From the NCBI RefSeq assembly GCF_003856975.1, contig NZ_CP033107.1, positions 124,001-188,000 on the forward strand: DNA of 64,000 nt, given 5' to 3'. This document shows, one piece after another, positions 1-64,000 of the stretch. The stretch comes from Plantibacter sp. PA-3-X8 (GTDB lineage: Bacteria > Actinomycetota > Actinomycetes > Actinomycetales > Microbacteriaceae). Position numbers and translations under genes: made by a program. Below the pieces are notes generated by a model. That model saw nothing but the letters and a program-made list of their open reading frames with translations, was not told where the DNA came from and did not search any database. Numbering within the stretch: position 1 is the first letter of the stretch; each line of letters opens with the position of its first letter.

Positions 1-20
1 GTGATGAGTGTGGTGGTCAT
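1..20 (-). CDS. Possible start of a divergent gene (SDR-like N-terminus), cut by window edge
   Basis: On the minus strand an ATG at 18-20 opens a frame reading MTTTLI before the window ends. Short-chain dehydrogenases often begin this way, with the Rossmann glycine motif following, and MmyB-like regulators such as the gene at 122 are often divergent from an SDR gene. Only six full codons are visible, so both the gene and its family are inference. Confidence 0.25.
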
Positions 21-121
21 GGGTCCATGCTCCGCCCGGCATGGTCGGTCCGCCAGGCCCCGGTCGACAGGGGGACCGGCAGTACCAGGATGCGGACCGC
101 CACCGGGGGCACAATGGCCGG

Positions 122-964
122 ATGGACGAATTCGCCGGCGTGCTCCGGGCCTGGCGCGAACGGGTCTCCCCTGCCGAGGTCGGTCTCCCCGCCGGCCCAG
201 GAAGACGGACGGCCGGCCTGCGCCGCGAGGAGCTGTCCGCCCTCGCCGGCATCAGCGTGGACTACATCGTCAGGCTCGAGCAGGGCCGCGCGAAGAACCC
301 GTCGCCGCAGCTGCTGCGGGCCCTCGCGGTCGCACTGCGGCTGACGGATCAGGAGCGCGACCACCTCTACCGGGTCGCCGGAGCCGCGCCACCACCGCCC
401 GGGGTCGTCCCCCGGCACATCGGTCCGGGCGTGCAGCGCATCGTCGACCGGCTCGGCGACGTGCCGCTGGCGGTCTTCTCCGCCGCCCACGACATCCTGC
501 TCTGGAACCCGCTGTGGGCCGCGGTGAACGGCGATCCCTCCGCCCTCGTCGGTGACGATCGCAACCTGGTGTGGCGGCACTTCACCGCGGGGCACGACGG
601 CACCGACTTCGACGAGCAGCACGAGGAGGAGTTCGCGAGCGACCTCGCAGCAGACCTCCGGGCCGCGGTCGGGCGCTACCCGCGGGACGACGAGCTGGCT
701 CGACTCGTGGCCCGGCTGCGATCGGTGTCGCCCGAGTTCGAACGGCGCTGGGCGGAGGCAAGGGTCGCGGAGCACCGGGCGAGCCGGAAGATGGTCACGC
801 GGACACCGGTCGGACCGATCACCGTCGACTGCGACGTCCTGTCCACGCCGGGCGGCGACCTGCGCATCGTCGTGTACACGGCGGCACCGGGCACCGAGGA
901 CGCGGCGAAACTCGCACTGCTCGGGGTCACCGGGTTGCAGACGATCGGGACGCCCGGCCGGTGA
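122..964 (+). CDS. XRE-family regulator with MmyB-like ligand domain
   Basis: Predicted DNA-binding transcriptional regulator of 280 residues. Residues about 28-88 form a helix-turn-helix (RRTAGLRREELSALAGIS, then YIVRLEQGR). The C-terminal two thirds match the MmyB-like ligand-binding fold found in many actinobacterial regulators (aromatic stretch ILLWNPLWAAVNG, then LVWRHF). The ATG at 122 is preferred over upstream in-frame starts because the protein then begins just before the HTH, and a CACAAT hexamer at 110-115 lies 6 bases upstream, as expected for a leaderless start. Such proteins usually control a neighbouring oxidoreductase gene; a divergent start is visible at the window edge. The ligand is unknown. 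Confidence 0.85.
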   Translation: MDEFAGVLRAWRERVSPAEVGLPAGPGRRTAGLRREELSALAGISVDYIVRLEQGRAKNPSPQLLRALAVALRLTDQERDHLYRVAGAAPPPPGVVPRHIGPGVQRIVDRLGDVPLAVFSAAHDILLWNPLWAAVNGDPSALVGDDRNLVWRHFTAGHDGTDFDEQHEEEFASDLAADLRAAVGRYPRDDELARLVARLRSVSPEFERRWAEARVAEHRASRKMVTRTPVGPITVDCDVLSTPGGDLRIVVYTAAPGTEDAAKLALLGVTGLQTIGTPGR

Positions 965-1040
965 ACGCCCCGCCGACGAGGCCGTGACTGCCCCTCCACC
1001 GGTCGGGCTGCGGCGGGGAGGGACCCCTCCTGCGCGGGCG

Positions 1041-1046
1041 TAGGGT
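1041..1046 (+). promoter_or_regulatory. -10 element of menF, leaderless start
   Basis: TAGGGT ends 6 bases before the GTG start at 1053, placing the expected transcription start on the start codon. No Shine-Dalgarno sequence is visible between them. Confidence 0.5.
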
Positions 1047-1052
1047 TGAACG

Positions 1053-2291
1053 GTGACCATTCCCCTGACCTCGTCACTGGTCGCCCAGACCGTCGCCATC
1101 GACGACCCGCGCCAGCTCCTCCCGTTCGCCGACCAGACCTCGCCGCTCCTCTGGGTGCGGAAGGGATACGGGCTGGTCGGACTTGGTGAGGCGCTCCGCC
1201 TGGAGTTCTCGGGCCCCGACCGGTTCACGCGTGCCGCGGCGGCCTGGCGGGACGTCTGCGCCGCAGCAGTGGTGACGGACGAGGTGCGTCGGCCCGGGAC
1301 CGGCCTGGTCGCGTTCGGCACGTTCGCCTTCGACGACGAGTCCTCCGCGACGAGCGTCCTCATCGTGCCGCGCACGATCATCGGCCGGTACCCCGACGCG
1401 AGCTTCATCACGCGGGTCTCCCTCGGCGACGGCGCCGAGGACGTCGATCCCGCGACCACGGCGTACGGGCCCGAGTACCGCATCCAGCTGACCCCCGGCG
1501 TGCAGAGCCGCGAGGGCTACCTCGACTCGGCCGAGCGCGCCATCGCCCGCATCCAGGCCGGCGGCCTGAGCAAGGTCGTGCTCGCGCGCGACCTGGCCGG
1601 GCACCTCCCCGCGGAAGCGGACCGCCGCCGAGTGCTCCACGACCTCGCCCTCGGCTACCCCGACTGCTGGACCTACGCGGTCGACGGCTTCATCGGCTCG
1701 AGCCCGGAGACGCTCGTCCGAGTGGATCGGGGTGCCGTCTCGGCACGCGTCCTCGCCGGCACGATCTCGCGTGGTCCCGACGCCGAGAGCGACCACGACC
1801 AGGCCGTCGCACTCATGACGAGCGCGAAGGACCAGGGTGAGCACCAGTTCGCCGTGCAGTCGGTGCTGACCGCCCTGCAGGCACACAGCCCCCAGTTGCG
1901 CCGCAGCGAGGTCCCCTTCACCCTCAAGTTGCCGAACCTCTGGCACCTCGCGACCGACATCGACGGACGACTCTCGGACGGCTCGTCCTCGCTCGACCTC
2001 ATGGACGGCCTGCACCCGACCGCCGCCGTCGCCGGAACCCCGACGCGCGACGCCGTCGCCCTCATCCGCGAGCTGGAACCGTTCGACCGCGGTCGCTACG
2101 CCGGTCCGGTCGGGTGGGTGGACGCCTCGGGTGACGGCGAGTGGGCGGTGGCCCTCCGCTGTGCGCAGATCGCGCCGGACGGTGACATCACTGCCTACGC
2201 CGGCTGTGGCATCGTCGCCGACTCGGACGCTGCGACGGAGCTCGTCGAGACGAAGATGAAGTTCCGTCCGATCGTGGAAGCCTTCGGCTGA
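1053..2291 (+). CDS. menF: Isochorismate synthase
   Basis: Converts chorismate to isochorismate, the entry step of menaquinone synthesis. The 412-residue length and the C-terminal chorismate-binding domain (about 150-405) fit the MenF/EntC family. Visible motifs are SKVVLARDL, the GTISRG segment, LHPTAAVAGTP and RYAGPVGW. A salicylate or siderophore role (EntC, PchA) is possible from sequence alone, but menD, menA, menE, menB and menC are all nearby, so the menaquinone role is favoured. The GTG start is supported by a -10-like TAGGGT 6 bases upstream. Confidence 0.93.
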   Translation: MTIPLTSSLVAQTVAIDDPRQLLPFADQTSPLLWVRKGYGLVGLGEALRLEFSGPDRFTRAAAAWRDVCAAAVVTDEVRRPGTGLVAFGTFAFDDESSATSVLIVPRTIIGRYPDASFITRVSLGDGAEDVDPATTAYGPEYRIQLTPGVQSREGYLDSAERAIARIQAGGLSKVVLARDLAGHLPAEADRRRVLHDLALGYPDCWTYAVDGFIGSSPETLVRVDRGAVSARVLAGTISRGPDAESDHDQAVALMTSAKDQGEHQFAVQSVLTALQAHSPQLRRSEVPFTLKLPNLWHLATDIDGRLSDGSSSLDLMDGLHPTAAVAGTPTRDAVALIRELEPFDRGRYAGPVGWVDASGDGEWAVALRCAQIAPDGDITAYAGCGIVADSDAATELVETKMKFRPIVEAFG

Positions 2292-2307
2292 GCCGAAGAA
2301 CCTCGGC

Positions 2308-3171
2308 TCAGCTCGCCGCGAGTCGTGCCTGCTCGACGGCGATGTCGTAGTCGGCCGCCGGCCACTGCGGATCGATGTCCTCGAGGGCGTCGAGCAGCAG
2401 CCGTTGGACCGCGATGCGCGCGTACCACTTGCGGTCCGCCGGCACGACGAACCAGGGGGCGGCCTCGGTGCTCGTCCGCTCGAACGCCACCTGGTAGGCG
2501 TCCTGATAGGCCGGCCGCAGCTCGCGTTCGTCCACATCGCCCGGGTTGTACTTCCAGTGCTTGTCCGGACGCGCGAGCCGGTCGGCGAGCCGTTCCTTCT
2601 GCTCGTCGGCGCTGATCTGCAGCATCACCTTGACGATGCGGGTCCCGCTCGCGACGATGCCCGCCTCGAAGTCGTTGATCGCCCCGTACCGACGCTCGAT
2701 CTCGTCCGGCTCGGCGAGCTGACGCACCCGACCGATGAGGACGTCCTCGTAGTGCGAACGGTCGAAGACGCCGATCTGACCGGGCTTCGGCAGGTGCGGC
2801 TCAACCCGCCAGAGGAAGTCGTGGGAGCGCTCCTCCTCCGTGGGCTTCTTGAAGGCGTGGTGGTGCACGCCCTGCGGGTCGACCGAGCCGACGACGTGCT
2901 TGACGATGCCACCCTTGCCCGCCGTGTCCATCGCCTGCAGGACGAGGAGCACCGCTTCCGGGGCTCCCTGCGTGCTCGCCGCGAAGAGTCGCTCCTGCAG
3001 CTCGGACAGCGCGGGCACCCCCGCGTCGAGCTCGACCCGGCCCTGCTGCTTGTCACCGTCGAAGCCCGGCGTCGATGAGGGATCGACGTCGGCGAGGCTG
3101 AACCCCCCCCCCACGCGCAGCGTGTCTCGGGGTGGTGCCGTCCAGGTCGATGCGTGCTTCGATGCCGTCAT
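2308..3171 (-). CDS. Polyphosphate kinase 2 family protein
   Basis: Predicted PPK2-family kinase of 287 residues that transfers phosphate between polyphosphate and nucleotides in the cytosol. The P-loop-like AMDTAGKGG motif, the lid/Walker B segment FDRSHYEDVLIGRV and the C-terminal APWFVVPADRKWYARI are all present. The ATG at 3171 follows a CAGAAT hexamer by 6 bases. The open frame continues far upstream, but that part is a shadow of menD. A run of ten G (coding strand) covers codons 21-23 in a Gly-Gly-Gly stretch, a slippage-prone site. Whether it makes ADP or ATP, or uses AMP, cannot be told from what is seen. Confidence 0.88.
   Translation of the reverse strand: MTASKHASTWTAPPRDTLRVGGGFSLADVDPSSTPGFDGDKQQGRVELDAGVPALSELQERLFAASTQGAPEAVLLVLQAMDTAGKGGIVKHVVGSVDPQGVHHHAFKKPTEEERSHDFLWRVEPHLPKPGQIGVFDRSHYEDVLIGRVRQLAEPDEIERRYGAINDFEAGIVASGTRIVKVMLQISADEQKERLADRLARPDKHWKYNPGDVDERELRPAYQDAYQVAFERTSTEAAPWFVVPADRKWYARIAVQRLLLDALEDIDPQWPAADYDIAVEQARLAAS
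3103..3112. repeat. C10/G10 homopolymer inside the PPK2 gene
   Basis: Ten consecutive C on the plus strand, in the first 7 percent of the minus-strand PPK2 coding sequence. A change of one base would shift the frame of nearly the whole protein. It may be real or a sequencing-sensitive spot. Confidence 0.8.
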
Positions 3172-3222
3172 CCGCCCATTCTGGCCGGAGCCCGGGTCGG
3201 AAGTCGACCCTTGCGACGGCCG

Positions 3223-3246
3223 CCCTTCGACAAGCTCAGGGACCGG
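3223..3246. repeat. CTGAG-type intergenic repeat, single half-unit
   Basis: One copy of the CCCTTCGACAAGCTCAGGG-type element between the start of the PPK2 gene and the end of menD. The same core recurs at 43160-43745, 45228-45360, 49789-49914 and 60641-60780. Confidence 0.85.
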
Positions 3247-3269
3247 GATGGAGTTCAAGGGCCGGCGGA

Positions 3270-5006
3270 TCAGGCTCGCGGCAGCGGGACCTCGATGAGG
3301 ACGGGACCGGTCACCGGCGCGGTGAACGCCTGGTCGAGTTCCGTGCGCGTGCGGGCCGAGCGGTACTCCCACCCGTAGGCGGTCGCGAGCGACTCCAGCC
3401 GGACGTGCTGTGGCGTGTACTGGACGCGGTCGAAGAGCGCTCCAGGGGCACTCTGGGCGACCTCGAGCGCGTCGAAGATGGTGCCGCCCCCGTCGTTGCC
3501 GACGATCACCTGGAGACGCGGCGCGACGCCGTCGTCCAGGAGCATCGCGCCGACGTCGTGGAGAAAGGCGAGGTCGCCGAGGAGCACCCGCGTCACACCT
3601 GGGCCTCCGTCGGCCTGGCTCGCCAGCGCGATCCCCGTGGCGGTGGCGATGGTGCCGTCGATACCCGCGAGTCCGCGGTTGGCGTGCACGCTGATCTTGC
3701 GGCCGGGAACGAGACCGTCGGCCACGCGGATGAGCCTCGACGCGCCGACGACGAGGCGGTCGTGCGGCCAGGTGGCACGCCAGACCGCGTCGACGAGGAC
3801 CTCGCGGGTGACCGGGAGGCGGACGGCGTCGAGCTCTGCCCGGACGGAGGCCAGTCGCTCGGCGGGAGTCGTCGAGTGCAGCCCCTCGAGATCGGGGGCT
3901 GCAGGCGAGGGGTCCACCACCCGTTCGCGGGATCCGACGACCCAGGCTCCGAGCCAAGCGCGATCCGCGGGCCCCACCTCGACGGAGACGGAGGACACGA
4001 TCCGGTCGGCCCGTCGTCCGGGGTTGTAGACCTCGGCTCCGGCCGGGGCGACGACGATCGTCTCGACCTGCGGCTGCTGGAGCAGGAGCGGGACCTCGCG
4101 ACTGAGGGTCGGGTGGCCGAAGACGACGACGCGCTCGACGGCCTCGCGGTAGTCGTCCTCGCGGAGCAGCTCCCGGTAGGCGGCGATGACGTTCCGCCCG
4201 AACCGGGATCCGCTCGACACCTCCGCGATCAGCGGCCATCCGCCGTCCGCCGCGAGCTGCTCGGCGGCCGGGCCGGCATGGTGCCCGGCGACGACGAGGG
4301 TCCTGGGTCCGCGCTCGAGGACGAGATGCGGTCGCCCCGGGTAGAGCGGTGCTTCCGCGGTGGCGTCCGTCTCGACCGGGACGTCGGGGGTCGCCCCGGC
4401 GACGACCGGGTCGAAGCTGCCCGAGAGCGGCTCCCGGAAGGCGAGGTTCAGGTGCACCGGGCCCGGATCGAGGACGTCCGTCGCTGCGAGGTACGCCCGC
4501 TGGGCGAGATCGCGGGCGGCGTCCTGCTCACCGTCGGCACCGGTCGGGGCCTCGACGACCACGGCGAGGCGCGCGGCGAACCCGTAGAGGTCGTCCTGCT
4601 TCGTCGTCTGGTTCGCCCGGATGCCGTGCGCCTCGGCCGGCCGGTCGGCGGTGAGGACGATGAGCGGCACGCGCGAGTGATGCGCTTCGAGGACCGCCGG
4701 ATGCAGGTTCGCGGTCGCCGTCCCCGAGGTCGTGATCACGACGGCCGGACGGTCGGTCTCGACGCCGAGGCCCAAGGCGAGGAAGCCGGCGACCCGCTCG
4801 TCGATGCGCACATGCAGGGTGATCCGTCCGGAGGCCGCCAGCTCGGCAGCGGCGAGCGCGAGCGCCTGGGACCGGGAACCGGGGCAGACGACGACGTCGG
4901 AGACACCCACGGCGACGAGCGCGTCGAGGAGTGCCCACGCGGACGCGCTGGCCGGGCTCGACGAGCGAGCCGAGCCGACGGGCTCGGGAGCAGCGGACGG
5001 GTTCAC
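3270..5006 (-). CDS. menD: SEPHCHC synthase (2-succinyl-5-enolpyruvyl-6-hydroxy-3-cyclohexene-1-carboxylate synthase)
   Basis: Thiamine-diphosphate enzyme joining isochorismate and 2-oxoglutarate, second step of menaquinone synthesis. The 578 residues have the usual three-domain layout. The N-terminal Pyr domain carries VVCPGSRSQALAL and TTSGTATANLHPAV, and the C-terminal PP domain carries GDLAFLHD and NDGGGTIFDAL, which bind diphosphate and metal. The GTG start at 5006 overlaps the end of the PLDc_N gene by 4 bases, so the two are probably cotranscribed. Thiamine salvage genes lie about 45 kb away in the window. Confidence 0.95.
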   Translation of the reverse strand: MNPSAAPEPVGSARSSSPASASAWALLDALVAVGVSDVVVCPGSRSQALALAAAELAASGRITLHVRIDERVAGFLALGLGVETDRPAVVITTSGTATANLHPAVLEAHHSRVPLIVLTADRPAEAHGIRANQTTKQDDLYGFAARLAVVVEAPTGADGEQDAARDLAQRAYLAATDVLDPGPVHLNLAFREPLSGSFDPVVAGATPDVPVETDATAEAPLYPGRPHLVLERGPRTLVVAGHHAGPAAEQLAADGGWPLIAEVSSGSRFGRNVIAAYRELLREDDYREAVERVVVFGHPTLSREVPLLLQQPQVETIVVAPAGAEVYNPGRRADRIVSSVSVEVGPADRAWLGAWVVGSRERVVDPSPAAPDLEGLHSTTPAERLASVRAELDAVRLPVTREVLVDAVWRATWPHDRLVVGASRLIRVADGLVPGRKISVHANRGLAGIDGTIATATGIALASQADGGPGVTRVLLGDLAFLHDVGAMLLDDGVAPRLQVIVGNDGGGTIFDALEVAQSAPGALFDRVQYTPQHVRLESLATAYGWEYRSARTRTELDQAFTAPVTGPVLIEVPLPRA

Positions 5007-5425
5007 GAGGCGCTCGGGGCGCCAGGCGGTCTGCGGCCGGAACCGTCGTCGGGCGTGTCGGATCCCGGGGCGGGGTCGTCGTGCGTCGTCGCATCCGGGC
5101 TGTCGCCCGACTCGTCGTCGAAGCGGTTGAGCTCGTCCTCGAGGTCGCGGATGCGCTTCGTCTGCGCACGGTCGGCGTCGAGCTTCTTGAGGAAGTCGGG
5201 GTCGTCGTCCGGCGCTGAGCCGCGGGGCACGGCCTTCGGAGCGCGAACCCGGCCGATGATCCACCAGAGGACTCCGCCGATGACCGGCAGGAGGAGGATG
5301 GCGATGATCCACGAGGTCTTGCTGATCCCTCGGACGCGGTCGCGCGGCATCGTGGCGCAGTCAACCACCGAATACACGATGAAGACGACTGCCGCGACGG
5401 CGAGGCCGATCCAGAGACGAACCAT
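5003..5425 (-). CDS. PLDc_N-domain membrane protein
   Basis: Small protein of 140 residues with two transmembrane helices (about 4-22 and 40-60) and a Trp-rich signature GGVLWWIIGRVRAP typical of the PLDc_N domain. It is followed by a charged coiled-coil-like stretch (DADRAQTKRIRDLEDELNRF) and an Asp/Pro-rich tail. The function of this family is unknown. The ATG at 5425 follows TACGAT (5432-5437) by 6 bases, predicting a leaderless transcript that continues into menD through a 4-base overlap. Confidence 0.8.
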   Translation of the reverse strand: MVRLWIGLAVAAVVFIVYSVVDCATMPRDRVRGISKTSWIIAILLLPVIGGVLWWIIGRVRAPKAVPRGSAPDDDPDFLKKLDADRAQTKRIRDLEDELNRFDDESGDSPDATTHDDPAPGSDTPDDGSGRRPPGAPSAS

Positions 5426-5484
5426 GTCTCCATCGTAAACGCCAGGTGACGTGATTACCTGGGGTTGCCTTCAGGCGGGACGCC

Positions 5485-5490
5485 TAGACT
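5485..5490 (+). promoter_or_regulatory. -10 element of the DUF4229 gene, leaderless start
   Basis: TAGACT ends 6 bases before the GTG at 5497. The divergent PLDc_N gene has the same arrangement (TACGAT at 5432-5437), so a compact divergent promoter region lies in the 71 bases between the starts. Confidence 0.5.
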
Positions 5491-5496
5491 TGTCTG

Positions 5497-5841
5497 GTGA
5501 AACGCGTTCCCGCCGCCGTCCGGTACACCATCCTCCGCCTGTTGGCGTTCGTGGTGCCGCTCCTGCTCCTCGTCTTCCTCACGGGTCTGCAGCCCTGGGT
5601 CGCCGCGATCATCGCCGCGATCATCGGACTCTGCGTGTCCTACATCTTCCTGCGCACCCCGCGGGAGACCGTCGCGCAGGAGCTCTACGCCCGTCGGCAC
5701 GGCGACAAGCCGACGCCGCACGACGATGAGGACTCCGAGGACGCGGCGCTCGATGCGAGCGCGGCGGCACCGGAAGCGTCGTCAGCCGGCGATGCCGGGC
5801 GTGTAGAAGAACGCCAGACCGAGGATCACCCCGAACGCTAG
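5497..5841 (+). CDS. DUF4229 domain membrane protein
   Basis: Protein of 114 residues with two transmembrane segments (about 9-27 and 31-52), then the RTPRETVAQELYARR motif and an acidic, low-complexity tail. This matches DUF4229, an actinobacterial family of unknown function. The GTG start follows TAGACT by 6 bases. Its last 60 bases overlap the 3' end of convergent menA. Confidence 0.78.
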   Translation: MKRVPAAVRYTILRLLAFVVPLLLLVFLTGLQPWVAAIIAAIIGLCVSYIFLRTPRETVAQELYARRHGDKPTPHDDEDSEDAALDASAAAPEASSAGDAGRVEERQTEDHPER

Positions 5842-6816
5842 CTGCACGAGCCCCGTCAGTTTGAGCACCAGGATCTGCTCCCTGGCCGTCGTGGAGAACA
5901 GCACGATCACGCACGCCGGGATGGCGGCGAGCAGCGCGAACATCGTGAACCAGGCGATCGGGTAGAAGAGCGCGAGGAACGCGGCGATGCCGAACGGCAC
6001 GAGCAGCAGGACGCAGTAGAGCACCTTCGACGCGATCCGGCCTATGAACGTCGACAGGGTGCGCTTGCCGACCGCCTTGTCCTGTTCGAGGTCGCGGAGG
6101 TTGTTGACGACGAGCGCCGCGCAGGCGATGAGGCCCGCGCCGATCGCGCCGAACCATGCCTCCTGGTTCACGGTCCCGACCTGGACGAAGGTCGTGCCGA
6201 GCGTGGCGACGAGGCCGAAGAACACGAAGACGAAGACCTCGCCGAGCGCGAAGTACCCGTAGGGGCGCTTCCCGCCCGTGTAGAACCAGGCGGCGACGAT
6301 CGCGACCGCCCCGACGAGGAGCAGCCACCAGAACTGGGTGAGGATCGTGAGGACGATGCCGGCCACCGCCGCGATACCGAAGAACACGAGCGCGACGGTC
6401 AGGACCGTCTTGGGCTTCGCCGCACCGGAACCGGTCAGTCGGCTCGGGCCGACCCGTAGGTCGTCCGTTCCGCGGATGCCGTCGGAGTAGTCGTTGGCGT
6501 AGTTGACGCCGATCTGCAGCGCGAGCGCGACGACGAGGCAGAGCAGCGCACGGACCGGGTGGTAGACCCCGGGGCCCGCGATGATCGTCGCGGCACCGGT
6601 GCCGATGAGCACGGGGGCGACGGCCATCGGCAGCGTGCGGATCCGGGCCGCACCGACCCAGTCGCCGAAGGTCGCCGGCTTCGCGAGCGGAACCTTGCGA
6701 CCGCCACCGCGTGCGGGGTTGCCGGATCGTCCACCGTTCGCGCCACGACCCGCCGTGCTGCGCGGTGCGGACGTCTTCTGCTGTTTCGGCGCTGCCGGCC
6801 GTGCTCCATGTGCCAC
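5782..6816 (-). CDS. menA: 1,4-dihydroxy-2-naphthoate polyprenyltransferase
   Basis: Membrane prenyltransferase that attaches the polyprenyl tail to dihydroxynaphthoate, giving demethylmenaquinone. The 344 residues comprise a basic N-terminal tail of about 45 residues and then eight or nine membrane helices. The UbiA-family aspartate motif NYANDYSDGIRGTDD is visible near residue 105 and NNLRDLEQDKAVGKRTL near residue 210. The start is GTG with TAGACT (6824-6829) 7 bases upstream. The 3' end overlaps the convergent DUF4229 gene by 60 bases. Confidence 0.94.
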   Translation of the reverse strand: MAHGARPAAPKQQKTSAPRSTAGRGANGGRSGNPARGGGRKVPLAKPATFGDWVGAARIRTLPMAVAPVLIGTGAATIIAGPGVYHPVRALLCLVVALALQIGVNYANDYSDGIRGTDDLRVGPSRLTGSGAAKPKTVLTVALVFFGIAAVAGIVLTILTQFWWLLLVGAVAIVAAWFYTGGKRPYGYFALGEVFVFVFFGLVATLGTTFVQVGTVNQEAWFGAIGAGLIACAALVVNNLRDLEQDKAVGKRTLSTFIGRIASKVLYCVLLLVPFGIAAFLALFYPIAWFTMFALLAAIPACVIVLFSTTAREQILVLKLTGLVQLAFGVILGLAFFYTPGIAG

Positions 6817-6855
6817 GACGGCGAGTCTACCCGCGGAGCCTCGGGGCGGACGGCG

Positions 6856-8997
6856 TCACAGGGCCCCGGCGGCCTGGAGCGTCTGGAGGATCGCAGGAGC
6901 GATGTGCTCGGCGAACGCCGGGGTGAGGTGCACGCTGTCGTACTTCGTCGGCGTCGTCCCGGCGAACGCCGGGCAGACGTCATCCGCGCAGCTGAACGGG
7001 AGCGACGAGACGAAGCGTTCCCCGGCTGCTCCCGCCGCCGACTCGGTCGCCGCGGCGAAGTCGTTCCAGGCGGCGTCGACGCCGACGGCGCAGTCCTGCG
7101 GGCTGGACACCCGCGAGTAGCAGGAACCGAGATCCGCACCGAGCGGCGGCGGCGCGAGGAACACGACGCGGCCCGGGACCTGATACCCCGCCGTCTCGGC
7201 GAGCGCCGACGCGACCATCGACGTCGTGTCGAGCGATCGGCCGTCGGTGGTACGGCCTGCGGCGAACGCGTTCGAGACGATCACGAGGTCGGGCTGGTCC
7301 GCGGCGATGCGTTCGGCGATGTCGTGCTTGCGCGTCGGGCAGTCGTCCATGACCCCGGCGCCGCTGTTCTGGATGAGGTCCTGCGTGAAGCGGCACCCGT
7401 AGAGGCCGATGGTGGTGATCCGCACCGCCCCACCGCTCTGATCCGCGATCGCGCGGAACGCCGGCGCGTAGGCGAGCGCGGTCGAGTCGCCGACGAGGTA
7501 GACGTGCTTCGGCGCGGACGCATCGCCCCAGGTGCACGAACCGTCGTCGGGCGTCGAACCCAGGTCGAAACAGGCCCGGGCGGGGTTGGTGCTCGAGGTC
7601 GCGCGGATCGCGTCGTCGAGGCTCGGCGAGAGGTTGTCGGGCCACGCCGAGGCCTGGCCCGCGAGTTGCAGCTCGGCGGCGATGCCCTGGAGCGGGTCTC
7701 CGGCCGGAGCCGCGACGGCCGCCGGTCCGCCGGTGGTCACCGGCATGCGGAGCGCGGGGCCGATGGCGATCACCGCGAGCCCGGCGACGATCACGAGTCC
7801 GACCGCCGAGTAGAGGAACTGGGAGGCGAACCGCTCGCGCCAGGCGGCCCAGGCGGCGTCCCTGGCGTCGCGGTCGCCGTGGAAGGAACCCACGAGTGGC
7901 GTGCGGTGCAACGGCTGTTCGACGAGCAGGAAGGAGAGCACCGAGACCCCGAGGATGAGCCCGAGCATCCCCGGGACCGTGCTGAGGGCGGTGTCGGGGA
8001 CGAGCATCGGTACGAACACGAGGATCGGGAGGTGCCAGAGGTAGAGCGAATAGGAGATCGCTCCGACGCCACGGCTCAGCGGGTTCGCGAGCGGGAACAT
8101 CCAGCGCGGGTACGCCGGGCCGGCTCCGGTCCCGGCGGCGATGAGCAGCATCGCGGCGACGACGGGGGCGACCGCCCAGGGGCCGGGGAACCCGATCGAC
8201 CCGGTGATGAGCAGCGCGGATGCGACGATGCCGACGAGCCCCGCCCATCCGGCGACCACCCGGAGCGCCAGCGGCAGCCGGCCGAGGAGCGGCGCGGACA
8301 CGGCCAGGAGTGCGCCCGCCCCCAGCTCCCAGACCCGCGCGCCGGTCGCGAAGTAGGCGGCCTGCGGAGCCGCCCCGGACTGCCATACGGCGACGGCGAA
8401 CGAGGCCGCGATGAGGACGACGAGGACGCCACCGACGACGATGCGCGAGCGCAGCACGGGTCTGGCTCCGCGGGCCGCGACGGCGAGCAGGACGAGGAGC
8501 AGCACCGGCCACACGAGGTAGAACTGCTCCTCGATCGAGAGGGACCAGAAGTGCTGCAGCGGTGACGCGGCGTCCGTCGCGTGGAAGTAGTCGGTGCCCG
8601 ACGCCTCGAAACGCCAGTTCGAGACGAGCAGTGCGGCCGACACCGCGTCCCACCAGGTCGCGAGCGCCCGCGGGGCGTTGAACAGCCACGACGCCAGCGC
8701 GACGGTCGCGGCCAGGACGACGAGCGACGCGGGCAGGATCCGCTTGATCCGCCGCCCGAAGAAGGCCGGCAGGGAGATGCGTCCGGAACGCTCGTGCTCG
8801 CGCAGGAGCAACCCGGTGATGAGGAAGCCGGAGATCACGAAGAACACGTCCACGCCCACGAAGCCGCCGGCCGGCCAGCCGGTCGCGTGGGCGAGGATCA
8901 CCGCGGTCACGGCGAGCGCCCGCATCCCCTGGATGTCGGCGCGGAACGCCGTGGTCGGCCTCGTGGGCGCAGCGCCCGTGTCGGTCCCCGTTGTCAC
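6856..8997 (-). CDS. OafA/YrhL-type acyltransferase with SGNH domain
   Basis: Large membrane enzyme (713 residues from the GTG at 8997) predicted to acetylate a cell-surface polysaccharide or peptidoglycan. The N-terminal Acyltransferase_3 domain has about ten membrane helices and starts with IQGMRALAV, then FVGVDVFFVISGFLITG, RRIKRILPA and SLSIEEQFYLVWP. The outward-facing C-terminal SGNH hydrolase domain shows GDSTALAYA near residue 500 and the catalytic-type DSVHL near the end. An ATG at 9048 would add 17 residues; neither start has a convincing ribosome binding site. The substrate is unknown. Confidence 0.85.
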   Translation of the reverse strand: MTTGTDTGAAPTRPTTAFRADIQGMRALAVTAVILAHATGWPAGGFVGVDVFFVISGFLITGLLLREHERSGRISLPAFFGRRIKRILPASLVVLAATVALASWLFNAPRALATWWDAVSAALLVSNWRFEASGTDYFHATDAASPLQHFWSLSIEEQFYLVWPVLLLVLLAVAARGARPVLRSRIVVGGVLVVLIAASFAVAVWQSGAAPQAAYFATGARVWELGAGALLAVSAPLLGRLPLALRVVAGWAGLVGIVASALLITGSIGFPGPWAVAPVVAAMLLIAAGTGAGPAYPRWMFPLANPLSRGVGAISYSLYLWHLPILVFVPMLVPDTALSTVPGMLGLILGVSVLSFLLVEQPLHRTPLVGSFHGDRDARDAAWAAWRERFASQFLYSAVGLVIVAGLAVIAIGPALRMPVTTGGPAAVAAPAGDPLQGIAAELQLAGQASAWPDNLSPSLDDAIRATSSTNPARACFDLGSTPDDGSCTWGDASAPKHVYLVGDSTALAYAPAFRAIADQSGGAVRITTIGLYGCRFTQDLIQNSGAGVMDDCPTRKHDIAERIAADQPDLVIVSNAFAAGRTTDGRSLDTTSMVASALAETAGYQVPGRVVFLAPPPLGADLGSCYSRVSSPQDCAVGVDAAWNDFAAATESAAGAAGERFVSSLPFSCADDVCPAFAGTTPTKYDSVHLTPAFAEHIAPAILQTLQAAGAL

Positions 8998-9103
8998 CTG
9001 TCGTCGTCCCCCGGCTGCGGTCGCTCGTCGACACGCATGGGAGAGCATGCCCTATGCGACAACCGCCTGCAAACCGGCGCTCGCGGGCACGCGGAGGACG
9101 GGG

Positions 9104-10264
9104 TCAGCCCAGTCGTGAGCGGAGTGCGACGAGGTCGGGTTTGCCGCTCGCGAGCAGCGGCAGCTCGGTCAGACGGACCAGTCGGGCGGGGCGCGCCGGG
9201 CGGCCGAGCGCCTCCGCGACGGCGTCTCGGGCGGTCTGCAGCAGCGCGTCGTCCGGGCGCTGGTCCAAGGGGGTCCCGACCCCCGTCACGATCACGGACG
9301 CCTGGCCGAACCGCTCGTCGGGGACGGCGACGACGACGGCCTCGGCCAGCCCCGGCACCGACCGGACGACCGCTTGCACCCGGTCGAGGGAGATGTTCAC
9401 CCCGCCGCTGATGATCACGTTGTCGGCCCGACCGGTCACCCGGACGACGCCGTCGACGAGCTCGGCGGTGTCGCCGGTGCGGTACCACCGGCGGCCGCCG
9501 TCGTCCGGGAAGGCGGTCGCCGTGCGGTCCGGTTCGCCGAGGTAGCCCTCGGCGAGCACCGGTCCGGCGATGAGGAGCTCCCCGTTCACCAGCCGGGGTT
9601 CGACACCGGCGAACGGCACGCCGTCGTACAGACAGCCGCCGGAGGTCTCGCTCGAGCCGTAACTCCGCACGACGCGGATGCCGAGCGCCGCGGACCGCTC
9701 GAGCAGCGGAGCGGGGGTGGCCTGTCCCCCGACGAGCAGCCCGGCGAGTCCGGCGAGCGCGTCACGCACGGAGGTACTCGTCTCGGCGGCGTCGACGAGC
9801 ATGCGCAGTTGTGCCGGTACGAGGGCGGCGAATCCGGCATCTGCGTCGAGCCGCTCGACGAGTCCGCAGAACGCCCGGGCGTCGAACGACCCTGTCGGTG
9901 CCTCGAGCGGCCTGGTCCCGGCGACGATCGACCGGAGTAGCACGTTGACGCCGGCGATGTAGTGCGTCGGGAGTGCCAGGATCCACTGGGACGAACGGCG
10001 ATGGGCCTCAGGGCCATCCAGAGCCACCGCGGAACCCGCCGCGCTGGCCAGGAGGGCCTCAGCCGAGAGGGCGACCCGCTTCGGCACGCCCGTCGAACCG
10101 GACGTCTCGATCACGAGAGCCACCCGGACGTCGACCACGGCCGGTGCCGCGGACGATCCGGGTTGCATCGGGAGGACCGCGGGTCCGGAGCCGTCGAGCG
10201 CCGTCTCCAGGGCTGCGAGCATCGCCGAGGCGGACGCGTCGACGGGGAGCAGCTGACGGGTCAT
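9104..10264 (-). CDS. menE: o-Succinylbenzoate--CoA ligase
   Basis: Adenylate-forming ligase that activates o-succinylbenzoate for ring closure by MenB. The 386-residue length is short for the superfamily but usual for actinobacterial MenE. Visible motifs are the P-loop ETSGSTGVPKRV, RSYGSSETSGG, YRTGD and GRADNVIISGGVNI. The catalytic lysine is in the terminal segment ASGKPDLVAL. A TACGCT hexamer at 10271-10276 lies 6 bases before the ATG, so it probably has its own leaderless promoter even though menB lies just upstream on the same strand. Confidence 0.92.
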   Translation of the reverse strand: MTRQLLPVDASASAMLAALETALDGSGPAVLPMQPGSSAAPAVVDVRVALVIETSGSTGVPKRVALSAEALLASAAGSAVALDGPEAHRRSSQWILALPTHYIAGVNVLLRSIVAGTRPLEAPTGSFDARAFCGLVERLDADAGFAALVPAQLRMLVDAAETSTSVRDALAGLAGLLVGGQATPAPLLERSAALGIRVVRSYGSSETSGGCLYDGVPFAGVEPRLVNGELLIAGPVLAEGYLGEPDRTATAFPDDGGRRWYRTGDTAELVDGVVRVTGRADNVIISGGVNISLDRVQAVVRSVPGLAEAVVVAVPDERFGQASVIVTGVGTPLDQRPDDALLQTARDAVAEALGRPARPARLVRLTELPLLASGKPDLVALRSRLG

Positions 10265-10321
10265 GGATTCAGCGTACGCCGGGTGCGTCGGCGCTCCGCC
10301 GACTCCTCGCGGTCAGGCAGC

Positions 10322-11248
10322 TCAGAACTGCCAGGGGAACGGAGCCCAGTCCGGCTTGCGCTTCTCCAGGAACGCGTCGCGCCCCTCCACCGCCTCGTCG
10401 GTGCCGTAGGCGAGGCGGGTGGCCTCGCCCGCGAAGACCTGCTGGCCGACGAGACCGTCGTCGACGGCGTTGAAGGCGAACTTCAGCATGCGGATGGCGG
10501 TCGGTGACTTGCCGAGGATGGTGCGGGCCCAGGCGACGCCCGTCTGCTCGAGCTCGGCGTGCGGGACGACCGCGTTGATCGCGCCCGCCTGCAGCGCGCG
10601 CTCCGCGTCGTACTCCTGGGCGAGGAAGAACACCTCGCGGGCGAACTTCTGACCCACCTGCTTGGCGAAGTACGCGCTCCCGTACCCCGCGTCGAAGGAA
10701 CCGACGTCGGCGTCGGTCTGCTTGAACCGCGCGTGTTCCCGACTCGCGATCGACAGGTCGCACACGACGCCGAGGGAGTGCCCACCGCCCGCGGACCACC
10801 CGGGAACGAGGTTGATGACGACCTTCGGCATGAAGCGGATGAGGCGCTGGACCTCGAGGATGTGCAGGCGACCGTTGCGCGCGGCGTCGATGCCGCTCGC
10901 CGTCTCGTCGTCCGCGGCGTCGTCGCTCGCGTACCGGTAGCCGTCGCGACCACGGATGCGCTGGTCGCCGCCCGAGCAGAACGCCCAGCCGCCGTCCTTC
11001 GCGCTCGGACCGTTGCCGGTGAGCAGCACCACTCCGACCGTCGGGCTCTGGCGAGCGTGGTCGAGCGCGCGGTACAGCTCGTCGACGGTGTGCGGGCGGA
11101 AGGCGTTGCGCACCTCGGGGCGGTCGAACGCGATGCGCACGAAGCCGCCCTCGCGCGCGACGTGGTACGTCAGATCGGTGAGGTCCTCGAACCCCGGTAC
11201 GACGTCCCAGATCTCCGGGTCGAACAGTTCGGACACTCGATCGCTCAT
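10322..11248 (-). CDS. menB: 1,4-dihydroxy-2-naphthoyl-CoA synthase
   Basis: Crotonase-family enzyme that cyclises o-succinylbenzoyl-CoA. The 308 residues fit the longer actinobacterial form. Diagnostic segments are NAFRPHTVDELYRALDHAR, the oxyanion-hole region LTGNGPSAKDGGWAFCSGGDQ, PGWSAGGGHSLGVVCDLSIAS and TDADVGSFDAGYGSAY. The ATG at 11248 is preceded by TAGGCT (11255-11260) with a 6-base gap, giving a strong leaderless-start prediction. menE lies 57 bases downstream. Confidence 0.95.
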   Translation of the reverse strand: MSDRVSELFDPEIWDVVPGFEDLTDLTYHVAREGGFVRIAFDRPEVRNAFRPHTVDELYRALDHARQSPTVGVVLLTGNGPSAKDGGWAFCSGGDQRIRGRDGYRYASDDAADDETASGIDAARNGRLHILEVQRLIRFMPKVVINLVPGWSAGGGHSLGVVCDLSIASREHARFKQTDADVGSFDAGYGSAYFAKQVGQKFAREVFFLAQEYDAERALQAGAINAVVPHAELEQTGVAWARTILGKSPTAIRMLKFAFNAVDDGLVGQQVFAGEATRLAYGTDEAVEGRDAFLEKRKPDWAPFPWQF

Positions 11249-11264
11249 GCGTCCAGCCTAGGCA

Positions 11265-12752
11265 CTACTTCGGCTTGTCGAGGTCCGCGTAGGGCTTGAG
11301 CGCCTCCAGGTAGTCGGCGCGGTCCGCCTCCTTCAGGAGCGCATACGAGTCGAGGTGCAGCTCGATGCCCTCCGCCGCCATGTCGTAGTAGTCGACGTCG
11401 AACTCGCGGTCCTTCGCGACCGTGCCGGCCGAGTCGAGCGTGAGGTCGACGATGCTCGTCCGGAAGTCGCCGGCCCCCGTGATGGCGTTGTAGGTGTGCA
11501 GGTCCCACAGTGCCTGGGTGTCGAGGGTCTCACCGCCGTACCGCTCGGTGAGCTCGCCCGGCTCACGCCAGGAGGACGGTGCGTTCTGCATGTCGAGGTT
11601 CGCGATCCCGTAGCGGAGCAGCACCTGCCGGATCAGCTCGACGACCCGCGACTTCTCCTCGAAGGTGCGCACGGTCGTCGTCGTCTGCCACACCGGTGCC
11701 GTGTACTCGAAGAGCATGGAGTCCCCGCCGTACCCGTTCTGATCGACCTCCGTCTCGGCGGGCTGTCGCTCCACCCAGTCGAAGCCGAACTCGGCGGTCA
11801 GGGCCGTCCGGATCTCCGCGAGCATCTCGTCGGACGTCCCGACGAAGTCCTCGTAGCTCGGCCCGTCGAGGGTCTCCTTCGCGTCGACGTAGGCGGACCC
11901 CGGGTAGGTGTCCCAGATCGGGTCGTGCTCCTCGTCGCCGCTGCCACCGGCGGAGGCACCATTCCCGGCCCGATCCGGGGAGAGACCGCCGACCGCCATC
12001 GCCGTGACGGGGTTGACGACGAGGATGAGCACCAGCGCCAGCACACCCCAGCGGCGCCGCACCTTCCGGCGGATGACGATGACACTCCCGATGAGCAGCA
12101 CGATCTGCACGACGACGACGAGGACGAACGCCACGAGGATGGCCCAGGCCCCCTCGCCGGGCCGGTAGCTCACGGCCAGCAGGACGGTGAAGAGGGTGAC
12201 GGCCACCACCGCGCCGAGCAGGGCGAGCGGCGAGAAGGAGGCGACGACACCCCGACTCCGCGCGCCGAGCTCGTCCCGCCCGGTCGGGGACGCACCGCCG
12301 GCAGGCGGGTGGGCCGCCGGACTCCGCTCGCCGCCGTCGGCCGGGATCGCCGCGGACTCGGGTCGCGAAGCGGCCGCGCGCGCCGCCGCCTTCCGTTGAC
12401 GGCGCGACGACGGCTTCCGTGATGCGGGCTGCCGTGGCGTCCGTCGTCCTCGGGACCCCGGACGACGGAACCTTGCGGTCTCCGCCTCCAGTTCCTCGGG
12501 CGAGCGCTCCGGGGCGGCAGGCGCTGGCGCGCTCGAGGACACGGCTGCCGGCGGCGCTCCGGGGATCGGCGGGGCGTTCGGATCGCGCGGCTCGTCGGAG
12601 GATCCGCCGGGCGCTTCCTCGATCACCGGGAGCACCTCGGCCTCGGGGCTCGGCTCGAAGATCGGCTCGGGCACCGAGAAGGCGGCGGGTTCGTCCGCGG
12701 GCACGCTTCGCCGATCGCCTGGCGTCGGCTTGCGTCGGGAGAACAGCGGCAC
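11265..12752 (-). CDS. Uncharacterised membrane protein in the men cluster
   Basis: Protein of 495 residues, not recognised. Residues 1-160 are Pro/Glu/Arg-rich low-complexity sequence, probably disordered and cytosolic. Three hydrophobic segments follow at about 172-192, 203-226 and 236-258. The C-terminal 230 residues are a soluble, acidic domain rich in aromatic residues (YPGSAYVDAKETLDGPSYEDF, WVERQPAETEVDQNGYGG) and probably lie outside the membrane. The start is GTG; a CACAAT hexamer lies 7 bases upstream. It is 16 bases from the start of menB on the same strand. A link to quinone metabolism is only positional. Confidence 0.75.
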   Translation of the reverse strand: MPLFSRRKPTPGDRRSVPADEPAAFSVPEPIFEPSPEAEVLPVIEEAPGGSSDEPRDPNAPPIPGAPPAAVSSSAPAPAAPERSPEELEAETARFRRPGSRGRRTPRQPASRKPSSRRQRKAAARAAASRPESAAIPADGGERSPAAHPPAGGASPTGRDELGARSRGVVASFSPLALLGAVVAVTLFTVLLAVSYRPGEGAWAILVAFVLVVVVQIVLLIGSVIVIRRKVRRRWGVLALVLILVVNPVTAMAVGGLSPDRAGNGASAGGSGDEEHDPIWDTYPGSAYVDAKETLDGPSYEDFVGTSDEMLAEIRTALTAEFGFDWVERQPAETEVDQNGYGGDSMLFEYTAPVWQTTTTVRTFEEKSRVVELIRQVLLRYGIANLDMQNAPSSWREPGELTERYGGETLDTQALWDLHTYNAITGAGDFRTSIVDLTLDSAGTVAKDREFDVDYYDMAAEGIELHLDSYALLKEADRADYLEALKPYADLDKPK

Positions 12753-12814
12753 GGGATCGATTGTGTCACGGGCGTCCCGCGACGGCTTCCGACGTCCGGG
12801 TGCAGGATGGGGTC

Positions 12815-13792
12815 ATGCAAGCGAACCTCGACGACGTCCTCGCCACCGCCCGCGTGGTCTCCATCCCCCTCCGCGTCCGGTTCCGGGGCATCGACACCCG
12901 CGAGGCCGTCCTCTTCCGTGGGCCCGCCGGGTGGACGGAGTTCTCCCCCTTCGTCGAGTACGACGACCAGGAGTCAGCCGCGTGGCTGCGGGCCGCCATC
13001 GACTTCGGCTGGTCGGACCTCCCGCCCCTCCACCGGGATCGCATCCTCGTGAACGCGACGGTCCCGGCGGTGGACGCGGCGGACGTGCCGTCGATCCTCT
13101 CCCGCTTCCCGGGCTGCCGGACCGCGAAGGTGAAGGTGGCCGAGCGCGGGCAGGTGCTGGCCGACGACGTCGCGCGCGTCGCCGCCGTCCGGCGGGCCAT
13201 CGGACCCGAGGGTCGACTCCGCGTGGACGCCAACACCAACTGGAACGTCGACGAGGCCGAACACGCCATCCGCGCTCTCGAACCCTTCGACCTCGAGTAC
13301 GTCGAGCAACCCTGCGCGACCGTCGCGGAACTCGCCGAGATCCGTGAACGGGTCTCCTCCCTGGACGTCGCCATCGCGGCGGACGAGAGCGTCCGCAAAG
13401 CCGAGGACCCCCTCGCCGTGGCTCGCGCCGGCGCCGCCGACCTGCTCGTCGTGAAGGCGCAGCCGCTCGGCGGCGTTCACGCCGCGCTCCGCATCGCGGG
13501 CGAGGCCGGCCTGCCGATCGTCGTCTCGAGCGCGCTGGACACCTCCGTCGGCATCTCCATGGGGGCCCACCTCGCGGCGGCCCTGCCGGAACTCGACTAC
13601 GACTGCGGGCTCGCCACCACCGCGCTCCTCGGCGGCGACGTGACGACCGCACCGCTCGATCCCGTGGACGGCGGCATCGCCGTTCGGCGCGTCGAGGTGG
13701 ACGTCGATCTCCTCGAGCACTTCACGGCGTCACCGGAGCGGACCGCCTGGTGGCTCGACCGGCTCCGCCGCACGCACGCGTTGCTCGGCTGA
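12815..13792 (+). CDS. menC: o-Succinylbenzoate synthase
   Basis: Enolase-superfamily dehydratase that produces o-succinylbenzoate. Of its 325 residues, the lysine acid/base motif is in TAKVKVAERG, and metal ligands are in RVDANTNW, YVEQPC and IAADES, followed by the second lysine in LLVVKAQPLGG. The ATG at 12815 follows both a possible Shine-Dalgarno (AGGA, 7 bases) and a CAGGAT hexamer 6 bases upstream. The reading frame is open upstream to 12419, but that part is a shadow of the minus-strand membrane protein. Convergent with ccsB. Confidence 0.94.
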   Translation: MQANLDDVLATARVVSIPLRVRFRGIDTREAVLFRGPAGWTEFSPFVEYDDQESAAWLRAAIDFGWSDLPPLHRDRILVNATVPAVDAADVPSILSRFPGCRTAKVKVAERGQVLADDVARVAAVRRAIGPEGRLRVDANTNWNVDEAEHAIRALEPFDLEYVEQPCATVAELAEIRERVSSLDVAIAADESVRKAEDPLAVARAGAADLLVVKAQPLGGVHAALRIAGEAGLPIVVSSALDTSVGISMGAHLAAALPELDYDCGLATTALLGGDVTTAPLDPVDGGIAVRRVEVDVDLLEHFTASPERTAWWLDRLRRTHALLG

Positions 13793-13808
13793 GGGCCGGC
13801 GCAGGGGC

Positions 13809-14864
13809 TTACAGGCCGCTGTAGGCGTGCAGACCCTTGAAGAAGACGTTGACCACGACGAAGTTGAACATCACGGCGCTGAAGCCGATGATGGCGAGCG
13901 TGGCCGCGCGTGATCCGCGCCAGCCGCGCGTCGCCCTGGCATGGATGTACCCGGCGAAGATCACCCAGATGATGAAGGTCCACACCTCTTTGGTGTCCCA
14001 GCCCCAGTACCGACCCCAGGCGCGCTCAGCCCAGATGGCACCGGCCATGAGCGTGAACGTCCAGAAGATGAAACCGATGATGTTGACGCGGTAGGCGAGG
14101 TTCTCGAGGCGCTCCGCGTTCGGGAGGGTGAGCAGGAAGCGGAGACGCCCGGAGCTCTGGGTGGGCTGCACGAGCCCGAGCCGTCGCTCGCGACGCCCCT
14201 GCAGGAGCTGCACGACGCTCAACGCGAAGCCGATGGCGAAGAACGCCGTGCCGAGGCTCGCGACGAACACGTGGATGACGAGCCACGCCGACTGCAGCGC
14301 CGGCGGCAGCGGGACGACCTCGACGTAGAAGTTCGCGGTCGCGAGGCCGAGGAGCACGGTCACGAGGCCGATCACGAAGCTGCCGAGGAACCGGAGGTCC
14401 ACGCGCGCGATGACCACGAGGAACACCGCGACGATGAGCAGCGTGCCCGTCATCGCGAACTCGTACATGTTCGCCCACGGGACACGACCGGCGGCGATAC
14501 CGCGCGTCACGTCCGCGACGAGGTGGAGGAGGAAGGCGATGACGGTGAGCGAGACTCCGACCCGGAGGCTCGGCGACTTGCGCGACGCCTGCTGCTCGGG
14601 CTCGTCCGAGGGACGGCGGGTCTTGCGCGGGACACCGTCGCTCGTGACGATCGGTGCGGCGGTCCGCGCCGCGGCGGAGGCGAGTGCACCGACGCGTTCC
14701 TCGGCGGCTGCCGACCGTTCCAGCTCAGCCCGCTCGGCCGCGTCGATCGCCGCGGTGACCTCGGCGCTGCGGCGCGCGAGGTCGAACGTGAAGGCGATGA
14801 ACGCCAGCGCGTAGACGGCGACGGCCGACCAGAGGCAGAGGTTCGAGATTTCGACGAGGGTCAC
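13809..14864 (-). CDS. ccsB: Cytochrome c biogenesis protein CcsB (CcsA/ResC-type)
   Basis: Integral membrane subunit of the System II haem export and ligation machine. The 351 residues contain about eight membrane helices and the Trp-rich haem-handling motif WGWDTKEVWTFIIW near residue 290, followed by the histidine in GYIHARA. The gene overlaps the 3' end of resB by 4 bases and is the last of the operon tlpA-ccdA-resB-ccsB. The N-terminal extension (about 25-110) is charged and Ala-rich. Confidence 0.94.
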   Translation of the reverse strand: MTLVEISNLCLWSAVAVYALAFIAFTFDLARRSAEVTAAIDAAERAELERSAAAEERVGALASAAARTAAPIVTSDGVPRKTRRPSDEPEQQASRKSPSLRVGVSLTVIAFLLHLVADVTRGIAAGRVPWANMYEFAMTGTLLIVAVFLVVIARVDLRFLGSFVIGLVTVLLGLATANFYVEVVPLPPALQSAWLVIHVFVASLGTAFFAIGFALSVVQLLQGRRERRLGLVQPTQSSGRLRFLLTLPNAERLENLAYRVNIIGFIFWTFTLMAGAIWAERAWGRYWGWDTKEVWTFIIWVIFAGYIHARATRGWRGSRAATLAIIGFSAVMFNFVVVNVFFKGLHAYSGL

Positions 14865-16525
14865 GGGGTGATTCTACCTTCGGGTTCGGACGGGACAGGC
14901 GTTGGACTGTGCGCTTCGGCGATCGCCGCGACGGCCGCTTCGAGGCCGGGGTCCTCGCCGCGGGCGAGCCCGGCGTATTCGAGGGAGACGGTGCCGTCGC
15001 TCCCGGTCACGGCCTTCACCCAGACGCGGCGTCTGGCGACGAAGAGTGAGGTGATGAGACCGGACAGGGCGAGGATGGCGAACGCGAGCACCCACAGCTG
15101 GGTCGGGTCGTGGTGGACGTCGAACGAGGCGAACCGCTTGACGGAGCCGGCGTAGTTCTCGGTCGACGGGTTGGCGGCGACGTTGTCGAAGGACACCGTG
15201 CCGAGTCCGTTCGGCAGGTCGGTGATCTGGCCGGGCGTGAGTTCGATCGACTCGACGCCGGTGTCGCCCCCCGTGAGCTGCTTCATGTCGTCGACGTCGA
15301 GCGCGTAGACCGACTTCGGAGCACCGGCGTTGATCCCGAGGTCGCCGGAGTAGACGTTGAGCGTCAGCACCGGGTAGGCGAGGTCGGGGTAGGACGAGAA
15401 GAACGGCGGCTTGGACGCGGCCTGCGTCGGGTAGAAGAACCCGATCATGCCGAGCTGCTCCGCCAGGCCGTCCGGGACCTTGACGATGCCGAGCGACGTG
15501 AGCTGGGCGTCCTGCGGCAGGAACGGGATGGAGTCGCTGAACACGACCTTGCCCTCGGGATCGCGGACGGTGATCGTCGGCGCGTAACCGTTGCCGAGCA
15601 GGTAGACGTCGGTGCCCTCGAACCGGAGCGGATCGTTGACCTTGATCGTCGCGTCCTGCGGCTTCCCGCCGGGCGAGGTCGTCGTGACCTTCGCGCGGTA
15701 GTCGATCGCCTGCCCGTACGCGTCGAGGTTCTCGGTCTCGTAGGTGACGCCGAACTCGTCGAGCGTCAACTTGTAGGGGGCCAGCTCCGACTCGTTGAAG
15801 AAGCGGCCGGGGTTGAACGAGTCGTAGTCGAGCAGGGTGTTGACGAAGGTCTGACCCTCAACGAGCACGCGCTGACCGGAGAAGCCGAAACCGCCGCCGA
15901 AACCGACCGTCACGAGGATGCCGACGAGTGCCGAGTGGAAGACGAGGTTGCCGGTCTCGCGGAGGAAGCCGCGCTCGGCGGACACCGATGCGGACCCCTC
16001 GGCGTCGTAGCGTTCGACTCGGTAGCCCTGGCGCTTCAACTGCTTCGTCGCGTCGTCGATGAGCTCGGTGGCGGTCGCGCCGCTGTCGTCGCTGCGACGC
16101 TCGAACGCGGAGAGCCGCGACAGGCGCGCGGGCGTCCGCGGCGGGCGGGAGCGCAGGGCGAGCCAGTGGTGCTTCGTCCGCGGGATCACGCAGCCGATGA
16201 GCGAGATGAACAGCAGCAGGTAGATCGCGGAGAACCAGGCCGAGCTGTAGACGTCGAACGCCTGCACCTTGTCGAGGATGGGCGCGAGGTCCGGGTTGTC
16301 GGTGAAGTACTGGGTGACGCCGTTCGGGTCGCTCGACCGTTGCGGGACGAGCGAACCGGGCACCGCGGCGATGGCGAGGAGCAGCAGCAGGAAGAGCGCC
16401 GTGCGCATGCTCGTGAGCTGACGCCAGAAGAAGCGGAGCCAACCCACGAACCCGAGCTTCGGCTGGTTGATGCCGTCGGCCGGAGCCGGTGCGGCGGAAT
16501 CGATGTGATCAGAGGGGCGTGACAA
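14861..16525 (-). CDS. resB: Cytochrome c biogenesis protein ResB
   Basis: Partner of CcsB in System II; together they present haem to apocytochrome c outside the membrane. The 554 residues show membrane helices at about 45-65, 95-115 and 195-215 and a last one near 505. Between the latter two is a large extracytoplasmic domain (about 220-495). The early motif FFWRQLTSMRTALFLLLLLAIAAVPGSLVPQR is typical of ResB. It overlaps ccdA by 17 bases and ccsB by 4, so translation is probably coupled. Confidence 0.94.
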   Translation of the reverse strand: MSRPSDHIDSAAPAPADGINQPKLGFVGWLRFFWRQLTSMRTALFLLLLLAIAAVPGSLVPQRSSDPNGVTQYFTDNPDLAPILDKVQAFDVYSSAWFSAIYLLLFISLIGCVIPRTKHHWLALRSRPPRTPARLSRLSAFERRSDDSGATATELIDDATKQLKRQGYRVERYDAEGSASVSAERGFLRETGNLVFHSALVGILVTVGFGGGFGFSGQRVLVEGQTFVNTLLDYDSFNPGRFFNESELAPYKLTLDEFGVTYETENLDAYGQAIDYRAKVTTTSPGGKPQDATIKVNDPLRFEGTDVYLLGNGYAPTITVRDPEGKVVFSDSIPFLPQDAQLTSLGIVKVPDGLAEQLGMIGFFYPTQAASKPPFFSSYPDLAYPVLTLNVYSGDLGINAGAPKSVYALDVDDMKQLTGGDTGVESIELTPGQITDLPNGLGTVSFDNVAANPSTENYAGSVKRFASFDVHHDPTQLWVLAFAILALSGLITSLFVARRRVWVKAVTGSDGTVSLEYAGLARGEDPGLEAAVAAIAEAHSPTPVPSEPEGRITP

Positions 16526-17255
16526 GGCCGCTCATCACCCCCTGCAACGAGTACATCCAAGCGGACCAGAGACCAGACACCATCAACACACCGATCACGA
16601 TGAGGAGCACGCCGCCGATGATGTTGATCGTGCGGATGTGCCGTTTGAGGAACGCCAACGACCCCGTGACCCAACCGAGTCCGAGCGCGACGAGCAGGAA
16701 GGGGATGCCGAGACCGAGGCAGTAGAACAGCCCGAGGAGGGCCCCGCGCCAGGCGGAGCCGCCCGAGAGGGAGAGCGCGCTGATCGCGGTGAGGGTCGGG
16801 CCGAGGCAGGGCGTCCAGCCGATGGCGAAGACGAAGCCGAGCAGTGGCGCGCCGGCGAGGCCGGTGGCGGGTGCCCAGTTGGTGCGCACCGTGCGCTGCA
16901 GCCGCGAGAACTGTCCGATGAAGATGAGCCCCATGAGGATGACGACGGCGCCGAGGACGCGGGTGATGACGCCTTCCCACTCGACGAACCAGGCGCCGAT
17001 CGTTCCGACGAACGCCGCGATCGCCACGAACACGACGGTGAAGCCCAGGATGAAGAGGCTGACGCCGAGCAGCACGCGCCGGCGACCCGCACCGGAGCGC
17101 CCCTCCTCGACCGTCGTCATGCCGCCGACGTATCCGAGGTAGCCGGGGACGAGTGGCAGGACGCACGGCGAGAGGAAGGACAGCAGACCGGCCGCGATGG
17201 CGATCGGGATCGCCACGAGGAGCTGGCCGCCGTAGACGAGCTCGCCGGGGCTCAC
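16509..17255 (-). CDS. ccdA: Thiol-disulfide transporter CcdA
   Basis: Membrane electron carrier that passes reducing equivalents from cytosolic thioredoxin to the extracytoplasmic CcmG/ResA-like protein. The 248 residues have six predicted helices. Both redox cysteines are visible, in LSFLSPCVLPLVPGYLGY near the N-terminus and GWTPCLGPTL in the middle. Its start overlaps the stop of the thioredoxin-like gene upstream (ATGA-type junction). Confidence 0.95.
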   Translation of the reverse strand: MSPGELVYGGQLLVAIPIAIAAGLLSFLSPCVLPLVPGYLGYVGGMTTVEEGRSGAGRRRVLLGVSLFILGFTVVFVAIAAFVGTIGAWFVEWEGVITRVLGAVVILMGLIFIGQFSRLQRTVRTNWAPATGLAGAPLLGFVFAIGWTPCLGPTLTAISALSLSGGSAWRGALLGLFYCLGLGIPFLLVALGLGWVTGSLAFLKRHIRTINIIGGVLLIVIGVLMVSGLWSAWMYSLQGVMSGLVTPL

Positions 17256-17860
17256 TCTGGGGCGCTCTCGGCGATCGTGTCGCGGATGAGGGTGTCGAGG
17301 ATGGTGCGGTCCTGCAGTTGCCCGAGGATGCGTGCGGCGACCCGACCTTCGGCGTCGAGGACGATGGTGGTCGGCACCGCGTTCGGCGGGACACTGCCCG
17401 TGAAGGCGAGCTTCGCCTCCCCGCTGTCGACGTCGAGGATGGAGGGGTAGGTGATGCCGAAGGTGCCGTTGAACGCCTTCGCGGTGTCGGCGGTGTCGCG
17501 GACGTTGACGCCGATGAAGGTGGCGCCCTTGTCGGTGTAGGCCTCGTTGAGCGCCTGCAGGTCCTTCGCCTCCGCGCGGCAGGGGGCGCAGGCGGCGTAC
17601 CAGAAGTTCACGACGAGGACCTGGCCCGCGTGGTCGGCGGAGGAGATCTGCTCGCCGTCCTCGCCGACGCCTGAGAAGCTGATCGACTCACCGCGGTCGT
17701 CGAGCGCGACCTCGGTCACGCTGCCGTCGCCCGCGACGTACCCCTTGCTGCTTCCCTCGCGGTACTGCTCGGCGAGCGGATCGCTCCCGCACGCCGTGAG
17801 CAGGAGCGCCCCGACGGCCAACACGGCGGCGACGGCGAACGTCCTCGATCGGCGGGCCAT
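17252..17860 (-). CDS. TlpA/ResA-like thiol-disulfide lipoprotein
   Basis: Predicted membrane-anchored thioredoxin-fold reductant of apocytochrome c cysteines. The 202 residues begin with an Arg-rich signal peptide and the lipobox LLLTAC (lipidated Cys near residue 22). The active site is WYAACAPCRAE (CAPC) near residue 90, and the cis-proline region is NAVPTTIVLD. The start ATG at 17860 overlaps the TGA of the histidine phosphatase gene (TGATG). It is the first gene of the cytochrome biogenesis set and feeds electrons received from CcdA. Confidence 0.92.
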   Translation of the reverse strand: MARRSRTFAVAAVLAVGALLLTACGSDPLAEQYREGSSKGYVAGDGSVTEVALDDRGESISFSGVGEDGEQISSADHAGQVLVVNFWYAACAPCRAEAKDLQALNEAYTDKGATFIGVNVRDTADTAKAFNGTFGITYPSILDVDSGEAKLAFTGSVPPNAVPTTIVLDAEGRVAARILGQLQDRTILDTLIRDTIAESAPE

Positions 17861-18495
17861 CAGACGGCCCCGACATCGGTCGCGCCGGACGCCAGACGGG
17901 CCGCCGGATCGACGTAGCCGACCTCGAGGAAGCCCTGCTCGGTCCGTTCGAAGGTGGTGATGCTCGACAGGGCGCAGCGTCGCTTCCGCGGGTCGTGACG
18001 ATAGGGCGCCCCGACGACGGAGCTGTGGAGCATCCAGATCGGCAGCTGGTGGCTGACGATGACGACGTCGCCCGACGGCGTCGCGCGCCAAGCGTCCTCG
18101 ACGGCCGCGGTCATGCGGTTGACGATCGACGCGTACGGCTCGCCCCAGCTCGGACGGGACGGGTTGCGGAGCTTGGACCAGTTGAGCGGGTTCTTCAGGG
18201 CGCGGCTCATGCGCTTGCCCTCGAACTCGTTGAACGGTTCGATCACGCGCGGCTCGGCGACGACGGCGAGCCCGAACGCTGCGGCGACCGGCGCGGCGGA
18301 CTCCTGCGTGCGCTGCAGCGGAGACGCGTAGAGCGCGCCCACCGTGCGATCACGGCTCACGAGGTCGTCCGCGGCGGCCTGCGCCATGCGCTCGCCGAGC
18401 TCCGACAGTCGGAATGCGGGGAGTCGACCGTAGAGCACACGAGAAGGATTGTGCACCTCGCCGTGACGCACGAGATGGATCTGGTCGGCTACCAC
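17860..18495 (-). CDS. Histidine phosphatase family protein
   Basis: Phosphoglycerate-mutase-like phosphatase of 211 residues. The catalytic histidine motif is LVRHGEVHN near residue 8. Other active-site positions are in ASPLQRTQESA and the late histidine segment VIVSHQLPIWML. The substrate is not known. The GTG start at 18495 has TACACT (18502-18507) 6 bases upstream. It heads the operon with tlpA-ccdA-resB-ccsB, the same order as in mycobacteria, and is divergent from aspS. Confidence 0.88.
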   Translation of the reverse strand: MVADQIHLVRHGEVHNPSRVLYGRLPAFRLSELGERMAQAAADDLVSRDRTVGALYASPLQRTQESAAPVAAAFGLAVVAEPRVIEPFNEFEGKRMSRALKNPLNWSKLRNPSRPSWGEPYASIVNRMTAAVEDAWRATPSGDVVIVSHQLPIWMLHSSVVGAPYRHDPRKRRCALSSITTFERTEQGFLEVGYVDPAARLASGATDVGAV

Positions 18496-18568
18496 CCTTC
18501 AAGTGTACGTTTCCCCAAGCTGCGGATTCACCGTGACCTCCGTCCAGGTCCGAGCCACGAGCGACGGC

Positions 18569-18574
18569 TAAGCT
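18569..18574 (+). promoter_or_regulatory. -10 element of aspS, leaderless start
   Basis: TAAGCT ends 6 bases before the GTG start at 18581. The divergent histidine phosphatase gene has TACACT at 18502-18507 in the same geometry. Confidence 0.5.
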
Positions 18575-18580
18575 GTCGGG

Positions 18581-19921
18581 GTGAGTGAACGCGTCGTTGT
18601 GAAGAACCTGGCCGCCCTGTCCGACGGTCCCGTCACCGTCTCCGGATGGGTCGAGACCGTCCGCGATCAGAAGAAGGTGCAGTTCGTCGTCCTCCGCGAC
18701 GAGAGCGGCGCCGTCCAGCTGGTGAACCCGGCTGTCCGCGAGGTCGACCCGGAGGTCGAGGGCTCCGCCGAGCGCCTCACCACCACCGAGGCCATCTCCG
18801 CCCTCGCGCACGGCTCCTTCATCACCGTCACCGGCGAGCTCAAGCACGACGAGCGCGTCAAGCTCGGCGGCATCGAGGTCAAGGTCGCCACGCTCGAGGT
18901 CGTCACCGCCGCCAACCCCGAGACGCCGATCGCTGCGGACTCCTCGCTCGACAAGCGGCTCGACTGGCGCTTCCTCGACCTGCGCCAGCCGAAGCAGGCC
19001 CTGATCTTCCGCATCCAGACGACGTTCGAGCACGCACTGCGTCAGTACTGGATCGACAACGACTTCATCGAGATCCACACCCCGAAGCTCATGGCGAGCG
19101 CGAGCGAGTCGCGCGCCGAGCTCTTCGAGGTCGACTACTTCGAGGGCAAGGCGTACCTCGCGCAGTCCCCGCAGTTCTTCAAGCAGATGGCGCAGTCCGC
19201 CGGCTTCGGCAAGGTGTTCGAGGTCGGACCCGCATTCCGTGCCGACCCGTCGTTCACCAGCCGACACGCGACGGAGTTCACGAGCGTCGACGCCGAGATC
19301 AGCTGGATCGAGTCCCACGAGGACGTCATGCAGCTGCACGAGGAGCTCCTCGTCGCCGGCTTCACGGCGGTCAAGGAGAAGCACGGCGAGCAGATCTCCG
19401 AGCTCTTCGGCATCGAGCTCGAGGTCCCGTCGCGTCCGTTCCCGCGCATCCCGCTGGCCGAGGCCAAGCGTATCGTCGCCGAGCGCGGCTACGAGATCCC
19501 CCGCGCCGACGACGACATGGACCCCGAGGGCGAGCGTCAGATCGCGGCCTACGTCAAGGAGACCTTCGGTCACGACTTCGTCTTCCTGACCGACTACGCG
19601 TCGAGCATCCGGCCGTTCTACCACATGCGCAACGCCGAGGACGGCTCGCTCACCAACAGCTACGACCTCATCTACAACGGCGTCGAGATCTCCACGGGCG
19701 CGCAGCGCGAGCACCGGGTCGACGTCCTCGTCGAGCAGGCCAAGGAGAAGGGCCTGGAGCCCGAGGAACTCGAGTTCTACCTCGACTTCTTCCGCTACGG
19801 CGTCCCGGCGCACGGCGGCTTCGGCATGGGCCTCGCCCGCGTGCTCATGCTCATGCTGCACGAGACCTCCATCCGCGAGGTCACCTACCTGTTCCGCGGC
19901 CCGACCCGCCTCGCCCCGTAA
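18581..19921 (+). CDS. aspS: Aspartate--tRNA(Asp/Asn) ligase, archaeal-type
   Basis: Class IIb aminoacyl-tRNA synthetase of 446 residues. This is about 140 residues shorter than the usual bacterial AspRS because the GAD insertion domain is missing, as in archaeal-type enzymes. An N-terminal OB-fold binds the anticodon (VSGWVETVRDQKKVQFVVLRD). Motif 2 is visible in FRADPSFTSRHATEFTSVDAE and motif 3 in GFGMGLARVLM. Such enzymes are often non-discriminating and also charge tRNA-Asn for later amidation by GatCAB; that is inference here. The GTG start has a -10-like TAAGCT 6 bases upstream. Confidence 0.93.
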   Translation: MSERVVVKNLAALSDGPVTVSGWVETVRDQKKVQFVVLRDESGAVQLVNPAVREVDPEVEGSAERLTTTEAISALAHGSFITVTGELKHDERVKLGGIEVKVATLEVVTAANPETPIAADSSLDKRLDWRFLDLRQPKQALIFRIQTTFEHALRQYWIDNDFIEIHTPKLMASASESRAELFEVDYFEGKAYLAQSPQFFKQMAQSAGFGKVFEVGPAFRADPSFTSRHATEFTSVDAEISWIESHEDVMQLHEELLVAGFTAVKEKHGEQISELFGIELEVPSRPFPRIPLAEAKRIVAERGYEIPRADDDMDPEGERQIAAYVKETFGHDFVFLTDYASSIRPFYHMRNAEDGSLTNSYDLIYNGVEISTGAQREHRVDVLVEQAKEKGLEPEELEFYLDFFRYGVPAHGGFGMGLARVLMLMLHETSIREVTYLFRGPTRLAP

Positions 19922-19939
19922 CCCCGCAAGAAGGACGCC

Positions 19940-20392
19940 ATGCAGATCGTCATCCTGTACGGGACCGAATCCGGCAACGCCGAACGCCTCGCCGGCGACA
20001 TCGGCAAGGCCATCGGCTCGCAGCACCAGTGGCGCGTCGCCGACCTCGGCGACGTCGACCCGGCGGAGCTGTCGACCGACGAGATCCACATCTTCATCAC
20101 GTCGACGTACGGCGACGGCCTCCTCGGTGAGACCGGCCAGATCTTCTACGAGGCGCTCGAGGAGTCCGACGTCGAGCTCGACGGGCTCCGGTACGCCATC
20201 TTCGGGCTGGGCGACAGCAGCTACGAGGACACGTACAACCAGGGCAGCTCGCTGCTCGACGCCATCCTCACCGAGCACGGCGCGACCCGCTTCGGCGAGT
20301 TCGGTCTGCACGACGACGGCGGGTTCGAGCGCAAGAAGGACGTCGCGCTCGCCTGGCTGCCCGGCGTGCTCGCCGCAGCAGAACAGCTCTGA
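19940..20392 (+). CDS. Flavodoxin (MioC-like)
   Basis: Small FMN-binding electron carrier of 150 residues. The phosphate loop is LYGTESGNAERLA at the N-terminus, and the isoalloxazine-binding loops are TSTYGDGLLGE and FGLGDSSYEDTYNQG. It lies 18 bases after aspS, with AAGAAGGA before the ATG as ribosome binding site, so it is probably cotranscribed. The redox partner is not apparent. Confidence 0.9.
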   Translation: MQIVILYGTESGNAERLAGDIGKAIGSQHQWRVADLGDVDPAELSTDEIHIFITSTYGDGLLGETGQIFYEALEESDVELDGLRYAIFGLGDSSYEDTYNQGSSLLDAILTEHGATRFGEFGLHDDGGFERKKDVALAWLPGVLAAAEQL

Positions 20393-20481
20393 CCACCGCT
20401 CTGGTGCGTGCCAGGACGCGACGGTAGCCTGACTCGCACCGGCCGTGCGGCGTCCTCGCACGTGAGCGAGGGGTGAGCCAG

Positions 20482-21258
20482 ATGAACGCGACCGCCGGAT
20501 CCGTGGTCCTGCGCCTTCGTGCGGCGGGGTGCGTCTTCGCCGAGGACGAGGCGGCGCTGCTCCTCGCCGAGTCGGATGATCCGGATCGACTCGAACGGAT
20601 GGTCGCGGCACGGGTCGCCGGCCGGCCGCTCGAACACGTCCTCGGCTGGGTCGCGTTCCGAGGACGCCGGGTCGTCGTCGAGGACGGGGTCTTCGTGCCG
20701 CGGCGACGGACCGAGCTCCTGGTCGACGCCGCCCTCCCGCGCCTCCGGAACGGTTCGGTGGTCGTCGAGCTCTGCTGTGGTGCCGCGGCCGTCGGGAGTG
20801 CCCTCCTCACCGAGGCACCCGGCCCGATCGACGTCTGGGCGTCGGACATCGACCTCGCCGCGGTGGAGTGCGCACGGCGCAACCTCGAGCCACTCGGTGG
20901 GCATGCCCTGCCCGGAGACCTGTTCGACGGGCTGCCCCGGTCGCTCGCGGGGCGCGTCGACCTCCTGCTCGCGAACGCACCCTACGTCCCGACAGCGTCG
21001 ATGGCGACGATGCCCCCGGAGGCTCGGGAGCACGAGGCCGTGATCGCGCTCGACGGCGGTGCCGACGGGCTCGACGTGCAGCGTCGGATCATCGCGCAGG
21101 CCCCGGACTGGCTCGCGCCGACCGGTTCCCTCCTGATCGAGACGAGCGAACGTCAGGCCCCCGAGACCGCCGCGCTGATGCGGGCGGCGGGCCTCACGGC
21201 GTCGATCGTCCGCGAGGACGAACTCGACGGCACCGTCGCCGTCGGCGTCATGGCCTGA
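20482..21258 (+). CDS. Putative protein-(glutamine-N5) methyltransferase, PrmC-related
   Basis: SAM-dependent methyltransferase of 258 residues. The N-terminal helical region resembles PrmC (RPLEHVLGWVAFRGRRVVVEDGVFVPRRRTELLV). The SAM-binding site is VVELCCGAAAVGSALL. The substrate motif is NAPY rather than the NPPY of PrmC/HemK, which points to the related family of unknown substrate. The ATG at 20482 is chosen because GAGGGG precedes it by 8 bases; a GTG at 20473 is possible but has no spacing for a ribosome binding site. Confidence 0.85.
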   Translation: MNATAGSVVLRLRAAGCVFAEDEAALLLAESDDPDRLERMVAARVAGRPLEHVLGWVAFRGRRVVVEDGVFVPRRRTELLVDAALPRLRNGSVVVELCCGAAAVGSALLTEAPGPIDVWASDIDLAAVECARRNLEPLGGHALPGDLFDGLPRSLAGRVDLLLANAPYVPTASMATMPPEAREHEAVIALDGGADGLDVQRRIIAQAPDWLAPTGSLLIETSERQAPETAALMRAAGLTASIVREDELDGTVAVGVMA

Positions 21259-21276
21259 GCCCTGCGGGTGCCGGGC

Positions 21277-21585
21277 TCAGTCGAGTTGGAAGTCGACCGC
21301 GGAGCGCTCGACGACGAGCTGACGGACGATCTGCACCACGCGGACGTGCTCCGGGTGGATCTGGTAGCGCTCCAGGGCTTCGAGGCTCGGGTAGTCGCCG
21401 ACCAGCACGACGTCCCAGTTGCTCTCGGGGTAGGCGATGTTGCGTCCGACCTGGAGGTGCTCGATGTCGTCCGGCATGAACCCGGCGAGTGCCTCGAGTT
21501 CGGACTGCATGGTGGCGAACGCAGCGTCGCGCTCGGCGTCGTCCGTTGCTGCCAGCTTCCAACTGACGATGTGGCGGATGGTCAC
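21277..21585 (-). CDS. Dabb-family (stress-responsive A/B barrel) protein
   Basis: Protein of 102 residues matching the dimeric alpha-beta barrel (Dabb) family. The N-terminal strand is IRHIVSWKL, the middle GRNIAYPESNWDVVLVGDYPSLEALERYQIHPEH, ending in a VVERSAVDFQ strand. Members act as small stress proteins or cyclases; no specific role can be assigned. The start is GTG without a clear ribosome binding site. It lies downstream of the glutaredoxin-like gene on the same strand. Confidence 0.85.
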   Translation of the reverse strand: MTIRHIVSWKLAATDDAERDAAFATMQSELEALAGFMPDDIEHLQVGRNIAYPESNWDVVLVGDYPSLEALERYQIHPEHVRVVQIVRQLVVERSAVDFQLD

Positions 21586-21625
21586 TGGGCCCCCAAGGGT
21601 CGATGTGGATGGATGGACGTGCGGA

Positions 21626-21886
21626 TCACTCGGCGAGCAACGCGGACCGCAGGCGGTCGGGGTCGATGCGCCAGTAGTTGTGGACCCTACCGTCGATGAG
21701 GACGACGGGGATCTCCTCCCAGTGGCGGTCGTGGAGCGCGGGATCGTCGAGGATCGAGAGCTCCTCGCGTTCGATCGTCGGGCCGTCGGACGGGAGGCCT
21801 GCGACCACCTCGTCGATCACGGCGCGGGCGTCGTCGCAGAGGTGACAGCCGGGCTTTCCGATGAGCGTGACGTGCAGAGTGGACAC
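21626..21886 (-). CDS. Glutaredoxin-like protein
   Basis: Thioredoxin-fold protein of 86 residues with the redox motif GKPGCHLCDDAR near residue 14 and the cis-proline EEIPVVLIDG. The GTG at 21886 has TACAGT (21894-21899) 7 bases upstream, compatible with a leaderless mRNA. An extended anti-SD match AGGAGGTG overlaps this GTG and would fit a CTG at 21877; a TTG at 21928 is a third option. The start is therefore uncertain, the gene is not. Confidence 0.85.
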   Translation of the reverse strand: MSTLHVTLIGKPGCHLCDDARAVIDEVVAGLPSDGPTIEREELSILDDPALHDRHWEEIPVVLIDGRVHNYWRIDPDRLRSALLAE

Positions 21887-22078
21887 CTCCTCAACTGTAC
21901 GGGGTGCCCGAGGTCGGAGCACGTCCAAGGAACCGACACGTGTGGTGTTTCACCGAGACATCTGACACGATGCCGGAATGATGATGCCGATGAACCCAAG
22001 GTTGAGAACCATGCGTGTCGAATCCACCGGGCTCAGACACTCTGGCATGCGCCGGTCGAGGTCCGTTGTCATTGTGTG

Positions 22079-22378
22079 ATGCCTACACATTCGGAAGCCG
22101 CGACGATCCTCGGCGAGCGGCTGCGTGCCGCGCGCAACGAGCGACAGCTGACCCTCGAGGACCTGGGCGTGCTGGCCGGGATGCACTGGACGAACATCGG
22201 CAAGATCGAGCGAGGGCAGGTGCACCCGAGCGTGGAGACGCTCGTCCGGCTGAGTACCGCGCTCGACCTCGACCCGGCCCCGTTCATCACGGGCCTCAAC
22301 GCCGACATGTACCCGGGGCGGGCGCACAAGCTGACGGCACGCGATCTGCTGGCCGCTCGCCGCGACCAGGAACGCTGA
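22079..22378 (+). CDS. XRE-family transcriptional regulator
   Basis: Small DNA-binding protein of 99 residues made almost only of a Cro/CI-type helix-turn-helix (about 10-68): GERLRAARNERQLTLEDLG, LAGMHWTNIGKIERGQVHPSVETLVRLSTALD. The C-terminal tail is short and basic. No ribosome binding site precedes the ATG. The target is unknown; it is convergent with the hypothetical gene at 22421. Confidence 0.85.
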   Translation: MPTHSEAATILGERLRAARNERQLTLEDLGVLAGMHWTNIGKIERGQVHPSVETLVRLSTALDLDPAPFITGLNADMYPGRAHKLTARDLLAARRDQER

Positions 22379-22420
22379 CCCGCCCGCCGGAGACCACTCC
22401 GCTCCACCCGCCGGCGCCCA

Positions 22421-22729
22421 TCAGAAGGTGACCCGCCAGAGGTACTGGTGACCACCGGGACGGAACCAGGACACCTGCACACTGGTCGCGCGGGCCAGCT
22501 CGGTGCCCAACACCTCGAACTCCAGGGCGCTCCCCGGCGTCAGGCGACACGGTTCCAGTGGAGCGAGGAGTCCGGGTCCGATCAGGCGCAGCACGACCCA
22601 GTGGACGGCTTCGTCACCGACGTTCCGGAGTCGATAGCGAGGTGCGTCGTCTCGTTCGACGACGAACGGCACCCGGTACGCGAGCTCGCGTCGGTTGCGG
22701 TGGACGGTTGGCGGGAGATCGCGGGTCAT
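22421..22729 (-). CDS. Hypothetical protein
   Basis: Protein of 102 residues that I do not recognise. It looks like a small beta-rich domain (YRLRNVGDEAVHWVVLRLIGPGLL, then SVQVSWFRPGGHQYLWRVTF), reminiscent of an immunoglobulin-like fold. It has no signal peptide or membrane segment. Its reality is supported by TAGGTT at 22736-22741, 6 bases before the ATG, the same geometry as at clearly real genes in this window. Confidence 0.62.
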   Translation of the reverse strand: MTRDLPPTVHRNRRELAYRVPFVVERDDAPRYRLRNVGDEAVHWVVLRLIGPGLLAPLEPCRLTPGSALEFEVLGTELARATSVQVSWFRPGGHQYLWRVTF

Positions 22730-22899
22730 GCGACGAACCTACGAAGGACCGCCGACGATCTCGGGGCGACGGACCGCGTGCCGCGACGCGCTGTGGATCA
22801 GTCCCGTCCGACCTCGCCTGTGGAGGAACCTCGACGCCGCTCGACCCGCGGAGACCACCCTGACCGACCGACGAGACGGATCACCTCGACAACGCCAGA

Positions 22900-22928
22900 A
22901 AGCGCCGTACCCCAATGGGCAGGCGCTT
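22900..22928 (-). terminator. Probable terminator of the bS22 transcript
   Basis: Inverted repeat AAGCGCC / GGCGCTT with a nested CCC/GGG pair inside, 45 bases past the bS22 stop codon. The 244-base gap up to 22972 holds no other recognised feature except a small GCTCC/GGAGC hairpin right after the stop codon. Confidence 0.45.
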
Positions 22929-22972
22929 CCGGTGGACGAAGAGTCGTCAGGCGCTCCGAACGGAGCAGCCGG

Positions 22973-23071
22973 CTACTTCTTGTTGCGGCGCTGGTGACGG
23001 GTCTTGCGAAGCAGCTTGCGGTGCTTCTTCTTCGCCATACGCTTGCGGCGCTTCTTGATAACAGAACCCAC
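22973..23071 (-). CDS. Ribosomal protein bS22 (AURKAIP1/COX24-domain peptide)
   Basis: Very small, highly basic protein of 32 residues, beginning MGSVIKKRRKRMAKKKHR and ending RRNKK. It matches the mycobacterial 33-residue ribosomal protein bS22, which sits near the decoding region of the small subunit. The start is GTG with GAGG 8 bases upstream. A BldC gene lies just upstream on the same strand, as in mycobacteria. Lys/Arg make up more than half of the residues. Confidence 0.9.
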   Translation of the reverse strand: MGSVIKKRRKRMAKKKHRKLLRKTRHQRRNKK

Positions 23072-23124
23072 GGATTTACCTCACAGAATTGGGGGGCTTG
23101 GCCGCAGGGATCGCGACCGAAGAG

Positions 23125-23146
23125 AACAAGTCTTGTTGCCAGTCTA
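23125..23146 (-). promoter_or_regulatory. Promoter of bS22 with palindrome at the expected transcription start
   Basis: TAGACT (minus strand, 23141-23146) is a good -10 element. Just downstream lies a perfect 13-base palindrome, AACAAG-T-CTTGTT (23125-23137), at the expected 5' end of the message. The implied leader is about 60 bases, unlike the leaderless neighbours. Confidence 0.4.
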
Positions 23147-23210
23147 GCCGATTGCAGCGCGCGTCGTTCACACGCCGTACGCCTGCAGGCTGCTAGGAGC
23201 GGGAAACGCC

Positions 23211-23405
23211 TCAGCCGACGTCGGCGACCGGGCGCTGCCGGACGGCTTCGACGGCGGTCTCCGGCACTCGGAACGACTTCCCGAACCGGATTGCCGGGAG
23301 CTCCCCCGAATGCACCAGGCGATACACGGTCATCTTGGACACCCGCATCATCTCGGCGACTTCGGCCACAGTGAGGAAGCGGACGTCAGCAGTGTCCTGC
23401 GTCAT
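23211..23405 (-). CDS. bldC: BldC-like MerR/excisionase-type DNA-binding protein
   Basis: Small winged-helix DNA-binding protein of 64 residues (FLTVAEVAEMMRVSKMTVYRLVHSGELPAIRFGKSFRVPE), matching actinobacterial BldC, which binds direct repeats cooperatively. The ATG at 23405 has a strong ribosome binding site (AGGAGGGG, 4 bases upstream). The longer open frame to 23468 lacks one. The adjacent bS22 gene reproduces the mycobacterial Rv0500A-Rv0500B order. Confidence 0.88.
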   Translation of the reverse strand: MTQDTADVRFLTVAEVAEMMRVSKMTVYRLVHSGELPAIRFGKSFRVPETAVEAVRQRPVADVG

Positions 23406-23531
23406 CGAACCCCTCCTGCGCCTCTGGAAACCCGCTTGAACGGCGCCCCGAGGACCGGAACGCCGCATGGCAACTCTAGAGGGCCCACGCCCGCCCTGTA
23501 CATCCCCTGTGTGAACGGTATGGGGGCCGGG

Positions 23532-23936
23532 CTACGGGCGGAGCTTCTTCGTGACCGACTGCACCGCGTGGGTCACGTCCGCAGCGACCTTGCCGACCGA
23601 TCCGGCGACCGCCTTGGCCTGGTCCGGGAGTGACAGCGCCGCGAAATCGACACCGTCGTCCTGGTAGTCGACGCTGAGGAACGGGATGAGCCAGTCCTCC
23701 ACGTCCTCGAGCGGCGCCGAGTCCAGGCTGTAGTAGCGGTGCTGGCCCTCCTCGCGCACCTCCACGAGCTCTGCTTCGCGCAGGACCTTGAGGTGCTTGG
23801 ACACCGTCGGCTGGCTGAGGCCGAGCTGCGCGACGATCTCGGAGACGCTCGTCCCGGTGCCACCGTGCCGTTCGAGCAGCAGCGCGAGGATGTCCCGCCT
23901 GGTGGTGTCAGCGATCACGTCGAAAATGTCGGCCAT
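23532..23936 (-). CDS. ArsR-family transcriptional regulator
   Basis: Winged-helix repressor-like protein of 134 residues. The HTH spans about 5-85 (IFDVIADTTRRDILALL, VSEIVAQLGLSQPTVSKHLKVLREAELVEVREEGQHRYYSLD). The C-terminal 45 residues are an amphipathic, Ala/Val-rich tail. No clear metal-binding cysteine pair is seen. The ATG follows TATCGT (23943-23948) by 6 bases. It is divergent from the TrkH/TrkA operon, so it may respond to a cell-envelope or ion signal, but no target site was identified. Confidence 0.87.
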   Translation of the reverse strand: MADIFDVIADTTRRDILALLLERHGGTGTSVSEIVAQLGLSQPTVSKHLKVLREAELVEVREEGQHRYYSLDSAPLEDVEDWLIPFLSVDYQDDGVDFAALSLPDQAKAVAGSVGKVAADVTHAVQSVTKKLRP

Positions 23937-24008
23937 GCTCCAACGATAGTGATGGAGCGCACGGAGTACCATTGCCTCCGGCGCAGTCCTGAGGTGTTGA
24001 GGGGTCAG

Positions 24009-25451
24009 ATGAGCGGCAATGCCATGGGGCGTCGTCCCTCGATCACCGTCCGTCACGGACTCGCGAGGGTCAGGGAGGCCGTCAGCGACTTCGCCGCGAA
24101 GTCGACCTCGCGGTTCGCCATCCTCGTGTTCAGCTTCCTGATCTTCGTCTTCACGATGCTGTTCTCGCTCCCCATCGCGAGCGCCGACCGCCAGGTGACT
24201 CCGATCGCCGACGCCCTCTTCACCGCCGTCTCCGTCATCTGCGTCACCGGGCTCTCGACCGTCGACATGGCCACGCACTGGTCGCTCTTCGGCCACGTGC
24301 TCGTGTTCATCGGCGTCCAGATCGGCGCGCTCGGCGTCCTGACCCTGGCCTCGATCCTCGGGTTCGTGATCGCGCGACGACTCGGGCTCCGCCAGAAGCT
24401 CATGGCGGCGAGCGACACGAACCCCCTGCGGTCGCACCACGGCCCCGTCGCCGAGGGTCAGGCGGTCCGCCTCGGGGAGATCGGCAACCTGCTCGTCACC
24501 GTCGCCGTCAGCGCCCTCGTGATCGAGGCGGCCCTGGCGATCCTGCTCTTCCCGCGCATGCTGCTCGACGGCATCAACCCCTGGGACGCCGCCTGGAACA
24601 GCGTCTACTACGCGGCCATGGCCTTCACCAACACCGGCTTCACGCCGAACGCCGAGGGGCTCGCGGCCTTCGAGAACGACTACTGGTTCCTCAGCATCCT
24701 CATGCTCGGGGTCTTCCTCGGCAGCATCGGCTTCCCGGTCATCTACGCCCTGAGCCGGAACTTCCGTCGACCGAGCCGTTGGTCGCTGCACGTCAAGCTC
24801 ACGCTCGTCACGACGATCATCCTGTTCTTCGCCGGGGCGCTCGCCTTCATCCTGCTCGAGTTCAACAACCCCGAGACCTGGAACAAGTGGAACCTCTGGG
24901 ACACGATCTTCCAAGGGTTCTTCCTGTCGGCCATGACGCGGTCGGGCGGCTTCTCCACCGTGGACATCGGCGACCTCAACGGCTCGACCCTGCTCGTCGC
25001 CGACATGCTCATGTTCATCGGCGGTGGCTCCGCCTCGACCGCCGGCGGGATCAAGGTCACGACGCTCGCCGTCCTGTTCCTGGCGGCGTTCGCCGAGGCC
25101 CGGGGCCGCGAGGGCGTGGAGGTCTTCCGCCGCCGGATCCCGCAGGACGTGCTCCGCGTCGCGGTGAGCGTCGTCCTCTGGGGTGCGACGATCGTCGCCC
25201 TGTCGACGATCGTCATCCTGCAGATGACGAAGGCTCCGCTCGACCACGTGCTGTTCGACGTCATCTCCGCCTTCGCGACCGTGGGGCTGAGCACCGGCCT
25301 CGTCGCGGACCTGCCCGACGCCGGGGTGTACGTCCTCGCCGTCACCATGTTCCTGGGCCGCGTTGGTACAGTGACACTCGCTGCAGCCGTGGCCGCGAGT
25401 CAGAGCGGCCAGCTGTTCAAACGACCCGAAGAGAGGCCCATCGTTGGTTGA
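24009..25451 (+). CDS. TrkH/KtrB-type potassium channel subunit
   Basis: Membrane potassium uptake protein of 480 residues with the four M1-P-M2 repeats of the TrkH/KtrB family. The selectivity-filter loops are recognisable as VICVTGLST, AFTNTGFTPNA, MTRSGGFSTVD and FATVGLSTG. GAGGGG lies 4 bases before the ATG. The gene overlaps the start of the TrkA-type gene by 8 bases, so the channel and its gating protein are made together. Confidence 0.93.
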   Translation: MSGNAMGRRPSITVRHGLARVREAVSDFAAKSTSRFAILVFSFLIFVFTMLFSLPIASADRQVTPIADALFTAVSVICVTGLSTVDMATHWSLFGHVLVFIGVQIGALGVLTLASILGFVIARRLGLRQKLMAASDTNPLRSHHGPVAEGQAVRLGEIGNLLVTVAVSALVIEAALAILLFPRMLLDGINPWDAAWNSVYYAAMAFTNTGFTPNAEGLAAFENDYWFLSILMLGVFLGSIGFPVIYALSRNFRRPSRWSLHVKLTLVTTIILFFAGALAFILLEFNNPETWNKWNLWDTIFQGFFLSAMTRSGGFSTVDIGDLNGSTLLVADMLMFIGGGSASTAGGIKVTTLAVLFLAAFAEARGREGVEVFRRRIPQDVLRVAVSVVLWGATIVALSTIVILQMTKAPLDHVLFDVISAFATVGLSTGLVADLPDAGVYVLAVTMFLGRVGTVTLAAAVAASQSGQLFKRPEERPIVG

Positions 25452-26115
25452 CCGCATCAAGCACGACGCCCCGGTCCTCGTCATCGGACTCGGTCGGTTC
25501 GGTGCGGCCTGCGCCGGCGAACTCGACCGACTCGACCGCGAGGTGCTCGCGATCGACGACAACTCCGACCTCGTGCAGAAGTGGTCCGACCGGGTCACGC
25601 ACACCGTGCAGGCCGACGCGAAGAACATCGAGGCGCTCCGGCAGATCGGCGCGCAGGACTTCTCGGTCGCGGTCGTCGCGGTCGGATCCTCCATCGAGGC
25701 GAGCGTGCTCATCACCGCAAACCTCGTCGACCTCAAGATCCCGCAGATCTGGGCCAAGGCCGTCTCGCAGTCGCACGGCAAGATCCTCGCCCGAGTGGGG
25801 GCGAGCCACGTCATCTACCCCGAGCGCGAGGCCGGCGAACGCGTCGCCCACCTCGTGTCGGGCCGCATGCTCGACTTCATCCAGTTCGACGACGACTTCG
25901 CGCTCGTCAAGATGTACCCGCCGAAGCCCATCCGCGGGCTGAACCTGACGGAATCGGGCGTCCGGACGAAGTACCGGATCACGGTCGTCGGGGTGAAGTC
26001 TCCGGGGAAGCCCTTCACCTACGCGACCGCCGACACCGTCGTGTCGAACCACGACCTCATCATCGTCTCCGGCACCTCGGCCGACATCGAACGCTTCGCC
26101 TCACTCGAGGGCTGA
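25444..26115 (+). CDS. TrkA/KtrA-type potassium uptake regulatory subunit
   Basis: Cytosolic gating subunit of 223 residues. An N-terminal RCK/TrkA_N Rossmann domain (VLVIGLGRFGAACAGELDRL, then VLAIDDN) binds nucleotide. A TrkA_C domain follows from about residue 140 (IRGLNLTESGVRTKYRITVVGVK). The start is TTG at 25444, overlapping the stop of the channel gene; GAGAGG precedes it. Its single RCK module is like KtrA rather than the duplicated E. coli TrkA. Confidence 0.93.
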   Translation: MVDRIKHDAPVLVIGLGRFGAACAGELDRLDREVLAIDDNSDLVQKWSDRVTHTVQADAKNIEALRQIGAQDFSVAVVAVGSSIEASVLITANLVDLKIPQIWAKAVSQSHGKILARVGASHVIYPEREAGERVAHLVSGRMLDFIQFDDDFALVKMYPPKPIRGLNLTESGVRTKYRITVVGVKSPGKPFTYATADTVVSNHDLIIVSGTSADIERFASLEG

Positions 26116-26119
26116 CGCC

Positions 26120-26578
26120 TCAGGCGAGCCGGCGCGCGTAGCACCGCGACAGGGGTTCGTCGACGTACGGCCCGAAGGCGGGGATCGGCGCATACCCCTC
26201 GCGCTCGTAGAACCGCATCGCGTCGGGTTGCGCCGTTCCCGTCTCGAGGAGCAGCTCCTCGACGCCCAGCGACCTCGCCTCGTCCTCGAGCGCTCGGAGC
26301 ACGGCGACGGCGACGCCGGTCCCCCGGGCCGCCGGCGCGACGTACATGCGCTTGACCTCCGCACGGTGCTCGGCGAGGAGTCGGAGTGCGCCGCAGCCGA
26401 GCGCCGTCCCCGCGGCATCGGTTGCCACGAGGAAGACCGCGATGTCGTCGCCCGACGGGGGCGTTCCCGGCTCGTGGTCGTCGCTGCCGTATCGGGCGTC
26501 GAGCTCGGTCCGCTGCGCTCGACGCAACCGTGCTCCGACCTCGTCCGTCCAGTCCATCCGGCCGATCGTGATGGTCAT
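26120..26578 (-). CDS. GNAT-family N-acetyltransferase
   Basis: Acetyl-CoA-dependent transferase of 152 residues. The acetyl-CoA binding region is EVKRMYVAPAARGTGVAVAVLRALEDEA (motif A), followed by LLLETGTAQPDAMRFYEREGY (motif B). The substrate is unknown. The ATG at 26578 has AAGGAG 6 bases upstream. It is divergent from the TetR gene and shares its operator region, so it is probably a target of that regulator. Confidence 0.87.
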   Translation of the reverse strand: MTITIGRMDWTDEVGARLRRAQRTELDARYGSDDHEPGTPPSGDDIAVFLVATDAAGTALGCGALRLLAEHRAEVKRMYVAPAARGTGVAVAVLRALEDEARSLGVEELLLETGTAQPDAMRFYEREGYAPIPAFGPYVDEPLSRCYARRLA

Positions 26579-26594
26579 CCCGCGCTCCTTCATT

Positions 26595-26612
26595 CCGTAA
26601 CGATCATTACGG
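26595..26612. promoter_or_regulatory. Operator palindrome between GNAT and TetR genes
   Basis: The 18-base near-perfect palindrome CCGTAACGATCATTACGG (one mismatched pair) lies 17 bases from the GNAT start and 27 from the TetR start. This is the typical position and form of a TetR-family operator controlling both directions. Confidence 0.7.
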
Positions 26613-26639
26613 TAACATCTGTGACGAAGGAGTGTGGAC

Positions 26640-27239
26640 ATGGCGAGGACGAAGGACCCGGAAGCCCAGGCGAGGATCTCCCAGGCGGTGTGGGAGGTGT
26701 TGGGTGACCACGGACCGCAGGGCCTCACCCTGCGCGCGGTGGCGGAGCGCGCCGGGTGCACGACCGGCCTCGTCCTCCATCGGTTCCCGGACAAACGTGC
26801 GCTGCTGCTCCATGCTCGGGACCTACTCCACGAGCGGACGGCTGCACGCACCGCGGCACTCGAAGCGAGTGCCGGAAGCCCCCAGGTCGCGCTGCGTGCC
26901 GTCCTCCAACAGGCCCTCTCCCTCACCGAGGAGACGCGTCGGGAAGCGCGGGTCTGGCTCGGATATCTGGCCGCCGCCCTGGACGACGACGTCCTCGCCG
27001 AGCGGCACCGGACGGGCCACGCCGTGTTCGTGACCCGCACCCGACGCCTGGTCGCCGAGATCCGCCCCGAGCTGCCCCCGGCTCTGGTGGCTTCCACCGC
27101 CACCACCCTGGTCGGCCTCGTGGAGGGCCTGAACAGCCTGGCGACGGCCGACACCGACGCGTACGACCCGGCTGCGCAGCTCGCGGCACTCGACCGGTTG
27201 CTGCTGGTCCTCGGGCTCGACCGGACGGCCGCCGCATGA
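26640..27239 (+). CDS. TetR/AcrR-family transcriptional regulator
   Basis: Predicted repressor of 199 residues. The N-terminal HTH (about 8-55) reads AVWEVLGDHGPQGLTLRAVAERAGCTTGLVLHRFPDKRALLLHA. The C-terminal helical ligand domain is unassigned. The ATG at 26640 has AAGGAG 7 bases upstream; a GTG two codons earlier is less likely. It overlaps the next GNAT gene (ATGA), and an 18-base palindrome lies in its promoter, suggesting autoregulation. Confidence 0.88.
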   Translation: MARTKDPEAQARISQAVWEVLGDHGPQGLTLRAVAERAGCTTGLVLHRFPDKRALLLHARDLLHERTAARTAALEASAGSPQVALRAVLQQALSLTEETRREARVWLGYLAAALDDDVLAERHRTGHAVFVTRTRRLVAEIRPELPPALVASTATTLVGLVEGLNSLATADTDAYDPAAQLAALDRLLLVLGLDRTAAA

Positions 27240-27730
27240 TCGTCGTCGACCGGTGGACTGTTGCGGATGCCGACCTCTCCGCGCTGCTCGACGACTACCA
27301 CCGCCGCACGGAGCACGAGAAGCTCCTCGGACGCGAACCGGCTCCGGACGACCTGGCACCCACCTCGGCCCTGCCCGAACGCCACCGACGTGAGGTCGAC
27401 GACCCGGCCACCGCCTTCGAGCGGGACGTGGTGCTCGTCGCGAGGGCGGACGACTCCACGTTGTCGGGGTGCGTGGTCCTGACCCCGGGGCCGTCACCGG
27501 AGATCAAACGACTCTGGGTCGCCGATGGCGCGCGCCGACGAGGTGTCGCGACGGCACTCCTGGACGCGGCGATCCGCGCAGCGACGGACCGAGGCGATCC
27601 GGAGGTCCGCCTGTCGGTCTGGCATTGGCGCACCGGTGCGATCGCGCTGTACCGACGATCCGGCTTCCGGCCGGTCCCCTCCTGGGACGATCGGCCAGGG
27701 CTCGACTGCTTCGTCCGATCGCTCCGCTGA
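27236..27730 (+). CDS. GNAT-family N-acetyltransferase
   Basis: Acetyltransferase of 164 residues, translationally coupled to the TetR gene by an ATGA overlap. Motif A is EIKRLWVADGARRRGVATALLDAAIRAA, with LSVWHWRTGAIALYRRSGFRPV at the C-terminal end. The substrate is unknown. Together with the divergent GNAT gene, two acetyltransferases flank one regulator, which suggests a small detoxification or modification module. Confidence 0.87.
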   Translation: MIVVDRWTVADADLSALLDDYHRRTEHEKLLGREPAPDDLAPTSALPERHRREVDDPATAFERDVVLVARADDSTLSGCVVLTPGPSPEIKRLWVADGARRRGVATALLDAAIRAATDRGDPEVRLSVWHWRTGAIALYRRSGFRPVPSWDDRPGLDCFVRSLR

Positions 27731-27766
27731 CGACCTCCGCGACGGATCACCTCGGACCGTGGCCGG

Positions 27767-28609
27767 TCAGGAGGCGGACAGCTCCTCGGCGCGTGCGACG
27801 GCGGCTGCCGCGGCGCGGTCGAACGTCTCGCTGAAGCCCGCCTCGGCGAGCACGGCGAGCGCCTGCTCCGTCGTCCCCTTCGGGCTCGTGACGTTGATCC
27901 GCAGCTGCTCGGCGCTCTCCCCCGTCGTCGCGAGGAGTTCCGTCGCGCCGCGGAAGGTTCCGTTGACCATCACGGCCGCCTGCTCGGGGGTGAACCCGAG
28001 GCCGATCGCCGTGCGGGTCAGTTCCTCGATGAGGTAGTAGACGTACGCCGGACCGGAACCGGAGATGGCGCTGAGGGCGTCGATCTTCGATTCGGGGATG
28101 ACGACCACTTCGCCGACGGTCTCGAAGAGCGCGGTGACGACGGCGAGGTCGTCCTCGCTCGACCGGGTACCCGGCGCGAGCCCGGTGACACCCAGCCCGA
28201 CGTAGGACGGGGTGTTCGGCATGGAGCGGAGGACCGACACCGACTCCGGCAGGGCGGCCTCGAAGGCCGCACCGCGGATGCCGGCCGCAAGGCTCACGAC
28301 GATCGTGCCCGGCTGCAACGCGTCGGCGATCTCGGCGAGGAGGTCGGCGACCAGGTAGGGCTTCACGCCGATCAGGACGATCTTCGCCGCGGCTGCCGCG
28401 CGACGATTGCCGTCGGCGTCCTGCTCGAGGGCGATCGAGGTGACGCCTGGCAGCTCGGCGAGAGCCTCCGCCTTGGCGATGGTCCGGTTCGTCACCGTGA
28501 TGCCACCGTCGACCTCGACACCCGGCTGGACGAGACCGCGAAGGACGGCCCCTCCCATCGAACCGGCTCCGAGGATGGCGATGCTGGGCAGGCTGATCGT
28601 TTCACTCAC
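27767..28609 (-). CDS. proC: Pyrroline-5-carboxylate reductase
   Basis: NAD(P)H-dependent enzyme for the last step of proline synthesis. The 280 residues start with the Rossmann motif AILGAGSMGGAVLRGL. The family signature spans SMPNTPSYVGLGVTGLAPG and SGSGPAYVYYLIEELTRTAIGLGF, with the C-terminal VTSPKGTTEQAL. The start is GTG with TAGACT (28616-28621) 6 bases upstream, a clear leaderless-type promoter. Confidence 0.95.
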   Translation of the reverse strand: MSETISLPSIAILGAGSMGGAVLRGLVQPGVEVDGGITVTNRTIAKAEALAELPGVTSIALEQDADGNRRAAAAAKIVLIGVKPYLVADLLAEIADALQPGTIVVSLAAGIRGAAFEAALPESVSVLRSMPNTPSYVGLGVTGLAPGTRSSEDDLAVVTALFETVGEVVVIPESKIDALSAISGSGPAYVYYLIEELTRTAIGLGFTPEQAAVMVNGTFRGATELLATTGESAEQLRINVTSPKGTTEQALAVLAEAGFSETFDRAAAAAVARAEELSAS

Positions 28610-28657
28610 CCTGCGAGTCTAGGCACCTGCATGCTCGGCGGCACCTGCCCGGCCGGG

Positions 28658-29845
28658 TCAGTCGGCGAGGCAGGCGCCCGACGGGACCGCGGACTGCAGC
28701 GACCCGGCGAGCGCGACGACGGGCAGGACCTCGTCCATCGCGAGCGCGTACCCGACCGGCGCGGAGTTCGCGTCGCGGGCGAAGATCACGCCCGCAACCT
28801 CACCGGACTCGGTGAGGAGCGGGCCACCCGAGTTGCCCGGCTGCACCGTCCCGGACAGCGTCACGACCTGACGGCTCGTCGGGTTGTTCCCGCCGATGTC
28901 GGCGACGAGGCTCGGCCCCACCACGATGACCTGCGCGCCACCGGCCGTGTACGGGCCACCGAACGGATACCCGGCGACGACGGCGTTCGAACCGGGCGCC
29001 GGATTCGGTGCGAGCGGCAGCGATCGGGCGCCGAGGTCGTCGACGCGGATGACGGCGAGGTCGTCGACCGGATCGAAGTAGACGATCCGTCCTTCCCTGG
29101 GCATGGCTCCCGGGACCTCGACGACCGGGTTCGTCACGCCGGCGAGAACGTGCGCGTTCGTCATGACCAGGTCGTCCGCGAAGACGAATCCGCTTCCGGT
29201 GAGGCTCCGAGAGCAGGACTCGGCGGTGCCGCTGATGCGGACCACGGACGCGGAGGCCGTCTGCAGGGCCGGCGTCGAGGTGTCGAGCTGCGGGGCGGCG
29301 GGGACGTCCGCGGTTCCGCCGAACGCCTCGATGACGCGCTGGGCCCCGCCGTCGACCACCGTGGAGCGGAGCTGCGCGAGCGTGCTCTTCACCTGCACGG
29401 GCGTGACGCGGTCGATCGTGCCGATCACCGCGGACGACCCGACCGCCTGGGCGAGCAGCGGGATGCCGAGGGAGCCGACACCGAGTGCCGCGGTCACGAG
29501 GACGAGCGCGGTGACGACGAGGTTGAGGGCGGCACCGAGCAGGCGTTCCAGACCGCGCAGGGGGGTCTTGCGGACGACGGGGCCGATGGCCCCGCCGATG
29601 AACGCACCGATCGTGTAGCCGACGGCGAGGACGACCACCGCCGCCGCGACCGCCGCCCAGCCACGCCAGGCCGCATCCGGCACCCACGAGGCGACGAGCG
29701 GGATCGCGAAGAAGGCGCCGACCCCGCCGGCCGCCAGCCCGACGAGCCCGCCGAGGCTCCCGAGGAGCCCCGCACGCCACCCGCGGATCAGGAAGCCGAT
29801 CAGGACGACGACGAGGATGATGTCGAGGATCACGCCGGGTTGCAT
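28658..29845 (-). CDS. MarP-type membrane serine protease
   Basis: Protein of 395 residues: four N-terminal membrane helices of the CvpA type (about 5-165), then a chymotrypsin-like protease domain outside the membrane. The catalytic triad is visible as His in VMTNAHVLAGV, Asp in VDDLAVIRVD and Ser in GNSGGPLL. In mycobacteria MarP supports acid resistance by processing a peptidoglycan hydrolase; the same role here is inference. The ATG follows CAGGAT (29852-29857) by 6 bases. Confidence 0.9.
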   Translation of the reverse strand: MQPGVILDIILVVVLIGFLIRGWRAGLLGSLGGLVGLAAGGVGAFFAIPLVASWVPDAAWRGWAAVAAAVVVLAVGYTIGAFIGGAIGPVVRKTPLRGLERLLGAALNLVVTALVLVTAALGVGSLGIPLLAQAVGSSAVIGTIDRVTPVQVKSTLAQLRSTVVDGGAQRVIEAFGGTADVPAAPQLDTSTPALQTASASVVRISGTAESCSRSLTGSGFVFADDLVMTNAHVLAGVTNPVVEVPGAMPREGRIVYFDPVDDLAVIRVDDLGARSLPLAPNPAPGSNAVVAGYPFGGPYTAGGAQVIVVGPSLVADIGGNNPTSRQVVTLSGTVQPGNSGGPLLTESGEVAGVIFARDANSAPVGYALAMDEVLPVVALAGSLQSAVPSGACLAD

Positions 29846-29956
29846 CCTGCGATCCTGCCATCACCCGCCGACAACGGGCTCCGGAAGTGCTGGGAGCAGC
29901 CGCATCCGGTCACCGAGTCTGTCGAGGCGCGGCGACCTCCGGGGCCGTGTGCGCCC

Positions 29957-30433
29957 TCAGGGGGCTCCGACGCCGCCCGCGCCCCGGAAGAAGTCGGTGA
30001 GGAGCGCCGAGCAGCGCTCGGCCTCTACCCCCGCATAGACCTCGACACGGTGCTGCAGGCGCCGGTCACGCAGGACGTCGTAGACGGAACCGACCGCACC
30101 GGCCTTCTCGTCCCAGGCCCCGAAGACGACCCGCGGGATCCGGGCGGCGAGGATCGCGCCGGCGCACATGACGCAGGGTTCGAGCGTGACGACGAGCGTC
30201 AGCTCCGTGAGGTGCCAGACGGCCAGCGCGGCCGCTGCGGCGCGGATGGCGACCACCTCGGCGTGGGCGGTCGGATCGGTGTGCAGCTCGCGCTCGTTGC
30301 GTCCGACGGAGACCACCGTGCCGTCCGGGGCGACGAGCACCGCGCCCACCGGGACGTCGTCACTGGCCAGTGCCGCCTCGGCCTCGGCGATGGCGAGGTC
30401 CATCCACACGGCGAACTCGGCCGGTGCGTGCAT
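29957..30433 (-). CDS. tadA: tRNA-specific adenosine-34 deaminase
   Basis: Zinc deaminase that converts A34 of tRNA-Arg(ACG) to inosine. The 158 residues carry the zinc ligands and catalytic Glu in PTAHAEVVAI and LEPCVMCAGAI, and the family segment VFGAWDEKAGAVGS. It is divergent from upp. The 111-base gap to the protease gene downstream shows no recognised feature. Confidence 0.92.
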   Translation of the reverse strand: MHAPAEFAVWMDLAIAEAEAALASDDVPVGAVLVAPDGTVVSVGRNERELHTDPTAHAEVVAIRAAAAALAVWHLTELTLVVTLEPCVMCAGAILAARIPRVVFGAWDEKAGAVGSVYDVLRDRRLQHRVEVYAGVEAERCSALLTDFFRGAGGVGAP

Positions 30434-30472
30434 CCGTCATCTCCCCGAAATCCTGGTCGCCGCGCGAGCGAC

Positions 30473-30478
30473 TAGATT
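30473..30478 (+). promoter_or_regulatory. -10 element of upp, leaderless start
   Basis: TAGATT ends 6 bases before the ATG of upp at 30485; no Shine-Dalgarno sequence fits in between. Confidence 0.5.
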
Positions 30479-30484
30479 GATCGT

Positions 30485-31117
30485 ATGCGAGTGCACGTAG
30501 CCGACCACCCCCTCATCACCCACAAGCTCACGGTGCTCCGCGACAAGACGACACCGTCACCGGTGTTCCGTGCCCTCACCGAGGAGCTCGTCACGCTGCT
30601 CGCCTACGAGGCGACGCGCGGCGTCACGGTCGAGGAGATCACGATCCAGACGCCCGTCACCGAGACGGTCGGCGTCAAGATCAGCGAGCCGCGTCCGCTC
30701 GTGGTCCCGATCCTGCGGGCCGGCCTCGGCATGCTCGAGGGCATGGTGAAGCTGCTCCCCACCGCCGAGGTCGGCTTCCTCGGCATGGTGCGCAACGAGG
30801 AGACCCTCGAACCCACCACGTACGCGGAGCGTCTCCCCGACGACCTGTCGGACCGCCAGTGCTTCGTGCTCGACCCGATGCTCGCGACCGGTGGCTCGCT
30901 CGCGGCGGCCATCGACTTCCTCTTCAAGCGTGGCGCGATGCACGTCACCGCCATCTGCCTGCTCGCCGCCCCCGAGGGTCTCGAGCGCCTCGAGGCCGAG
31001 ACGGCCGGCAAGGACGTCACCATCGTCCTGGGCGCCCTCGACGAGAAGCTCGACGAGAACGGGTACATCGTCCCCGGGCTCGGCGACGCCGGCGACCGCC
31101 TCTACGGCGTCGTCTGA
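30485..31117 (+). CDS. upp: Uracil phosphoribosyltransferase
   Basis: Pyrimidine salvage enzyme making UMP from uracil and PRPP. The 210 residues show [33 protein letters not shown] and the PRPP loop [19 protein letters not shown], with the C-terminal uracil-binding [14 protein letters not shown] leaderless start is predicted from TAGATT at 30473-30478. A strong hairpin follows the stop codon. Confidence 0.96.
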
Positions 31118-31134
31118 CCCCTGCTCCCGCCGAC

Positions 31135-31183
31135 ATGAGGCGGATCGTCGTCCATCCCCGCGATGGACGACGATCCGCCTCAT
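31135..31183 (+). terminator. Terminator-like hairpin after upp
   Basis: Two perfect 22-base arms around a 5-base loop (31135-31156 and 31162-31183), 18 bases after the upp stop codon. There is no T-run, as is common in high-GC actinobacteria. The stem is unusually long and mismatch-free. Confidence 0.75.
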
Positions 31184-31242
31184 CTCAGTTGTGCCGCCAG
31201 CTGACAATCCCCGAGTAACAGAACGTCATCTTCCGCTCGCAC

Positions 31243-31273
31243 TTGACAGGATCCGGGGGATTCCTGTTGTATT
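31243..31273 (+). promoter_or_regulatory. Promoter before the Cys-rich leader ORF
   Basis: A consensus -35 TTGACA at 31243-31248 is followed, after 18-19 bases, by a TTGTATT-like -10 ending near 31273. Transcription would begin at or next to the ATG at 31281, giving a leaderless leader peptide. This is the only perfect TTGACA I noticed at a plausible promoter in the window. Confidence 0.5.
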
Positions 31274-31280
31274 GCGGACT

Positions 31281-31382
31281 ATGACGACCAACGCGCCCAC
31301 CCCGACCTCCTTCGAGGCCCCTGGGAACGCCGGCATGATGATGCCCGGCCGCGCTGTCATGTGCTGTCGAATGTGTCGCTGA
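31281..31382 (+). CDS. Short ORF ending in MCCRMCR, putative cysteine-responsive leader peptide
   Basis: A 33-codon ORF (MTTNAPTPT at the start, MCCRMCR at the end) directly after a strong promoter and 237 bases before the winged-helix gene. Three of its last seven codons are Cys, a composition typical of actinobacterial attenuation peptides that sense charged tRNA-Cys. A CTGCC/GGCAG hairpin lies at 31538-31551 in the gap between it and the next gene. Regulation by cysteine is inference; no homolog search was possible. Confidence 0.5.
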   Translation: MTTNAPTPTSFEAPGNAGMMMPGRAVMCCRMCR

Positions 31383-31619
31383 TCCGACTCCTCCAGCACC
31401 GGTAGCGATCCACACGGATCCGCTCCACTGCTCCCAGCACCTCCGAGTCCGCCGCTCCCCCACCAGGTGAGCCGACTCCCGGACGTACCCCGTCCGTACC
31501 CGGCCGACGCGCCACTTCCCGGATCGCGGGACCGCAACTGCCCACCGGCAGGCGGGATCACCCCGAGCGCACCGCGCACGATCCGTCGTAGCATCATCAC
31601 TCCCGAGGACCTCGCACTC

Positions 31620-32327
31620 ATGTCTCTTGCAGCCGTTCAGACCACCCGCCCCACCCGCCAGCTCACCGCCGTCGAGGATGCGCCTCGGGCCGCGACCCCG
31701 CACGTCCGCGCCGTTCCGGCCGGCCCCGAAGCCCGAGGGTTCGTCCTCTACGTCGGCCTCGACGAGGCGAAGGCGGCCGCCGCCGGCACGAGCCTCGGTG
31801 AGATCGTCGAGGCCATCAAGGCCCTGACGGCCCAGTTCGCTCCGGAGGCCGAGACGCACGCGGCCGTCGCCCTCGCCCCCCGCGGTGCCGGCGGACGCGA
31901 CCTCGACGTCGTCCGGCTCGCCCTCCAGGACCCCTCGGCACTCGCGGCCCACCGCGACGAGGTCGACGAGGAGGAGCAGGACCGCGCGCACGCCGGTGTC
32001 GTCGTCGACATCTCCCGGAAGCGCCTCGTCCTCGACAACGAAGCTGCGCCGCTCACGTACAAGGAGTTCGAGCTCCTCCAGTACCTCGTCCTCCGCGAAG
32101 GACGCACGATCGAGCGCGCCGAGCTCATCTCATCGCTGTGGCGTGCCGGCGACGACGAAGAGGTCCCGAACGAGCGGACCATCGACGTCCACGTGCGTCG
32201 CCTGCGCGCCAAGCTCGGCCGCTACGAGGACATCGTCCGCACCGTGCGCGGTGTCGGCTACCGCTTCGACCGCCACGCGGACGTCTCCATCCGCTACGCC
32301 AGCACCCCGTCGCCCGACCTGTTCTAA
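31620..32327 (+). CDS. OmpR-type winged-helix protein with unusual N-terminal domain
   Basis: Protein of 235 residues. The C-terminal 95 residues are an OmpR/PhoB DNA-binding domain (LTYKEFELLQYLVLREGRTIERAELISSLW, then NERTIDVHVRRLRAKLG and TVRGVGYRFD). The N-terminal 125 residues are not a receiver domain: there is no phospho-acceptor aspartate pattern. Instead there is an Ala/Pro-rich lead and a small alpha-beta segment (GFVLYVGLDEAKAAAAGTSLGEIVEAIKALT) of unknown function. The ATG at 31620 has GAGGA about 11 bases upstream. Expression may be governed by the upstream leader ORF. Confidence 0.85.
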   Translation: MSLAAVQTTRPTRQLTAVEDAPRAATPHVRAVPAGPEARGFVLYVGLDEAKAAAAGTSLGEIVEAIKALTAQFAPEAETHAAVALAPRGAGGRDLDVVRLALQDPSALAAHRDEVDEEEQDRAHAGVVVDISRKRLVLDNEAAPLTYKEFELLQYLVLREGRTIERAELISSLWRAGDDEEVPNERTIDVHVRRLRAKLGRYEDIVRTVRGVGYRFDRHADVSIRYASTPSPDLF

Positions 32328-32355
32328 GCCAGTTCGGCGGCCCCACCGACAAGAC

Positions 32356-32396
32356 GACGGGCCCGGTGAGTGGGTGTTCCACTCGCCGGGCCCGTC
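32356..32396. terminator. Bidirectional terminator between convergent genes
   Basis: An 18-base-pair stem with one G-T wobble around a 5-base loop, lying between the winged-helix gene (plus) and the DMT transporter gene (minus). It could serve both transcripts. Confidence 0.75.
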
Positions 32397-32408
32397 GGAC
32401 GTCCTGCG

Positions 32409-33416
32409 TCAGATGACGCGCGGCTTCTTCGGCTTCTCCCCCGGTGCCGGGACCGGGCGCATCGCGAGCTTCCACACGCCGAAGACGGCGATCGCGCCGG
32501 CGACGACGAAGAGCACGAGCGCGAACCAGGGAGCGCTGGCCGCCTCACCGAGCACGACGATGCCGATGCCGACGGCGACGAGGGGGTCGACGACGGTGAG
32601 GCCCGCGACCACCAGGTCGGGCTGTCCGCTCTGGTGGGCCTTCTGGACGAAGAACCCTCCGAGTCCCGCCGCGACGAGCAACGCGATGATGCCGACGACG
32701 GTGAGGCCCTCGAAGTTCTGCGTGATGACCCGGTTGATGACGACCTTCGCGAGGGTCACGACGAAGCCGTACAGGACGCCTGCCGCGACCACGTAGAACA
32801 CCGTGTGCAGCTTCCGGCGCCACAGCGCGTACGCGCCGGCGAGCGCCAGAGTCACGACCGCGAGCATGATGAGGATGATGATGAGCTGCGGCTGACGGAT
32901 GGGCTCCTCGACCGCATAGAGCGCGGCGACGATCACGAAGAGGCCGATACCGGCGACGCACAGCACCATCGCGCGGGTCTGCTCCTTGGTGATCTTGACC
33001 CGGGTGACCCTGGCGTTCAACAGTGCCGTGATCACGAGGGCGATCGCCCCGAGCGGCTGCACGACGATGAGCGGTGCGAAGGCCAGCGCGACGAGCTGGA
33101 AGACGATGGCCAGGCCGAGCAGCAGGGTGCCGATGAGCCAGGACGGGCGACCGAGCAGCTGCGGGAGCTGCTTCAGCCCGAACGCCGACGAGGCCGCCTC
33201 GACCTTCCCGACGCCTCGGGACTGGAGCTGGGTCCCCACCGCCAGGAAGAAGGCGCCGACGAGGGCGATCGGGATGCCGATCGCCTGGTACGGCGTCACG
33301 CTGATCGTCGGGATGTCGAGATCGACCGCGGCCCGAGCGGACTGCGCGACGACGCCCGCGGTACCCGACAGCAGCAGGGCGCCGGCCGCAAGGACCGGGA
33401 ACGACGTCGCCGCCAT
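32409..33416 (-). CDS. DMT/NIPA-like transporter
   Basis: Integral membrane protein of about 335 residues with nine or ten helices, similar to the DMT superfamily branch that includes NIPA-type transporters (FAPLIVVQPLGAIALVITALLNA; late GLTVVDPLVAVGIGIVVLGE). The substrate is unknown. The ATG at 33416 overlaps the TGA of the AI-2E-type gene (TGATG); a GTG one codon upstream is equally possible. Thus the two membrane proteins are translationally coupled. Confidence 0.83.
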   Translation of the reverse strand: MAATSFPVLAAGALLLSGTAGVVAQSARAAVDLDIPTISVTPYQAIGIPIALVGAFFLAVGTQLQSRGVGKVEAASSAFGLKQLPQLLGRPSWLIGTLLLGLAIVFQLVALAFAPLIVVQPLGAIALVITALLNARVTRVKITKEQTRAMVLCVAGIGLFVIVAALYAVEEPIRQPQLIIILIMLAVVTLALAGAYALWRRKLHTVFYVVAAGVLYGFVVTLAKVVINRVITQNFEGLTVVGIIALLVAAGLGGFFVQKAHQSGQPDLVVAGLTVVDPLVAVGIGIVVLGEAASAPWFALVLFVVAGAIAVFGVWKLAMRPVPAPGEKPKKPRVI

Positions 33417-34690
33417 CACTTCGCCGCCGCGCTCGTGCCGACGGCCGCCGTCTCGGCGTCACCGAGTTTGTTCTCCGGTACCACCTTGGAGTCCTGGCTC
33501 GGGAAGACGACCTTCTGCACGATGATGATGATCGATGCGGCGACCGGGATCGCGACGAGGGCACCGAGGATACCGCCGAGGGCGCCGCCACCGAAGGCCG
33601 CGATGACGACGAGGGCACCGGGGACGGCGACCGCCTTGTTCATGATGCGCGGGCTCAGGACGTACGCCTCGATCTGCATGTAGATCAGGTAGTAGATGAT
33701 CGCGATGAGCGCGGTGACCGGCGAGACGAAGAGGCAGAGCGCGCTGTTCACGATCGAGGCGCTCAGCGTTCCGACGAGCGGGATCATCGACCCGATGAAC
33801 GCCAGCAGGGCGAGCAGCGGCGGGAAGGGCGCTCCGATGATGCTGAGGAAGATGAAGCTCAGCACACCGTTGACCAGCGCGAGCCCGACCTGCCCGACGA
33901 CGTATCGTCCGACGGCCTGCGTGATCTCCTCGAGCACCTGCGCGAAGCCCTCGCGGCGGTAGGCGGGGAGGAAGCGGTACGTGACGGCCTTCATCGAGCG
34001 CAGCGACGCGAGGAAGTACAGGGTCAGGATGAGGACGATGATCGAGCCGGTGATCCCCGATGCGACGCCCGCACCGACCGCGACGATGCCGCCACCGATG
34101 TTCAACAGGTTGTTGGGGTCCTTGAGGAAGGAGAACGCGTCGTTGAGCGCCGAGTCGATGTCGAGGGTGTTCCCGATCGTGTTCTGCACCCACGCGACGA
34201 AGTCGCTGTTCAGGAACTGCTGCGAGATCCGGGGGTAATCGCTCACGAAGTTCGAGATCTGCGTCACGAGCAGCGGCACGATGGCGAAGATGATGCCGAC
34301 GAACGCGCCGATCACGGCGAGGAAGACGACGGCGATGGCGAGGCCGCGCGGCAGCTTCTGCTCGAGCCAGGAGACGAGCGGGTCCAGGCCGAGCGCGATG
34401 AACAGTGCGACGCCGACATAGATCAGGGTGGTGCTGAGCTGGGTGACGATGCTGCCGATCACGAGCGCGACGAGCACGCCGATACCCCCGACGAGGCCGA
34501 TGCGGAACGCGTTGATGCGCACGCTCGGAGCCGAGGGCTGGAGGGCCGCGACCACGGCTGCCGACGGTGGCGAGGAGGCTGCGGCCTTCGCCGCGCGCTC
34601 CTGCTTGGCCTCCTGGTGCTTGGCGCGCCTGGCCTCGCGCTCCTCCGGGGTGGAGGAGAACCCGGGCAACCGGAGTTTGGGGGTCTTCAT
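33416..34690 (-). CDS. AI-2E family transporter
   Basis: Membrane protein of 424 residues in the AI-2E/PerM exporter family, with about eight helices and the characteristic mid-protein hydrophilic segment (about 150-205) between them. The C-terminal region IYYLIYMQIEAYVLSPRIMNKAVAVPGALVVIAAFGGG is a clear family marker. The N-terminal 55 residues are charged and Lys/Ala-rich. GGAG lies 8 bases before the ATG. The substrate is unknown; family members transport small molecules or act as Na+/H+ antiporters. Confidence 0.88.
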   Translation of the reverse strand: MKTPKLRLPGFSSTPEEREARRAKHQEAKQERAAKAAASSPPSAAVVAALQPSAPSVRINAFRIGLVGGIGVLVALVIGSIVTQLSTTLIYVGVALFIALGLDPLVSWLEQKLPRGLAIAVVFLAVIGAFVGIIFAIVPLLVTQISNFVSDYPRISQQFLNSDFVAWVQNTIGNTLDIDSALNDAFSFLKDPNNLLNIGGGIVAVGAGVASGITGSIIVLILTLYFLASLRSMKAVTYRFLPAYRREGFAQVLEEITQAVGRYVVGQVGLALVNGVLSFIFLSIIGAPFPPLLALLAFIGSMIPLVGTLSASIVNSALCLFVSPVTALIAIIYYLIYMQIEAYVLSPRIMNKAVAVPGALVVIAAFGGGALGGILGALVAIPVAASIIIIVQKVVFPSQDSKVVPENKLGDAETAAVGTSAAAK

Positions 34691-34712
34691 CGTGCGGTCT
34701 CCTCGGTGGTGA

Positions 34713-34734
34713 TGCGATCGTGGTGCGATCGTGG
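34713..34734. repeat. Two tandem 11-base repeats in a divergent promoter region
   Basis: TGCGATCGTGG occurs twice in direct succession between the AI-2E transporter start and the sigma factor start. It could be a regulator-binding direct repeat or chance duplication. Confidence 0.6.
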
Positions 34735-34769
34735 TGCTGGGGCGTTCACATGGATCGCCGCTCTGTGCC

Positions 34770-34775
34770 TACAGT
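34770..34775 (+). promoter_or_regulatory. Candidate -10 element of the sigma factor operon
   Basis: TACAGT predicts a transcription start near 34782 and a short leader of about 18 bases to the ATG at 34800, containing GGAG. Confidence 0.35.
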
Positions 34776-34799
34776 AGTGAGACGGAGCCCGGCTCGCAG

Positions 34800-35441
34800 A
34801 TGTCACGGTCGGGTGTGACGAAACCGCCGGAAGTTGTCTCGGCCGGCACAGAGAGGCGGCAGGCGGTGGGTGTCGATCCAGTGCGCACGTCGGGTGGCCT
34901 CCTCGAGCAGGCGACCGACCGGACCCTCGTCGAACGGTGCGTCGACGGCGACACCCGGGCGTTCCAGGTGCTCATCACGCGCTACGGCCGGATGATGAAG
35001 GCGTACGCCGTGCGACTCACGCGATCCTCCGCGGACGGCGACGACGTCGTCCAGGAGGCGCTCATCTCGGCCTGGAAGCGGATCGACACGCTCGAGGACG
35101 GCGCGATGGTGAAGAGCTGGCTGATGCGCATCGTCAGCCGCCGGGCGATCGACCTCATGCGGCAGCGCAAGGACACCGAGTCGACCGACGACGCCATCAT
35201 CGAGGCCCCGGAGCGCGACGGTCCCGAGCGGCGAGCCGAAGCATCGTCGCAGCTGGGAGCACTGTCAGCAGCGCTCGACAGACTGCCGCACGGACAGCAC
35301 CAGGCTTGGGTGCTCCGCGAGATCGGCGGATACTCGTACGAGGAGATCGCCGAACAGCTGGGGCAGAGCGTCGCCAGCGTCCGAGGGAGTCTTGCACGGG
35401 CTCGGGCGACACTGGTCAAGGACATGGAGGGGTGGCGATGA
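34800..35441 (+). CDS. ECF-type RNA polymerase sigma factor
   Basis: Sigma-70 family protein of 213 residues (147 if a GTG at 34866 with GAGAGG upstream trims the first 22 residues it would be 191). Region 2 is FQVLITRYGRMMKAYAVRLTRSSADGDDVVQEALISAWKRI. Region 4 is LPHGQHQAWVLREIGGYSYEEIAEQLGQSVASVRGSLARAR. Regions 1 and 3 are absent, as in ECF factors. It overlaps by 4 bases the next gene, whose product has an anti-sigma-like N-terminus, so the pair probably forms a regulatory unit. Confidence 0.88.
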   Translation: MSRSGVTKPPEVVSAGTERRQAVGVDPVRTSGGLLEQATDRTLVERCVDGDTRAFQVLITRYGRMMKAYAVRLTRSSADGDDVVQEALISAWKRIDTLEDGAMVKSWLMRIVSRRAIDLMRQRKDTESTDDAIIEAPERDGPERRAEASSQLGALSAALDRLPHGQHQAWVLREIGGYSYEEIAEQLGQSVASVRGSLARARATLVKDMEGWR

Positions 35442-36055
35442 ACACCGAAATTCCGGGCTCCGGACCGGGCGGACCGGGCGGTTGCGCGCACGGCATCGAC
35501 GCCCTCACGGACTACCTCGAACGCGACATGCTGCCGGCCGACCCGTCGATCGACGAGTCGCCCGAATGCCAGCGGATCCTCCGGTCCCTGCGACGGGTCC
35601 GCTCGCTCGCCGCGCCATTGCGGGAGGCGGACGAGGCGGCGGTCACCGCACTCGACCAGGACTGGATCCGAGGGATCATGGAGAACATCGGCCGTGAGGC
35701 GAAGGCCGGACGCGACATCCCGTTCGCCGCGTCCGACGACGCCGCTGCGCTCGTCATCACGGAGGGCACGGTCCGCGGGCTGGTCCGCGGTGCCGGCGAC
35801 CGCACGCCCGGCGTGCTCGTGGGTCGCTGCGTGCTCGAGGGCGACGTCACCGTGGTCGGCGAACCGATCATGCTCCACGTCACCGTGAGCATCGGTTGGG
35901 GCAAGTCGGTCGCCGACACGGTTGCGTTGTTCCGCGAGGAGGTCGCCGCCAGCCTCCGGCAACACACGGACCTCGTCGTGGCAGGACTCGACATCGTCGT
36001 CGACGACCTGCACTTCGAGGCCGACGAGATCGGAGAGGTGGGGGACGATGCATGA
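35438..36055 (+). CDS. Asp23/Gls24-like protein with zinc-finger-like N-terminus
   Basis: Protein of 205 residues, translationally coupled to the sigma factor (ATGA). Residues about 12-45 (CAHGIDALTDYLERDMLP, then ESPECQRIL) resemble the short zinc-binding start of anti-sigma factors. Residues about 105-200 resemble the Asp23/Gls24 alkaline-shock fold (VITEGTVRGLVRGAGDRTPGVLVGRCVLEGDVTVV, then LHVTVSIGWGKSVADTVALF). There is no membrane segment, so a soluble anti-sigma role is proposed by inference. The family function is envelope-stress related in Gram-positives. Confidence 0.72.
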   Translation: MNTEIPGSGPGGPGGCAHGIDALTDYLERDMLPADPSIDESPECQRILRSLRRVRSLAAPLREADEAAVTALDQDWIRGIMENIGREAKAGRDIPFAASDDAAALVITEGTVRGLVRGAGDRTPGVLVGRCVLEGDVTVVGEPIMLHVTVSIGWGKSVADTVALFREEVAASLRQHTDLVVAGLDIVVDDLHFEADEIGEVGDDA

Positions 36056-36416
36056 CCTGACGGAGACGGACGACGACCTCGGAGCGCTCGCGAGTTCGCT
36101 CGACGACGTGATCCTGGCGCTACCGGGCGTCGACGGGTTGACCGCCGTCGAACCCACGCTGCTCCGGGCCGCGAAGGAGGGCGTCGGCGCACTGCTCGGC
36201 TCGCCTGACCAGCAGGCACGGGTGAGCGTCAAGCGCGTCCGAGGCGTCCTGACCGTCCACGCCAACATCTCCGTGGCAGCTGAGGCGGCCTCCCCTGCCG
36301 TCGCGCAGGCGGTCCACCGCGCCATCGCGGAGCGGCTCCCCTCGTTCACCGGCGAGGGCGCACCGTCCATCACCGTCCGCGTGATCGACGTCGTCCCGAG
36401 CGGCTCCCAGGACTGA
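36048..36416 (+). CDS. Small Asp23-operon protein
   Basis: Protein of 122 residues, overlapping the previous gene by 8 bases. It resembles the second half of an Asp23-like domain (RVSVKRVRGVLTVHANISVAAEAASPAVAQAVHRAIAERLPSF, then SITVRVIDVVP) but lacks the N-terminal part. It may pair with the Asp23-like product of the preceding gene. A terminator hairpin follows 4 bases after the stop codon, closing a three-gene operon. Confidence 0.7.
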   Translation: MHDLTETDDDLGALASSLDDVILALPGVDGLTAVEPTLLRAAKEGVGALLGSPDQQARVSVKRVRGVLTVHANISVAAEAASPAVAQAVHRAIAERLPSFTGEGAPSITVRVIDVVPSGSQD

Positions 36417-36419
36417 CAC

Positions 36420-36456
36420 GAGCGCGCACGGTCCCGATCCGGGATCGTGCGCGCTC
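36420..36456. terminator. Terminator between convergent sigma operon and surface protein gene
   Basis: A 17-base-pair stem with one G-T wobble and a 3-base loop, starting 4 bases after the stop codon of the last operon gene and 22 bases before the surface-protein stop on the other strand. Confidence 0.75.
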
Positions 36457-36477
36457 GATGTGCGGTGGCTCCTCGAC

Positions 36478-39400
36478 TCAGCCGCTCGACTCCTCGGCGT
36501 CACTGCGGGCGCGACGCGCACGCACGACGAGGAGTGCCGCCCCGCCGATCACGAGCAGGAGCATCGCGGCGATCATCGCCTGGTCGAGCCAGAGCACGCC
36601 GGTCGTGGCCAGCGGACCCTGCGTACCGGACAGACGTTCCGGGGTCGCCTGCGGCGTCCCGGACGGCGTCGGCGTCGGCTCCGAGGGGACGGACGGGTCC
36701 GTCGGTTCCTCGGGATCGGTCACCGGCGGGCTCACGGGCAGCTCCACCTCGACGATGCCGCCGTTCCAGGTGAGGTCGACCGCGTCCGCGCCGGTCGGCG
36801 ACGGGTCGACCACGACGATGTCCTCCATGGTGGACGACTGCGGATCGAGCGCCGAGTTGACGAGGCCGTCGTCACCGACGCGGAAGCCGGTGGTCTCCGC
36901 GCCCTCAGGCAGGTCGACACTGATGGTGTACGCACCCGACACGAGCCCGCTGAAGCGGTATCGGCCGTCGGCGTCCGTCTCGGTCTCCTCGGAGACGGTG
37001 GCACCGTGCTTGTCGACGCCGTCCAGCCGGAGTGGCACACCGGCCACGCCGTCGCCGGGCTGTCCGTCGGCACCGTCGTCGTCGAGTCCGTCACCGTCAC
37101 GGTCCCACCAGAGGCGCTCGCCGATCGACGTGGAGACGACGGTCGTCGCCACGAGCGGCGACCGGGCTCCGAGGGTCTGCGACGCCGAGCGCACCGTGGC
37201 GTCGTTCCGGTACTCCGCACCGGACACCGCGCCGTCCGTCGTGAGCTCGACGGCGATCTCGTGACGTTCGAGGGCGTCGAGTTCGGCGACCTCCACGCGG
37301 AACGCGGTGACGTCGGCGAGCGATTCGGGACACGCCTCCGCACCGAAGTCGTCGGAGGTGCACCAGTCGAACCCGTCCGGAAGCTCCCGGGAGGTGTCCG
37401 TGCCGTCGATGGCGGACGCGGCCTGCACTGCGGCCGGGTCGGCGGCGGTGTAGAGCACCCGGTCGCCATCGGCGGCCTCGATCTCGTCGGCCAGGACGCC
37501 GGCCGCGGATGATCCACGGTTGTCGCCGACGAACGGGAGCACGTCCACCAGGGCGACGTCCTGCTGAGCACCGGTGGCGTTCATGTTGGCGTAGGCGAGG
37601 CGGTAGTCGATCCGGTCGCCGGACTCGATGACGCGCTGTTCAACGCTCTTCTGCACGCGGAGCCCACCGGGCGCACGGAGCGACACGGTCTGGCGCCCGT
37701 GGTGCGCGTCCTGCATCGTGGCGTCCTCGGGGACCTCCTCGAGCGAACCCGGGTCGTCCGGGCTCGCGACGACCACCTGGTTGACCAGGTCGCCGATGAG
37801 CGTCGCATCCGACGTCGCCCAGTACCGGATGACGGGCTCGGCGCCGCGCTCGACCTGCCCGAGCCTCCAGGTGAGGAGGGTGGTGCCGTCCTCGGCGAGT
37901 TCGACCGAGTCGGGCACGTGTGACACCTCCGTCGGGTCGTAGACGAGCCCGGCGGGCAATCGGTCGACGACGACGACGTCGCGTGCGGCGTTCCCCTGGC
38001 CGGGCACGCTCGTGATCTGCGGCGTGACCTCGAAGCGGACGCGGTCACCCGCGAGCAGTTGGGCCGGCGAACCGGGTTCCACGGCCGGTTCGATCGCCCG
38101 CTTCCCGATGCCGATCACGGCGTTGGCGGCGATGAGCCGGTCGCCGCGAGGGTAGTTCGCGTTGTCGTCCTTCGCTGCGTCGTACTTGTTGTGGAACCAG
38201 CCGTCCTTCGCGTACCACGTGCTGTAGTCGACGTCGTCGGGGTATTGCTCCGGGCTGTACAGCGAGTAGCTCTCAGCGAGGAAGGTGCCGGCGGGGACAC
38301 CGTCGTTCATCACGAGTGTGAGCGATGCCATGAGCGAGGCACCGATCGGGATGACGCCGGACGCGCTGCGATAGCGGATCTTGGTGATGTCCTCCACCGC
38401 GATCGACGAGGGGTCGGTGGTCCAGTCGTCGTCGGCGTCACCGCACGTGGTGTCGGTCATCTGACGCCACCTGGTGGCGTCGTCAGCGGCCACGTCCACG
38501 GTCGATCGTGTGCCGTACTCGATGATCAGCGGCGTCGAGGCGTGCCCTCGAGCGGGAACGCCGTCGGGTCCGACGGCTGCATGCTGCGTCTTCGTGTCGA
38601 AGGCCTGGCAGAACACCTGTCCGGTGAACTCCGTGCCGCCTCGGTTGTTGAACATCGAGAGGGCACGGTACTGCTGTCCGGGTACGACGACGCCGTCGCC
38701 CGTGCCCGGCAGGAACTGCCCGGGGACCGGGATGAGCGCATTGGTGTCGTCGATGTAGCGAGTGCCATGGCCTCCGTCGGGACGGCGGAGGAGACTCGCG
38801 CTCGTCCGGTTGTCGTCGAGCGGCTCGTCCGCGTTTGCGATCTGCTGTCCATCGGCGTCTCGGCCCGTCGCCAGGAGGTCGCGGACCAGGAGGCGGGTGG
38901 TGATCGAGCCGTTCGCGGGCACATCGTCTCGAGGCACGAACACGCCGAAGCGGCCGAGCGCGAGGTAGCCGCGGAGCGGGATGGCTGCGCCGTTCGCGGT
39001 CTTGGTGGGGATGTGGTCGGCGCTGAGGTCCGCGCCGGAGATGGTCACGTGGATCCGACGCGGGTCGTCCGGGTCGACGCGACACGTCCAGGCGCCGGAG
39101 TCGGTCACGGCGTTCTCGCCGCCGCCTCTGGCGCCCGGGAAGACGCGCGCTTCACCGGCGCCCGCCGCACAAGCCGTCTGGTTCGAGAGTCTGGCGTTCG
39201 GGCTGACATCATCGAGGTCGATCACGAAGGTGACGTCATCGACCACGTTCGACTGCCCGCGTGCACCGAGTCCACCCGCGGCGTTGTACCCGGCGAGGTC
39301 GAGGTAGGCGTCGTAGTGGATGCGGAACCCGGGCACATCGTCCTGGGTCACGGCGCTGACGATCGTTGCCGTCCGCACCCCGAGGTTCACTCGCGGACCG

Positions 39401-40146
39401 CTGCTCGCGGTCGTCGCGGGAACCTCCGTCGCGTCCTCGGCGAGCGCGCCGGAGGCCACGTCGTTCGCCGCCGCGCTGAGTGCTCCCGCCGGGGAGGTGA
39501 GCACGGAACCGTTCGGCATGCTGTCTGCCGTGGCGATGAGGTCGTAGGTGGTGACGGAGTTCGGCAGGACGCCGCCGATGGCGCAATCGAGGACGCGTCG
39601 GTCGTCGCTGACGGTCGACCCGGCTCCGCAGTAGGCGGGGAGCGCGGTGACGATCGGCCAGCGCAGGCCGTCGGGGAGGGTCTGGCGAACGGTCACGAGG
39701 TCGCCGGCTGCGGCTCCGTCGAGCTGGACCTCGACGCGGTAGGTGACCGTGTCGTGCGTGCGGACGACGTCGTTCGTCGCGCTGCTGTCGTGGCCGGGGG
39801 CGTCGTCCGCGTCGAACGGGGCGGTGCCGGTGGCGACGCCCGCGAGCGCGATCTGCAGCGCGAGGTCGGCGTTCGGGGCCTCGGCGTCGGGGGTGGCGGT
39901 GGGCTCAGTCGGCGGGGTCGTCGGCGACGTGTCGTCGGGGTCGCTGCCCGAGGAGGGCTCGTCGGTGTCGACCGGACTGTCGTCGGTGGGCTCCTCGACG
40001 GGCGCGGGGTCCGTCGGTGCCGTTGCCGGGGTGCCGGCCGCTGTCGCGGGCGAAGCGACCGTGCCGGTCAGCAGCGCGGCGAGCGCGACGATGGCGCCCG
40101 CGTGGGCGGTGACGATCCGGCGTCGGGGCCGGTGCGGTGTGGACAT
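36478..40146 (-). CDS. Large wall-anchored surface protein with DUF11- and SdrD-B-like domains
   Basis: Secreted protein of 1222 residues. Residues 1-38 form a signal peptide ending ATAA, followed by a Thr/Pro/Asp-rich linker to about 95. The body contains DUF11-like conserved-repeat domains (THDTVTYRVEVQL; later VIESGDRIDYRLAYANM). An SdrD-B-like domain follows near 1020-1130 (IGERLWWDRDGDGLDDDG, then DADGRYRFSGLVSGAYTI). The C-terminus is a Pro-rich spacer, an LATTG sorting motif, a hydrophobic helix and an Arg-rich tail. LAXTG is the motif of class E sortases; no sortase lies in the window. The ATG at 40146 is chosen because it starts the signal peptide. Confidence 0.88.
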   Translation of the reverse strand: MSTPHRPRRRIVTAHAGAIVALAALLTGTVASPATAAGTPATAPTDPAPVEEPTDDSPVDTDEPSSGSDPDDTSPTTPPTEPTATPDAEAPNADLALQIALAGVATGTAPFDADDAPGHDSSATNDVVRTHDTVTYRVEVQLDGAAAGDLVTVRQTLPDGLRWPIVTALPAYCGAGSTVSDDRRVLDCAIGGVLPNSVTTYDLIATADSMPNGSVLTSPAGALSAAANDVASGALAEDATEVPATTASSGPRVNLGVRTATIVSAVTQDDVPGFRIHYDAYLDLAGYNAAGGLGARGQSNVVDDVTFVIDLDDVSPNARLSNQTACAAGAGEARVFPGARGGGENAVTDSGAWTCRVDPDDPRRIHVTISGADLSADHIPTKTANGAAIPLRGYLALGRFGVFVPRDDVPANGSITTRLLVRDLLATGRDADGQQIANADEPLDDNRTSASLLRRPDGGHGTRYIDDTNALIPVPGQFLPGTGDGVVVPGQQYRALSMFNNRGGTEFTGQVFCQAFDTKTQHAAVGPDGVPARGHASTPLIIEYGTRSTVDVAADDATRWRQMTDTTCGDADDDWTTDPSSIAVEDITKIRYRSASGVIPIGASLMASLTLVMNDGVPAGTFLAESYSLYSPEQYPDDVDYSTWYAKDGWFHNKYDAAKDDNANYPRGDRLIAANAVIGIGKRAIEPAVEPGSPAQLLAGDRVRFEVTPQITSVPGQGNAARDVVVVDRLPAGLVYDPTEVSHVPDSVELAEDGTTLLTWRLGQVERGAEPVIRYWATSDATLIGDLVNQVVVASPDDPGSLEEVPEDATMQDAHHGRQTVSLRAPGGLRVQKSVEQRVIESGDRIDYRLAYANMNATGAQQDVALVDVLPFVGDNRGSSAAGVLADEIEAADGDRVLYTAADPAAVQAASAIDGTDTSRELPDGFDWCTSDDFGAEACPESLADVTAFRVEVAELDALERHEIAVELTTDGAVSGAEYRNDATVRSASQTLGARSPLVATTVVSTSIGERLWWDRDGDGLDDDGADGQPGDGVAGVPLRLDGVDKHGATVSEETETDADGRYRFSGLVSGAYTISVDLPEGAETTGFRVGDDGLVNSALDPQSSTMEDIVVVDPSPTGADAVDLTWNGGIVEVELPVSPPVTDPEEPTDPSVPSEPTPTPSGTPQATPERLSGTQGPLATTGVLWLDQAMIAAMLLLVIGGAALLVVRARRARSDAEESSG

Positions 40147-40515
40147 GGGGGTCTCGTCTCGGTAACGTGTGGTCGGGTGGTATTTCAGAGCGTAACATAA
40201 TAAACACACGTGGGGAAGTGGCACCATCGGCCTCCATGCGCTCGCGCTCCGCCGGTGTAGCGCACTCGGACAACTCCCAGTAAAAATAACGTTCTGATAA
40301 CTACCGCTCGTTACCGATCCGTTATATGGTTTTGGAACGTTAGTTGTTTTGCTGTGGCAGCTGACGGAATGTGATTGCAGGACACTCTTGGTGCAAGGGA
40401 AAGAGAGCCGGTCGTAGCCTCTGCGACCGGCTCTCGTCATGTCCGGAGACGATACGGAGCGCAACCACCCCACCTCGACGCACCGCTCGACGGCCGTGCA
40501 GGATAGATTCAGGTG
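40147..40515. other. AT-rich intergenic island with repeated GTTA/TAAC motifs
   Basis: This gap between the surface-protein start and the MarR gene is far richer in A and T than the rest of the window, mostly at 40165-40375. GTTA or TAAC occurs at least seven times (near 40172, 40193, 40287, 40298, 40310, 40321 and 40339). On the minus strand TACGCT or TATTAT near 40190 could be the surface-protein promoter. No ORF of convincing coding quality is seen. It may be a nucleoid-protein or regulator binding region. Confidence 0.5.
40403..40435. terminator. Orphan hairpin, terminator-like
   Basis: A 12-base-pair perfect stem (GAGAGCCGGTCG and its complement) with a 9-base loop. Read on the minus strand it is followed by TTTCCCTT, so it looks like a leftward terminator, yet no minus-strand gene lies to its right. 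It could end antisense transcription through the MarR gene or a small RNA. Confidence 0.5.
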
Positions 40516-40977
40516 GTGGATCGTCGGACGGCAGCGGGAGCGGGTATGGACGAGAGGCGACTCGCGATCGCCGCGTGGGAGTCACTGTTCCGCGCGCAGG
40601 TCGACGTGATGCGCCACATCTCGCACGACTTCCCGAGCCACGGCATCTCGCTCAACGAGTACGACGTCCTGCACACGATGTCGCGGGAGCCCGATCGTCG
40701 CATCCGTCTGCGCGACCTCAACTCGAGCGTGCTGCTCTCGCAGCCGAGCATCAGTCGCCTGGTCGATCGACTCGTCGCGCGCGGACTGGTCGGCAAATGC
40801 CCCGACCCGGACGACGGCCGCGGCACCCTCGTCCGCATGACCGATGCGGGCTACGACGTCTACCGCGCGGTCGCCATCGCCCACGGCGCGACGATCGCCG
40901 AACGCGTGACCACGTCGCTCAACCCACAGGAGATGGCGACCCTCGCGGCGCTCAGCGACAAGCTCCGCGGAGCGTGA
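40516..40977 (+). CDS. MarR-family transcriptional regulator
   Basis: Winged-helix regulator of 153 residues. The HTH and wing read [50 protein letters not shown]. The start is not certain. GTG at 40516 fits a leaderless transcript because TAGATT (40504-40509) ends 6 bases upstream. ATG at 40546 has GGAG 5 bases upstream and would give 143 residues. It precedes three DNA-repair genes on the same strand and may control them or the AT-rich region upstream. Confidence 0.87.
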
Positions 40978-41065
40978 GCCGCGCCGACTGATCCGGCGCG
41001 GACGGCCCCACTGTCGTGTCCGATTTCCGCTCGTCGGACCCGGTGGCGCATGTCAGACTCGGATC

Positions 41066-42568
41066 ATGGACGACACCCGGAGCATGGACTTCGCCGAACG
41101 CTACCGCGCGATCCAAGCCCGCGACCAGCGCTTCGACGGGCAGTTCATCACGGCCGTGAGCTCCACGGGGATCTACTGCCGGCCGTCCTGCCCGGCTCGA
41201 ACCCCGAAGCCGGAGAACGTCACCTTCTACGCGACGAGCGCCGCGGCGCACGAGGCCGGTTTCCGCGCATGCAAGCGGTGCCTGCCTGAAGCGGTCCCGG
41301 GCACGCCCGCCTGGAACCTCGGCAACGACGTCGCCGCGCGCAGCATGCGCCTCATCGCCGACGGCGTCGTCGAACGGGAGGGCGTCCCCGGGCTCGCCTC
41401 GCGCCTCGGGTACTCGAGCCGGCATCTGACGCGGATCCTCAGCGCCGAGCTGGGCGCGGGTCCACTCGCCCTGGCGCGGGCCCACCGTGCGCAGGGTGCT
41501 CGCCAGCTGCTGACCGGCACCGACCTCCCCTTCGGTGACATCGCCTTCGCCGCCGGGTTCTCGAGCATCCGGCAGTTCAACGACACGATGCGGGAGGTGT
41601 TCGAGCTTACCCCCGGTGAGCTGCGCGCGAAACACCGGACGGTCGGCGAACACGCCTCCGGCTCGATCACCCTGTCCCTGCCGTTCCGCCGCCCGTTCGA
41701 CGCGGCGGGCGTCTTCGCCTGGCTCGCGCCACGGGCGGTGGACGGCGTCGAGCTCGCGGGGCCCGAACACTACGCCCGGCTCCTCGCCCTCCCCGGCGGC
41801 ACGGCGTGGTTCGAGGTGCGACAGCTCGGCGACGACCTCCGACTCACCGCCGAGGTGACGGACCTCGCCGACCTGCCGGTGCTCGTCTCGCGGGTCCGTC
41901 GACTCTTCGACCTCGACGCCGACCCGACGTCGGCCGACGCCGTCCTCGCGACGGACCCGCGTCTCGCCGCCTCGGTCGCGGCCACACCCGGCATCCGACT
42001 CCCCGGGGCGGTCGATCCGGAGGAGATGCTGGTCCGGGCGATGGTCGGCCAGCAGATCACTGTGGCCGCGGCGCGCACCCGGCTCCGCCGTCTCGCGGAC
42101 GAGGTGAGCACGACGGTCCCCGAACGACACGGACTGCACCGGCTCTTCCCGACGGCGACGCAGATCGCGAACGGCGGGGAGGCCACACTCGTCGGGCCCC
42201 GAGCGCGGATCGACAGCCTGCTCGGCGTCGCGCGGGCACTCGTGTCCGGTGAACTCACGATCGGCTTCGGCGACGACCGCAACGAGCTCCGGACGCGCCT
42301 GCTCGCCATGAAGGGGATCGGCCCCTGGACGGCCGACTACGTCAGCATGCGGGTGCTCGGCAACCCCGACGCCTTCCTGCCCGGCGACGTCGCCGTCCGC
42401 ACGGGTGCGGGCCGACTCGGCTTGCCGTCCGACGCCCGCACCCTCACTGCGGAAGCGGACGCCTTCGCCCCGTGGCGCTCCTACCTCTGCCTCCACCTGT
42501 GGAAGGCGGCCTCCACACCGGCGCCGTCCGCCGCACCCTCAGCCCTCGAGAAAGGTCCAGCAGCATGA
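41066..42568 (+). CDS. Ada-type regulator fused to AlkA 3-methyladenine DNA glycosylase
   Basis: Bifunctional DNA alkylation protein of 500 residues. The N-terminal Ada zinc domain has four cysteines ([10 protein letters not shown] and ACKRCLP), one of which accepts methyl groups from phosphotriesters in the family. An AraC-type HTH follows (about 90-190: [44 protein letters not shown]). Residues about 205-490 are the AlkA glycosylase with the HhH-GPD motif [36 protein letters not shown] lies 6 bases before the ATG. The Ogt gene overlaps its end, so methyl-damage sensing and repair are cotranscribed. Confidence 0.93.
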
Positions 42569-43125
42569 CCACCATCATCTCCAGCACGAGCGCCCGCCGC
42601 GGTGACGGCCGGGCGTCCGGCGCGCAGCTCACCGCGACCAGCCAGACCGTCGACACTCCGGACGGCCCCTTCACGATTCTCGCGCGGGAGGACGGAGCGG
42701 TGCTCTCCTCAGGGTGGTCCGACGACATCGGCGTCATGCTCGAACGGATCCGGCCAGCCGACCGCCCCCGCGAGACCGTGGCGGGGACGATCACGGCGAT
42801 GGACGCCGTCCGGGCGTACTACGACGGCGACCTGGCGGCGATCGACCTCGTACCGGTCGCCCAGTTCGGTGGCCCGTTCCGCACGCACGCCTGGACGGTG
42901 CTGCGGACGATCGCCGCAGGACACTCGGTGACGTACACGGAATTCGCCGCGGCGAGCGGTCGGCCGTCGGCGGTCCGCGCTGCGGCGAGCGCCTGCGCGA
43001 CGAACGCGCCCGCCCTGTTCGTCCCGTGCCACCGTGTCCTCCGGACCGACGGGACGCTCGGCGGGTTCGCGTGGGGACTCGACGTCAAGCGGTCGTTGCT
43101 CGACCGCGAGGCCGCGCTGAGCTGA
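42565..43125 (+). CDS. ogt: Methylated-DNA--protein-cysteine methyltransferase
   Basis: Suicide repair protein of 186 residues that removes methyl groups from O6-methylguanine. The active-site cysteine is in [12 protein letters not shown]; the DNA-binding helix is [27 protein letters not shown]. It overlaps the Ada-AlkA gene by 4 bases. The stop codon lies in GCTGAGCTGAG, similar to the core of the repeats that begin about 35 bases later. Confidence 0.93.
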
Positions 43126-43159
43126 GTGGGCACGGGAACAGGGAACACGGTCCCTGAGC

Positions 43160-43745
43160 ACCCATCCACGGACCCTGAGCCTGTCGAAGGGCGGCGCCTC
43201 CCCGTGGGCACTTCGACAAGCTCAGTGACCGGAGGATGGCTCAGTGACCGGAGAAGGAAACACCGGACCACGAGGACACGCGTCCAGACCGGGAGAACCC
43301 GCCCACGGTCCCTGAGCCTGTCGAAGGGCGGCGTCACACCGTGGGCACTTCGACAAGCTCAGTGACCGGAAGAGGAGACAGCGAAGCACGAGGGCACCCG
43401 TCCAGACGGGGAGAACCCGCCCACGGTCCCTGAGCCTGTCGAAGGGCTGCGCCTCCCCGTGGGCACTTCGACAAGCTCAGTGACCGGAGAAGGAGACAGC
43501 GGAGCACGAGGGCACCCGTCCAGACCGGGAGAACCCGCCCACGGTCCCTGAGCCTGTCGAAGGGCTGCGTCACACCGGGGCACTTCGACAAGCTCAGTGA
43601 CCGGAAGATGGCTCAGGGACCGGCGGAAGAAACACCGGACCACGAGGACACGCGTCCAGACCGGGAGAACCCTCCCACGGTCCCTGAGCCTGTCGAAGGG
43701 CGGCGCCTCCCCGTGGGCACTTCGACAAGCTCAGTGACCGGAGGA
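43160..43745. repeat. Array of five CTGAG-type palindromic repeat units
   Basis: Five units start with CCCTGAGCCTGTCGAAGGG at 43173, 43310, 43428, 43546 and 43682, so spacings are 137, 118, 118 and 136. Each unit continues with an inverted half (ACTTCGACAAGCTCAGTGA) and a longer spacer shared between units. The two spacing classes suggest two unit subtypes, with the GCGCCTCCCC and GCGTCACACC loops alternating. No gene is seen in this 710-base gap. Confidence 0.92.
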
Positions 43746-43823
43746 TGGCACGGTGACCGGGACGGCACGATGACCGGCACGGGCGGGTCCGGTCAACCCT
43801 CCGGTCCGGTTCCATCGTCCGCG

Positions 43824-43829
43824 TAGGCT
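43824..43829 (+). promoter_or_regulatory. -10 element of phr, leaderless start
   Basis: TAGGCT ends 6 bases before the ATG at 43836, just downstream of the repeat array. Confidence 0.5.
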
Positions 43830-43835
43830 GACGGG

Positions 43836-45206
43836 ATGGCTGCTGCCCCGACGATCGTATGGTTCCGCGACGACCTCCGCCTGGCCGACAACCCCGCGCT
43901 GCACGCAGCGGTCGAGCTCGACGCGCCGATCCTCTGCCTGTTCGTCCTCGACGACAGCGAAGCGCTGCGACCGCTCGGCGGCGCGTCCCGCTGGTGGTTG
44001 CACCACAGCCTCGAGGCGCTCGGCGACGACATCCGCGGTCTCGGCGGCACGCTCCTCCTCCGATCCGGGAGCGCCGCGACCATCGTCCCCGAACTCGCCC
44101 ACTCGGTCGGCGCCGGCGCCGTCCTGTGGAACCGTCGCTACGGCGCGGCCGAGCGGGAGATCGACGCCGGGATCAAGTCGGAGCTGAAGGAGGCCGGGCT
44201 CGACGCTCGCAGCTTCGCCGCGAACCTCCTCGCTGAGCCGTGGGAGATCGTCACCGGACAGGGGCAGCCGTATTCGGTGTTCACCCCGTTCTGGAAGGCC
44301 TCGCTGCAGCGGCACGCGGCGAACCCGCCGAGACACCCCCTCCCCGCGCCGACCGCACTGACCGCCATGGCCGAACCGCCCTCGGGCGACGAGCTCGGCT
44401 CCTGGAACCTGCTCCCGACGAAGCCGGACTGGGCGGCCGGACTCCGGGAGCAGTGGACGCCCGGTGAGGCCGGCGCCGACGCGCGGCTCGCCGAGTTCCT
44501 CGACGACGGCGTCACGGGCTACGCGGAGGACCGAGACTTCCCGGCCCAGCCGTCGACCTCCGGGCTCTCCCCGCACCTCCGGTTCGGCGAGATCAGCTCG
44601 CCGCAGATCTGGCACGCCGCCCGCGACGGCCGCCGGCATCTCGGCGACGACGGCGCCACCTTCCTCAAAGAACTCGGCTGGCGCGACTTCGCCTACCATT
44701 GCCTCTTCGCCTTCCCCGACCTCGCGACGCGCAACTGGCGTCAGGCCTTCGACCGGTTCCCCTGGCCGGACGTCGACCAGGACGCCTTCGACGCCTGGAC
44801 CGCCGGGAAGACCGGAATCCCGCTCGTCGACGCCGGCATGCGGGAGCTCTGGGCGACGGGCACCATGCACAACCGGATCCGGATGGTGACGGCATCCTTC
44901 CTCACCAAGAACCTGCTCATCCACTGGAAGCTCGGCGAGGACTGGTTCTGGGACACGCTCGTCGACGCCGACCCGGCGTCCAACCCCTTCAACTGGCAGT
45001 GGGTGGCCGGCAGCGGCTTCGATGCCTCGCCCTACTTCCGGATCTTCAACCCGGAACGGCAGCGCGAACGCTTCGACGCCGACGACGCGTACATCAAGCG
45101 ATGGGTGCCCGAGTTCGGGACGCCCGACTACCCCGAGCCGATCGTCGACCTCGGCGAGACGAGACAGGCTGCGCTCGCGGCGTACGAGCAGGTCAAGGGG
45201 GCATAG
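43836..45206 (+). CDS. phr: Deoxyribodipyrimidine photolyase
   Basis: Light-driven repair enzyme for cyclobutane pyrimidine dimers, 456 residues. The N-terminal antenna domain begins IVWFRDDLRLADNPALH. The FAD-binding domain shows TSGLSPHLRFGEIS, WRDFAYHCLFAFPD, GIPLVDAGMRELWATGTMHNRIRM and WDTLVDADPASNPFNWQWVAGSGFDASPYFRIFNP, the class I photolyase pattern. TAGGCT (43824-43829) ends 6 bases before the ATG. It is convergent with the response regulator across a repeat-filled junction. Confidence 0.95.
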   Translation: MAAAPTIVWFRDDLRLADNPALHAAVELDAPILCLFVLDDSEALRPLGGASRWWLHHSLEALGDDIRGLGGTLLLRSGSAATIVPELAHSVGAGAVLWNRRYGAAEREIDAGIKSELKEAGLDARSFAANLLAEPWEIVTGQGQPYSVFTPFWKASLQRHAANPPRHPLPAPTALTAMAEPPSGDELGSWNLLPTKPDWAAGLREQWTPGEAGADARLAEFLDDGVTGYAEDRDFPAQPSTSGLSPHLRFGEISSPQIWHAARDGRRHLGDDGATFLKELGWRDFAYHCLFAFPDLATRNWRQAFDRFPWPDVDQDAFDAWTAGKTGIPLVDAGMRELWATGTMHNRIRMVTASFLTKNLLIHWKLGEDWFWDTLVDADPASNPFNWQWVAGSGFDASPYFRIFNPERQRERFDADDAYIKRWVPEFGTPDYPEPIVDLGETRQAALAAYEQVKGA

Positions 45207-45227
45207 CTCCGGGCCGTCGTTCTTCGA

Positions 45228-45360
45228 CCCTTCGACAGGCTCAGGGACCGGGATTCGGCTCAGGGACCGCGTGGATCGGACCGTGAGTCAGTCGACCCTT
45301 CGACAAGCTCAGGGACCGGGTGGACGCTCAGGGACCGGGGTGGCGCTCAGGGACCGGGGT
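45228..45360. repeat. CTGAG-type repeats between convergent phr and response regulator genes
   Basis: Two CCCTTCGACA(A/G)GCTCAGGG elements (near 45228 and 45296) and several extra GCTCAGGGACCG copies with a short period fill the junction. The response-regulator stop codon at 45366 lies in GTGCTCAGCGG, the last degenerate copy. Confidence 0.88.
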
Positions 45361-45365
45361 GGTGC

Positions 45366-46022
45366 TCAGCGGGTGCGGAAGAGACCGGCACGCTGGGCCG
45401 CGGCGATCGCCGCCGAGCGGTTCGACACGTCGAGCTTCGTGTAGATGTGGGCGAGATGCGACTTCACCGTCGTCTCCCCCACGTGGAGTCGCCCGGCGAT
45501 CTCGAGGTTGGTGAGCCCCTCGGCCGCCCGTGCGAGCACCTCTATCTCGCGCGCGCTCAGCGCCTGTTGCGGTGCGCTCACCCGAGCGACCAGCCGGGTC
45601 GCCACGGCCGGCCCGAGCACCGAGTTCCCGCCGGCCGCCGAGCGGATGCCGTCGATGAGGTCCTCCGGGGCGGCGTCCTTCAGCAGATACCCTGCGGCTC
45701 CGGCTTCGATCGCGCCGAGGATGTCGGCGTCGGAGTCGTAGTTCGTCAGCACGAGGACCGACGGACCGCCCGGCAGCGACGCGATCTCCCTCGTCGCATC
45801 GATCCCGGTCGGACCGTCGCCGAAGCTCAGGTCCATGAGGACGAGGTCGGCGCCGGGTGCGGCGGCCACGGCCTCGGCTGCAGTCGACGCGGTCCCGACC
45901 ACCTCGATGTCGGCGATCGGCGCGAGGACCGCGAGGAGTCCGGCTCGGACGATCGGGTGGTCGTCCGCCACCACGACCCGGATGACCTGCGGCTCCCCGG
46001 CATCCGTCGCATCGTCACGCAT
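45366..46022 (-). CDS. NarL/LuxR-type response regulator
   Basis: Two-component response regulator of 218 residues. The receiver domain reads VIRVVVADDHPIVRAGLL with the phospho-acceptor in LVLMDLSFGDGPTG. The C-terminal LuxR HTH reads LSAREIEVLARAAEGLTNLEIAGRLHVGETTVKSHLAHIYTKL. The ATG at 46022 overlaps the sensor kinase stop by 8 bases. The partner kinase is immediately upstream and an ABC exporter is divergent, suggesting control of that exporter. Confidence 0.92.
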   Translation of the reverse strand: MRDDATDAGEPQVIRVVVADDHPIVRAGLLAVLAPIADIEVVGTASTAAEAVAAAPGADLVLMDLSFGDGPTGIDATREIASLPGGPSVLVLTNYDSDADILGAIEAGAAGYLLKDAAPEDLIDGIRSAAGGNSVLGPAVATRLVARVSAPQQALSAREIEVLARAAEGLTNLEIAGRLHVGETTVKSHLAHIYTKLDVSNRSAAIAAAQRAGLFRTR

Positions 46023-47280
46023 GGACGTCCCCCTCCACTCCTGGTACCGCGAACCGCACGGTGATGGTCGTGCCGGCGCCCGGCGCGCTGCGCACCTCGA
46101 CCTCGCCACCCAGTTCGGTGATGCGACGGCGCATGGACATCATGCCGAACGAACCGCCAGCAGTGCGCTCGGCGACCCTCGCCGGATCGAACCCCACCCC
46201 GTCGTCGTCGATGTCGAGGATGACCTCCTCGTCGAGGTAGGTGAGGGTGACGTCCGCCCGGCTCGCTCCGGCATGCCGGACGACGTTCGCGAGACTGCTC
46301 TGCGCGGTCCGGAGGAGCGCGGTCGTCACCGGCGTGCCGAGGACGAACGCATCGCCGGTGACCGTCGTGGAGACCGGCGTGCCGCTCTCGGCGGCCGTCG
46401 TCTCGGCGAGCCGTCCGAGCGCGTCCGCGATCGTCGCGCCGACCAACGCCGGCGGACTCAGCTCGTCGATGAGACCGCGCGTCTCGGCGAGGGCCGTCGC
46501 CGCGGCATCCCGCGCCAGCCCGATGTGCGAACGCAGCTGCTCCGTGCCCGGCTGCTCGACGGCGGAGCGTTCGGCCGCGTGCAGGAGCAGCTGGATGCTC
46601 GACAGGGCCTGGGCGACCGTGTCGTGGAGGTCGGCGGCGAGGCGCTCGCGCTCCGCCAGCTTGCCCGCCTGCCGACCGCGCTCGGCGAGCTCCTCGCGTG
46701 CTGCGACGAGCTCGGCGATGAGTCGCTCCCGCTCGGCCGCCTCCCGAGCCAGCGTCTCGTAGCCGAGTCCGATCGCGACGGCCACGGCCGCACCGACGAG
46801 CGGGCCGACGACTCCTCCGACGCTGAAACCGGCGTGCAGACCGATCGCCACCACCGCGGCGACGGTGGCGATCACGACGGCGGGCACCGCGACGGCCCTG
46901 GGGAGGAGGTGCAGATAGAGGAAGAACAACGGGAAGACCAGGTAGGCAGCATCCGGGCTGAGCAGGACGAGGACCACCCACTCGACGCTGAGCAGCACCA
47001 GCCAGACGAGGACGGAAACCCGACCTCGACGGACGCCCACCGGCGCGGTGGCGCGATCGGTCCCTCCGCTGGCGGCCACAGCGCGCCGAACCCGACCGCC
47101 GAGGATCGCGCCAGCGGCGTAGGTGAGCAGCATGACGACCGCGAGGACGATCGCCGCGAGGCCCGCTTGGCCACCGACCGAGACGGATCGCGCGATCACG
47201 AGCACGATGAGTGCGGTGACGAGGCCGTGGAGGCCGAGCTGCAGGCCGGTGAACACGGGGCTGAGTGCCGAGTGCTTCAT
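46015..47280 (-). CDS. NarL-partner sensor histidine kinase
   Basis: Membrane sensor of 421 residues with about seven hydrophobic segments in the first 180 residues. A HisKA_3 dimerisation domain follows with the phospho-accepting histidine in RLAADLHDTVAQALSSIQ. The ATPase domain has NVVRHAGAS and DIDDDGVGFDP. ATG 47280 is preferred over 47343 because TACGCT (47287-47292) ends 6 bases upstream. The signal is unknown; the divergent ABC transporter is the likely regulon. Confidence 0.9.
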   Translation of the reverse strand: MKHSALSPVFTGLQLGLHGLVTALIVLVIARSVSVGGQAGLAAIVLAVVMLLTYAAGAILGGRVRRAVAASGGTDRATAPVGVRRGRVSVLVWLVLLSVEWVVLVLLSPDAAYLVFPLFFLYLHLLPRAVAVPAVVIATVAAVVAIGLHAGFSVGGVVGPLVGAAVAVAIGLGYETLAREAAERERLIAELVAAREELAERGRQAGKLAERERLAADLHDTVAQALSSIQLLLHAAERSAVEQPGTEQLRSHIGLARDAAATALAETRGLIDELSPPALVGATIADALGRLAETTAAESGTPVSTTVTGDAFVLGTPVTTALLRTAQSSLANVVRHAGASRADVTLTYLDEEVILDIDDDGVGFDPARVAERTAGGSFGMMSMRRRITELGGEVEVRSAPGAGTTITVRFAVPGVEGDVHA

Positions 47281-47456
47281 CCGCCCAGCGTACGGCGGGG
47301 ATCGTCCTCGCGAATCATCAGAAAGGTGGAACGTCGCCTCCACCTGACCGCGCCTGAGGACCGTCCCGTCCGACGATGCCCGGCGTCGGCGACGCGGCGA
47401 GGCTGGAATCCTGCCGCACCACGGAGACGCCGTCGGGCGGCGGACAAGGAGTCCCC

Positions 47457-48542
47457 ATGTTCGTCGCCTGGCGCGACATGCGCTTCGCCACCGGTCGCTT
47501 CGTGCTGATCGGGGCGGTCGTCGCCCTCATCACCCTGCTCGTCGGATTCCTCAGCGGCCTCACCGCAGGGCTGGCGAACCAGAACATCTCGGCGATCACC
47601 GGGCTGGGTGCGTCGAGCATCGTCCTCGCGGCCCCCGCCGACGGCGAGCAGGCGACGTTCGCCGACTCCGCGATCGATGCGGACGCGGCCACCACGTGGG
47701 CTGCGGTCCCCGGGGTGGACGGTGTCCAGGAGCTCGGCATCAGCCAGACGCGGATGACCACGGACGATGCGCGCACCTCCGTGGCACTGTTCGGGATCAG
47801 TGGTGACGCCGTCGCGGGTCGCGCAGCCGACGTGCCCGCTGACGGGACCGCCCGCCTGAGTCGGACCGCCGCGGAGGCCCTCCACGTCTCCCGAGGCGAC
47901 ACCGTCTCGATCGGTGGCAGCGAACTCGAGGTCGGATCGGTCGTCGACGACCAGTGGTACAGCCACACGCCGGTCGTCTGGACGAGCCTGTCGGAGTGGC
48001 GGTCGCTACAGGCCGCGCAAGGGTCCCCCGGCGACGGGGTGACCGCGCTCGCCATCACCGGGAACCCGAGCGCCGATGCGGTGGCGGGAGCGGAGCAGGC
48101 CACCGGCACGGTGTCGAAGGACGTCCTGTCGTCCCTGCTCGCGATCGGATCGTTCCGCTCCGAGATCGGATCGCTCCTCCTCATGGTCGCCATGCTGTTC
48201 GGGATCTCGGCGCTCGTCATCGGAGCCTTCTTCACGGTGTGGACCATGCAGCGCGCGGGCGACGTGGCGATCCTCAAAGCGCTGGGCGCGACGACCCGTC
48301 GGCTGTCGCTCGATGCGCTCGGCCAGGCGCTCGTCCTCCTCGTCCTCGGCGTCGGACTCGGCATCGGCATCACCGCCGCACTCGGTTCCGCGGCGGGCAC
48401 GGCGCTGCCCTTCGTGCTCAGCCCACTGACGACGCTCGTGCCCGGGGTGATCATGATCGCCCTCGGCCTGATCGGCGCGGCGTTCGCCCTGCGGTCCATC
48501 CTCTCGGCCGACCCGTTGACCGCGCTGGGCGGCAGCCGGTGA
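47457..48542 (+). CDS. ABC transporter permease, FtsX/MacB type
   Basis: Membrane protein of 361 residues: one N-terminal helix (about 17-38), an extracytoplasmic MacB_PCD-like domain (about 45-235), then three C-terminal helices of the FtsX domain (IGSLLLMVAMLFGISALVIGAFFTVWTMQRAGDVAILKALGAT). AAGGAG lies 7 bases before the ATG. It is paired with the ATPase gene downstream and is divergent from a two-component system, as in many peptide or lipid exporters. Confidence 0.9.
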   Translation: MFVAWRDMRFATGRFVLIGAVVALITLLVGFLSGLTAGLANQNISAITGLGASSIVLAAPADGEQATFADSAIDADAATTWAAVPGVDGVQELGISQTRMTTDDARTSVALFGISGDAVAGRAADVPADGTARLSRTAAEALHVSRGDTVSIGGSELEVGSVVDDQWYSHTPVVWTSLSEWRSLQAAQGSPGDGVTALAITGNPSADAVAGAEQATGTVSKDVLSSLLAIGSFRSEIGSLLLMVAMLFGISALVIGAFFTVWTMQRAGDVAILKALGATTRRLSLDALGQALVLLVLGVGLGIGITAALGSAAGTALPFVLSPLTTLVPGVIMIALGLIGAAFALRSILSADPLTALGGSR

Positions 48543-48603
48543 ACGCGCCCGACCTCCCCGCATCCTTCCTCGCACCCACCCTCGTCACCATCGGAGTCAC
48601 CGC

Positions 48604-49308
48604 ATGATCTCGCTCACCGACGTCACCCTCACCTTCCCCGACGGCGACCACCGCGTCACCGCCGTCGACCACGCGACCCTCACCGTCCCGGCCGGGACCG
48701 TCACCGCGCTCACCGGGCCCTCGGGCTCCGGGAAGTCGAGTGTGCTCGCCGTCGCGGCCGGCCTCATCCGGCCCGACAGCGGCCTCGTGGAGGTGGCCGG
48801 GGTCGACGTCACCTCCCTCGACCGCCGGGCGGCCACCGACTTCCGCCGCACGAGGCTCGGCATCGTGTTCCAGCAGGGCAACCTGCTGCCGTCGCTCACG
48901 GCCCTCGAGCAGCTGTGCGTCCTCGGGACACTCGGTGGCCGCGCGTCGCGGGCCGACCGGACGCTCACCCGCGAGCGGGCCGCTATGCTGCTCGCCGCCG
49001 TCGGGCTCGCCGACCAGGCGGGCAAGCGGCCGCACCAGCTCTCCGGTGGTCAGCGGCAGCGGGTCAACATCGCGCGCGCCCTCATGAACGAGCCCGACGC
49101 CCTCGTCGTGGATGAACCGACCAGTGCGCTCGACCACGAGCGGGGATCCACGATCATCGAGCTCATCCTCGAACTCACCGCGACCTCGGGCGCCGCGACG
49201 CTGCTGGTCACCCACGATCGGAGCCACCTCGACCGCATGGACCAGGTGCTCGTCATGGAGGACGGCCGGCTCAGCGCTGCCGCCGACGCGCTGGCCCTGC
49301 GGTCCTGA
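48604..49308 (+). CDS. ABC transporter ATP-binding protein, LolD/MacB type
   Basis: ATPase of 234 residues that powers the permease encoded upstream. Walker A is GPSGSGKSSV, the signature is LSGGQRQRVNIARAL, Walker B is ALVVDEPTSALD and the switch histidine is in LLVTHDRSHLD. It lies 61 bases after the permease gene and is probably cotranscribed. Confidence 0.94.
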   Translation: MISLTDVTLTFPDGDHRVTAVDHATLTVPAGTVTALTGPSGSGKSSVLAVAAGLIRPDSGLVEVAGVDVTSLDRRAATDFRRTRLGIVFQQGNLLPSLTALEQLCVLGTLGGRASRADRTLTRERAAMLLAAVGLADQAGKRPHQLSGGQRQRVNIARALMNEPDALVVDEPTSALDHERGSTIIELILELTATSGAATLLVTHDRSHLDRMDQVLVMEDGRLSAAADALALRS

Positions 49309-49359
49309 GGTCCACCGTCGCCCGGCGGTAGGGTGAGGTCACGTCGAGAGAGGACCGCC

Positions 49360-49761
49360 ATGCGCCGTGCGACCCGTGGGTTGACCGTGATCGCGATCGT
49401 CGGCGCCGTGCTCGGCACGAGTGCCTGCACCGGTGGCGCGGACTCGCCCTCCGGTCAGAGCTCCGCGAGCGAGGCCGGCGTGATCGCACCCGTCATCGTG
49501 CAGCTCGTCGATCAGGACGGCCGCACCGTCACCGTCGGCCTCGACAACGTGGTGGACCTCGTCGCCGTCGATCCGACCGTCTGGTCCGCGAAGGTCGAGG
49601 ATCCGTCGATCGCGGAGTACGTGCCGGGCGGATCCCGCGGCGGCGCATCGTTCAACCCCGGTCTGCAGCCGCTCGAGGTCGGGAGCACGACGGTGACGCT
49701 GACGAACAGCTCCGACGATTCGACCGTCGTCCTCACGCTCGAGGTCGTCGACCGGTCCTGA
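49360..49761 (+). CDS. Predicted secreted lipoprotein
   Basis: Protein of 133 residues with a basic N-terminus, a hydrophobic core (LTVIAIVGAVLGTSAC) and a cysteine near residue 23 that could be lipidated. The motif TSAC is not an ideal lipobox. The mature part is a small beta-rich domain (DNVVDLVAVDPTVWSAKVEDPSIAEYVPGG, then GSTTVTLTN). Function unknown. GAGAGGA precedes the ATG by 5 bases; TAGGGT at 49328-49333 may be its -10, implying a short leader. The TGA stop is within CCTGAGCC, like the repeat core that follows. Confidence 0.78.
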   Translation: MRRATRGLTVIAIVGAVLGTSACTGGADSPSGQSSASEAGVIAPVIVQLVDQDGRTVTVGLDNVVDLVAVDPTVWSAKVEDPSIAEYVPGGSRGGASFNPGLQPLEVGSTTVTLTNSSDDSTVVLTLEVVDRS

Positions 49762-49788
49762 GCCGGGGACGCTCGGACGAACCGAACC

Positions 49789-49914
49789 GGTCCCTGAGCC
49801 TGTCGAAGGGCGCACCCACCCCGGTCCCTGAGCCTGTCGAAGGGCCCACCCACCCCAGTCCCTGAGCCTGTCGAAGGGCGCACCTACCCCGGTCCCTGAG
49901 CCTGTCGAAGGGCG
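49789..49914. repeat. Four exact 34-base tandem CTGAG-type repeats between convergent genes
   Basis: TCCCTGAGCCTGTCGAAGGG starts at 49791, 49825, 49859 and 49893, a constant 34-base period. The array fills the junction between the lipoprotein gene and ppnP. The last unit runs into the ppnP stop codon (49916-49918), whose TGA lies in a GCTCAG copy of the core. Confidence 0.92.
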
Positions 49915-49915
49915 C

Positions 49916-50212
49916 TCAGATGTTGAGGTAGCGGCAGAGGTACGCGGTGGTGACCTCGACCTCGACCTGGAAGCTGCTGCTCCCCGGGACACTGAACTGC
50001 GCGTCGGGCCCGAAGTCCTGCCACGCACTCGTGTTCGGCAGGAGCACGCGGAGCTTGCCGGAGATCACGGACATCTCCTCGGCCTTGCCCGTGGTGAAGG
50101 TGTACTCCCCCGGCTCCATCACTCCGACGCTGGCCGACTCCGCACCGGGCTCGTTCGTGGTGAAGCCGATCGACTTCACGTTGCCGTCGAAGTACTCATT
50201 GCTCGTCAGCAT
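49916..50212 (-). CDS. ppnP: Pyrimidine/purine nucleoside phosphorylase
   Basis: Small cupin-fold enzyme of 98 residues in the PpnP (formerly DUF1255/YaiE) family, splitting nucleosides with phosphate. Family markers are YFDGNVKSIGFTT, GVMEPGEYTFTTGKAEEMSVISG and the terminal AYLCRYL. ATG 50212 has GAGAGG 6 bases upstream; the longer frame lacks support. It lies 47 bases after the thiD-tenA gene on the same strand and may be the last gene of the thiamine operon. Confidence 0.88.
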   Translation of the reverse strand: MLTSNEYFDGNVKSIGFTTNEPGAESASVGVMEPGEYTFTTGKAEEMSVISGKLRVLLPNTSAWQDFGPDAQFSVPGSSSFQVEVEVTTAYLCRYLNI

Positions 50213-50259
50213 CAGGGGCCTCTCGTCGTGGTCCGGGACCGCGGCGGCGGATCCGGCCT

Positions 50260-51828
50260 TCATCGTATCGGCTCGGCGAAGAACGCCTCCTCGTGCGCGG
50301 CCGAGGCCAGGAACGCCCGTCGCATCGTCTCCCGGCCGGCCTCGTCCGCACGAGCTGCCGCCCCGGCGACGATCTCGATCGCCCGGGCGTTCGCCATCGC
50401 GAAGGCGGGGTCGGCGTAGGTGTCGAGCCACGCCGCGTACGGGTGCTCCGCGTGCGATGCGCCGACGAGCCGCTCGCCGAGATCCTGATAGATCCAGTAG
50501 CAGGGCAACACGGCGGCGACCACCCGACCGTAGTCGCCGTCGACGGTCGCCGCGTGCAGGTGGTCGAGGTAGGCCGTGGTCGTCGCCGACGGCTCCACAT
50601 CCATACCGCCGACGGCATACGTGCTGAGCCAGGTGCGATGCAGCTCCATCTCGGCCTCGATGGAGCCCGCCGCGCCGGTCGCCCAGAACACCTGTTCCTC
50701 GGCCGTCGGCGCCAGTGCACTCGCTCGCGCAAGGACCCGCGAATAGGCCCGCAGGTAGATCGCGTCCTGCTGCAGGTACCAGGCGAACCGGGCTGGATCG
50801 AGGGTGCCGTCCGCGAGCGTCGTCACGAACGGCAGGTGATCGATCCGCGTCCGCAGCTCGGCGATGTCCTCCCACCAGCCCGTGAGGATGCTGGCGCCGT
50901 CCTGCCGACTCGAGGTCGTCCCGGACGATGCCCACAGCTCGGCGAAGTGGCTGATCGGCCCGTTGCCCGAGCCGACCTCGAGCACGTCCGCGTGTCGGAG
51001 GCTCGACGTGAGCCACGTCTTCGCCTCGCTGAGCGCCTCGGTCCAGGACCCCGAACGGACGACGAGGGTGGCCATCGCGCTCGACAGGGAGCACCCGGTC
51101 CCGTGGGTGTTCCGTGTGTCGACTCGAAGACCGTCGAACTCGACGAGTGATCGGTCGTCGCCCAGACCACCCGCGGCGTCGACCAGCGCATCCGGGCACG
51201 CGGTCGTCCCGGTCAGGTGCCCGCCCTTCACGAGCACGATCACGCCCGCCTGCGCCGACACCCGCTCCGCTTGGGCGAGTGCGTCGGCCCAGCTCGTCGC
51301 CACCGGCTCGTCCGCGAGGACGGCGAGCTCCGGCAGGTTCGGGGTCAGGAGGTCGACGTGTGGCAGGAGCGCGCGCATGGCCGCTTCGGCGTCGCGGTGG
51401 AGGAGGCGGTCCCCGCTCGTCGCCACCATCACCGGGTCGAGGACGACGGGTCCGGTCACGGTCTCCTGCAGCCAGGTCGACACGGTGTCGATGATCGCGA
51501 CGTCGCCCAGCATCCCGATCTTGACCGCGTCGATCACCACGTCGTCCGCGACCGCGTCCAACTGCTCCCGGAGGAACCCGACGGGCGGGGTGTGCACGGA
51601 TCGGACGCCCCGGGTGTTCTGCGCGACGAGCGCGGTGACGACCGCCATGCCGTATCCGCCGTTCGCGGCGATGCTCTTGAGGTCGGCCTGGATCCCGGCA
51701 CCACCGGTCGGGTCGGTCCCGGCGATACTCAGCACCCGCGGTGTGTCCCGGAACGCGACGGGTCGTCGACCGCGCACCCGGTCCGAGCTCGACGACTCCG
51801 GCGTCGTCGTCTGCTCCGCGGCGCTCAT
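50260..51828 (-). CDS. thiD: Bifunctional HMP(-P) kinase / TenA thiaminase II
   Basis: Fusion of 522 residues for thiamine pyrimidine salvage. The N-terminal ThiD half (about 30-290) shows VLSIAGTDPTGGAGIQADLKS and the late HGTGCSLSSAMA. The C-terminal TenA half (about 305-520) has the conserved active-site cysteine in LPCYWIYQDLG and the glutamate near the end (AAHEEAFFAEP). TenA would release HMP from damaged pyrimidines and ThiD would phosphorylate it. The ATG at 51828 overlaps thiE by 4 bases. Confidence 0.94.
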   Translation of the reverse strand: MSAAEQTTTPESSSSDRVRGRRPVAFRDTPRVLSIAGTDPTGGAGIQADLKSIAANGGYGMAVVTALVAQNTRGVRSVHTPPVGFLREQLDAVADDVVIDAVKIGMLGDVAIIDTVSTWLQETVTGPVVLDPVMVATSGDRLLHRDAEAAMRALLPHVDLLTPNLPELAVLADEPVATSWADALAQAERVSAQAGVIVLVKGGHLTGTTACPDALVDAAGGLGDDRSLVEFDGLRVDTRNTHGTGCSLSSAMATLVVRSGSWTEALSEAKTWLTSSLRHADVLEVGSGNGPISHFAELWASSGTTSSRQDGASILTGWWEDIAELRTRIDHLPFVTTLADGTLDPARFAWYLQQDAIYLRAYSRVLARASALAPTAEEQVFWATGAAGSIEAEMELHRTWLSTYAVGGMDVEPSATTTAYLDHLHAATVDGDYGRVVAAVLPCYWIYQDLGERLVGASHAEHPYAAWLDTYADPAFAMANARAIEIVAGAAARADEAGRETMRRAFLASAAHEEAFFAEPIR

Positions 51829-52535
51829 GCCGAGACCTCGGTCCAGGCGCTGCGGAACGCCCGGGCGGCGGCCGCCGGATCGTCGGCGGCGCAGATGGCG
51901 GAGACGACGGCGAGACCAGCGGCACCGGCAGCGTGGAGCTCGACCGTGTCCTCCAGTGACACCCCACCGATCGCGACGCACGGGAGTGGGGTCGCGGCGG
52001 CGATCGCGGCGAACCCCTTCACGCCGAGCGGCTCCGGGTGGTCCGGCTTCGTCGTCGTCGGGCGGATGACGCCGACGCCCAGGTAGTCGGCGGTCCCGGG
52101 AGGCAGCGCTGCGACCGCGTCGAGGTGCGCCGGGGTGTTCGCCGTCAGCCCCACGACGGCGGCCTGCCCCACGATGCGACGCACGGCGTCGACCGGGAGA
52201 TCGCTCTGACCCACGTGGGCACCGTGGACGACTGCACCGGCGGAACGGGCGGCGAGGAACACGTCCACCCGATCGTCGACGAGGAGCAGCGCCCGCCCGG
52301 CGACGACCTCTGCAGCACGAACGGTCAGCTCGAACAGCTCTCGCGCCGACGCGGTCTTCTCCCGCAGCTGGACCGCGGTCACCCCGCCGTCGACGGCTCG
52401 GCGCACGACGTCGAGGACACCGCGATCGCCGCTGGCCGAGGCGTCCGTGACGAGGTAGGTCGCGATGCCGCGGCGCACGAGCTCGGCGTGCGAACGGGCC
52501 GCGAGGACCCGGTCCGCGGTGGTCGAGGCGCTCAC
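51825..52535 (-). CDS. thiE: Thiamine phosphate synthase
   Basis: Joins HMP-PP and thiazole phosphate. The 236 residues form a TIM barrel with [47 protein letters not shown] and [11 protein letters not shown], which contain the diphosphate- and substrate-binding residues. It overlaps both neighbours by 4 bases in the order thiM-thiE-thiD/tenA. Confidence 0.95.
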
Positions 52536-53383
52536 GCGATCACCGCCAGGCTGCGGACGGTGTCGGCATCGAGGAGGTGGAGGTGGTCGAGGAAGGCGGG
52601 AGCGAAGGAACCGGGGCCACGGCTCTCCGCAGCCGCCAGCTGCGCGGCGACCGTGTACGCGGTGGTCGCCGCGACCGTCGTCAGCAGCCGGTCGTCGTCG
52701 AGTGACGCGAAGGCGGCGAGTACGGCACCGAGGGCACAGCCACCGCCCGTCACGAGGGTGAGCCAGGCATGTCCGTTCGAGCAGCGGACGATGCGCTCAC
52801 CGTCGGTGATGACGTCCGTCGGCCCGGAGATCGCGACGACGGCACCCGAGGTGCGGGCGATCGCGGTGGCCGCCTCGATCGCACTGTCGACCGAGTCGGT
52901 GCTGTCGACCCCGCGACCGCCGGCGCCCAGTCCGGCGAGCGCGATGATCTCGCTGGCGTTGCCGCGGACGATCGTCGGCCGGAGGGCGAGGAGTTCGGCG
53001 GCGAGCGCCGTCCGCACCGGCAGGAAGCCGACGGCGACGGGGTCGAGCACCCACGGGGTGCCGGCGTCGTTCGCGGCGGTGGCGGCCTCGACCATGGCTT
53101 CGCGCTGCTCCGCCTGCGGCGTCCCGAGGTTGAGGAGCACCCCGGAGGCGATGCGGGCGAACGGTCCGGCCTCGGTGGGGATGTCGGTCATCGCCGGGGC
53201 GGCGCCGATGGCGAGTAGGACGTTCGCGGTGAAGTTCGTCACCACGGCGTTCGTGATCGATTGGACGAGCGGCGTGCACTCGCGCAGGCGGTCGAGGAGG
53301 TCCCCGGAGGCGCTCGCGAACTCGCCGACGGACGGCTCGTCGGTGGACGGGTGGGCAGACTGCTGCGGTGTGCGAATGCTCAT
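52532..53383 (-). CDS. thiM: Hydroxyethylthiazole kinase
   Basis: Thiazole salvage kinase of 283 residues. Family markers are [46 protein letters not shown] and the catalytic [17 protein letters not shown] 53383 is preferred because AGGGA lies at suitable distance; an ATG three codons earlier touches it. The upstream TPP riboswitch ends at this start, so translation or elongation should fall when TPP is abundant. Confidence 0.94.
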
Positions 53384-53477
53384 TCGCGACATCCCTTCGC
53401 TCGGACTAACGAGATCAGGTTCGACGGGTGTGTTCTCAGCCGATCGTCGTGGGATCGGCACCCCGTGTCACTCGCGA
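53384..53477 (-). promoter_or_regulatory. TPP riboswitch (THI element) controlling thiM-thiE-thiD/tenA
   Basis: On the minus strand the aptamer reads ACGGGGTGCC, a variable hairpin, CTGAGA, ACCCGTCGAACCTGATC and GCGAAGGGA, the conserved THI-box landmarks in order. The closing stem can extend to a TCGCGA pair (53472-53477 with 53384-53389) directly next to the thiM ATG, and the final AGGGA is also the ribosome binding site. Translation control is therefore likely. Confidence 0.95.
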
Positions 53478-53479
53478 CC

Positions 53480-53485
53480 ACCCTA
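53480..53485 (-). promoter_or_regulatory. -10 element of the thiamine operon
   Basis: TAGGGT on the minus strand lies directly upstream of the TPP aptamer, so the transcript would begin at the first stem of the riboswitch. Confidence 0.5.
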
Positions 53486-53535
53486 GCGGGTCGGCCCGGC
53501 TTCCCGTCCAGCGGGCGGGCGAGGATGATGGAGGG

Positions 53536-54045
53536 ATGGACTTCTTCGAGCTGGTCACCATCGTCTTCGAGGTCGCCGGTGTCGGGGCGATGGTCGTGGG
53601 CTTCGTGATCGCCGTCACCCTCTCGGCCCGCCTGTGGTGGAGCACGCGCGACGGCGCACGGGCTTTCCGGATGCTGCGGGAGACGATCGGCTCGGTCATC
53701 CTGCTCGGGCTGGAGATCCTCGTGGCCGCCGACCTCGTGAAGACGGTCACGTCGACGCCGTCGCTGACCGACGCACTCGTCCTCGCGATCATCGTCGTCA
53801 TCCGCACCCTGCTGAGCTTCTCCCTGCAGATCGAGATCGAGGGCACCCTCCCCTGGAGGCGCCTGGCGACGACCGGCCCACAGCTGTTCGACCGTGCTGT
53901 CAAGCGCGGTGGCGAACGCACGCGGCGTCGCGCCGAGGAGCAGGACGTGTCGACGTCAGCCGATCCGACACCGGCGCCGACGGGCACAGCGCAGGCCGTC
54001 GCCGACGATGAGGACGGCTTCCCCGAGCTCCGCAGTCGCAGCTAG
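53536..54045 (+). CDS. DUF1622 membrane protein
   Basis: Protein of 169 residues with three membrane segments (about 10-35, 52-72 and 80-100) and the DUF1622 pattern TIGSVILLGLEILVAADLVKTV and IIVVIRTLLSFSLQIEIEGTLPWRR. The C-terminal 60 residues are charged and probably disordered. The function is unknown. GGAGGG directly precedes the ATG. Confidence 0.85.
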   Translation: MDFFELVTIVFEVAGVGAMVVGFVIAVTLSARLWWSTRDGARAFRMLRETIGSVILLGLEILVAADLVKTVTSTPSLTDALVLAIIVVIRTLLSFSLQIEIEGTLPWRRLATTGPQLFDRAVKRGGERTRRRAEEQDVSTSADPTPAPTGTAQAVADDEDGFPELRSRS

Positions 54046-54055
54046 TGCGGCGCGG

Positions 54056-54739
54056 CTAGCGTGCCGCGGAGGTCGCCCAGGTGTCGCGGATGAGGTCGGG
54101 CAGCAGGCGCATGTCGTCGAAGACGTGGGTGCCGTCGCCGATGAGGCGCTCGGCGGGCGTCATGCCACCGGCGTAGGCGTAGACCGTCATGCCGGCCGCG
54201 CGGGCAGCCAGGACGCCGACGACGCTGTCCTCGATGACCGCGCACCGCTCGGGGGCCGTGTCGAAGTCCGCGGCGGCGTGGAGGAAGAGGTCGGGTGCGG
54301 GCTTGCCGACGGCGACGTCGGTCGCGCTGAAGATGCGCCCGTCGAAGCGGTCGTGGATGCCCACCTGCCCGAGGTTGCGGACGACGTCGTGCAGCATCCC
54401 GTTCGAGGCCACGCACAGCGGCACCCCGGTCGCAGCGATGCCGTCGAGGGCGTCGACGACCCCGTCGACCGCCTCGAGCTCGCGCTCGCAGATGCCGCGG
54501 AACATGTCGCTCCAGCGCTGGATCCAGTCGGCCTCGAGCGGCTTCCCGAGACGCTGCTCGACGAGCGTCGCGTAGGTCTCGAGCGAGGCGCCGACGAAGA
54601 GCTCCCGCACCTCGGCCTCGGTGTAGTCGCCGCCGACCTCGTTGAGCAGCTGGAGGTTCACTCGGACGGAGATGCGTTCCGTGTCGACGAGCGTGCCGTC
54701 GCAGTCGAAGATGACGAGGTCCGGATAGTCGACTGGCAT
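54056..54739 (-). CDS. HAD-superfamily hydrolase
   Basis: Haloacid-dehalogenase-type phosphatase of 227 residues. Motif I is FDCDGTLVDTE near residue 11, motif II CVASNG, motif III in VAVGKPAPDLFLHAA and motif IV VIEDSVVGVLAARAAGM. The pattern fits the beta-phosphoglucomutase/phosphatase branch; the substrate is unknown. TAGGCT (54746-54751) ends 6 bases before the ATG. Confidence 0.9.
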   Translation of the reverse strand: MPVDYPDLVIFDCDGTLVDTERISVRVNLQLLNEVGGDYTEAEVRELFVGASLETYATLVEQRLGKPLEADWIQRWSDMFRGICERELEAVDGVVDALDGIAATGVPLCVASNGMLHDVVRNLGQVGIHDRFDGRIFSATDVAVGKPAPDLFLHAAADFDTAPERCAVIEDSVVGVLAARAAGMTVYAYAGGMTPAERLIGDGTHVFDDMRLLPDLIRDTWATSAAR

Positions 54740-54819
54740 GCTCTGAGCCTAAACGACACCGCCTGCGCTGTGGCCGTGTGCCCTCCGGCGGCGACCTCCG
54801 ACGGCGGTCGGCGTCATGG

Positions 54820-56097
54820 TCAGCGGGCCGCGCGGACGCTCTGTCGCTGCCAGGTGACGACCATGCGTCGCGCATACTGGGTCGCCGCGACGAAGTGGCC
54901 GAGGAGTCCCAGGAGGATCGCCACGAAGCCGACCCCGCCGAAGACCCGGTAGAGCGCCGACGCCGGATCCCCGCCGCCGAGCGCGAGGCCGATGAGCAGC
55001 GCGAAGAAGCCGACGAAGAGGAACACCGTCCGGATCTTGCCGGCGATGCTCACCGGCACCTCGGGCGTCCCGCGGAATGCGACGACGGCGACGAACGCGA
55101 GCAGGAGGTCGGGGACGATCATGACCACGAACACCTGCCACGGGATGATCTGCGCGATGGCGAACGACGCGGCGACCACGACCACGGTCAGACGGTCGGC
55201 GACCCCGTCGAGCCAGGTGCCGAGCGCGGAGACCGTGCCCATGCGGCGCGCGATCTGCCCGTCGGCGACGTCGCTCAGGAACACCACCGCACCGACGACG
55301 AGCGCAGCCCAGTAGGAGCCGGTGATCACGAGGGCGGCGAACACCGGGAGCAGGACGATGCGCCCCGCCGTGATCGCGTTCGGGAGGTTCTTCCAGTCGT
55401 CGTCGGAGAACAGCTGCGTCCGGAGGCGCGCGAGCGGCGTCTTCTCGTGCAGGGTCACCGGGATCATCGCCTCGTCGCCGGGGATCGCGGCACCGCGGCG
55501 GAATCGGGCGATCGCGACCACCGTGACCACCACGACGAGCGCGAACAGCAGCACCCAGCCGGTGGCACCGAGGTACTGGCGGACCGTGTCGAGTGTGGCG
55601 CGGACGAGGGAGCCGACCCCGACGTAGACGGCGGACCAGAGGAGGGAGCCCAGCAGCGATGCCGCGAGGAACGACCGGTAGGGCACGCGGGCGACCCCGG
55701 CGGCGGTCGGTGTCAGGCACCGGAGCACGGGGACGAGCCTCGTGAGGAAGACGGCCTGGGCCCCGCGCCGCTCGAGCGCCTCGACCGCGCGGTCCCAGCC
55801 GTGGACGCCGAGCCGCCGGACGATGGCCGAGTCACGGAGGCGACCGCCGGAACGACGACCGACGAGGTAGCCGAGCTGGTCCCCGAGCGACCCGCCGAGG
55901 GCGACCGCGAGGAACAGCACGAGGGCACCGGGGGCGGAGTCGAGCATGGCCGCGAGGAGGAGCACCACCGGTTCACCGGGGACGACGAGGCCGAGCCAGA
56001 GGCCGGACTCGGCGGTCGTGAATAGGAGCCCGAGGAGCCAGATCAGCGGATCGGGCAGCGCCGTCGCGGCGTCGTTCACCCACCCGATGATGTCCAC
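54820..56097 (-). CDS. VTT (DedA)-domain / CDP-alcohol phosphatidyltransferase fusion
   Basis: Membrane protein of 425 residues joining two lipid-related domains. The N-terminal half (about 10-200) is a DedA/VTT domain (LWLGLVVPGEPVVLL, GDQLGYLVGRRSG, FLTRLVPVLRCLTP). The C-terminal half (about 235-410) has the full CDP-alcohol phosphotransferase motif D-x2-DG-x2-AR-x8-G-x3-D-x3-D, starting at DVADGQIARRMG. Thus a putative flippase and a phospholipid synthase are in one chain. The start is GTG at 56097. The product lipid is unknown. Confidence 0.9.
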   Translation of the reverse strand: MDIIGWVNDAATALPDPLIWLLGLLFTTAESGLWLGLVVPGEPVVLLLAAMLDSAPGALVLFLAVALGGSLGDQLGYLVGRRSGGRLRDSAIVRRLGVHGWDRAVEALERRGAQAVFLTRLVPVLRCLTPTAAGVARVPYRSFLAASLLGSLLWSAVYVGVGSLVRATLDTVRQYLGATGWVLLFALVVVVTVVAIARFRRGAAIPGDEAMIPVTLHEKTPLARLRTQLFSDDDWKNLPNAITAGRIVLLPVFAALVITGSYWAALVVGAVVFLSDVADGQIARRMGTVSALGTWLDGVADRLTVVVVAASFAIAQIIPWQVFVVMIVPDLLLAFVAVVAFRGTPEVPVSIAGKIRTVFLFVGFFALLIGLALGGGDPASALYRVFGGVGFVAILLGLLGHFVAATQYARRMVVTWQRQSVRAAR

Positions 56098-56201
56098 GGA
56101 TCCCCGTTCAGCAGTGCGATCCGCACTCCTGGGTGGGGCGCGGCTCGCCCAAGTCTACGGACGAGCCGCACCCTCTCGTCCCCAAGGAGACGACCGAACG
56201 G

Positions 56202-58205
56202 TCATTCGCCGGACAGCTCGTCCCGATTCGCGCGTCGACGACGCAGGACGGCCGCGGTGACGACACCTGCGGCGCCGAGCACGAAGAGTGCTCCGGCCGC
56301 GACGATCCACGGCATCGCGTCCGCGCCGGTCGAGGGCAGACGACCCGCGTTGCTGGGAACGGCGGGGTTGCTCGGAACGGCGGGGGCGCTCGGCGTCGCC
56401 GTTGGGACGGGCGGCACCGGAGCGACCTCATCGGCGACGAGCACGAAGGTGGGCACCGTCTGGACCGCACCGTCCGTGCCGACGACGACGGTGGCGGTCG
56501 TGGTGCCACCCGCGGGCACCGAATACCCGGCCGGGACGGTCAGCGTGACCTCGTAGCTGCCCGGCGCCAGGTCGGCGAGCCCGTAGGAGCCCTCGGCCGT
56601 CGTGGTCAGGGCGACCGGGCCGCCCGGCGTCGTCACCGTGACCGTCGCTGCGGGCACCGGGAGGTCGGTGTCCGTGCGGACGTCGCCGATGACGGTGCCG
56701 AGCCGAGCGAGTTCGAAGTCGACCGCATCGAGATCGGCGCCGGCGAGCTCCTCCTCCCGGGTGGCCGCTCCGGAGACGACGTAACCCTCCGGGGCGACGA
56801 CCGAGACCTCGTAGGAGCCAGCGGGCAGGAGCGGGAAGCGGTAAGAACCGTCGGCGGCCGTGACGGCGCTCTCGACCCCGTTCGGACCGTCGACGCTCAC
56901 GGTGACACCGGCCACACCGACTCCACCGGACGTGATCACCCCGCCGAGACTGGGATTCGCGACGAGCACGAAGTCCTGCTCGGTGATGGGTGTCTCGCTC
57001 CCGACCGGGACCGTGAAGACGTTCGGCGGGCTCTGCACCGCGTAACCCGCGGGCGGCGTGATGACGACCGTGTGCTCGCCGACCGGCACGGTGTCGAAGA
57101 GGTAGTTCCCGTCGGTGTCGGTGGTGACGCTGCCCGCGCCGTCGATCGTGACCGTGGCTCCGACGATCGGCATACCGTCCGTGTCGAGCGCGGTGCCGGA
57201 CACGGCGACGGGCACGATGTCACGGACGGTGAAGTCCGCGACGGCGTCGGCGTCCGTGAGGTCCGCGGCGGCTCGTGCGGGACCGTCGGCGATCTTGCCG
57301 GTCGGCGGGACGAGCTGCACCGTGTAGCCGTCGGTCGCGAAGTAGCCGGCGAAGGTGTAGGCGCCGCCACCAGCGGTCGTGGTCGACGCCACCACGCGAC
57401 CGTCGCGGTCGATGAGGCGGACGCCGACGCCGTCCAGCGGGCCGGTGGTCTGGTCGGTCACGGTGCCGGTCACGTCACGCGCGATCGACGCGAACCACGC
57501 CTGGTAGACGGGCGCGCCCGACCGCTGCCGGAACGAGAAGGTGAGGCTGGAGATCGGGGCGGAGGGTTCGAACCACCCCGCCGCCCCGGCGGTGTCCTGG
57601 GCGGCGGCGTTGCCGCGCAACACCTGCGTCGCCGGGTCCCAGGTGGGGACGTCCGTCGCGGAACCCGAGCAGGAGGGCTTGCCCGAGAGACCCGGGTCGC
57701 AGTAGTTGAAGCCGCCGTTGAAGCCGAGCTCGTCGGCGGTGAGGGCCACGCCGTCGGGGCCGATCGCCGTCACCTCGACCTGGTCGGCGTCGATGTCGCC
57801 GAGCACGAACGTCCAACCGGAGGGTGGCGTCGGCGTCGCGAAGGAGTAGGTCGTGGTCGAGGGCGACGCCGGGTTGTTCGCCTTCGGTCGGAGGTTCAGG
57901 TAGGGCTGATCGCGGCTGCTACCGTACTTGGCTCCGACCGGGGTCGACGCCGCAAGCCAGGTGTTCGCGCCGGAGATGACGCCGAGACCGCTGCCGCTGG
58001 CGGAGTCGCTCGTCAGCGCCGCGGTGAGCGCCGGCTGACCTGCCAGCGTCATCGTGCCCTGGTACGACCCGGCGCTCCCGGAGAACGTGGGCCAGGACGC
58101 CCAGCTCGAGGTGGTCGCGGCGGATGCGGCCGGAACGGCTGCGGTGAGGGCGAGCGCGGAGGCTCCGAGCAGGGCGAGCACAGCTGCTCCGATGCGGCGG
58201 GTCAT
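56202..58205 (-). CDS. LPXTG surface protein with carboxypeptidase-regulatory-like repeats
   Basis: Secreted, wall-anchored protein of 667 residues. The signal peptide covers residues 1-30 (ends ASA). Residues about 30-260 form a unique N-terminal domain. Four or five prealbumin/CNA-B-like repeats follow, each with a pattern such as ITTGGVG.. VSVDG.. GSYRFPLLPAGSYEVSV. The C-terminus has LPSTG, a hydrophobic helix and an Arg-rich tail. TATCCT (58213-58218) lies 7 bases before the ATG. It differs from the first surface protein in carrying LPSTG rather than LATTG. Confidence 0.88.
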   Translation of the reverse strand: MTRRIGAAVLALLGASALALTAAVPAASAATTSSWASWPTFSGSAGSYQGTMTLAGQPALTAALTSDSASGSGLGVISGANTWLAASTPVGAKYGSSRDQPYLNLRPKANNPASPSTTTYSFATPTPPSGWTFVLGDIDADQVEVTAIGPDGVALTADELGFNGGFNYCDPGLSGKPSCSGSATDVPTWDPATQVLRGNAAAQDTAGAAGWFEPSAPISSLTFSFRQRSGAPVYQAWFASIARDVTGTVTDQTTGPLDGVGVRLIDRDGRVVASTTTAGGGAYTFAGYFATDGYTVQLVPPTGKIADGPARAAADLTDADAVADFTVRDIVPVAVSGTALDTDGMPIVGATVTIDGAGSVTTDTDGNYLFDTVPVGEHTVVITPPAGYAVQSPPNVFTVPVGSETPITEQDFVLVANPSLGGVITSGGVGVAGVTVSVDGPNGVESAVTAADGSYRFPLLPAGSYEVSVVAPEGYVVSGAATREEELAGADLDAVDFELARLGTVIGDVRTDTDLPVPAATVTVTTPGGPVALTTTAEGSYGLADLAPGSYEVTLTVPAGYSVPAGGTTTATVVVGTDGAVQTVPTFVLVADEVAPVPPVPTATPSAPAVPSNPAVPSNAGRLPSTGADAMPWIVAAGALFVLGAAGVVTAAVLRRRRANRDELSGE

Positions 58206-58413
58206 GGGCGTCAGGATAAACGCACAGCTATTGCCTGCGAAACCCCTCTGTCCCGAATACGGGGGCCGGCGTGACCCGTGGTAACAACGGCGGCGGCACC
58301 GCAGACCCATGGGCGCGACACGCAGGATCATCCCGCAGGCGGATTGGAGATCGGGCGCACGGGCGACTCGCAACGGCGGTGATCCGAGGAGGCTGGAACC
58401 ATCAACCGATCAG
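58206..58413. other. Intergenic region between divergent surface protein and DUF4190-like genes
   Basis: Holds the -10 of the surface protein gene (58213-58218). No other clear feature is seen until the twin hairpins at 58414. Confidence 0.4.
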
Positions 58414-58451
58414 CTCCGCACACTGCGGAGAGAGCTCCGCACCTCGCGGAG
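58414..58451 (+). promoter_or_regulatory. Twin hairpins in the leader of the DUF4190-like gene
   Basis: Hairpin 1 (58414-58430) has arms CTCCGCA/TGCGGAG; hairpin 2 (58435-58451) has CTCCGC/GCGGAG. Because all four arms are nearly the same, arms can exchange partners. Hairpin 2 overlaps the GGAGGAAGG that probably binds the ribosome, so it may switch translation. Confidence 0.55.
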
Positions 58452-58467
58452 GAAGGAACCCCACCTC

Positions 58468-58917
58468 ATGTCCGCCTCAGCCACCACCGAGTCCACCACG
58501 ATCTCGCCCGCCGAGGACGTGACCCTGGCAGACGCCCCGACCGAAGCGTTCGGCCCCGAGCCCCTCACCCAGGCCACGCCCGTGCAGGAGGTCGCGCCGA
58601 CTCAGCCGACGACCCCGCTGCCCCTCGCACCCCTTCCTGCTGCGACGGCCGCCGACCGCGAGAGCTCCACGCAGACGCTGTCGATCATCGCGTTCGCCCT
58701 GTCGATCGCCGCGGTCGTCGCCCCGTCGTTCGTGCTCCTGCCGATCGCCTCGCTCGTGCTCGGTATCATCGCACTCGCCCGCAAGCCGAAGTCGAAGGGC
58801 TTCGCGCTCACCGCGGTGATCATCTCCGGCACCATGCTGGCGCTGGCTCTGATCGTCGCCGCCGGCGCAGCCCTGCTCCTCGGGGTGTCGGTGATCGGCA
58901 GCGGCTACGCCGGCTGA
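58468..58917 (+). CDS. DUF4190-like small membrane protein
   Basis: Protein of 149 residues. The first 70 are Thr/Pro/Glu-rich and probably disordered. Two membrane helices follow (about 75-110, 118-145) around the DUF4190-type turn LVLGIIALARKPKSKGFALTAVIISG. The function is unknown. The ribosome binding site is an imperfect GGAGGAAGG about 11 bases before the ATG, partly inside a hairpin. A terminator follows. Confidence 0.78.
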   Translation: MSASATTESTTISPAEDVTLADAPTEAFGPEPLTQATPVQEVAPTQPTTPLPLAPLPAATAADRESSTQTLSIIAFALSIAAVVAPSFVLLPIASLVLGIIALARKPKSKGFALTAVIISGTMLALALIVAAGAALLLGVSVIGSGYAG

Positions 58918-58931
58918 CCCGCCTCCCACCC

Positions 58932-58964
58932 GACGCCCGTCCACTCCTCGAGTGGGCGGGCGTC
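58932..58964 (+). terminator. Terminator after the DUF4190-like gene
   Basis: A 14-base-pair stem with one G-T wobble and a 5-base loop, 14 bases after the stop codon. Confidence 0.75.
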
Positions 58965-59002
58965 CTGGTGTGTTCGCTCGGCGCGAGGACGACCGCGGCA
59001 TT

Positions 59003-59017
59003 GATTGTTACACAATC
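59003..59017. promoter_or_regulatory. Palindromic operator before the EamA/GntR operon
   Basis: GATTGT-TAC-ACAATC is a perfect inverted repeat with a TTGT..ACAA core like GntR/FCD-family sites. It overlaps the expected promoter: CAGGCT (59024-59029), a possible -10, lies 7 bases before the ATG at 59037. The GntR regulator encoded in the same operon is the likely binder. Confidence 0.6.
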
Positions 59018-59036
59018 CTCCGCCAGGCTGTCCTCC

Positions 59037-60011
59037 ATGCCCCGTCCACCCGCAGCGAGCCCGGCGACCGACACCGCCGTCGCCACGGCGCGCCTCCCCG
59101 TCGCGGCCGCCATCCTCGCCGCCGTGTGCTTCGGGACCACGGGTACGGCTCACGCGCTCCTGCCCGTCGAGGTGGGCTCGGTCGCGTTCGGTGCCGCGCG
59201 CATCGTCTTCGGCGGAGCGCTCCTCGTCCTCGTCTGGGCCGCCCTCGGACGGCGCTCCGGGACTGCACGACCGCGTCGGTCTCGGACCACGCCCCTCGCC
59301 CGGCCCGCCCTGATCGTCGCCGTCGCCGTCGGCACCATCGGCGTGGCCGCGTACCAGCCGTTCTTCTTCCTCGGCGCGGAACGCAACGGCGTCGCGATCG
59401 GGACACTCACGGCGCTCGGCTCCGCCCCGGCCATCACGGGCCTCCTCGAGTGGGCGATCCAGCGTCGACGCCCGAGCGGCCGCTGGTTCCTGGCCACGAT
59501 CGTCGCCGCAGCCGGGGTCGCCGTCCTGTCCGGAGTGACGGGCGGTGGCACCGGAGCCGTCTCGGTGGACGGATTGCTCGCATCCGTCGGAGCCGGCGCC
59601 TCGTACGCGCTCTACACGCTCTGCAGCAAGGCGCTCATCGAGCACGGCTGGTCGCCGCTCGGCACCATAGCGGCCCTGTTCGGCGCAGCGGCGCTCGTCT
59701 CGGTGCCGATCCTCCTCGCCACGGAGACCGCCTGGATCCTCACCGTGCCCGGTGCACTCGCGGTCGCGTGGCTCGCGCTCGTGAACACGGTGGCCGGGTA
59801 CCTGCTCTTCGGCTACGCGCTGGGCGGGCTGCCGGCGTCGCGGGTCGCGACGCTCACCCTCTTCGAGCCGATGACCGCCACGCTCCTCGGCATCCTCCTG
59901 CTCGGCGAGTCCTTCGGACCGTCCACGGTGGTCGGCGCGGCACTCCTCGTGGCCGGACTCGCGATCCTGGTGGTGCCGACGCGCTCCGACCGCCGCGGGG
60001 TCGACCGATGA
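59037..60011 (+). CDS. EamA/DMT-family transporter
   Basis: Membrane transporter of 324 residues with ten predicted helices and two EamA repeats (about 18-150 and 175-315). Typical segments are AAVCFGTTGTAHALLP, AYQPFFFLGAERNGVAIGTLTALGSAPAITGLLEW and FEPMTATLLGILLLGE. It probably exports a small metabolite or amino acid; the substrate is unknown. The gene overlaps gntR by 4 bases and is preceded by a regulator-type palindrome. Confidence 0.88.
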   Translation: MPRPPAASPATDTAVATARLPVAAAILAAVCFGTTGTAHALLPVEVGSVAFGAARIVFGGALLVLVWAALGRRSGTARPRRSRTTPLARPALIVAVAVGTIGVAAYQPFFFLGAERNGVAIGTLTALGSAPAITGLLEWAIQRRRPSGRWFLATIVAAAGVAVLSGVTGGGTGAVSVDGLLASVGAGASYALYTLCSKALIEHGWSPLGTIAALFGAAALVSVPILLATETAWILTVPGALAVAWLALVNTVAGYLLFGYALGGLPASRVATLTLFEPMTATLLGILLLGESFGPSTVVGAALLVAGLAILVVPTRSDRRGVDR

Positions 60012-60646
60012 CCGCGGTCGACGCCGTCGCGGACGCGCTCCGGGAGGACATCCTCGACGGACGACTCGGCGCGGACGAGCCACTTCGGGAGACCGCCCTC
60101 ACCGACCGGTTCGGCGTCAACCGGCACACCGTCCGAGCGGCGCTGCAGGCACTCGCGGCGGAGCGCCTGGTCACGTTCGAGCCCTACCGAGGCGCACGGG
60201 TGCGGGCGTTCAGCGACGCCGAGGTCCTCGCCCTCATGGAGTACCGGACGGCGATCGAGGCCGAGGCGGTCCGGCTGCTGCGAACGCGTGCGGAACCAGG
60301 ATCACGTCCCGCGGCATCGATCGTCGCAGCGAACGACAGTCTCCGACGCATCTGCCTCGACCGACCCGGCGATCACCGCGCCATCGAGGTCGCGCACGCC
60401 GAGCTGCACCACGCGATCGTCGCCGCGGCCCGGAGCCCTCGACTGAGCGAGGCGCACGCCGGCCTGCTCGCCGAGCTCGGCCTGTTCATGGTGCAGCTCC
60501 GGAGCGTCCTCCCGCCCGAGGAACTCATCGACCAGCACGACCGACTCCTCCACGCGCTCAGCGGCGACCACGGTGAGGCGGAGCTCCGCGGGCACCTCGC
60601 GCACTCGGCGGAGCAGCTCATCGCCCTCCGCCGGTCGGCCCCCTGA
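60008..60646 (+). CDS. GntR-family regulator with FCD domain
   Basis: Transcriptional regulator of 212 residues. The N-terminal winged helix reads LREDILDGRLGADEPLRETALTDRFGVNRHTVRAALQALAAERLVTFEPYRGARV. The C-terminal all-helical FCD domain has likely metal or ligand residues in AHAELHHAIVAAA and DQHDRLLHALSGD. It probably controls its own operon through the palindrome at 59003. Its TGA stop lies inside CCCTGAGCC, the first unit of the following repeat. Confidence 0.88.
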   Translation: MTAVDAVADALREDILDGRLGADEPLRETALTDRFGVNRHTVRAALQALAAERLVTFEPYRGARVRAFSDAEVLALMEYRTAIEAEAVRLLRTRAEPGSRPAASIVAANDSLRRICLDRPGDHRAIEVAHAELHHAIVAAARSPRLSEAHAGLLAELGLFMVQLRSVLPPEELIDQHDRLLHALSGDHGEAELRGHLAHSAEQLIALRRSAP

Positions 60647-60780
60647 GCCGCCCCTTCCGATCCCTGAGCCGCCCCTTCCGGCCCCTGAGCCACCCCTTCC
60701 GCTCCCTGAGCTTGTCGAAGGGCACCTCGACAGGCTCGGTGACCGGATGGCGCTCGGTGACCGGATGGCGCTCGACGACA
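60641..60780. repeat. CTGAG-type repeats between convergent gntR and sensor kinase genes
   Basis: CCCTGAGCC starts at 60641, 60662 and 60683, and CCCTGAGCTTG at 60704: four copies with a 21-base period. A TTGTCGAAGGG/ACAGGCTCGGTGACC half-palindrome and two 18-base GGTGACCGGATGGCGCTC copies follow. The first copy contains the gntR stop codon. Confidence 0.9.
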
Positions 60781-60790
60781 GGTCGGGCAG

Positions 60791-62422
60791 TCAGCCTCGC
60801 GTCGAGGTGACCGCCTCCGGCCGCGTCGCGGTGGCGTCGGCCGCCGGCCGGACCGCGAGGTGCTGCTCGGACGGGCCCGACCACGGCAGCGTCACGGTGA
60901 ACGTGGTGCCGGCGGACGACGAGGCGACCTCGATCGAGCCTTCGTGGCCCTCGGCGATCGACAGCGCGATCGCCAGGCCGAGGCCCGTGCTGCCGGCGGC
61001 ACGCGAGCGCGACGAGTCCGCCCGGGCGAATCGGTCGAAGAGTTCGGGGAGGAAGGCCTCGTCGATGCCGGGTCCGTCGTCGGCGATCGTCAGCGCGGCG
61101 CGCTGCGACTCGCCGGGACTCTTCGGTGCGCTGATGCGGGTGACCACGGAGGTGCCGGCCGGGGTGTGCACGGCGGCGTTCGACAGCAGGTTCACGACGA
61201 GCTGGTGGAGACGCTCGCGGTCGCCGCGCACGATGATCGCGCGCTCCGGCACGTCGACCGACCAGTGGTGCGCCGGTGCCGAGACGGCCGCGTCGCTCAC
61301 GGCGGCGGCGACGAGGTCGCTCAGGTCGACGTCGTCGAGGTGCAGGTCCTGGCCCTCGTCGAGACGCGCCAACAGGAGCAACTCGCTGACGAGCGAACTC
61401 ATCCGGGTCGCCTCCGACTCGATGCGGGCGAGCGCGTGCTCCGTCATGGGCGGGAGGTTCTCGCTGTCCTGACGGGTGAGCTCGGCGTAGCCCTGGATCG
61501 CAGCGAGCGGCGTCCGGAGTTCGTGGCTCGCGTCGGTGACGAACCGGCGCATGCGCTTGTCGGTCGCGGCACGGACGGCGAGTGCGCGGTCGACGTGGTC
61601 GATGAGGCCGTTGAGCGCCTCGCCGACCTTGCCGATCTCCGTCCGGGGATCGGTGTCGGCCTGATCGACCCGCACGTCGATCCCGGTGTCGCCACGCTCG
61701 AGTTGCAGGGTGGACACCTCCTCGGCGGCGGCGGCCACGCGGGACAACGGTCGGAGCCCGAGGCGGACCACGATGATCGCCCCGACGATGGTGACCGCGA
61801 GCGCGAGCACGGCGAGGATCGCGATGACGATCGCCTCCTGCTGCACGGCGGCACGCGGGGTGGCGAGCGAGACGCCGGCCACGAGGGTCTCGCCGTCGCC
61901 GTGGTCGAGGAACTCGAGCCGGTACCCGCCGAGCGACCCCAGCTCGATGTTCTGTCGCTCGGAGCTGTCGACCGCGACGGCCTCCTCGATGAGCGCCTTC
62001 GTCCGCACGTCGAGCGCCGTCGCGTTGGACTGGGTGAAACGCGCGGAGTCGACGACCCCACCGTCCGCGACGAGCGCGATGAGCGTGCCGGGCCCGTGGC
62101 CGACGTAGTCCACGAACGGCTTGACGTAGCCGGGCTCACCGCGCGTGGCGTCGGGGTCCACCACCGCTCCGGCACCGGCCTGCTGATCGTGGAACTTCAC
62201 CACGGAGTGCTCGAAGGCCTCCATCGACCCGGTGAGCTGGGTGTCGACGACGGCGGTGACCGACCCTTCGACCGTGACGATCGTCAGGATGCCCGACACC
62301 GCGAGGACCGCTGCGATGACCGCCGCGATGCCCGTCACCAACCGTCGCTGAAGCGTCCACGGGTGCCGCCGGTCCGCCCGAGGCGTCGGCACGCCCGCAG
62401 TCGGAACCGATGCGGTGCTCAT
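60791..62422 (-). CDS. Sensor histidine kinase, HAMP type
   Basis: Membrane sensor of 543 residues: one helix near 25-50, an extracytoplasmic domain to about 200, a second helix near 205-230, then HAMP. The HisKA box is TDASHELRTPLAAIQGYAELTR, the N box NAAVHTPAG, and the G boxes are ADDGPGIDE and GSTGLGLAIALSIAEGHEG. The signal is unknown. The ATG at 62422 overlaps the response regulator stop by 4 bases, so the pair is one operon. Confidence 0.93.
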   Translation of the reverse strand: MSTASVPTAGVPTPRADRRHPWTLQRRLVTGIAAVIAAVLAVSGILTIVTVEGSVTAVVDTQLTGSMEAFEHSVVKFHDQQAGAGAVVDPDATRGEPGYVKPFVDYVGHGPGTLIALVADGGVVDSARFTQSNATALDVRTKALIEEAVAVDSSERQNIELGSLGGYRLEFLDHGDGETLVAGVSLATPRAAVQQEAIVIAILAVLALAVTIVGAIIVVRLGLRPLSRVAAAAEEVSTLQLERGDTGIDVRVDQADTDPRTEIGKVGEALNGLIDHVDRALAVRAATDKRMRRFVTDASHELRTPLAAIQGYAELTRQDSENLPPMTEHALARIESEATRMSSLVSELLLLARLDEGQDLHLDDVDLSDLVAAAVSDAAVSAPAHHWSVDVPERAIIVRGDRERLHQLVVNLLSNAAVHTPAGTSVVTRISAPKSPGESQRAALTIADDGPGIDEAFLPELFDRFARADSSRSRAAGSTGLGLAIALSIAEGHEGSIEVASSSAGTTFTVTLPWSGPSEQHLAVRPAADATATRPEAVTSTRG

Positions 62423-63210
62423 TCGACCGGCCGCAGCACGTATCCGACACCGCGGACGGTGTGGATCATCGGCGCACGGTCGGCGTCGATCTTCTTGCGG
62501 AGGTAGGAGACGTAGAGGTCGACGATGCTGGCCTTGCCGGCGAAGTCGTAGTTCCACACGCGGTCGAGGATCTGGGCACGACTCAGCACGCGCTTCGGAT
62601 TGCGCATGAAGTAGCGCAGCAGTTCGAACTCGGTCGTGGTGAGCGCCACCGGCTCGCCGTCACGGCTGACCTCGTAGCTGCGCTCGTCGAGGAAGAGCCC
62701 GCCGATCGTGATGCGGGAGTCGTCGTCGGACACGACGTGCGCGGTGCGGCGGAGGAGACCGCGGAGACGGGCCACGAGCTCCTCCAGCGAGAACGGCTTC
62801 GTCATGTAGTCGTCGCCGCCGGCGGTGAGTCCCATGATGCGGTCGTCCACCGAGTCGCGAGCGGTGAGGAACAGGGTCGGGGTGCCCGATTCCGGCTCCC
62901 CCTGCGAGAAGCTGCGGAGCTGGCGCAGGACGCTCAGTCCGTCCATGTCGGGCAGCATGATGTCGAGGACCACGACGTCCGGACGTTCCGTGCGGTAGCG
63001 CTGGACGGCCTCGCGACCGTTGGTGGCGACGTCCACGACCCACCCCTCGTAGCCGAGGGCCAGGCTCACGAGGTCGGTCAGGACCGCTTCGTCGTCGACG
63101 AGGAGGACGCGGATGGGTGAACCGTCGGCCCGGTACATCCGCGGTAGCTTGGCGAGGACCGCCCGGCGGCGCCCCGAGTCGACGATCTGCGTTGGCAGGT
63201 CGGAGGGCAT
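62419..63210 (-). CDS. OmpR-family response regulator
   Basis: Response regulator of 263 residues. The receiver reads IRVLLVDDEAVLTDLV with phospho-acceptor Asp in VVVLDIMLPDMDG and the switch TKPFSLEELVARLRGLLRR. The C-terminal winged helix reads LTTTEFELLRYFMRNPKRVLSRAQILDRVWNYDFAGKASIVDLYVSYLRKKID. ATG 63210 is preferred because GATAAT (63217-63222) ends 6 bases upstream; an ATG at 63264 with GAGG 5 bases upstream is the alternative. It is divergent from the GNAT gene. Confidence 0.93.
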   Translation of the reverse strand: MPSDLPTQIVDSGRRRAVLAKLPRMYRADGSPIRVLLVDDEAVLTDLVSLALGYEGWVVDVATNGREAVQRYRTERPDVVVLDIMLPDMDGLSVLRQLRSFSQGEPESGTPTLFLTARDSVDDRIMGLTAGGDDYMTKPFSLEELVARLRGLLRRTAHVVSDDDSRITIGGLFLDERSYEVSRDGEPVALTTTEFELLRYFMRNPKRVLSRAQILDRVWNYDFAGKASIVDLYVSYLRKKIDADRAPMIHTVRGVGYVLRPVE

Positions 63211-63216
63211 GGGTCG

Positions 63217-63222
63217 ATTATC
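63217..63222 (-). promoter_or_regulatory. -10 element of the two-component operon
   Basis: GATAAT on the minus strand, close to consensus, ends 6 bases before the ATG at 63210 and predicts a leaderless message for the response regulator and kinase. Confidence 0.5.
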
Positions 63223-63320
63223 CGTCGTCGAGCTGCGAGGCGCGGGGAGCGACGGGCGATTCATAGAGGCCTCATATCTTTTCAGGCCGAGCCCATGGGC
63301 GCGGTGCCTACCGTGGAGGG

Positions 63321-64000
63321 CATGACCCGAGCAGAGCCCCTGGGCACGTCGTTCGCCCCCCGCCGTCGTCGGACGGCCGGAGCGACGGCCGAGCCTGCGG
63401 ACCGGATCCGGATCGGCCTCGCCGCCGCCGTCCGTGCTCTGCGTCCCCTGTTCCCGGCAGGTGTCTCACGTCCTCGATTCCTCCGCGGGCCGCGGATCGA
63501 GGCTCCCGTCGACGCGCACCCGATCAGCACCGACCGTCTCGTCCTGCGTCGCCACCGGTTGGAGGACGCCGAGGCCTGGTACCGCATCCAGTCCACACCG
63601 GCGGTCGTCGAGCACCTGCCGTGGCCGGTCCGCGACCGGGAGGCGTCCCGTGAGCACCTGCGCCACCGCGTCCGGCACAGCCGCCTCTGGCAGTCGGGCG
63701 ACTTCCTCGCCCTGGCCGTGGAGCACGACGGGCGGCTCGTCGGCGATGTCTCCCTGCATCTCCGGGAGGTCCATCCCGCCGAGCGCTCGGTCGAGATCGG
63801 ATGGGTCCTCGACCCCGCCGTCGGCGGACGCGGTCTCGCGAGCGAGGCCTCCGAGGCGATGATCGACCTGGCCTTCCGCGAGCTCGGGGCGAAGACCGTC
63901 ACAGCCGTCATCGAGCCGGAGAACACCAGGTCCATCGCCCTCGCCGAGCGGCTCGGCTTCCTGCGGGCGACCGCGCCGCGCCGGTCGTCGAGCATCACCT
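63321..64000 (+). CDS. GNAT N-acetyltransferase (RimJ/RimL type), cut by window end
   Basis: Open frame from ATG 63321 to the window end, 226 codons without a stop. After a basic, Arg-rich lead of about 70 residues, the Acetyltransf_3 fold begins with ISTDRLVLRRHRLEDAEAWYRIQ. The acetyl-CoA site is in VEIGWVLDPAVGGRGLASEASEAMIDLAF and the end is AVIEPENTRSIALAERLGFLR. The protein must be nearly complete. The substrate may be a protein N-terminus or a small molecule; unknown. Confidence 0.85.

Follow-up and report, generated by a model that had tools for sequence, protein, structure and literature searches.

A conserved methionine- and cysteine-rich leader ORF upstream of an orphan OmpR-type regulator gene and its likely sulfur regulon in Microbacteriaceae

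The window, the whole 64,000-nt stretch of Plantibacter DNA analyzed here, contains a gene for an orphan winged-helix regulator of the OmpR/PhoB type. It is preceded on the same strand by a 33-codon ORF (MTTNAPTPTSFEAPGNAGMMMPGRAVMCCRMCR*), and 237 nt separate the stop codon of this ORF from the regulator start (Table 1). Upstream lie tadA and upp (divergent, 29957–31117), which are kept in most relatives. A long inverted repeat directly 3′ of upp (31134–31190) is probably the upp terminator, and sequences like it are found at other places in the genome. The window's only match at an Rfam gathering score is a TPP riboswitch (RF00059, 53375–53475, minus strand, 67.8 bits).

Table 1. Features of the leader and regulator region, in positions of the window
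Feature	Position	Strand	Basis
Operator half-site pair, degenerate, GTAAC-N5-GTCAT	31215..31229	+	One exact GTCAY half-site remains in this genome
−35 element TTGACA	31243..31248	+	Perfect match; distance to ATG fixed in relatives
Probable −10 TTGTAT, spacer 18, 8 nt 5′ of ATG	31267..31272	+	Leaderless start inferred
Leader-peptide ORF, Met- and Cys-rich, 33 codons	31281..31382	+	Conservation, peptide profile, counts
Hairpin P1 (CCUC/GAGG), within leader ORF	31305..31318	+	Covariation
Hairpin P2, GCCGGCAUGAUGAUGCCCGGC, holds the Met-Met-Met codons	31329..31349	+	Covariation
UGAUGAUGC, complement of the element next to the regulator Shine-Dalgarno	31336..31344	+	Complementarity
TGYCGAATG core (Cys-Arg[CGA]-Met)	31365..31373	+	115/115 ORFs; can pair with CGGCA at 31331–31335
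GCATCATCA, element just 5′ of the Shine-Dalgarno	31591..31599	+	Positioned CATCAT
Shine-Dalgarno GAGGA of the regulator gene	31605..31609	+	Read from sequence
Orphan OmpR/PhoB-type winged-helix regulator, 235 aa	31620..32327	+	Domain and structure matches

An earlier note on this DNA had described a perfect TTGACA promoter that would place the transcription start at the short ORF. The −35 hexamer is indeed an exact match, but the −10 is poor, and a promoter consensus scan of the region called no promoter, so that the leaderless start rests on comparison with relatives. In 60 of the 63 non-redundant loci, TTGAC lies 36–38 nt 5′ of the ATG, and better −10 boxes are found among these loci (e.g., TTTACT and CATAAT). 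The promoter spacing is compatible with a start codon at the presumed 5′ end of the mRNA.

The protein encoded downstream has, as first described, an OmpR-type DNA-binding domain and an N-terminal part that is not recognized. PF00486 (Trans_reg_C, residues 142–216, E = 4.9e-21), the C-terminal domain characteristic of OmpR, was the only Pfam family above its cut-off, and no receiver domain was matched in the N-terminus at E-values up to 1. The structure model of the N-terminal part (mean pLDDT 61.7, with residues 1–38 and 86–123 below 50) was too uncertain for use. The three best matches among solved structures (8hml, 8hig, and 8hih) are annotated as OmpR-type or transcriptional regulators, and we take them to be GlnR entries; their best stretches fell within residues 105–225, and the match over the whole length, receiver part included, that would identify a GlnR was not obtained. 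The protein shares its DNA-binding domain with GlnR and other orphan OmpR-type regulators, whereas, unlike GlnR, it has an unrecognized N-terminal part and its likely targets, described below, are sulfur rather than nitrogen genes. Among the matches listed, the closest named locus is that of a Plantibacter with an identical regulator. All seven genomes of the genus that were searched encode another DNA-binding domain of the OmpR type, at 44% identity (for example at G000:C1:2095915-2096202, locus L020), and the protein carrying it may be the true GlnR.

With the regulator as query, 80 named Microbacteriaceae loci (the best 80 of 482) and seven loci of the genus were collected; this set of 87 includes the window's own locus, and some strains stand in it twice, once among the genus loci and once among the named ones. 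The leader ORF was present in 86 of the 87, the sole miss (L049) being cut by a contig end. Of the 80 loci, 77 have upp and 75 have tadA upstream, while the genes 3′ of the regulator are not kept. The exceptions were two short contigs (L049 and L053), two loci with upp at the edge of the fetched DNA (L087 and L118), and one locus (L052) that lacks both genes within 3 kb. Of the 34 genomes of this family, 32 were matched by a peptide profile (E ≤ 5e-9), and the remaining two, both of genus g5, have a diverged leader that was read by eye. Outside the family, the profile matched six of the order's 362 other genomes (E 0.002–0.009), and in one of these, G399 of family f10, the match is directly upstream of a regulator ortholog. 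Leader-like ORFs were also seen by eye 5′ of regulator orthologs in genus g5 and families f6, f7, and f10.

All 115 ORFs compared are open, free of internal stops, and a multiple of the codon in length. Across the 86 loci the position of the stop is kept even though all three stop codons are used, and pN/pS over the 63 non-redundant ORFs is 0.65. A short ORF selectively kept upstream of the gene that it controls is a feature of amino-acid leader-peptide attenuators, and that is what the comparison finds here, with translation of the ORF presumed. This degree of conservation is, on the sequences compared, far above chance; the leader is real and conserved, and almost certainly regulatory. Loss of the ORF in relatives that keep the regulator gene, the outcome named in the earlier note as a refutation, did not occur: every adequately covered locus of the family has the ORF, in diverged form in g5. 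It was also correctly foreseen that the leader precedes a regulator and not a biosynthetic gene. In 28 of the 30 loci found with the profile the regulator lies downstream, and the other two end too early. Elsewhere in the same genome, the peptide motif was sought with the pattern TGYTGYMGNATGTGY; of its four matches, the three other than this leader were judged by reading not to be leader ORFs.

The leaders are rich in methionine and cysteine. Among the 115 ORFs, internal Met codons range from two to six (five in 73 ORFs), and there are three Cys codons in 94 ORFs, two in 16, four in three, and one in two. Across the 47 script-called ORFs of the window, by comparison, Met and Cys make up 1.3% and 0.8% of the codons. 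Such an excess of the codons of the regulated amino acid is typical of attenuators. The earlier note had named cysteine (or its tRNA) as the signal, and a cysteine-only attenuator, like the mycobacterial polycysteine leaders, would be in keeping with the three Cys codons of most ORFs, which lie mostly near the stop in the 86 loci, and with the sulfite-reductase/cys operon among the likely targets. We nevertheless consider it very improbable, since 18 of the 115 ORFs have only one or two Cys codons, the leaders of family f12 are poly-Met, and metF and metQ are also among the likely targets. Moreover, the first and third Cys are replaceable by other residues (86 loci), g5 leaders end in RRMCA*, Met codons are the more numerous, and in place of a polycysteine run there are usually two adjacent Cys in the family, and no adjacent ones in several genera. 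Alignment among relatives, proposed in the same note as a check on the ORF and its Cys codons, bore out the former but not all of the latter.

What is kept throughout the 115 ORFs is the core TGYCGAATG. The search pattern for the 86 loci required Cys-Arg-Met, not CGA, and all 30 loci found with the profile carry TGY CGA ATG without having been selected for it. In both g5 genomes CGTCGAATG replaces the core, reading CGT CGA ATG. Base-pairing of CGGCA with UGYCG was considered as the reason for the invariant core and rejected: 97.3% of cells are compatible with it, with zero two-sided changes.

Amino-acid supply does not account for the invariant CGA codon. This codon could instead belong to an arrest-peptide or slow-codon sensor, in which Cys-Arg-Met with its obligatory CGA would stall the ribosome in response to another signal (a metabolite, an antibiotic, and tRNA modification were considered) and the Met and Cys content would be secondary. 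CGA accounts for 11% of the Arg codons in the genes of the window and for 86 of 86 in the core, Arg-Met with CGA persists where other Cys codons are lost, and the two leaders of family f6 keep Cys-Arg-Met without the Met run. Such a sensor would resemble the whiB7 uORF, a known uORF controlling a regulator, as described in the part of PMC13236596 available to us. However, the f12 leaders lack Cys-Arg-Met, the genes likely to be targeted belong to sulfur and one-carbon metabolism, and the CG of CGA can pair with CGGCA, if without support from covariation. We regard this explanation as distinctly unlikely. TadA modifies the tRNA that reads CGA, and the presence of tadA near a leader with an invariant CGA is possibly a coincidence.

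More distant leaders point to methionine. A directed search for Met/Cys-rich ORFs in family f12, in which the locus was returned from 30 of 40 genomes, found poly-Met ORFs before a related regulator in 29 of the 30 loci (all except L290). In one example the peptide ends ...MRSMMSMMMMPMMHRQPSL*; these ORFs have few or no Cys, and 28 of the 29 have RQPS near the end. The match to the f12 regulator covers mostly the DNA-binding domain (36%–51% identity). Since the end of upp was seen upstream in two of the f12 loci (L266 and L269) and not in a third (L265), orthology is likely but unproven. While the f6 leaders keep only Cys-Arg-Met, the f10 leader of G399 keeps both this motif and the Met run, and the f7 leader (G012) has MMRC only. 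The property common to these sequences is their sulfur amino acids, methionine being the wider one.

Two hairpins within the ORF vary in a manner consistent with base-pairing. In 59 sequences, P1 showed six two-sided changes versus 1.1 in shuffles, with 89% of cells paired, and P2, which holds the Met-Met-Met codons, showed 12 versus 2.5, with five of its eight pairs changed on both sides and lower values in slid controls. Both were drawn by hand, and because the shuffles do not keep relatedness, the covariation is taken as support and not as proof. The consensus fold that RNAalifold computed from 59 ORFs was weak (−6.35 kcal/mol), and both hairpins do better. The covarying hairpins and the near-invariant TGYCGAATG might also suggest a riboswitch-like structured RNA of which the ORF is a by-product. 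This is scarcely credible, however, given the fixed spacing of the start, the codon-multiple lengths, the stop position kept with three different stop codons, and the 115 uninterrupted sequences. Additionally, the f12 leaders differ in sequence and still have the Met codons, and no Rfam family reached its gathering score in the leader region, where four sub-threshold matches had E-values of 0.025–0.68. Another hairpin, GTCG/CGAC (31375–31388), has the leader stop codon in its loop, and similar ones with other bases seem, by eye, to recur in other genera.

The strand that carries the Met codons is complementary to an element beside the regulator's Shine-Dalgarno sequence. CATCAT, the complement of Met codons, was found in 27 of 45 non-redundant leaders, with every match 15–44 nt 5′ of the regulator start; it was absent from the other 18, including 12 of 29 with C after the Met codons. 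In leaders with C after the Met repeat, CATCAT is preceded by G in 14 of 17, versus two of seven in those with G after the repeat, so that this base appears to vary in the direction expected of pairing with the Met codons. Of 83 leaders, 37 have a run of at least nine bases complementary to the Met codons (16 of 43 once redundancy is removed), and the mean run was 7.7, compared with 6.1 in shuffles.

Support from folding for a switch is mixed. When the Met codons were masked as if covered by a ribosome (A-site codons −2 to +4), the 12 nt before the Shine-Dalgarno opened in 14–16 and closed in 1–2 of 41 leaders, while the Shine-Dalgarno itself did not open, going up in 1–2 and down in 4–7. With the A-site at codon +8, just before the Cys cluster, the same pre-Shine-Dalgarno stretch closed in 15 and opened in four of 41, and stalling at the Cys codons might therefore act against stalling at the Met codons. 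A ribosome placed at Cys-Arg-Met had no net effect on the Shine-Dalgarno, which went up in seven and down in eight of 78 leaders, and release by this route was rejected. These folding and position counts used the leaders for which the regulator start was set (78, 41, or 45), the Microbacterium-like loci L124–L152 being excluded.

Control by the whiB7 uORF uses a terminator. In the present region, a terminator scan found no site between the leader ORF and the regulator, and two weak sites that overlap the promoter. Because C exceeds G between the ORF stop and the regulator in 85 of 85 leaders (median C/G 1.72), Rho-dependent attenuation is possible, if on the whole unlikely: a stalled or released ribosome would decide whether Rho loads on this C-rich stretch, with the same signal and the same regulon. 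The idea of Rho has already been raised for actinobacterial Cys leaders, in the portion of PMC1262725 accessible to us. On the other hand, the regulator gene is itself C-rich (C 0.40, G 0.31), the C/G figures are those of these leaders and of the regulator gene, and a Rho mechanism does not require the conserved element before the Shine-Dalgarno.

The leader promoters also share a repeated motif. In the 63 non-redundant promoters, GTCA repeats lie at about −40, −29, −19, and −8 relative to TTGAC. Upstream GTCA was counted 61 times (11.6 expected), in 56 of the 61 cases at these four phased positions. Further GTCA, phased with TTGACAC, stand at +12 and +22, and the array has a period of ~10–11 bp. 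OmpR/PhoB-type proteins bind tandem repeats at such a 10- to 11-bp spacing. In ten genomes of one genus, a triple-repeat pattern gave 20 matches, versus one for the reversed control, and marked the leader promoter in nine genomes and metF in one. The pattern GTCAYN5GTCACA, derived from the triple-repeat sites and the metF loci, gave 53 matches versus one for its reverse in 14 Microbacteriaceae genomes, 26 versus five in six further genomes that match the regulator well (G255, G342, G224, G011, G399, and G012), and 20 versus 15 in 20 other genomes, two of them of f12.

Of the 53 matches, 14 are inside script-called ORFs. Sites were found before metF in nine of the 14 genomes, before thyA in six, before metQ in five, and before a sulfite-type reductase gene in four; metY, tkt/ctaB, dapA, a flavin reductase gene, and a RibD-like gene have few or single sites. 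In a test by gene family, two or more GTCAY formed a chain in the 600 nt upstream at 11 of 22 metF, 10 of 25 metQ, and nine of 18 sir-type loci, compared with 0/22, 0/25, and 0/18 for the reversed pattern and a shuffle expectation of 0.11–0.25. Because sites had previously been seen in some of these genomes (one for metF, five for metQ, and four for the reductase), the chain counts are partly so by construction; minus those genomes, chains were found at 10 of 21, five of 20, and five of 14 loci, respectively. The 22 metF loci exclude genomes with only a weak MTHFR match and the second pieces of split matches, the 25 metQ loci are the best copy per genome, with second copies excluded, and the 18 sir-type loci are those with a strong PF01077 match. 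Roughly half of the target promoters examined are without a chain. As a control for the sir promoters, nirB-type genes (0/12) were discarded, since the 1500 nt taken were probably coding, and the reversed pattern and shuffles were used instead.

The identity of the targets was assessed on one example per target, ten by Pfam and six by NCBIfam. The NCBIfam scores of metF, the reductase, and metQ were below the cut-offs, and the reductase, on that score alone, could be a nitrite reductase; in two of the three stretches, cysD- and cysN-like ORFs were read 3′ of it. In the present genome, no chain was found at metF or at two inspected metQ copies, and no sir-type gene was found; three of its four GTCAYN5GTCACA matches are inside ORFs and one is before dapA, and the leader operator is degenerate. 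From these promoter repeats, the regulon of the regulator is likely to be sulfur metabolism, with binding to GTCAY predicted. A second regulator may instead bind GTCAY and merely count this regulator gene among its targets.

The GTCAY chains before metF, metQ, and sir-type genes fit the sulfur-status regulon suggested by the earlier note, but with a sensor that would be one of methionine plus cysteine and not of cysteine only; in outline the note is right, and cysteine as the signal is too narrow. Our preferred reading, to which we give an even chance, is that the Met/Cys leader sets the level of the regulator through pairing at the side of the Shine-Dalgarno, and that the regulator acts at the GTCAY repeats. 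It starts from what comparison of the loci establishes, namely, a conserved ORF, its Met and Cys content, covarying hairpins, a positioned element before the Shine-Dalgarno, and common repeats. The leader peptide would sense how well the cell is supplied with sulfur amino acids, chiefly methionine but also cysteine, with sulfur limitation as the proposed signal and a possible contribution from the Cys codons. When charged Met-tRNA is scarce, the ribosome on the leaderless mRNA would stall at the Met-Met-Met codons. The stalled ribosome would then block AUGAUGAUGC:GCAUCAUCA pairing beside the regulator Shine-Dalgarno, and more regulator would be made; the order of these steps, the RNA switch, and the sign of the regulation are as we infer them. 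The regulator, the putative GTCAY-binding protein, would bind the tandem repeats, 10–11 bp apart, at its own promoter and at metF, metQ, and the sulfite-reductase/cys operon, and in some species at thyA, metY, and tkt/ctaB as well.

Wider in reach, and held somewhat more tentatively, is the proposal that this is a master regulator of sulfur and one-carbon metabolism in Micrococcales without a recognizable ligand sensor, the ribosome on the Met/Cys leader serving as the sensor. The sensing codons would themselves supply the strand by which the start of regulator translation is masked, and the regulator would control itself along with metF, metQ, and sir-cys through phased GTCAY.

Comparison with known systems sets this locus apart. 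The polycysteine ORFs of mycobacteria are known from enzyme operons. The papers cited here were available to us in part, and the likenesses and differences are limited to those parts. The mycobacterial ORFs are leaderless and short, have contiguous Cys codons, and attenuate translation of the downstream genes (PMC9031893 and also PMC13236596, both citing Canestrari et al. 2020). The leader described here is likewise a short ORF with Cys codons, is by its promoter spacing probably leaderless, and would control the gene downstream of it by attenuation; unlike them, it precedes a transcription regulator, is dominated by Met codons, has no long Cys run, and conserves its peptide and inner hairpins across the family. 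Candidate Cys leader peptides have been reported before actinobacterial cys operons, and no conserved RNA elements before methionine operons (PMC1262725). Cys codons near the stop and the lack of a clear terminator, for which Rho was suggested, are common to those leaders and the present one, whereas a leader before a regulator of the present kind is not described in the accessible text of that survey. In the case of whiB7/wblC, a transcription regulator is induced when ribosomes stall in a uORF, and its program includes antibiotic resistance factors (PMC13236596); the uORF is likewise 5′ of a regulator, but the likely regulon here is sulfur metabolism.

The combination of a Met-rich leader, an orphan OmpR-type regulator, and a sulfur regulon looks new. 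In a literature search judged by the titles and abstract starts of the matches listed, with subscription papers mostly outside its coverage, no such system was described. If the proposal is true, amino-acid attenuation controls a regulator and hence a whole regulon, and methionine leader peptides exist in actinobacteria, for which the available part of the earlier survey gave no conserved RNA elements at methionine operons (PMC1262725). The promoters bound by the regulator and induction by methionine or cysteine shortage would then offer a direct handle. Together, the leader and the sites at sulfur genes suggest that these bacteria use the ribosome to read their sulfur supply.

Two further observations were made at the target promoters. 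In three genomes (L159, L171, L234, and L237), GTCAY repeats occupy the space between a transketolase gene and one of the heme O synthase type, an unexpected target whose gene identities were checked in one genome. In addition, metF is preceded in 21 of the 22 loci (L184 and others, L173–L201) by GAGCGRC[AC]GCCGAGCCCGRCA[CT]CCG, a very conserved sequence. It gave no Rfam match at a gathering score in L184, L174, L187, or L200 and none at E ≤0.5 in L184 or L181, and it is a candidate for an undescribed RNA element.
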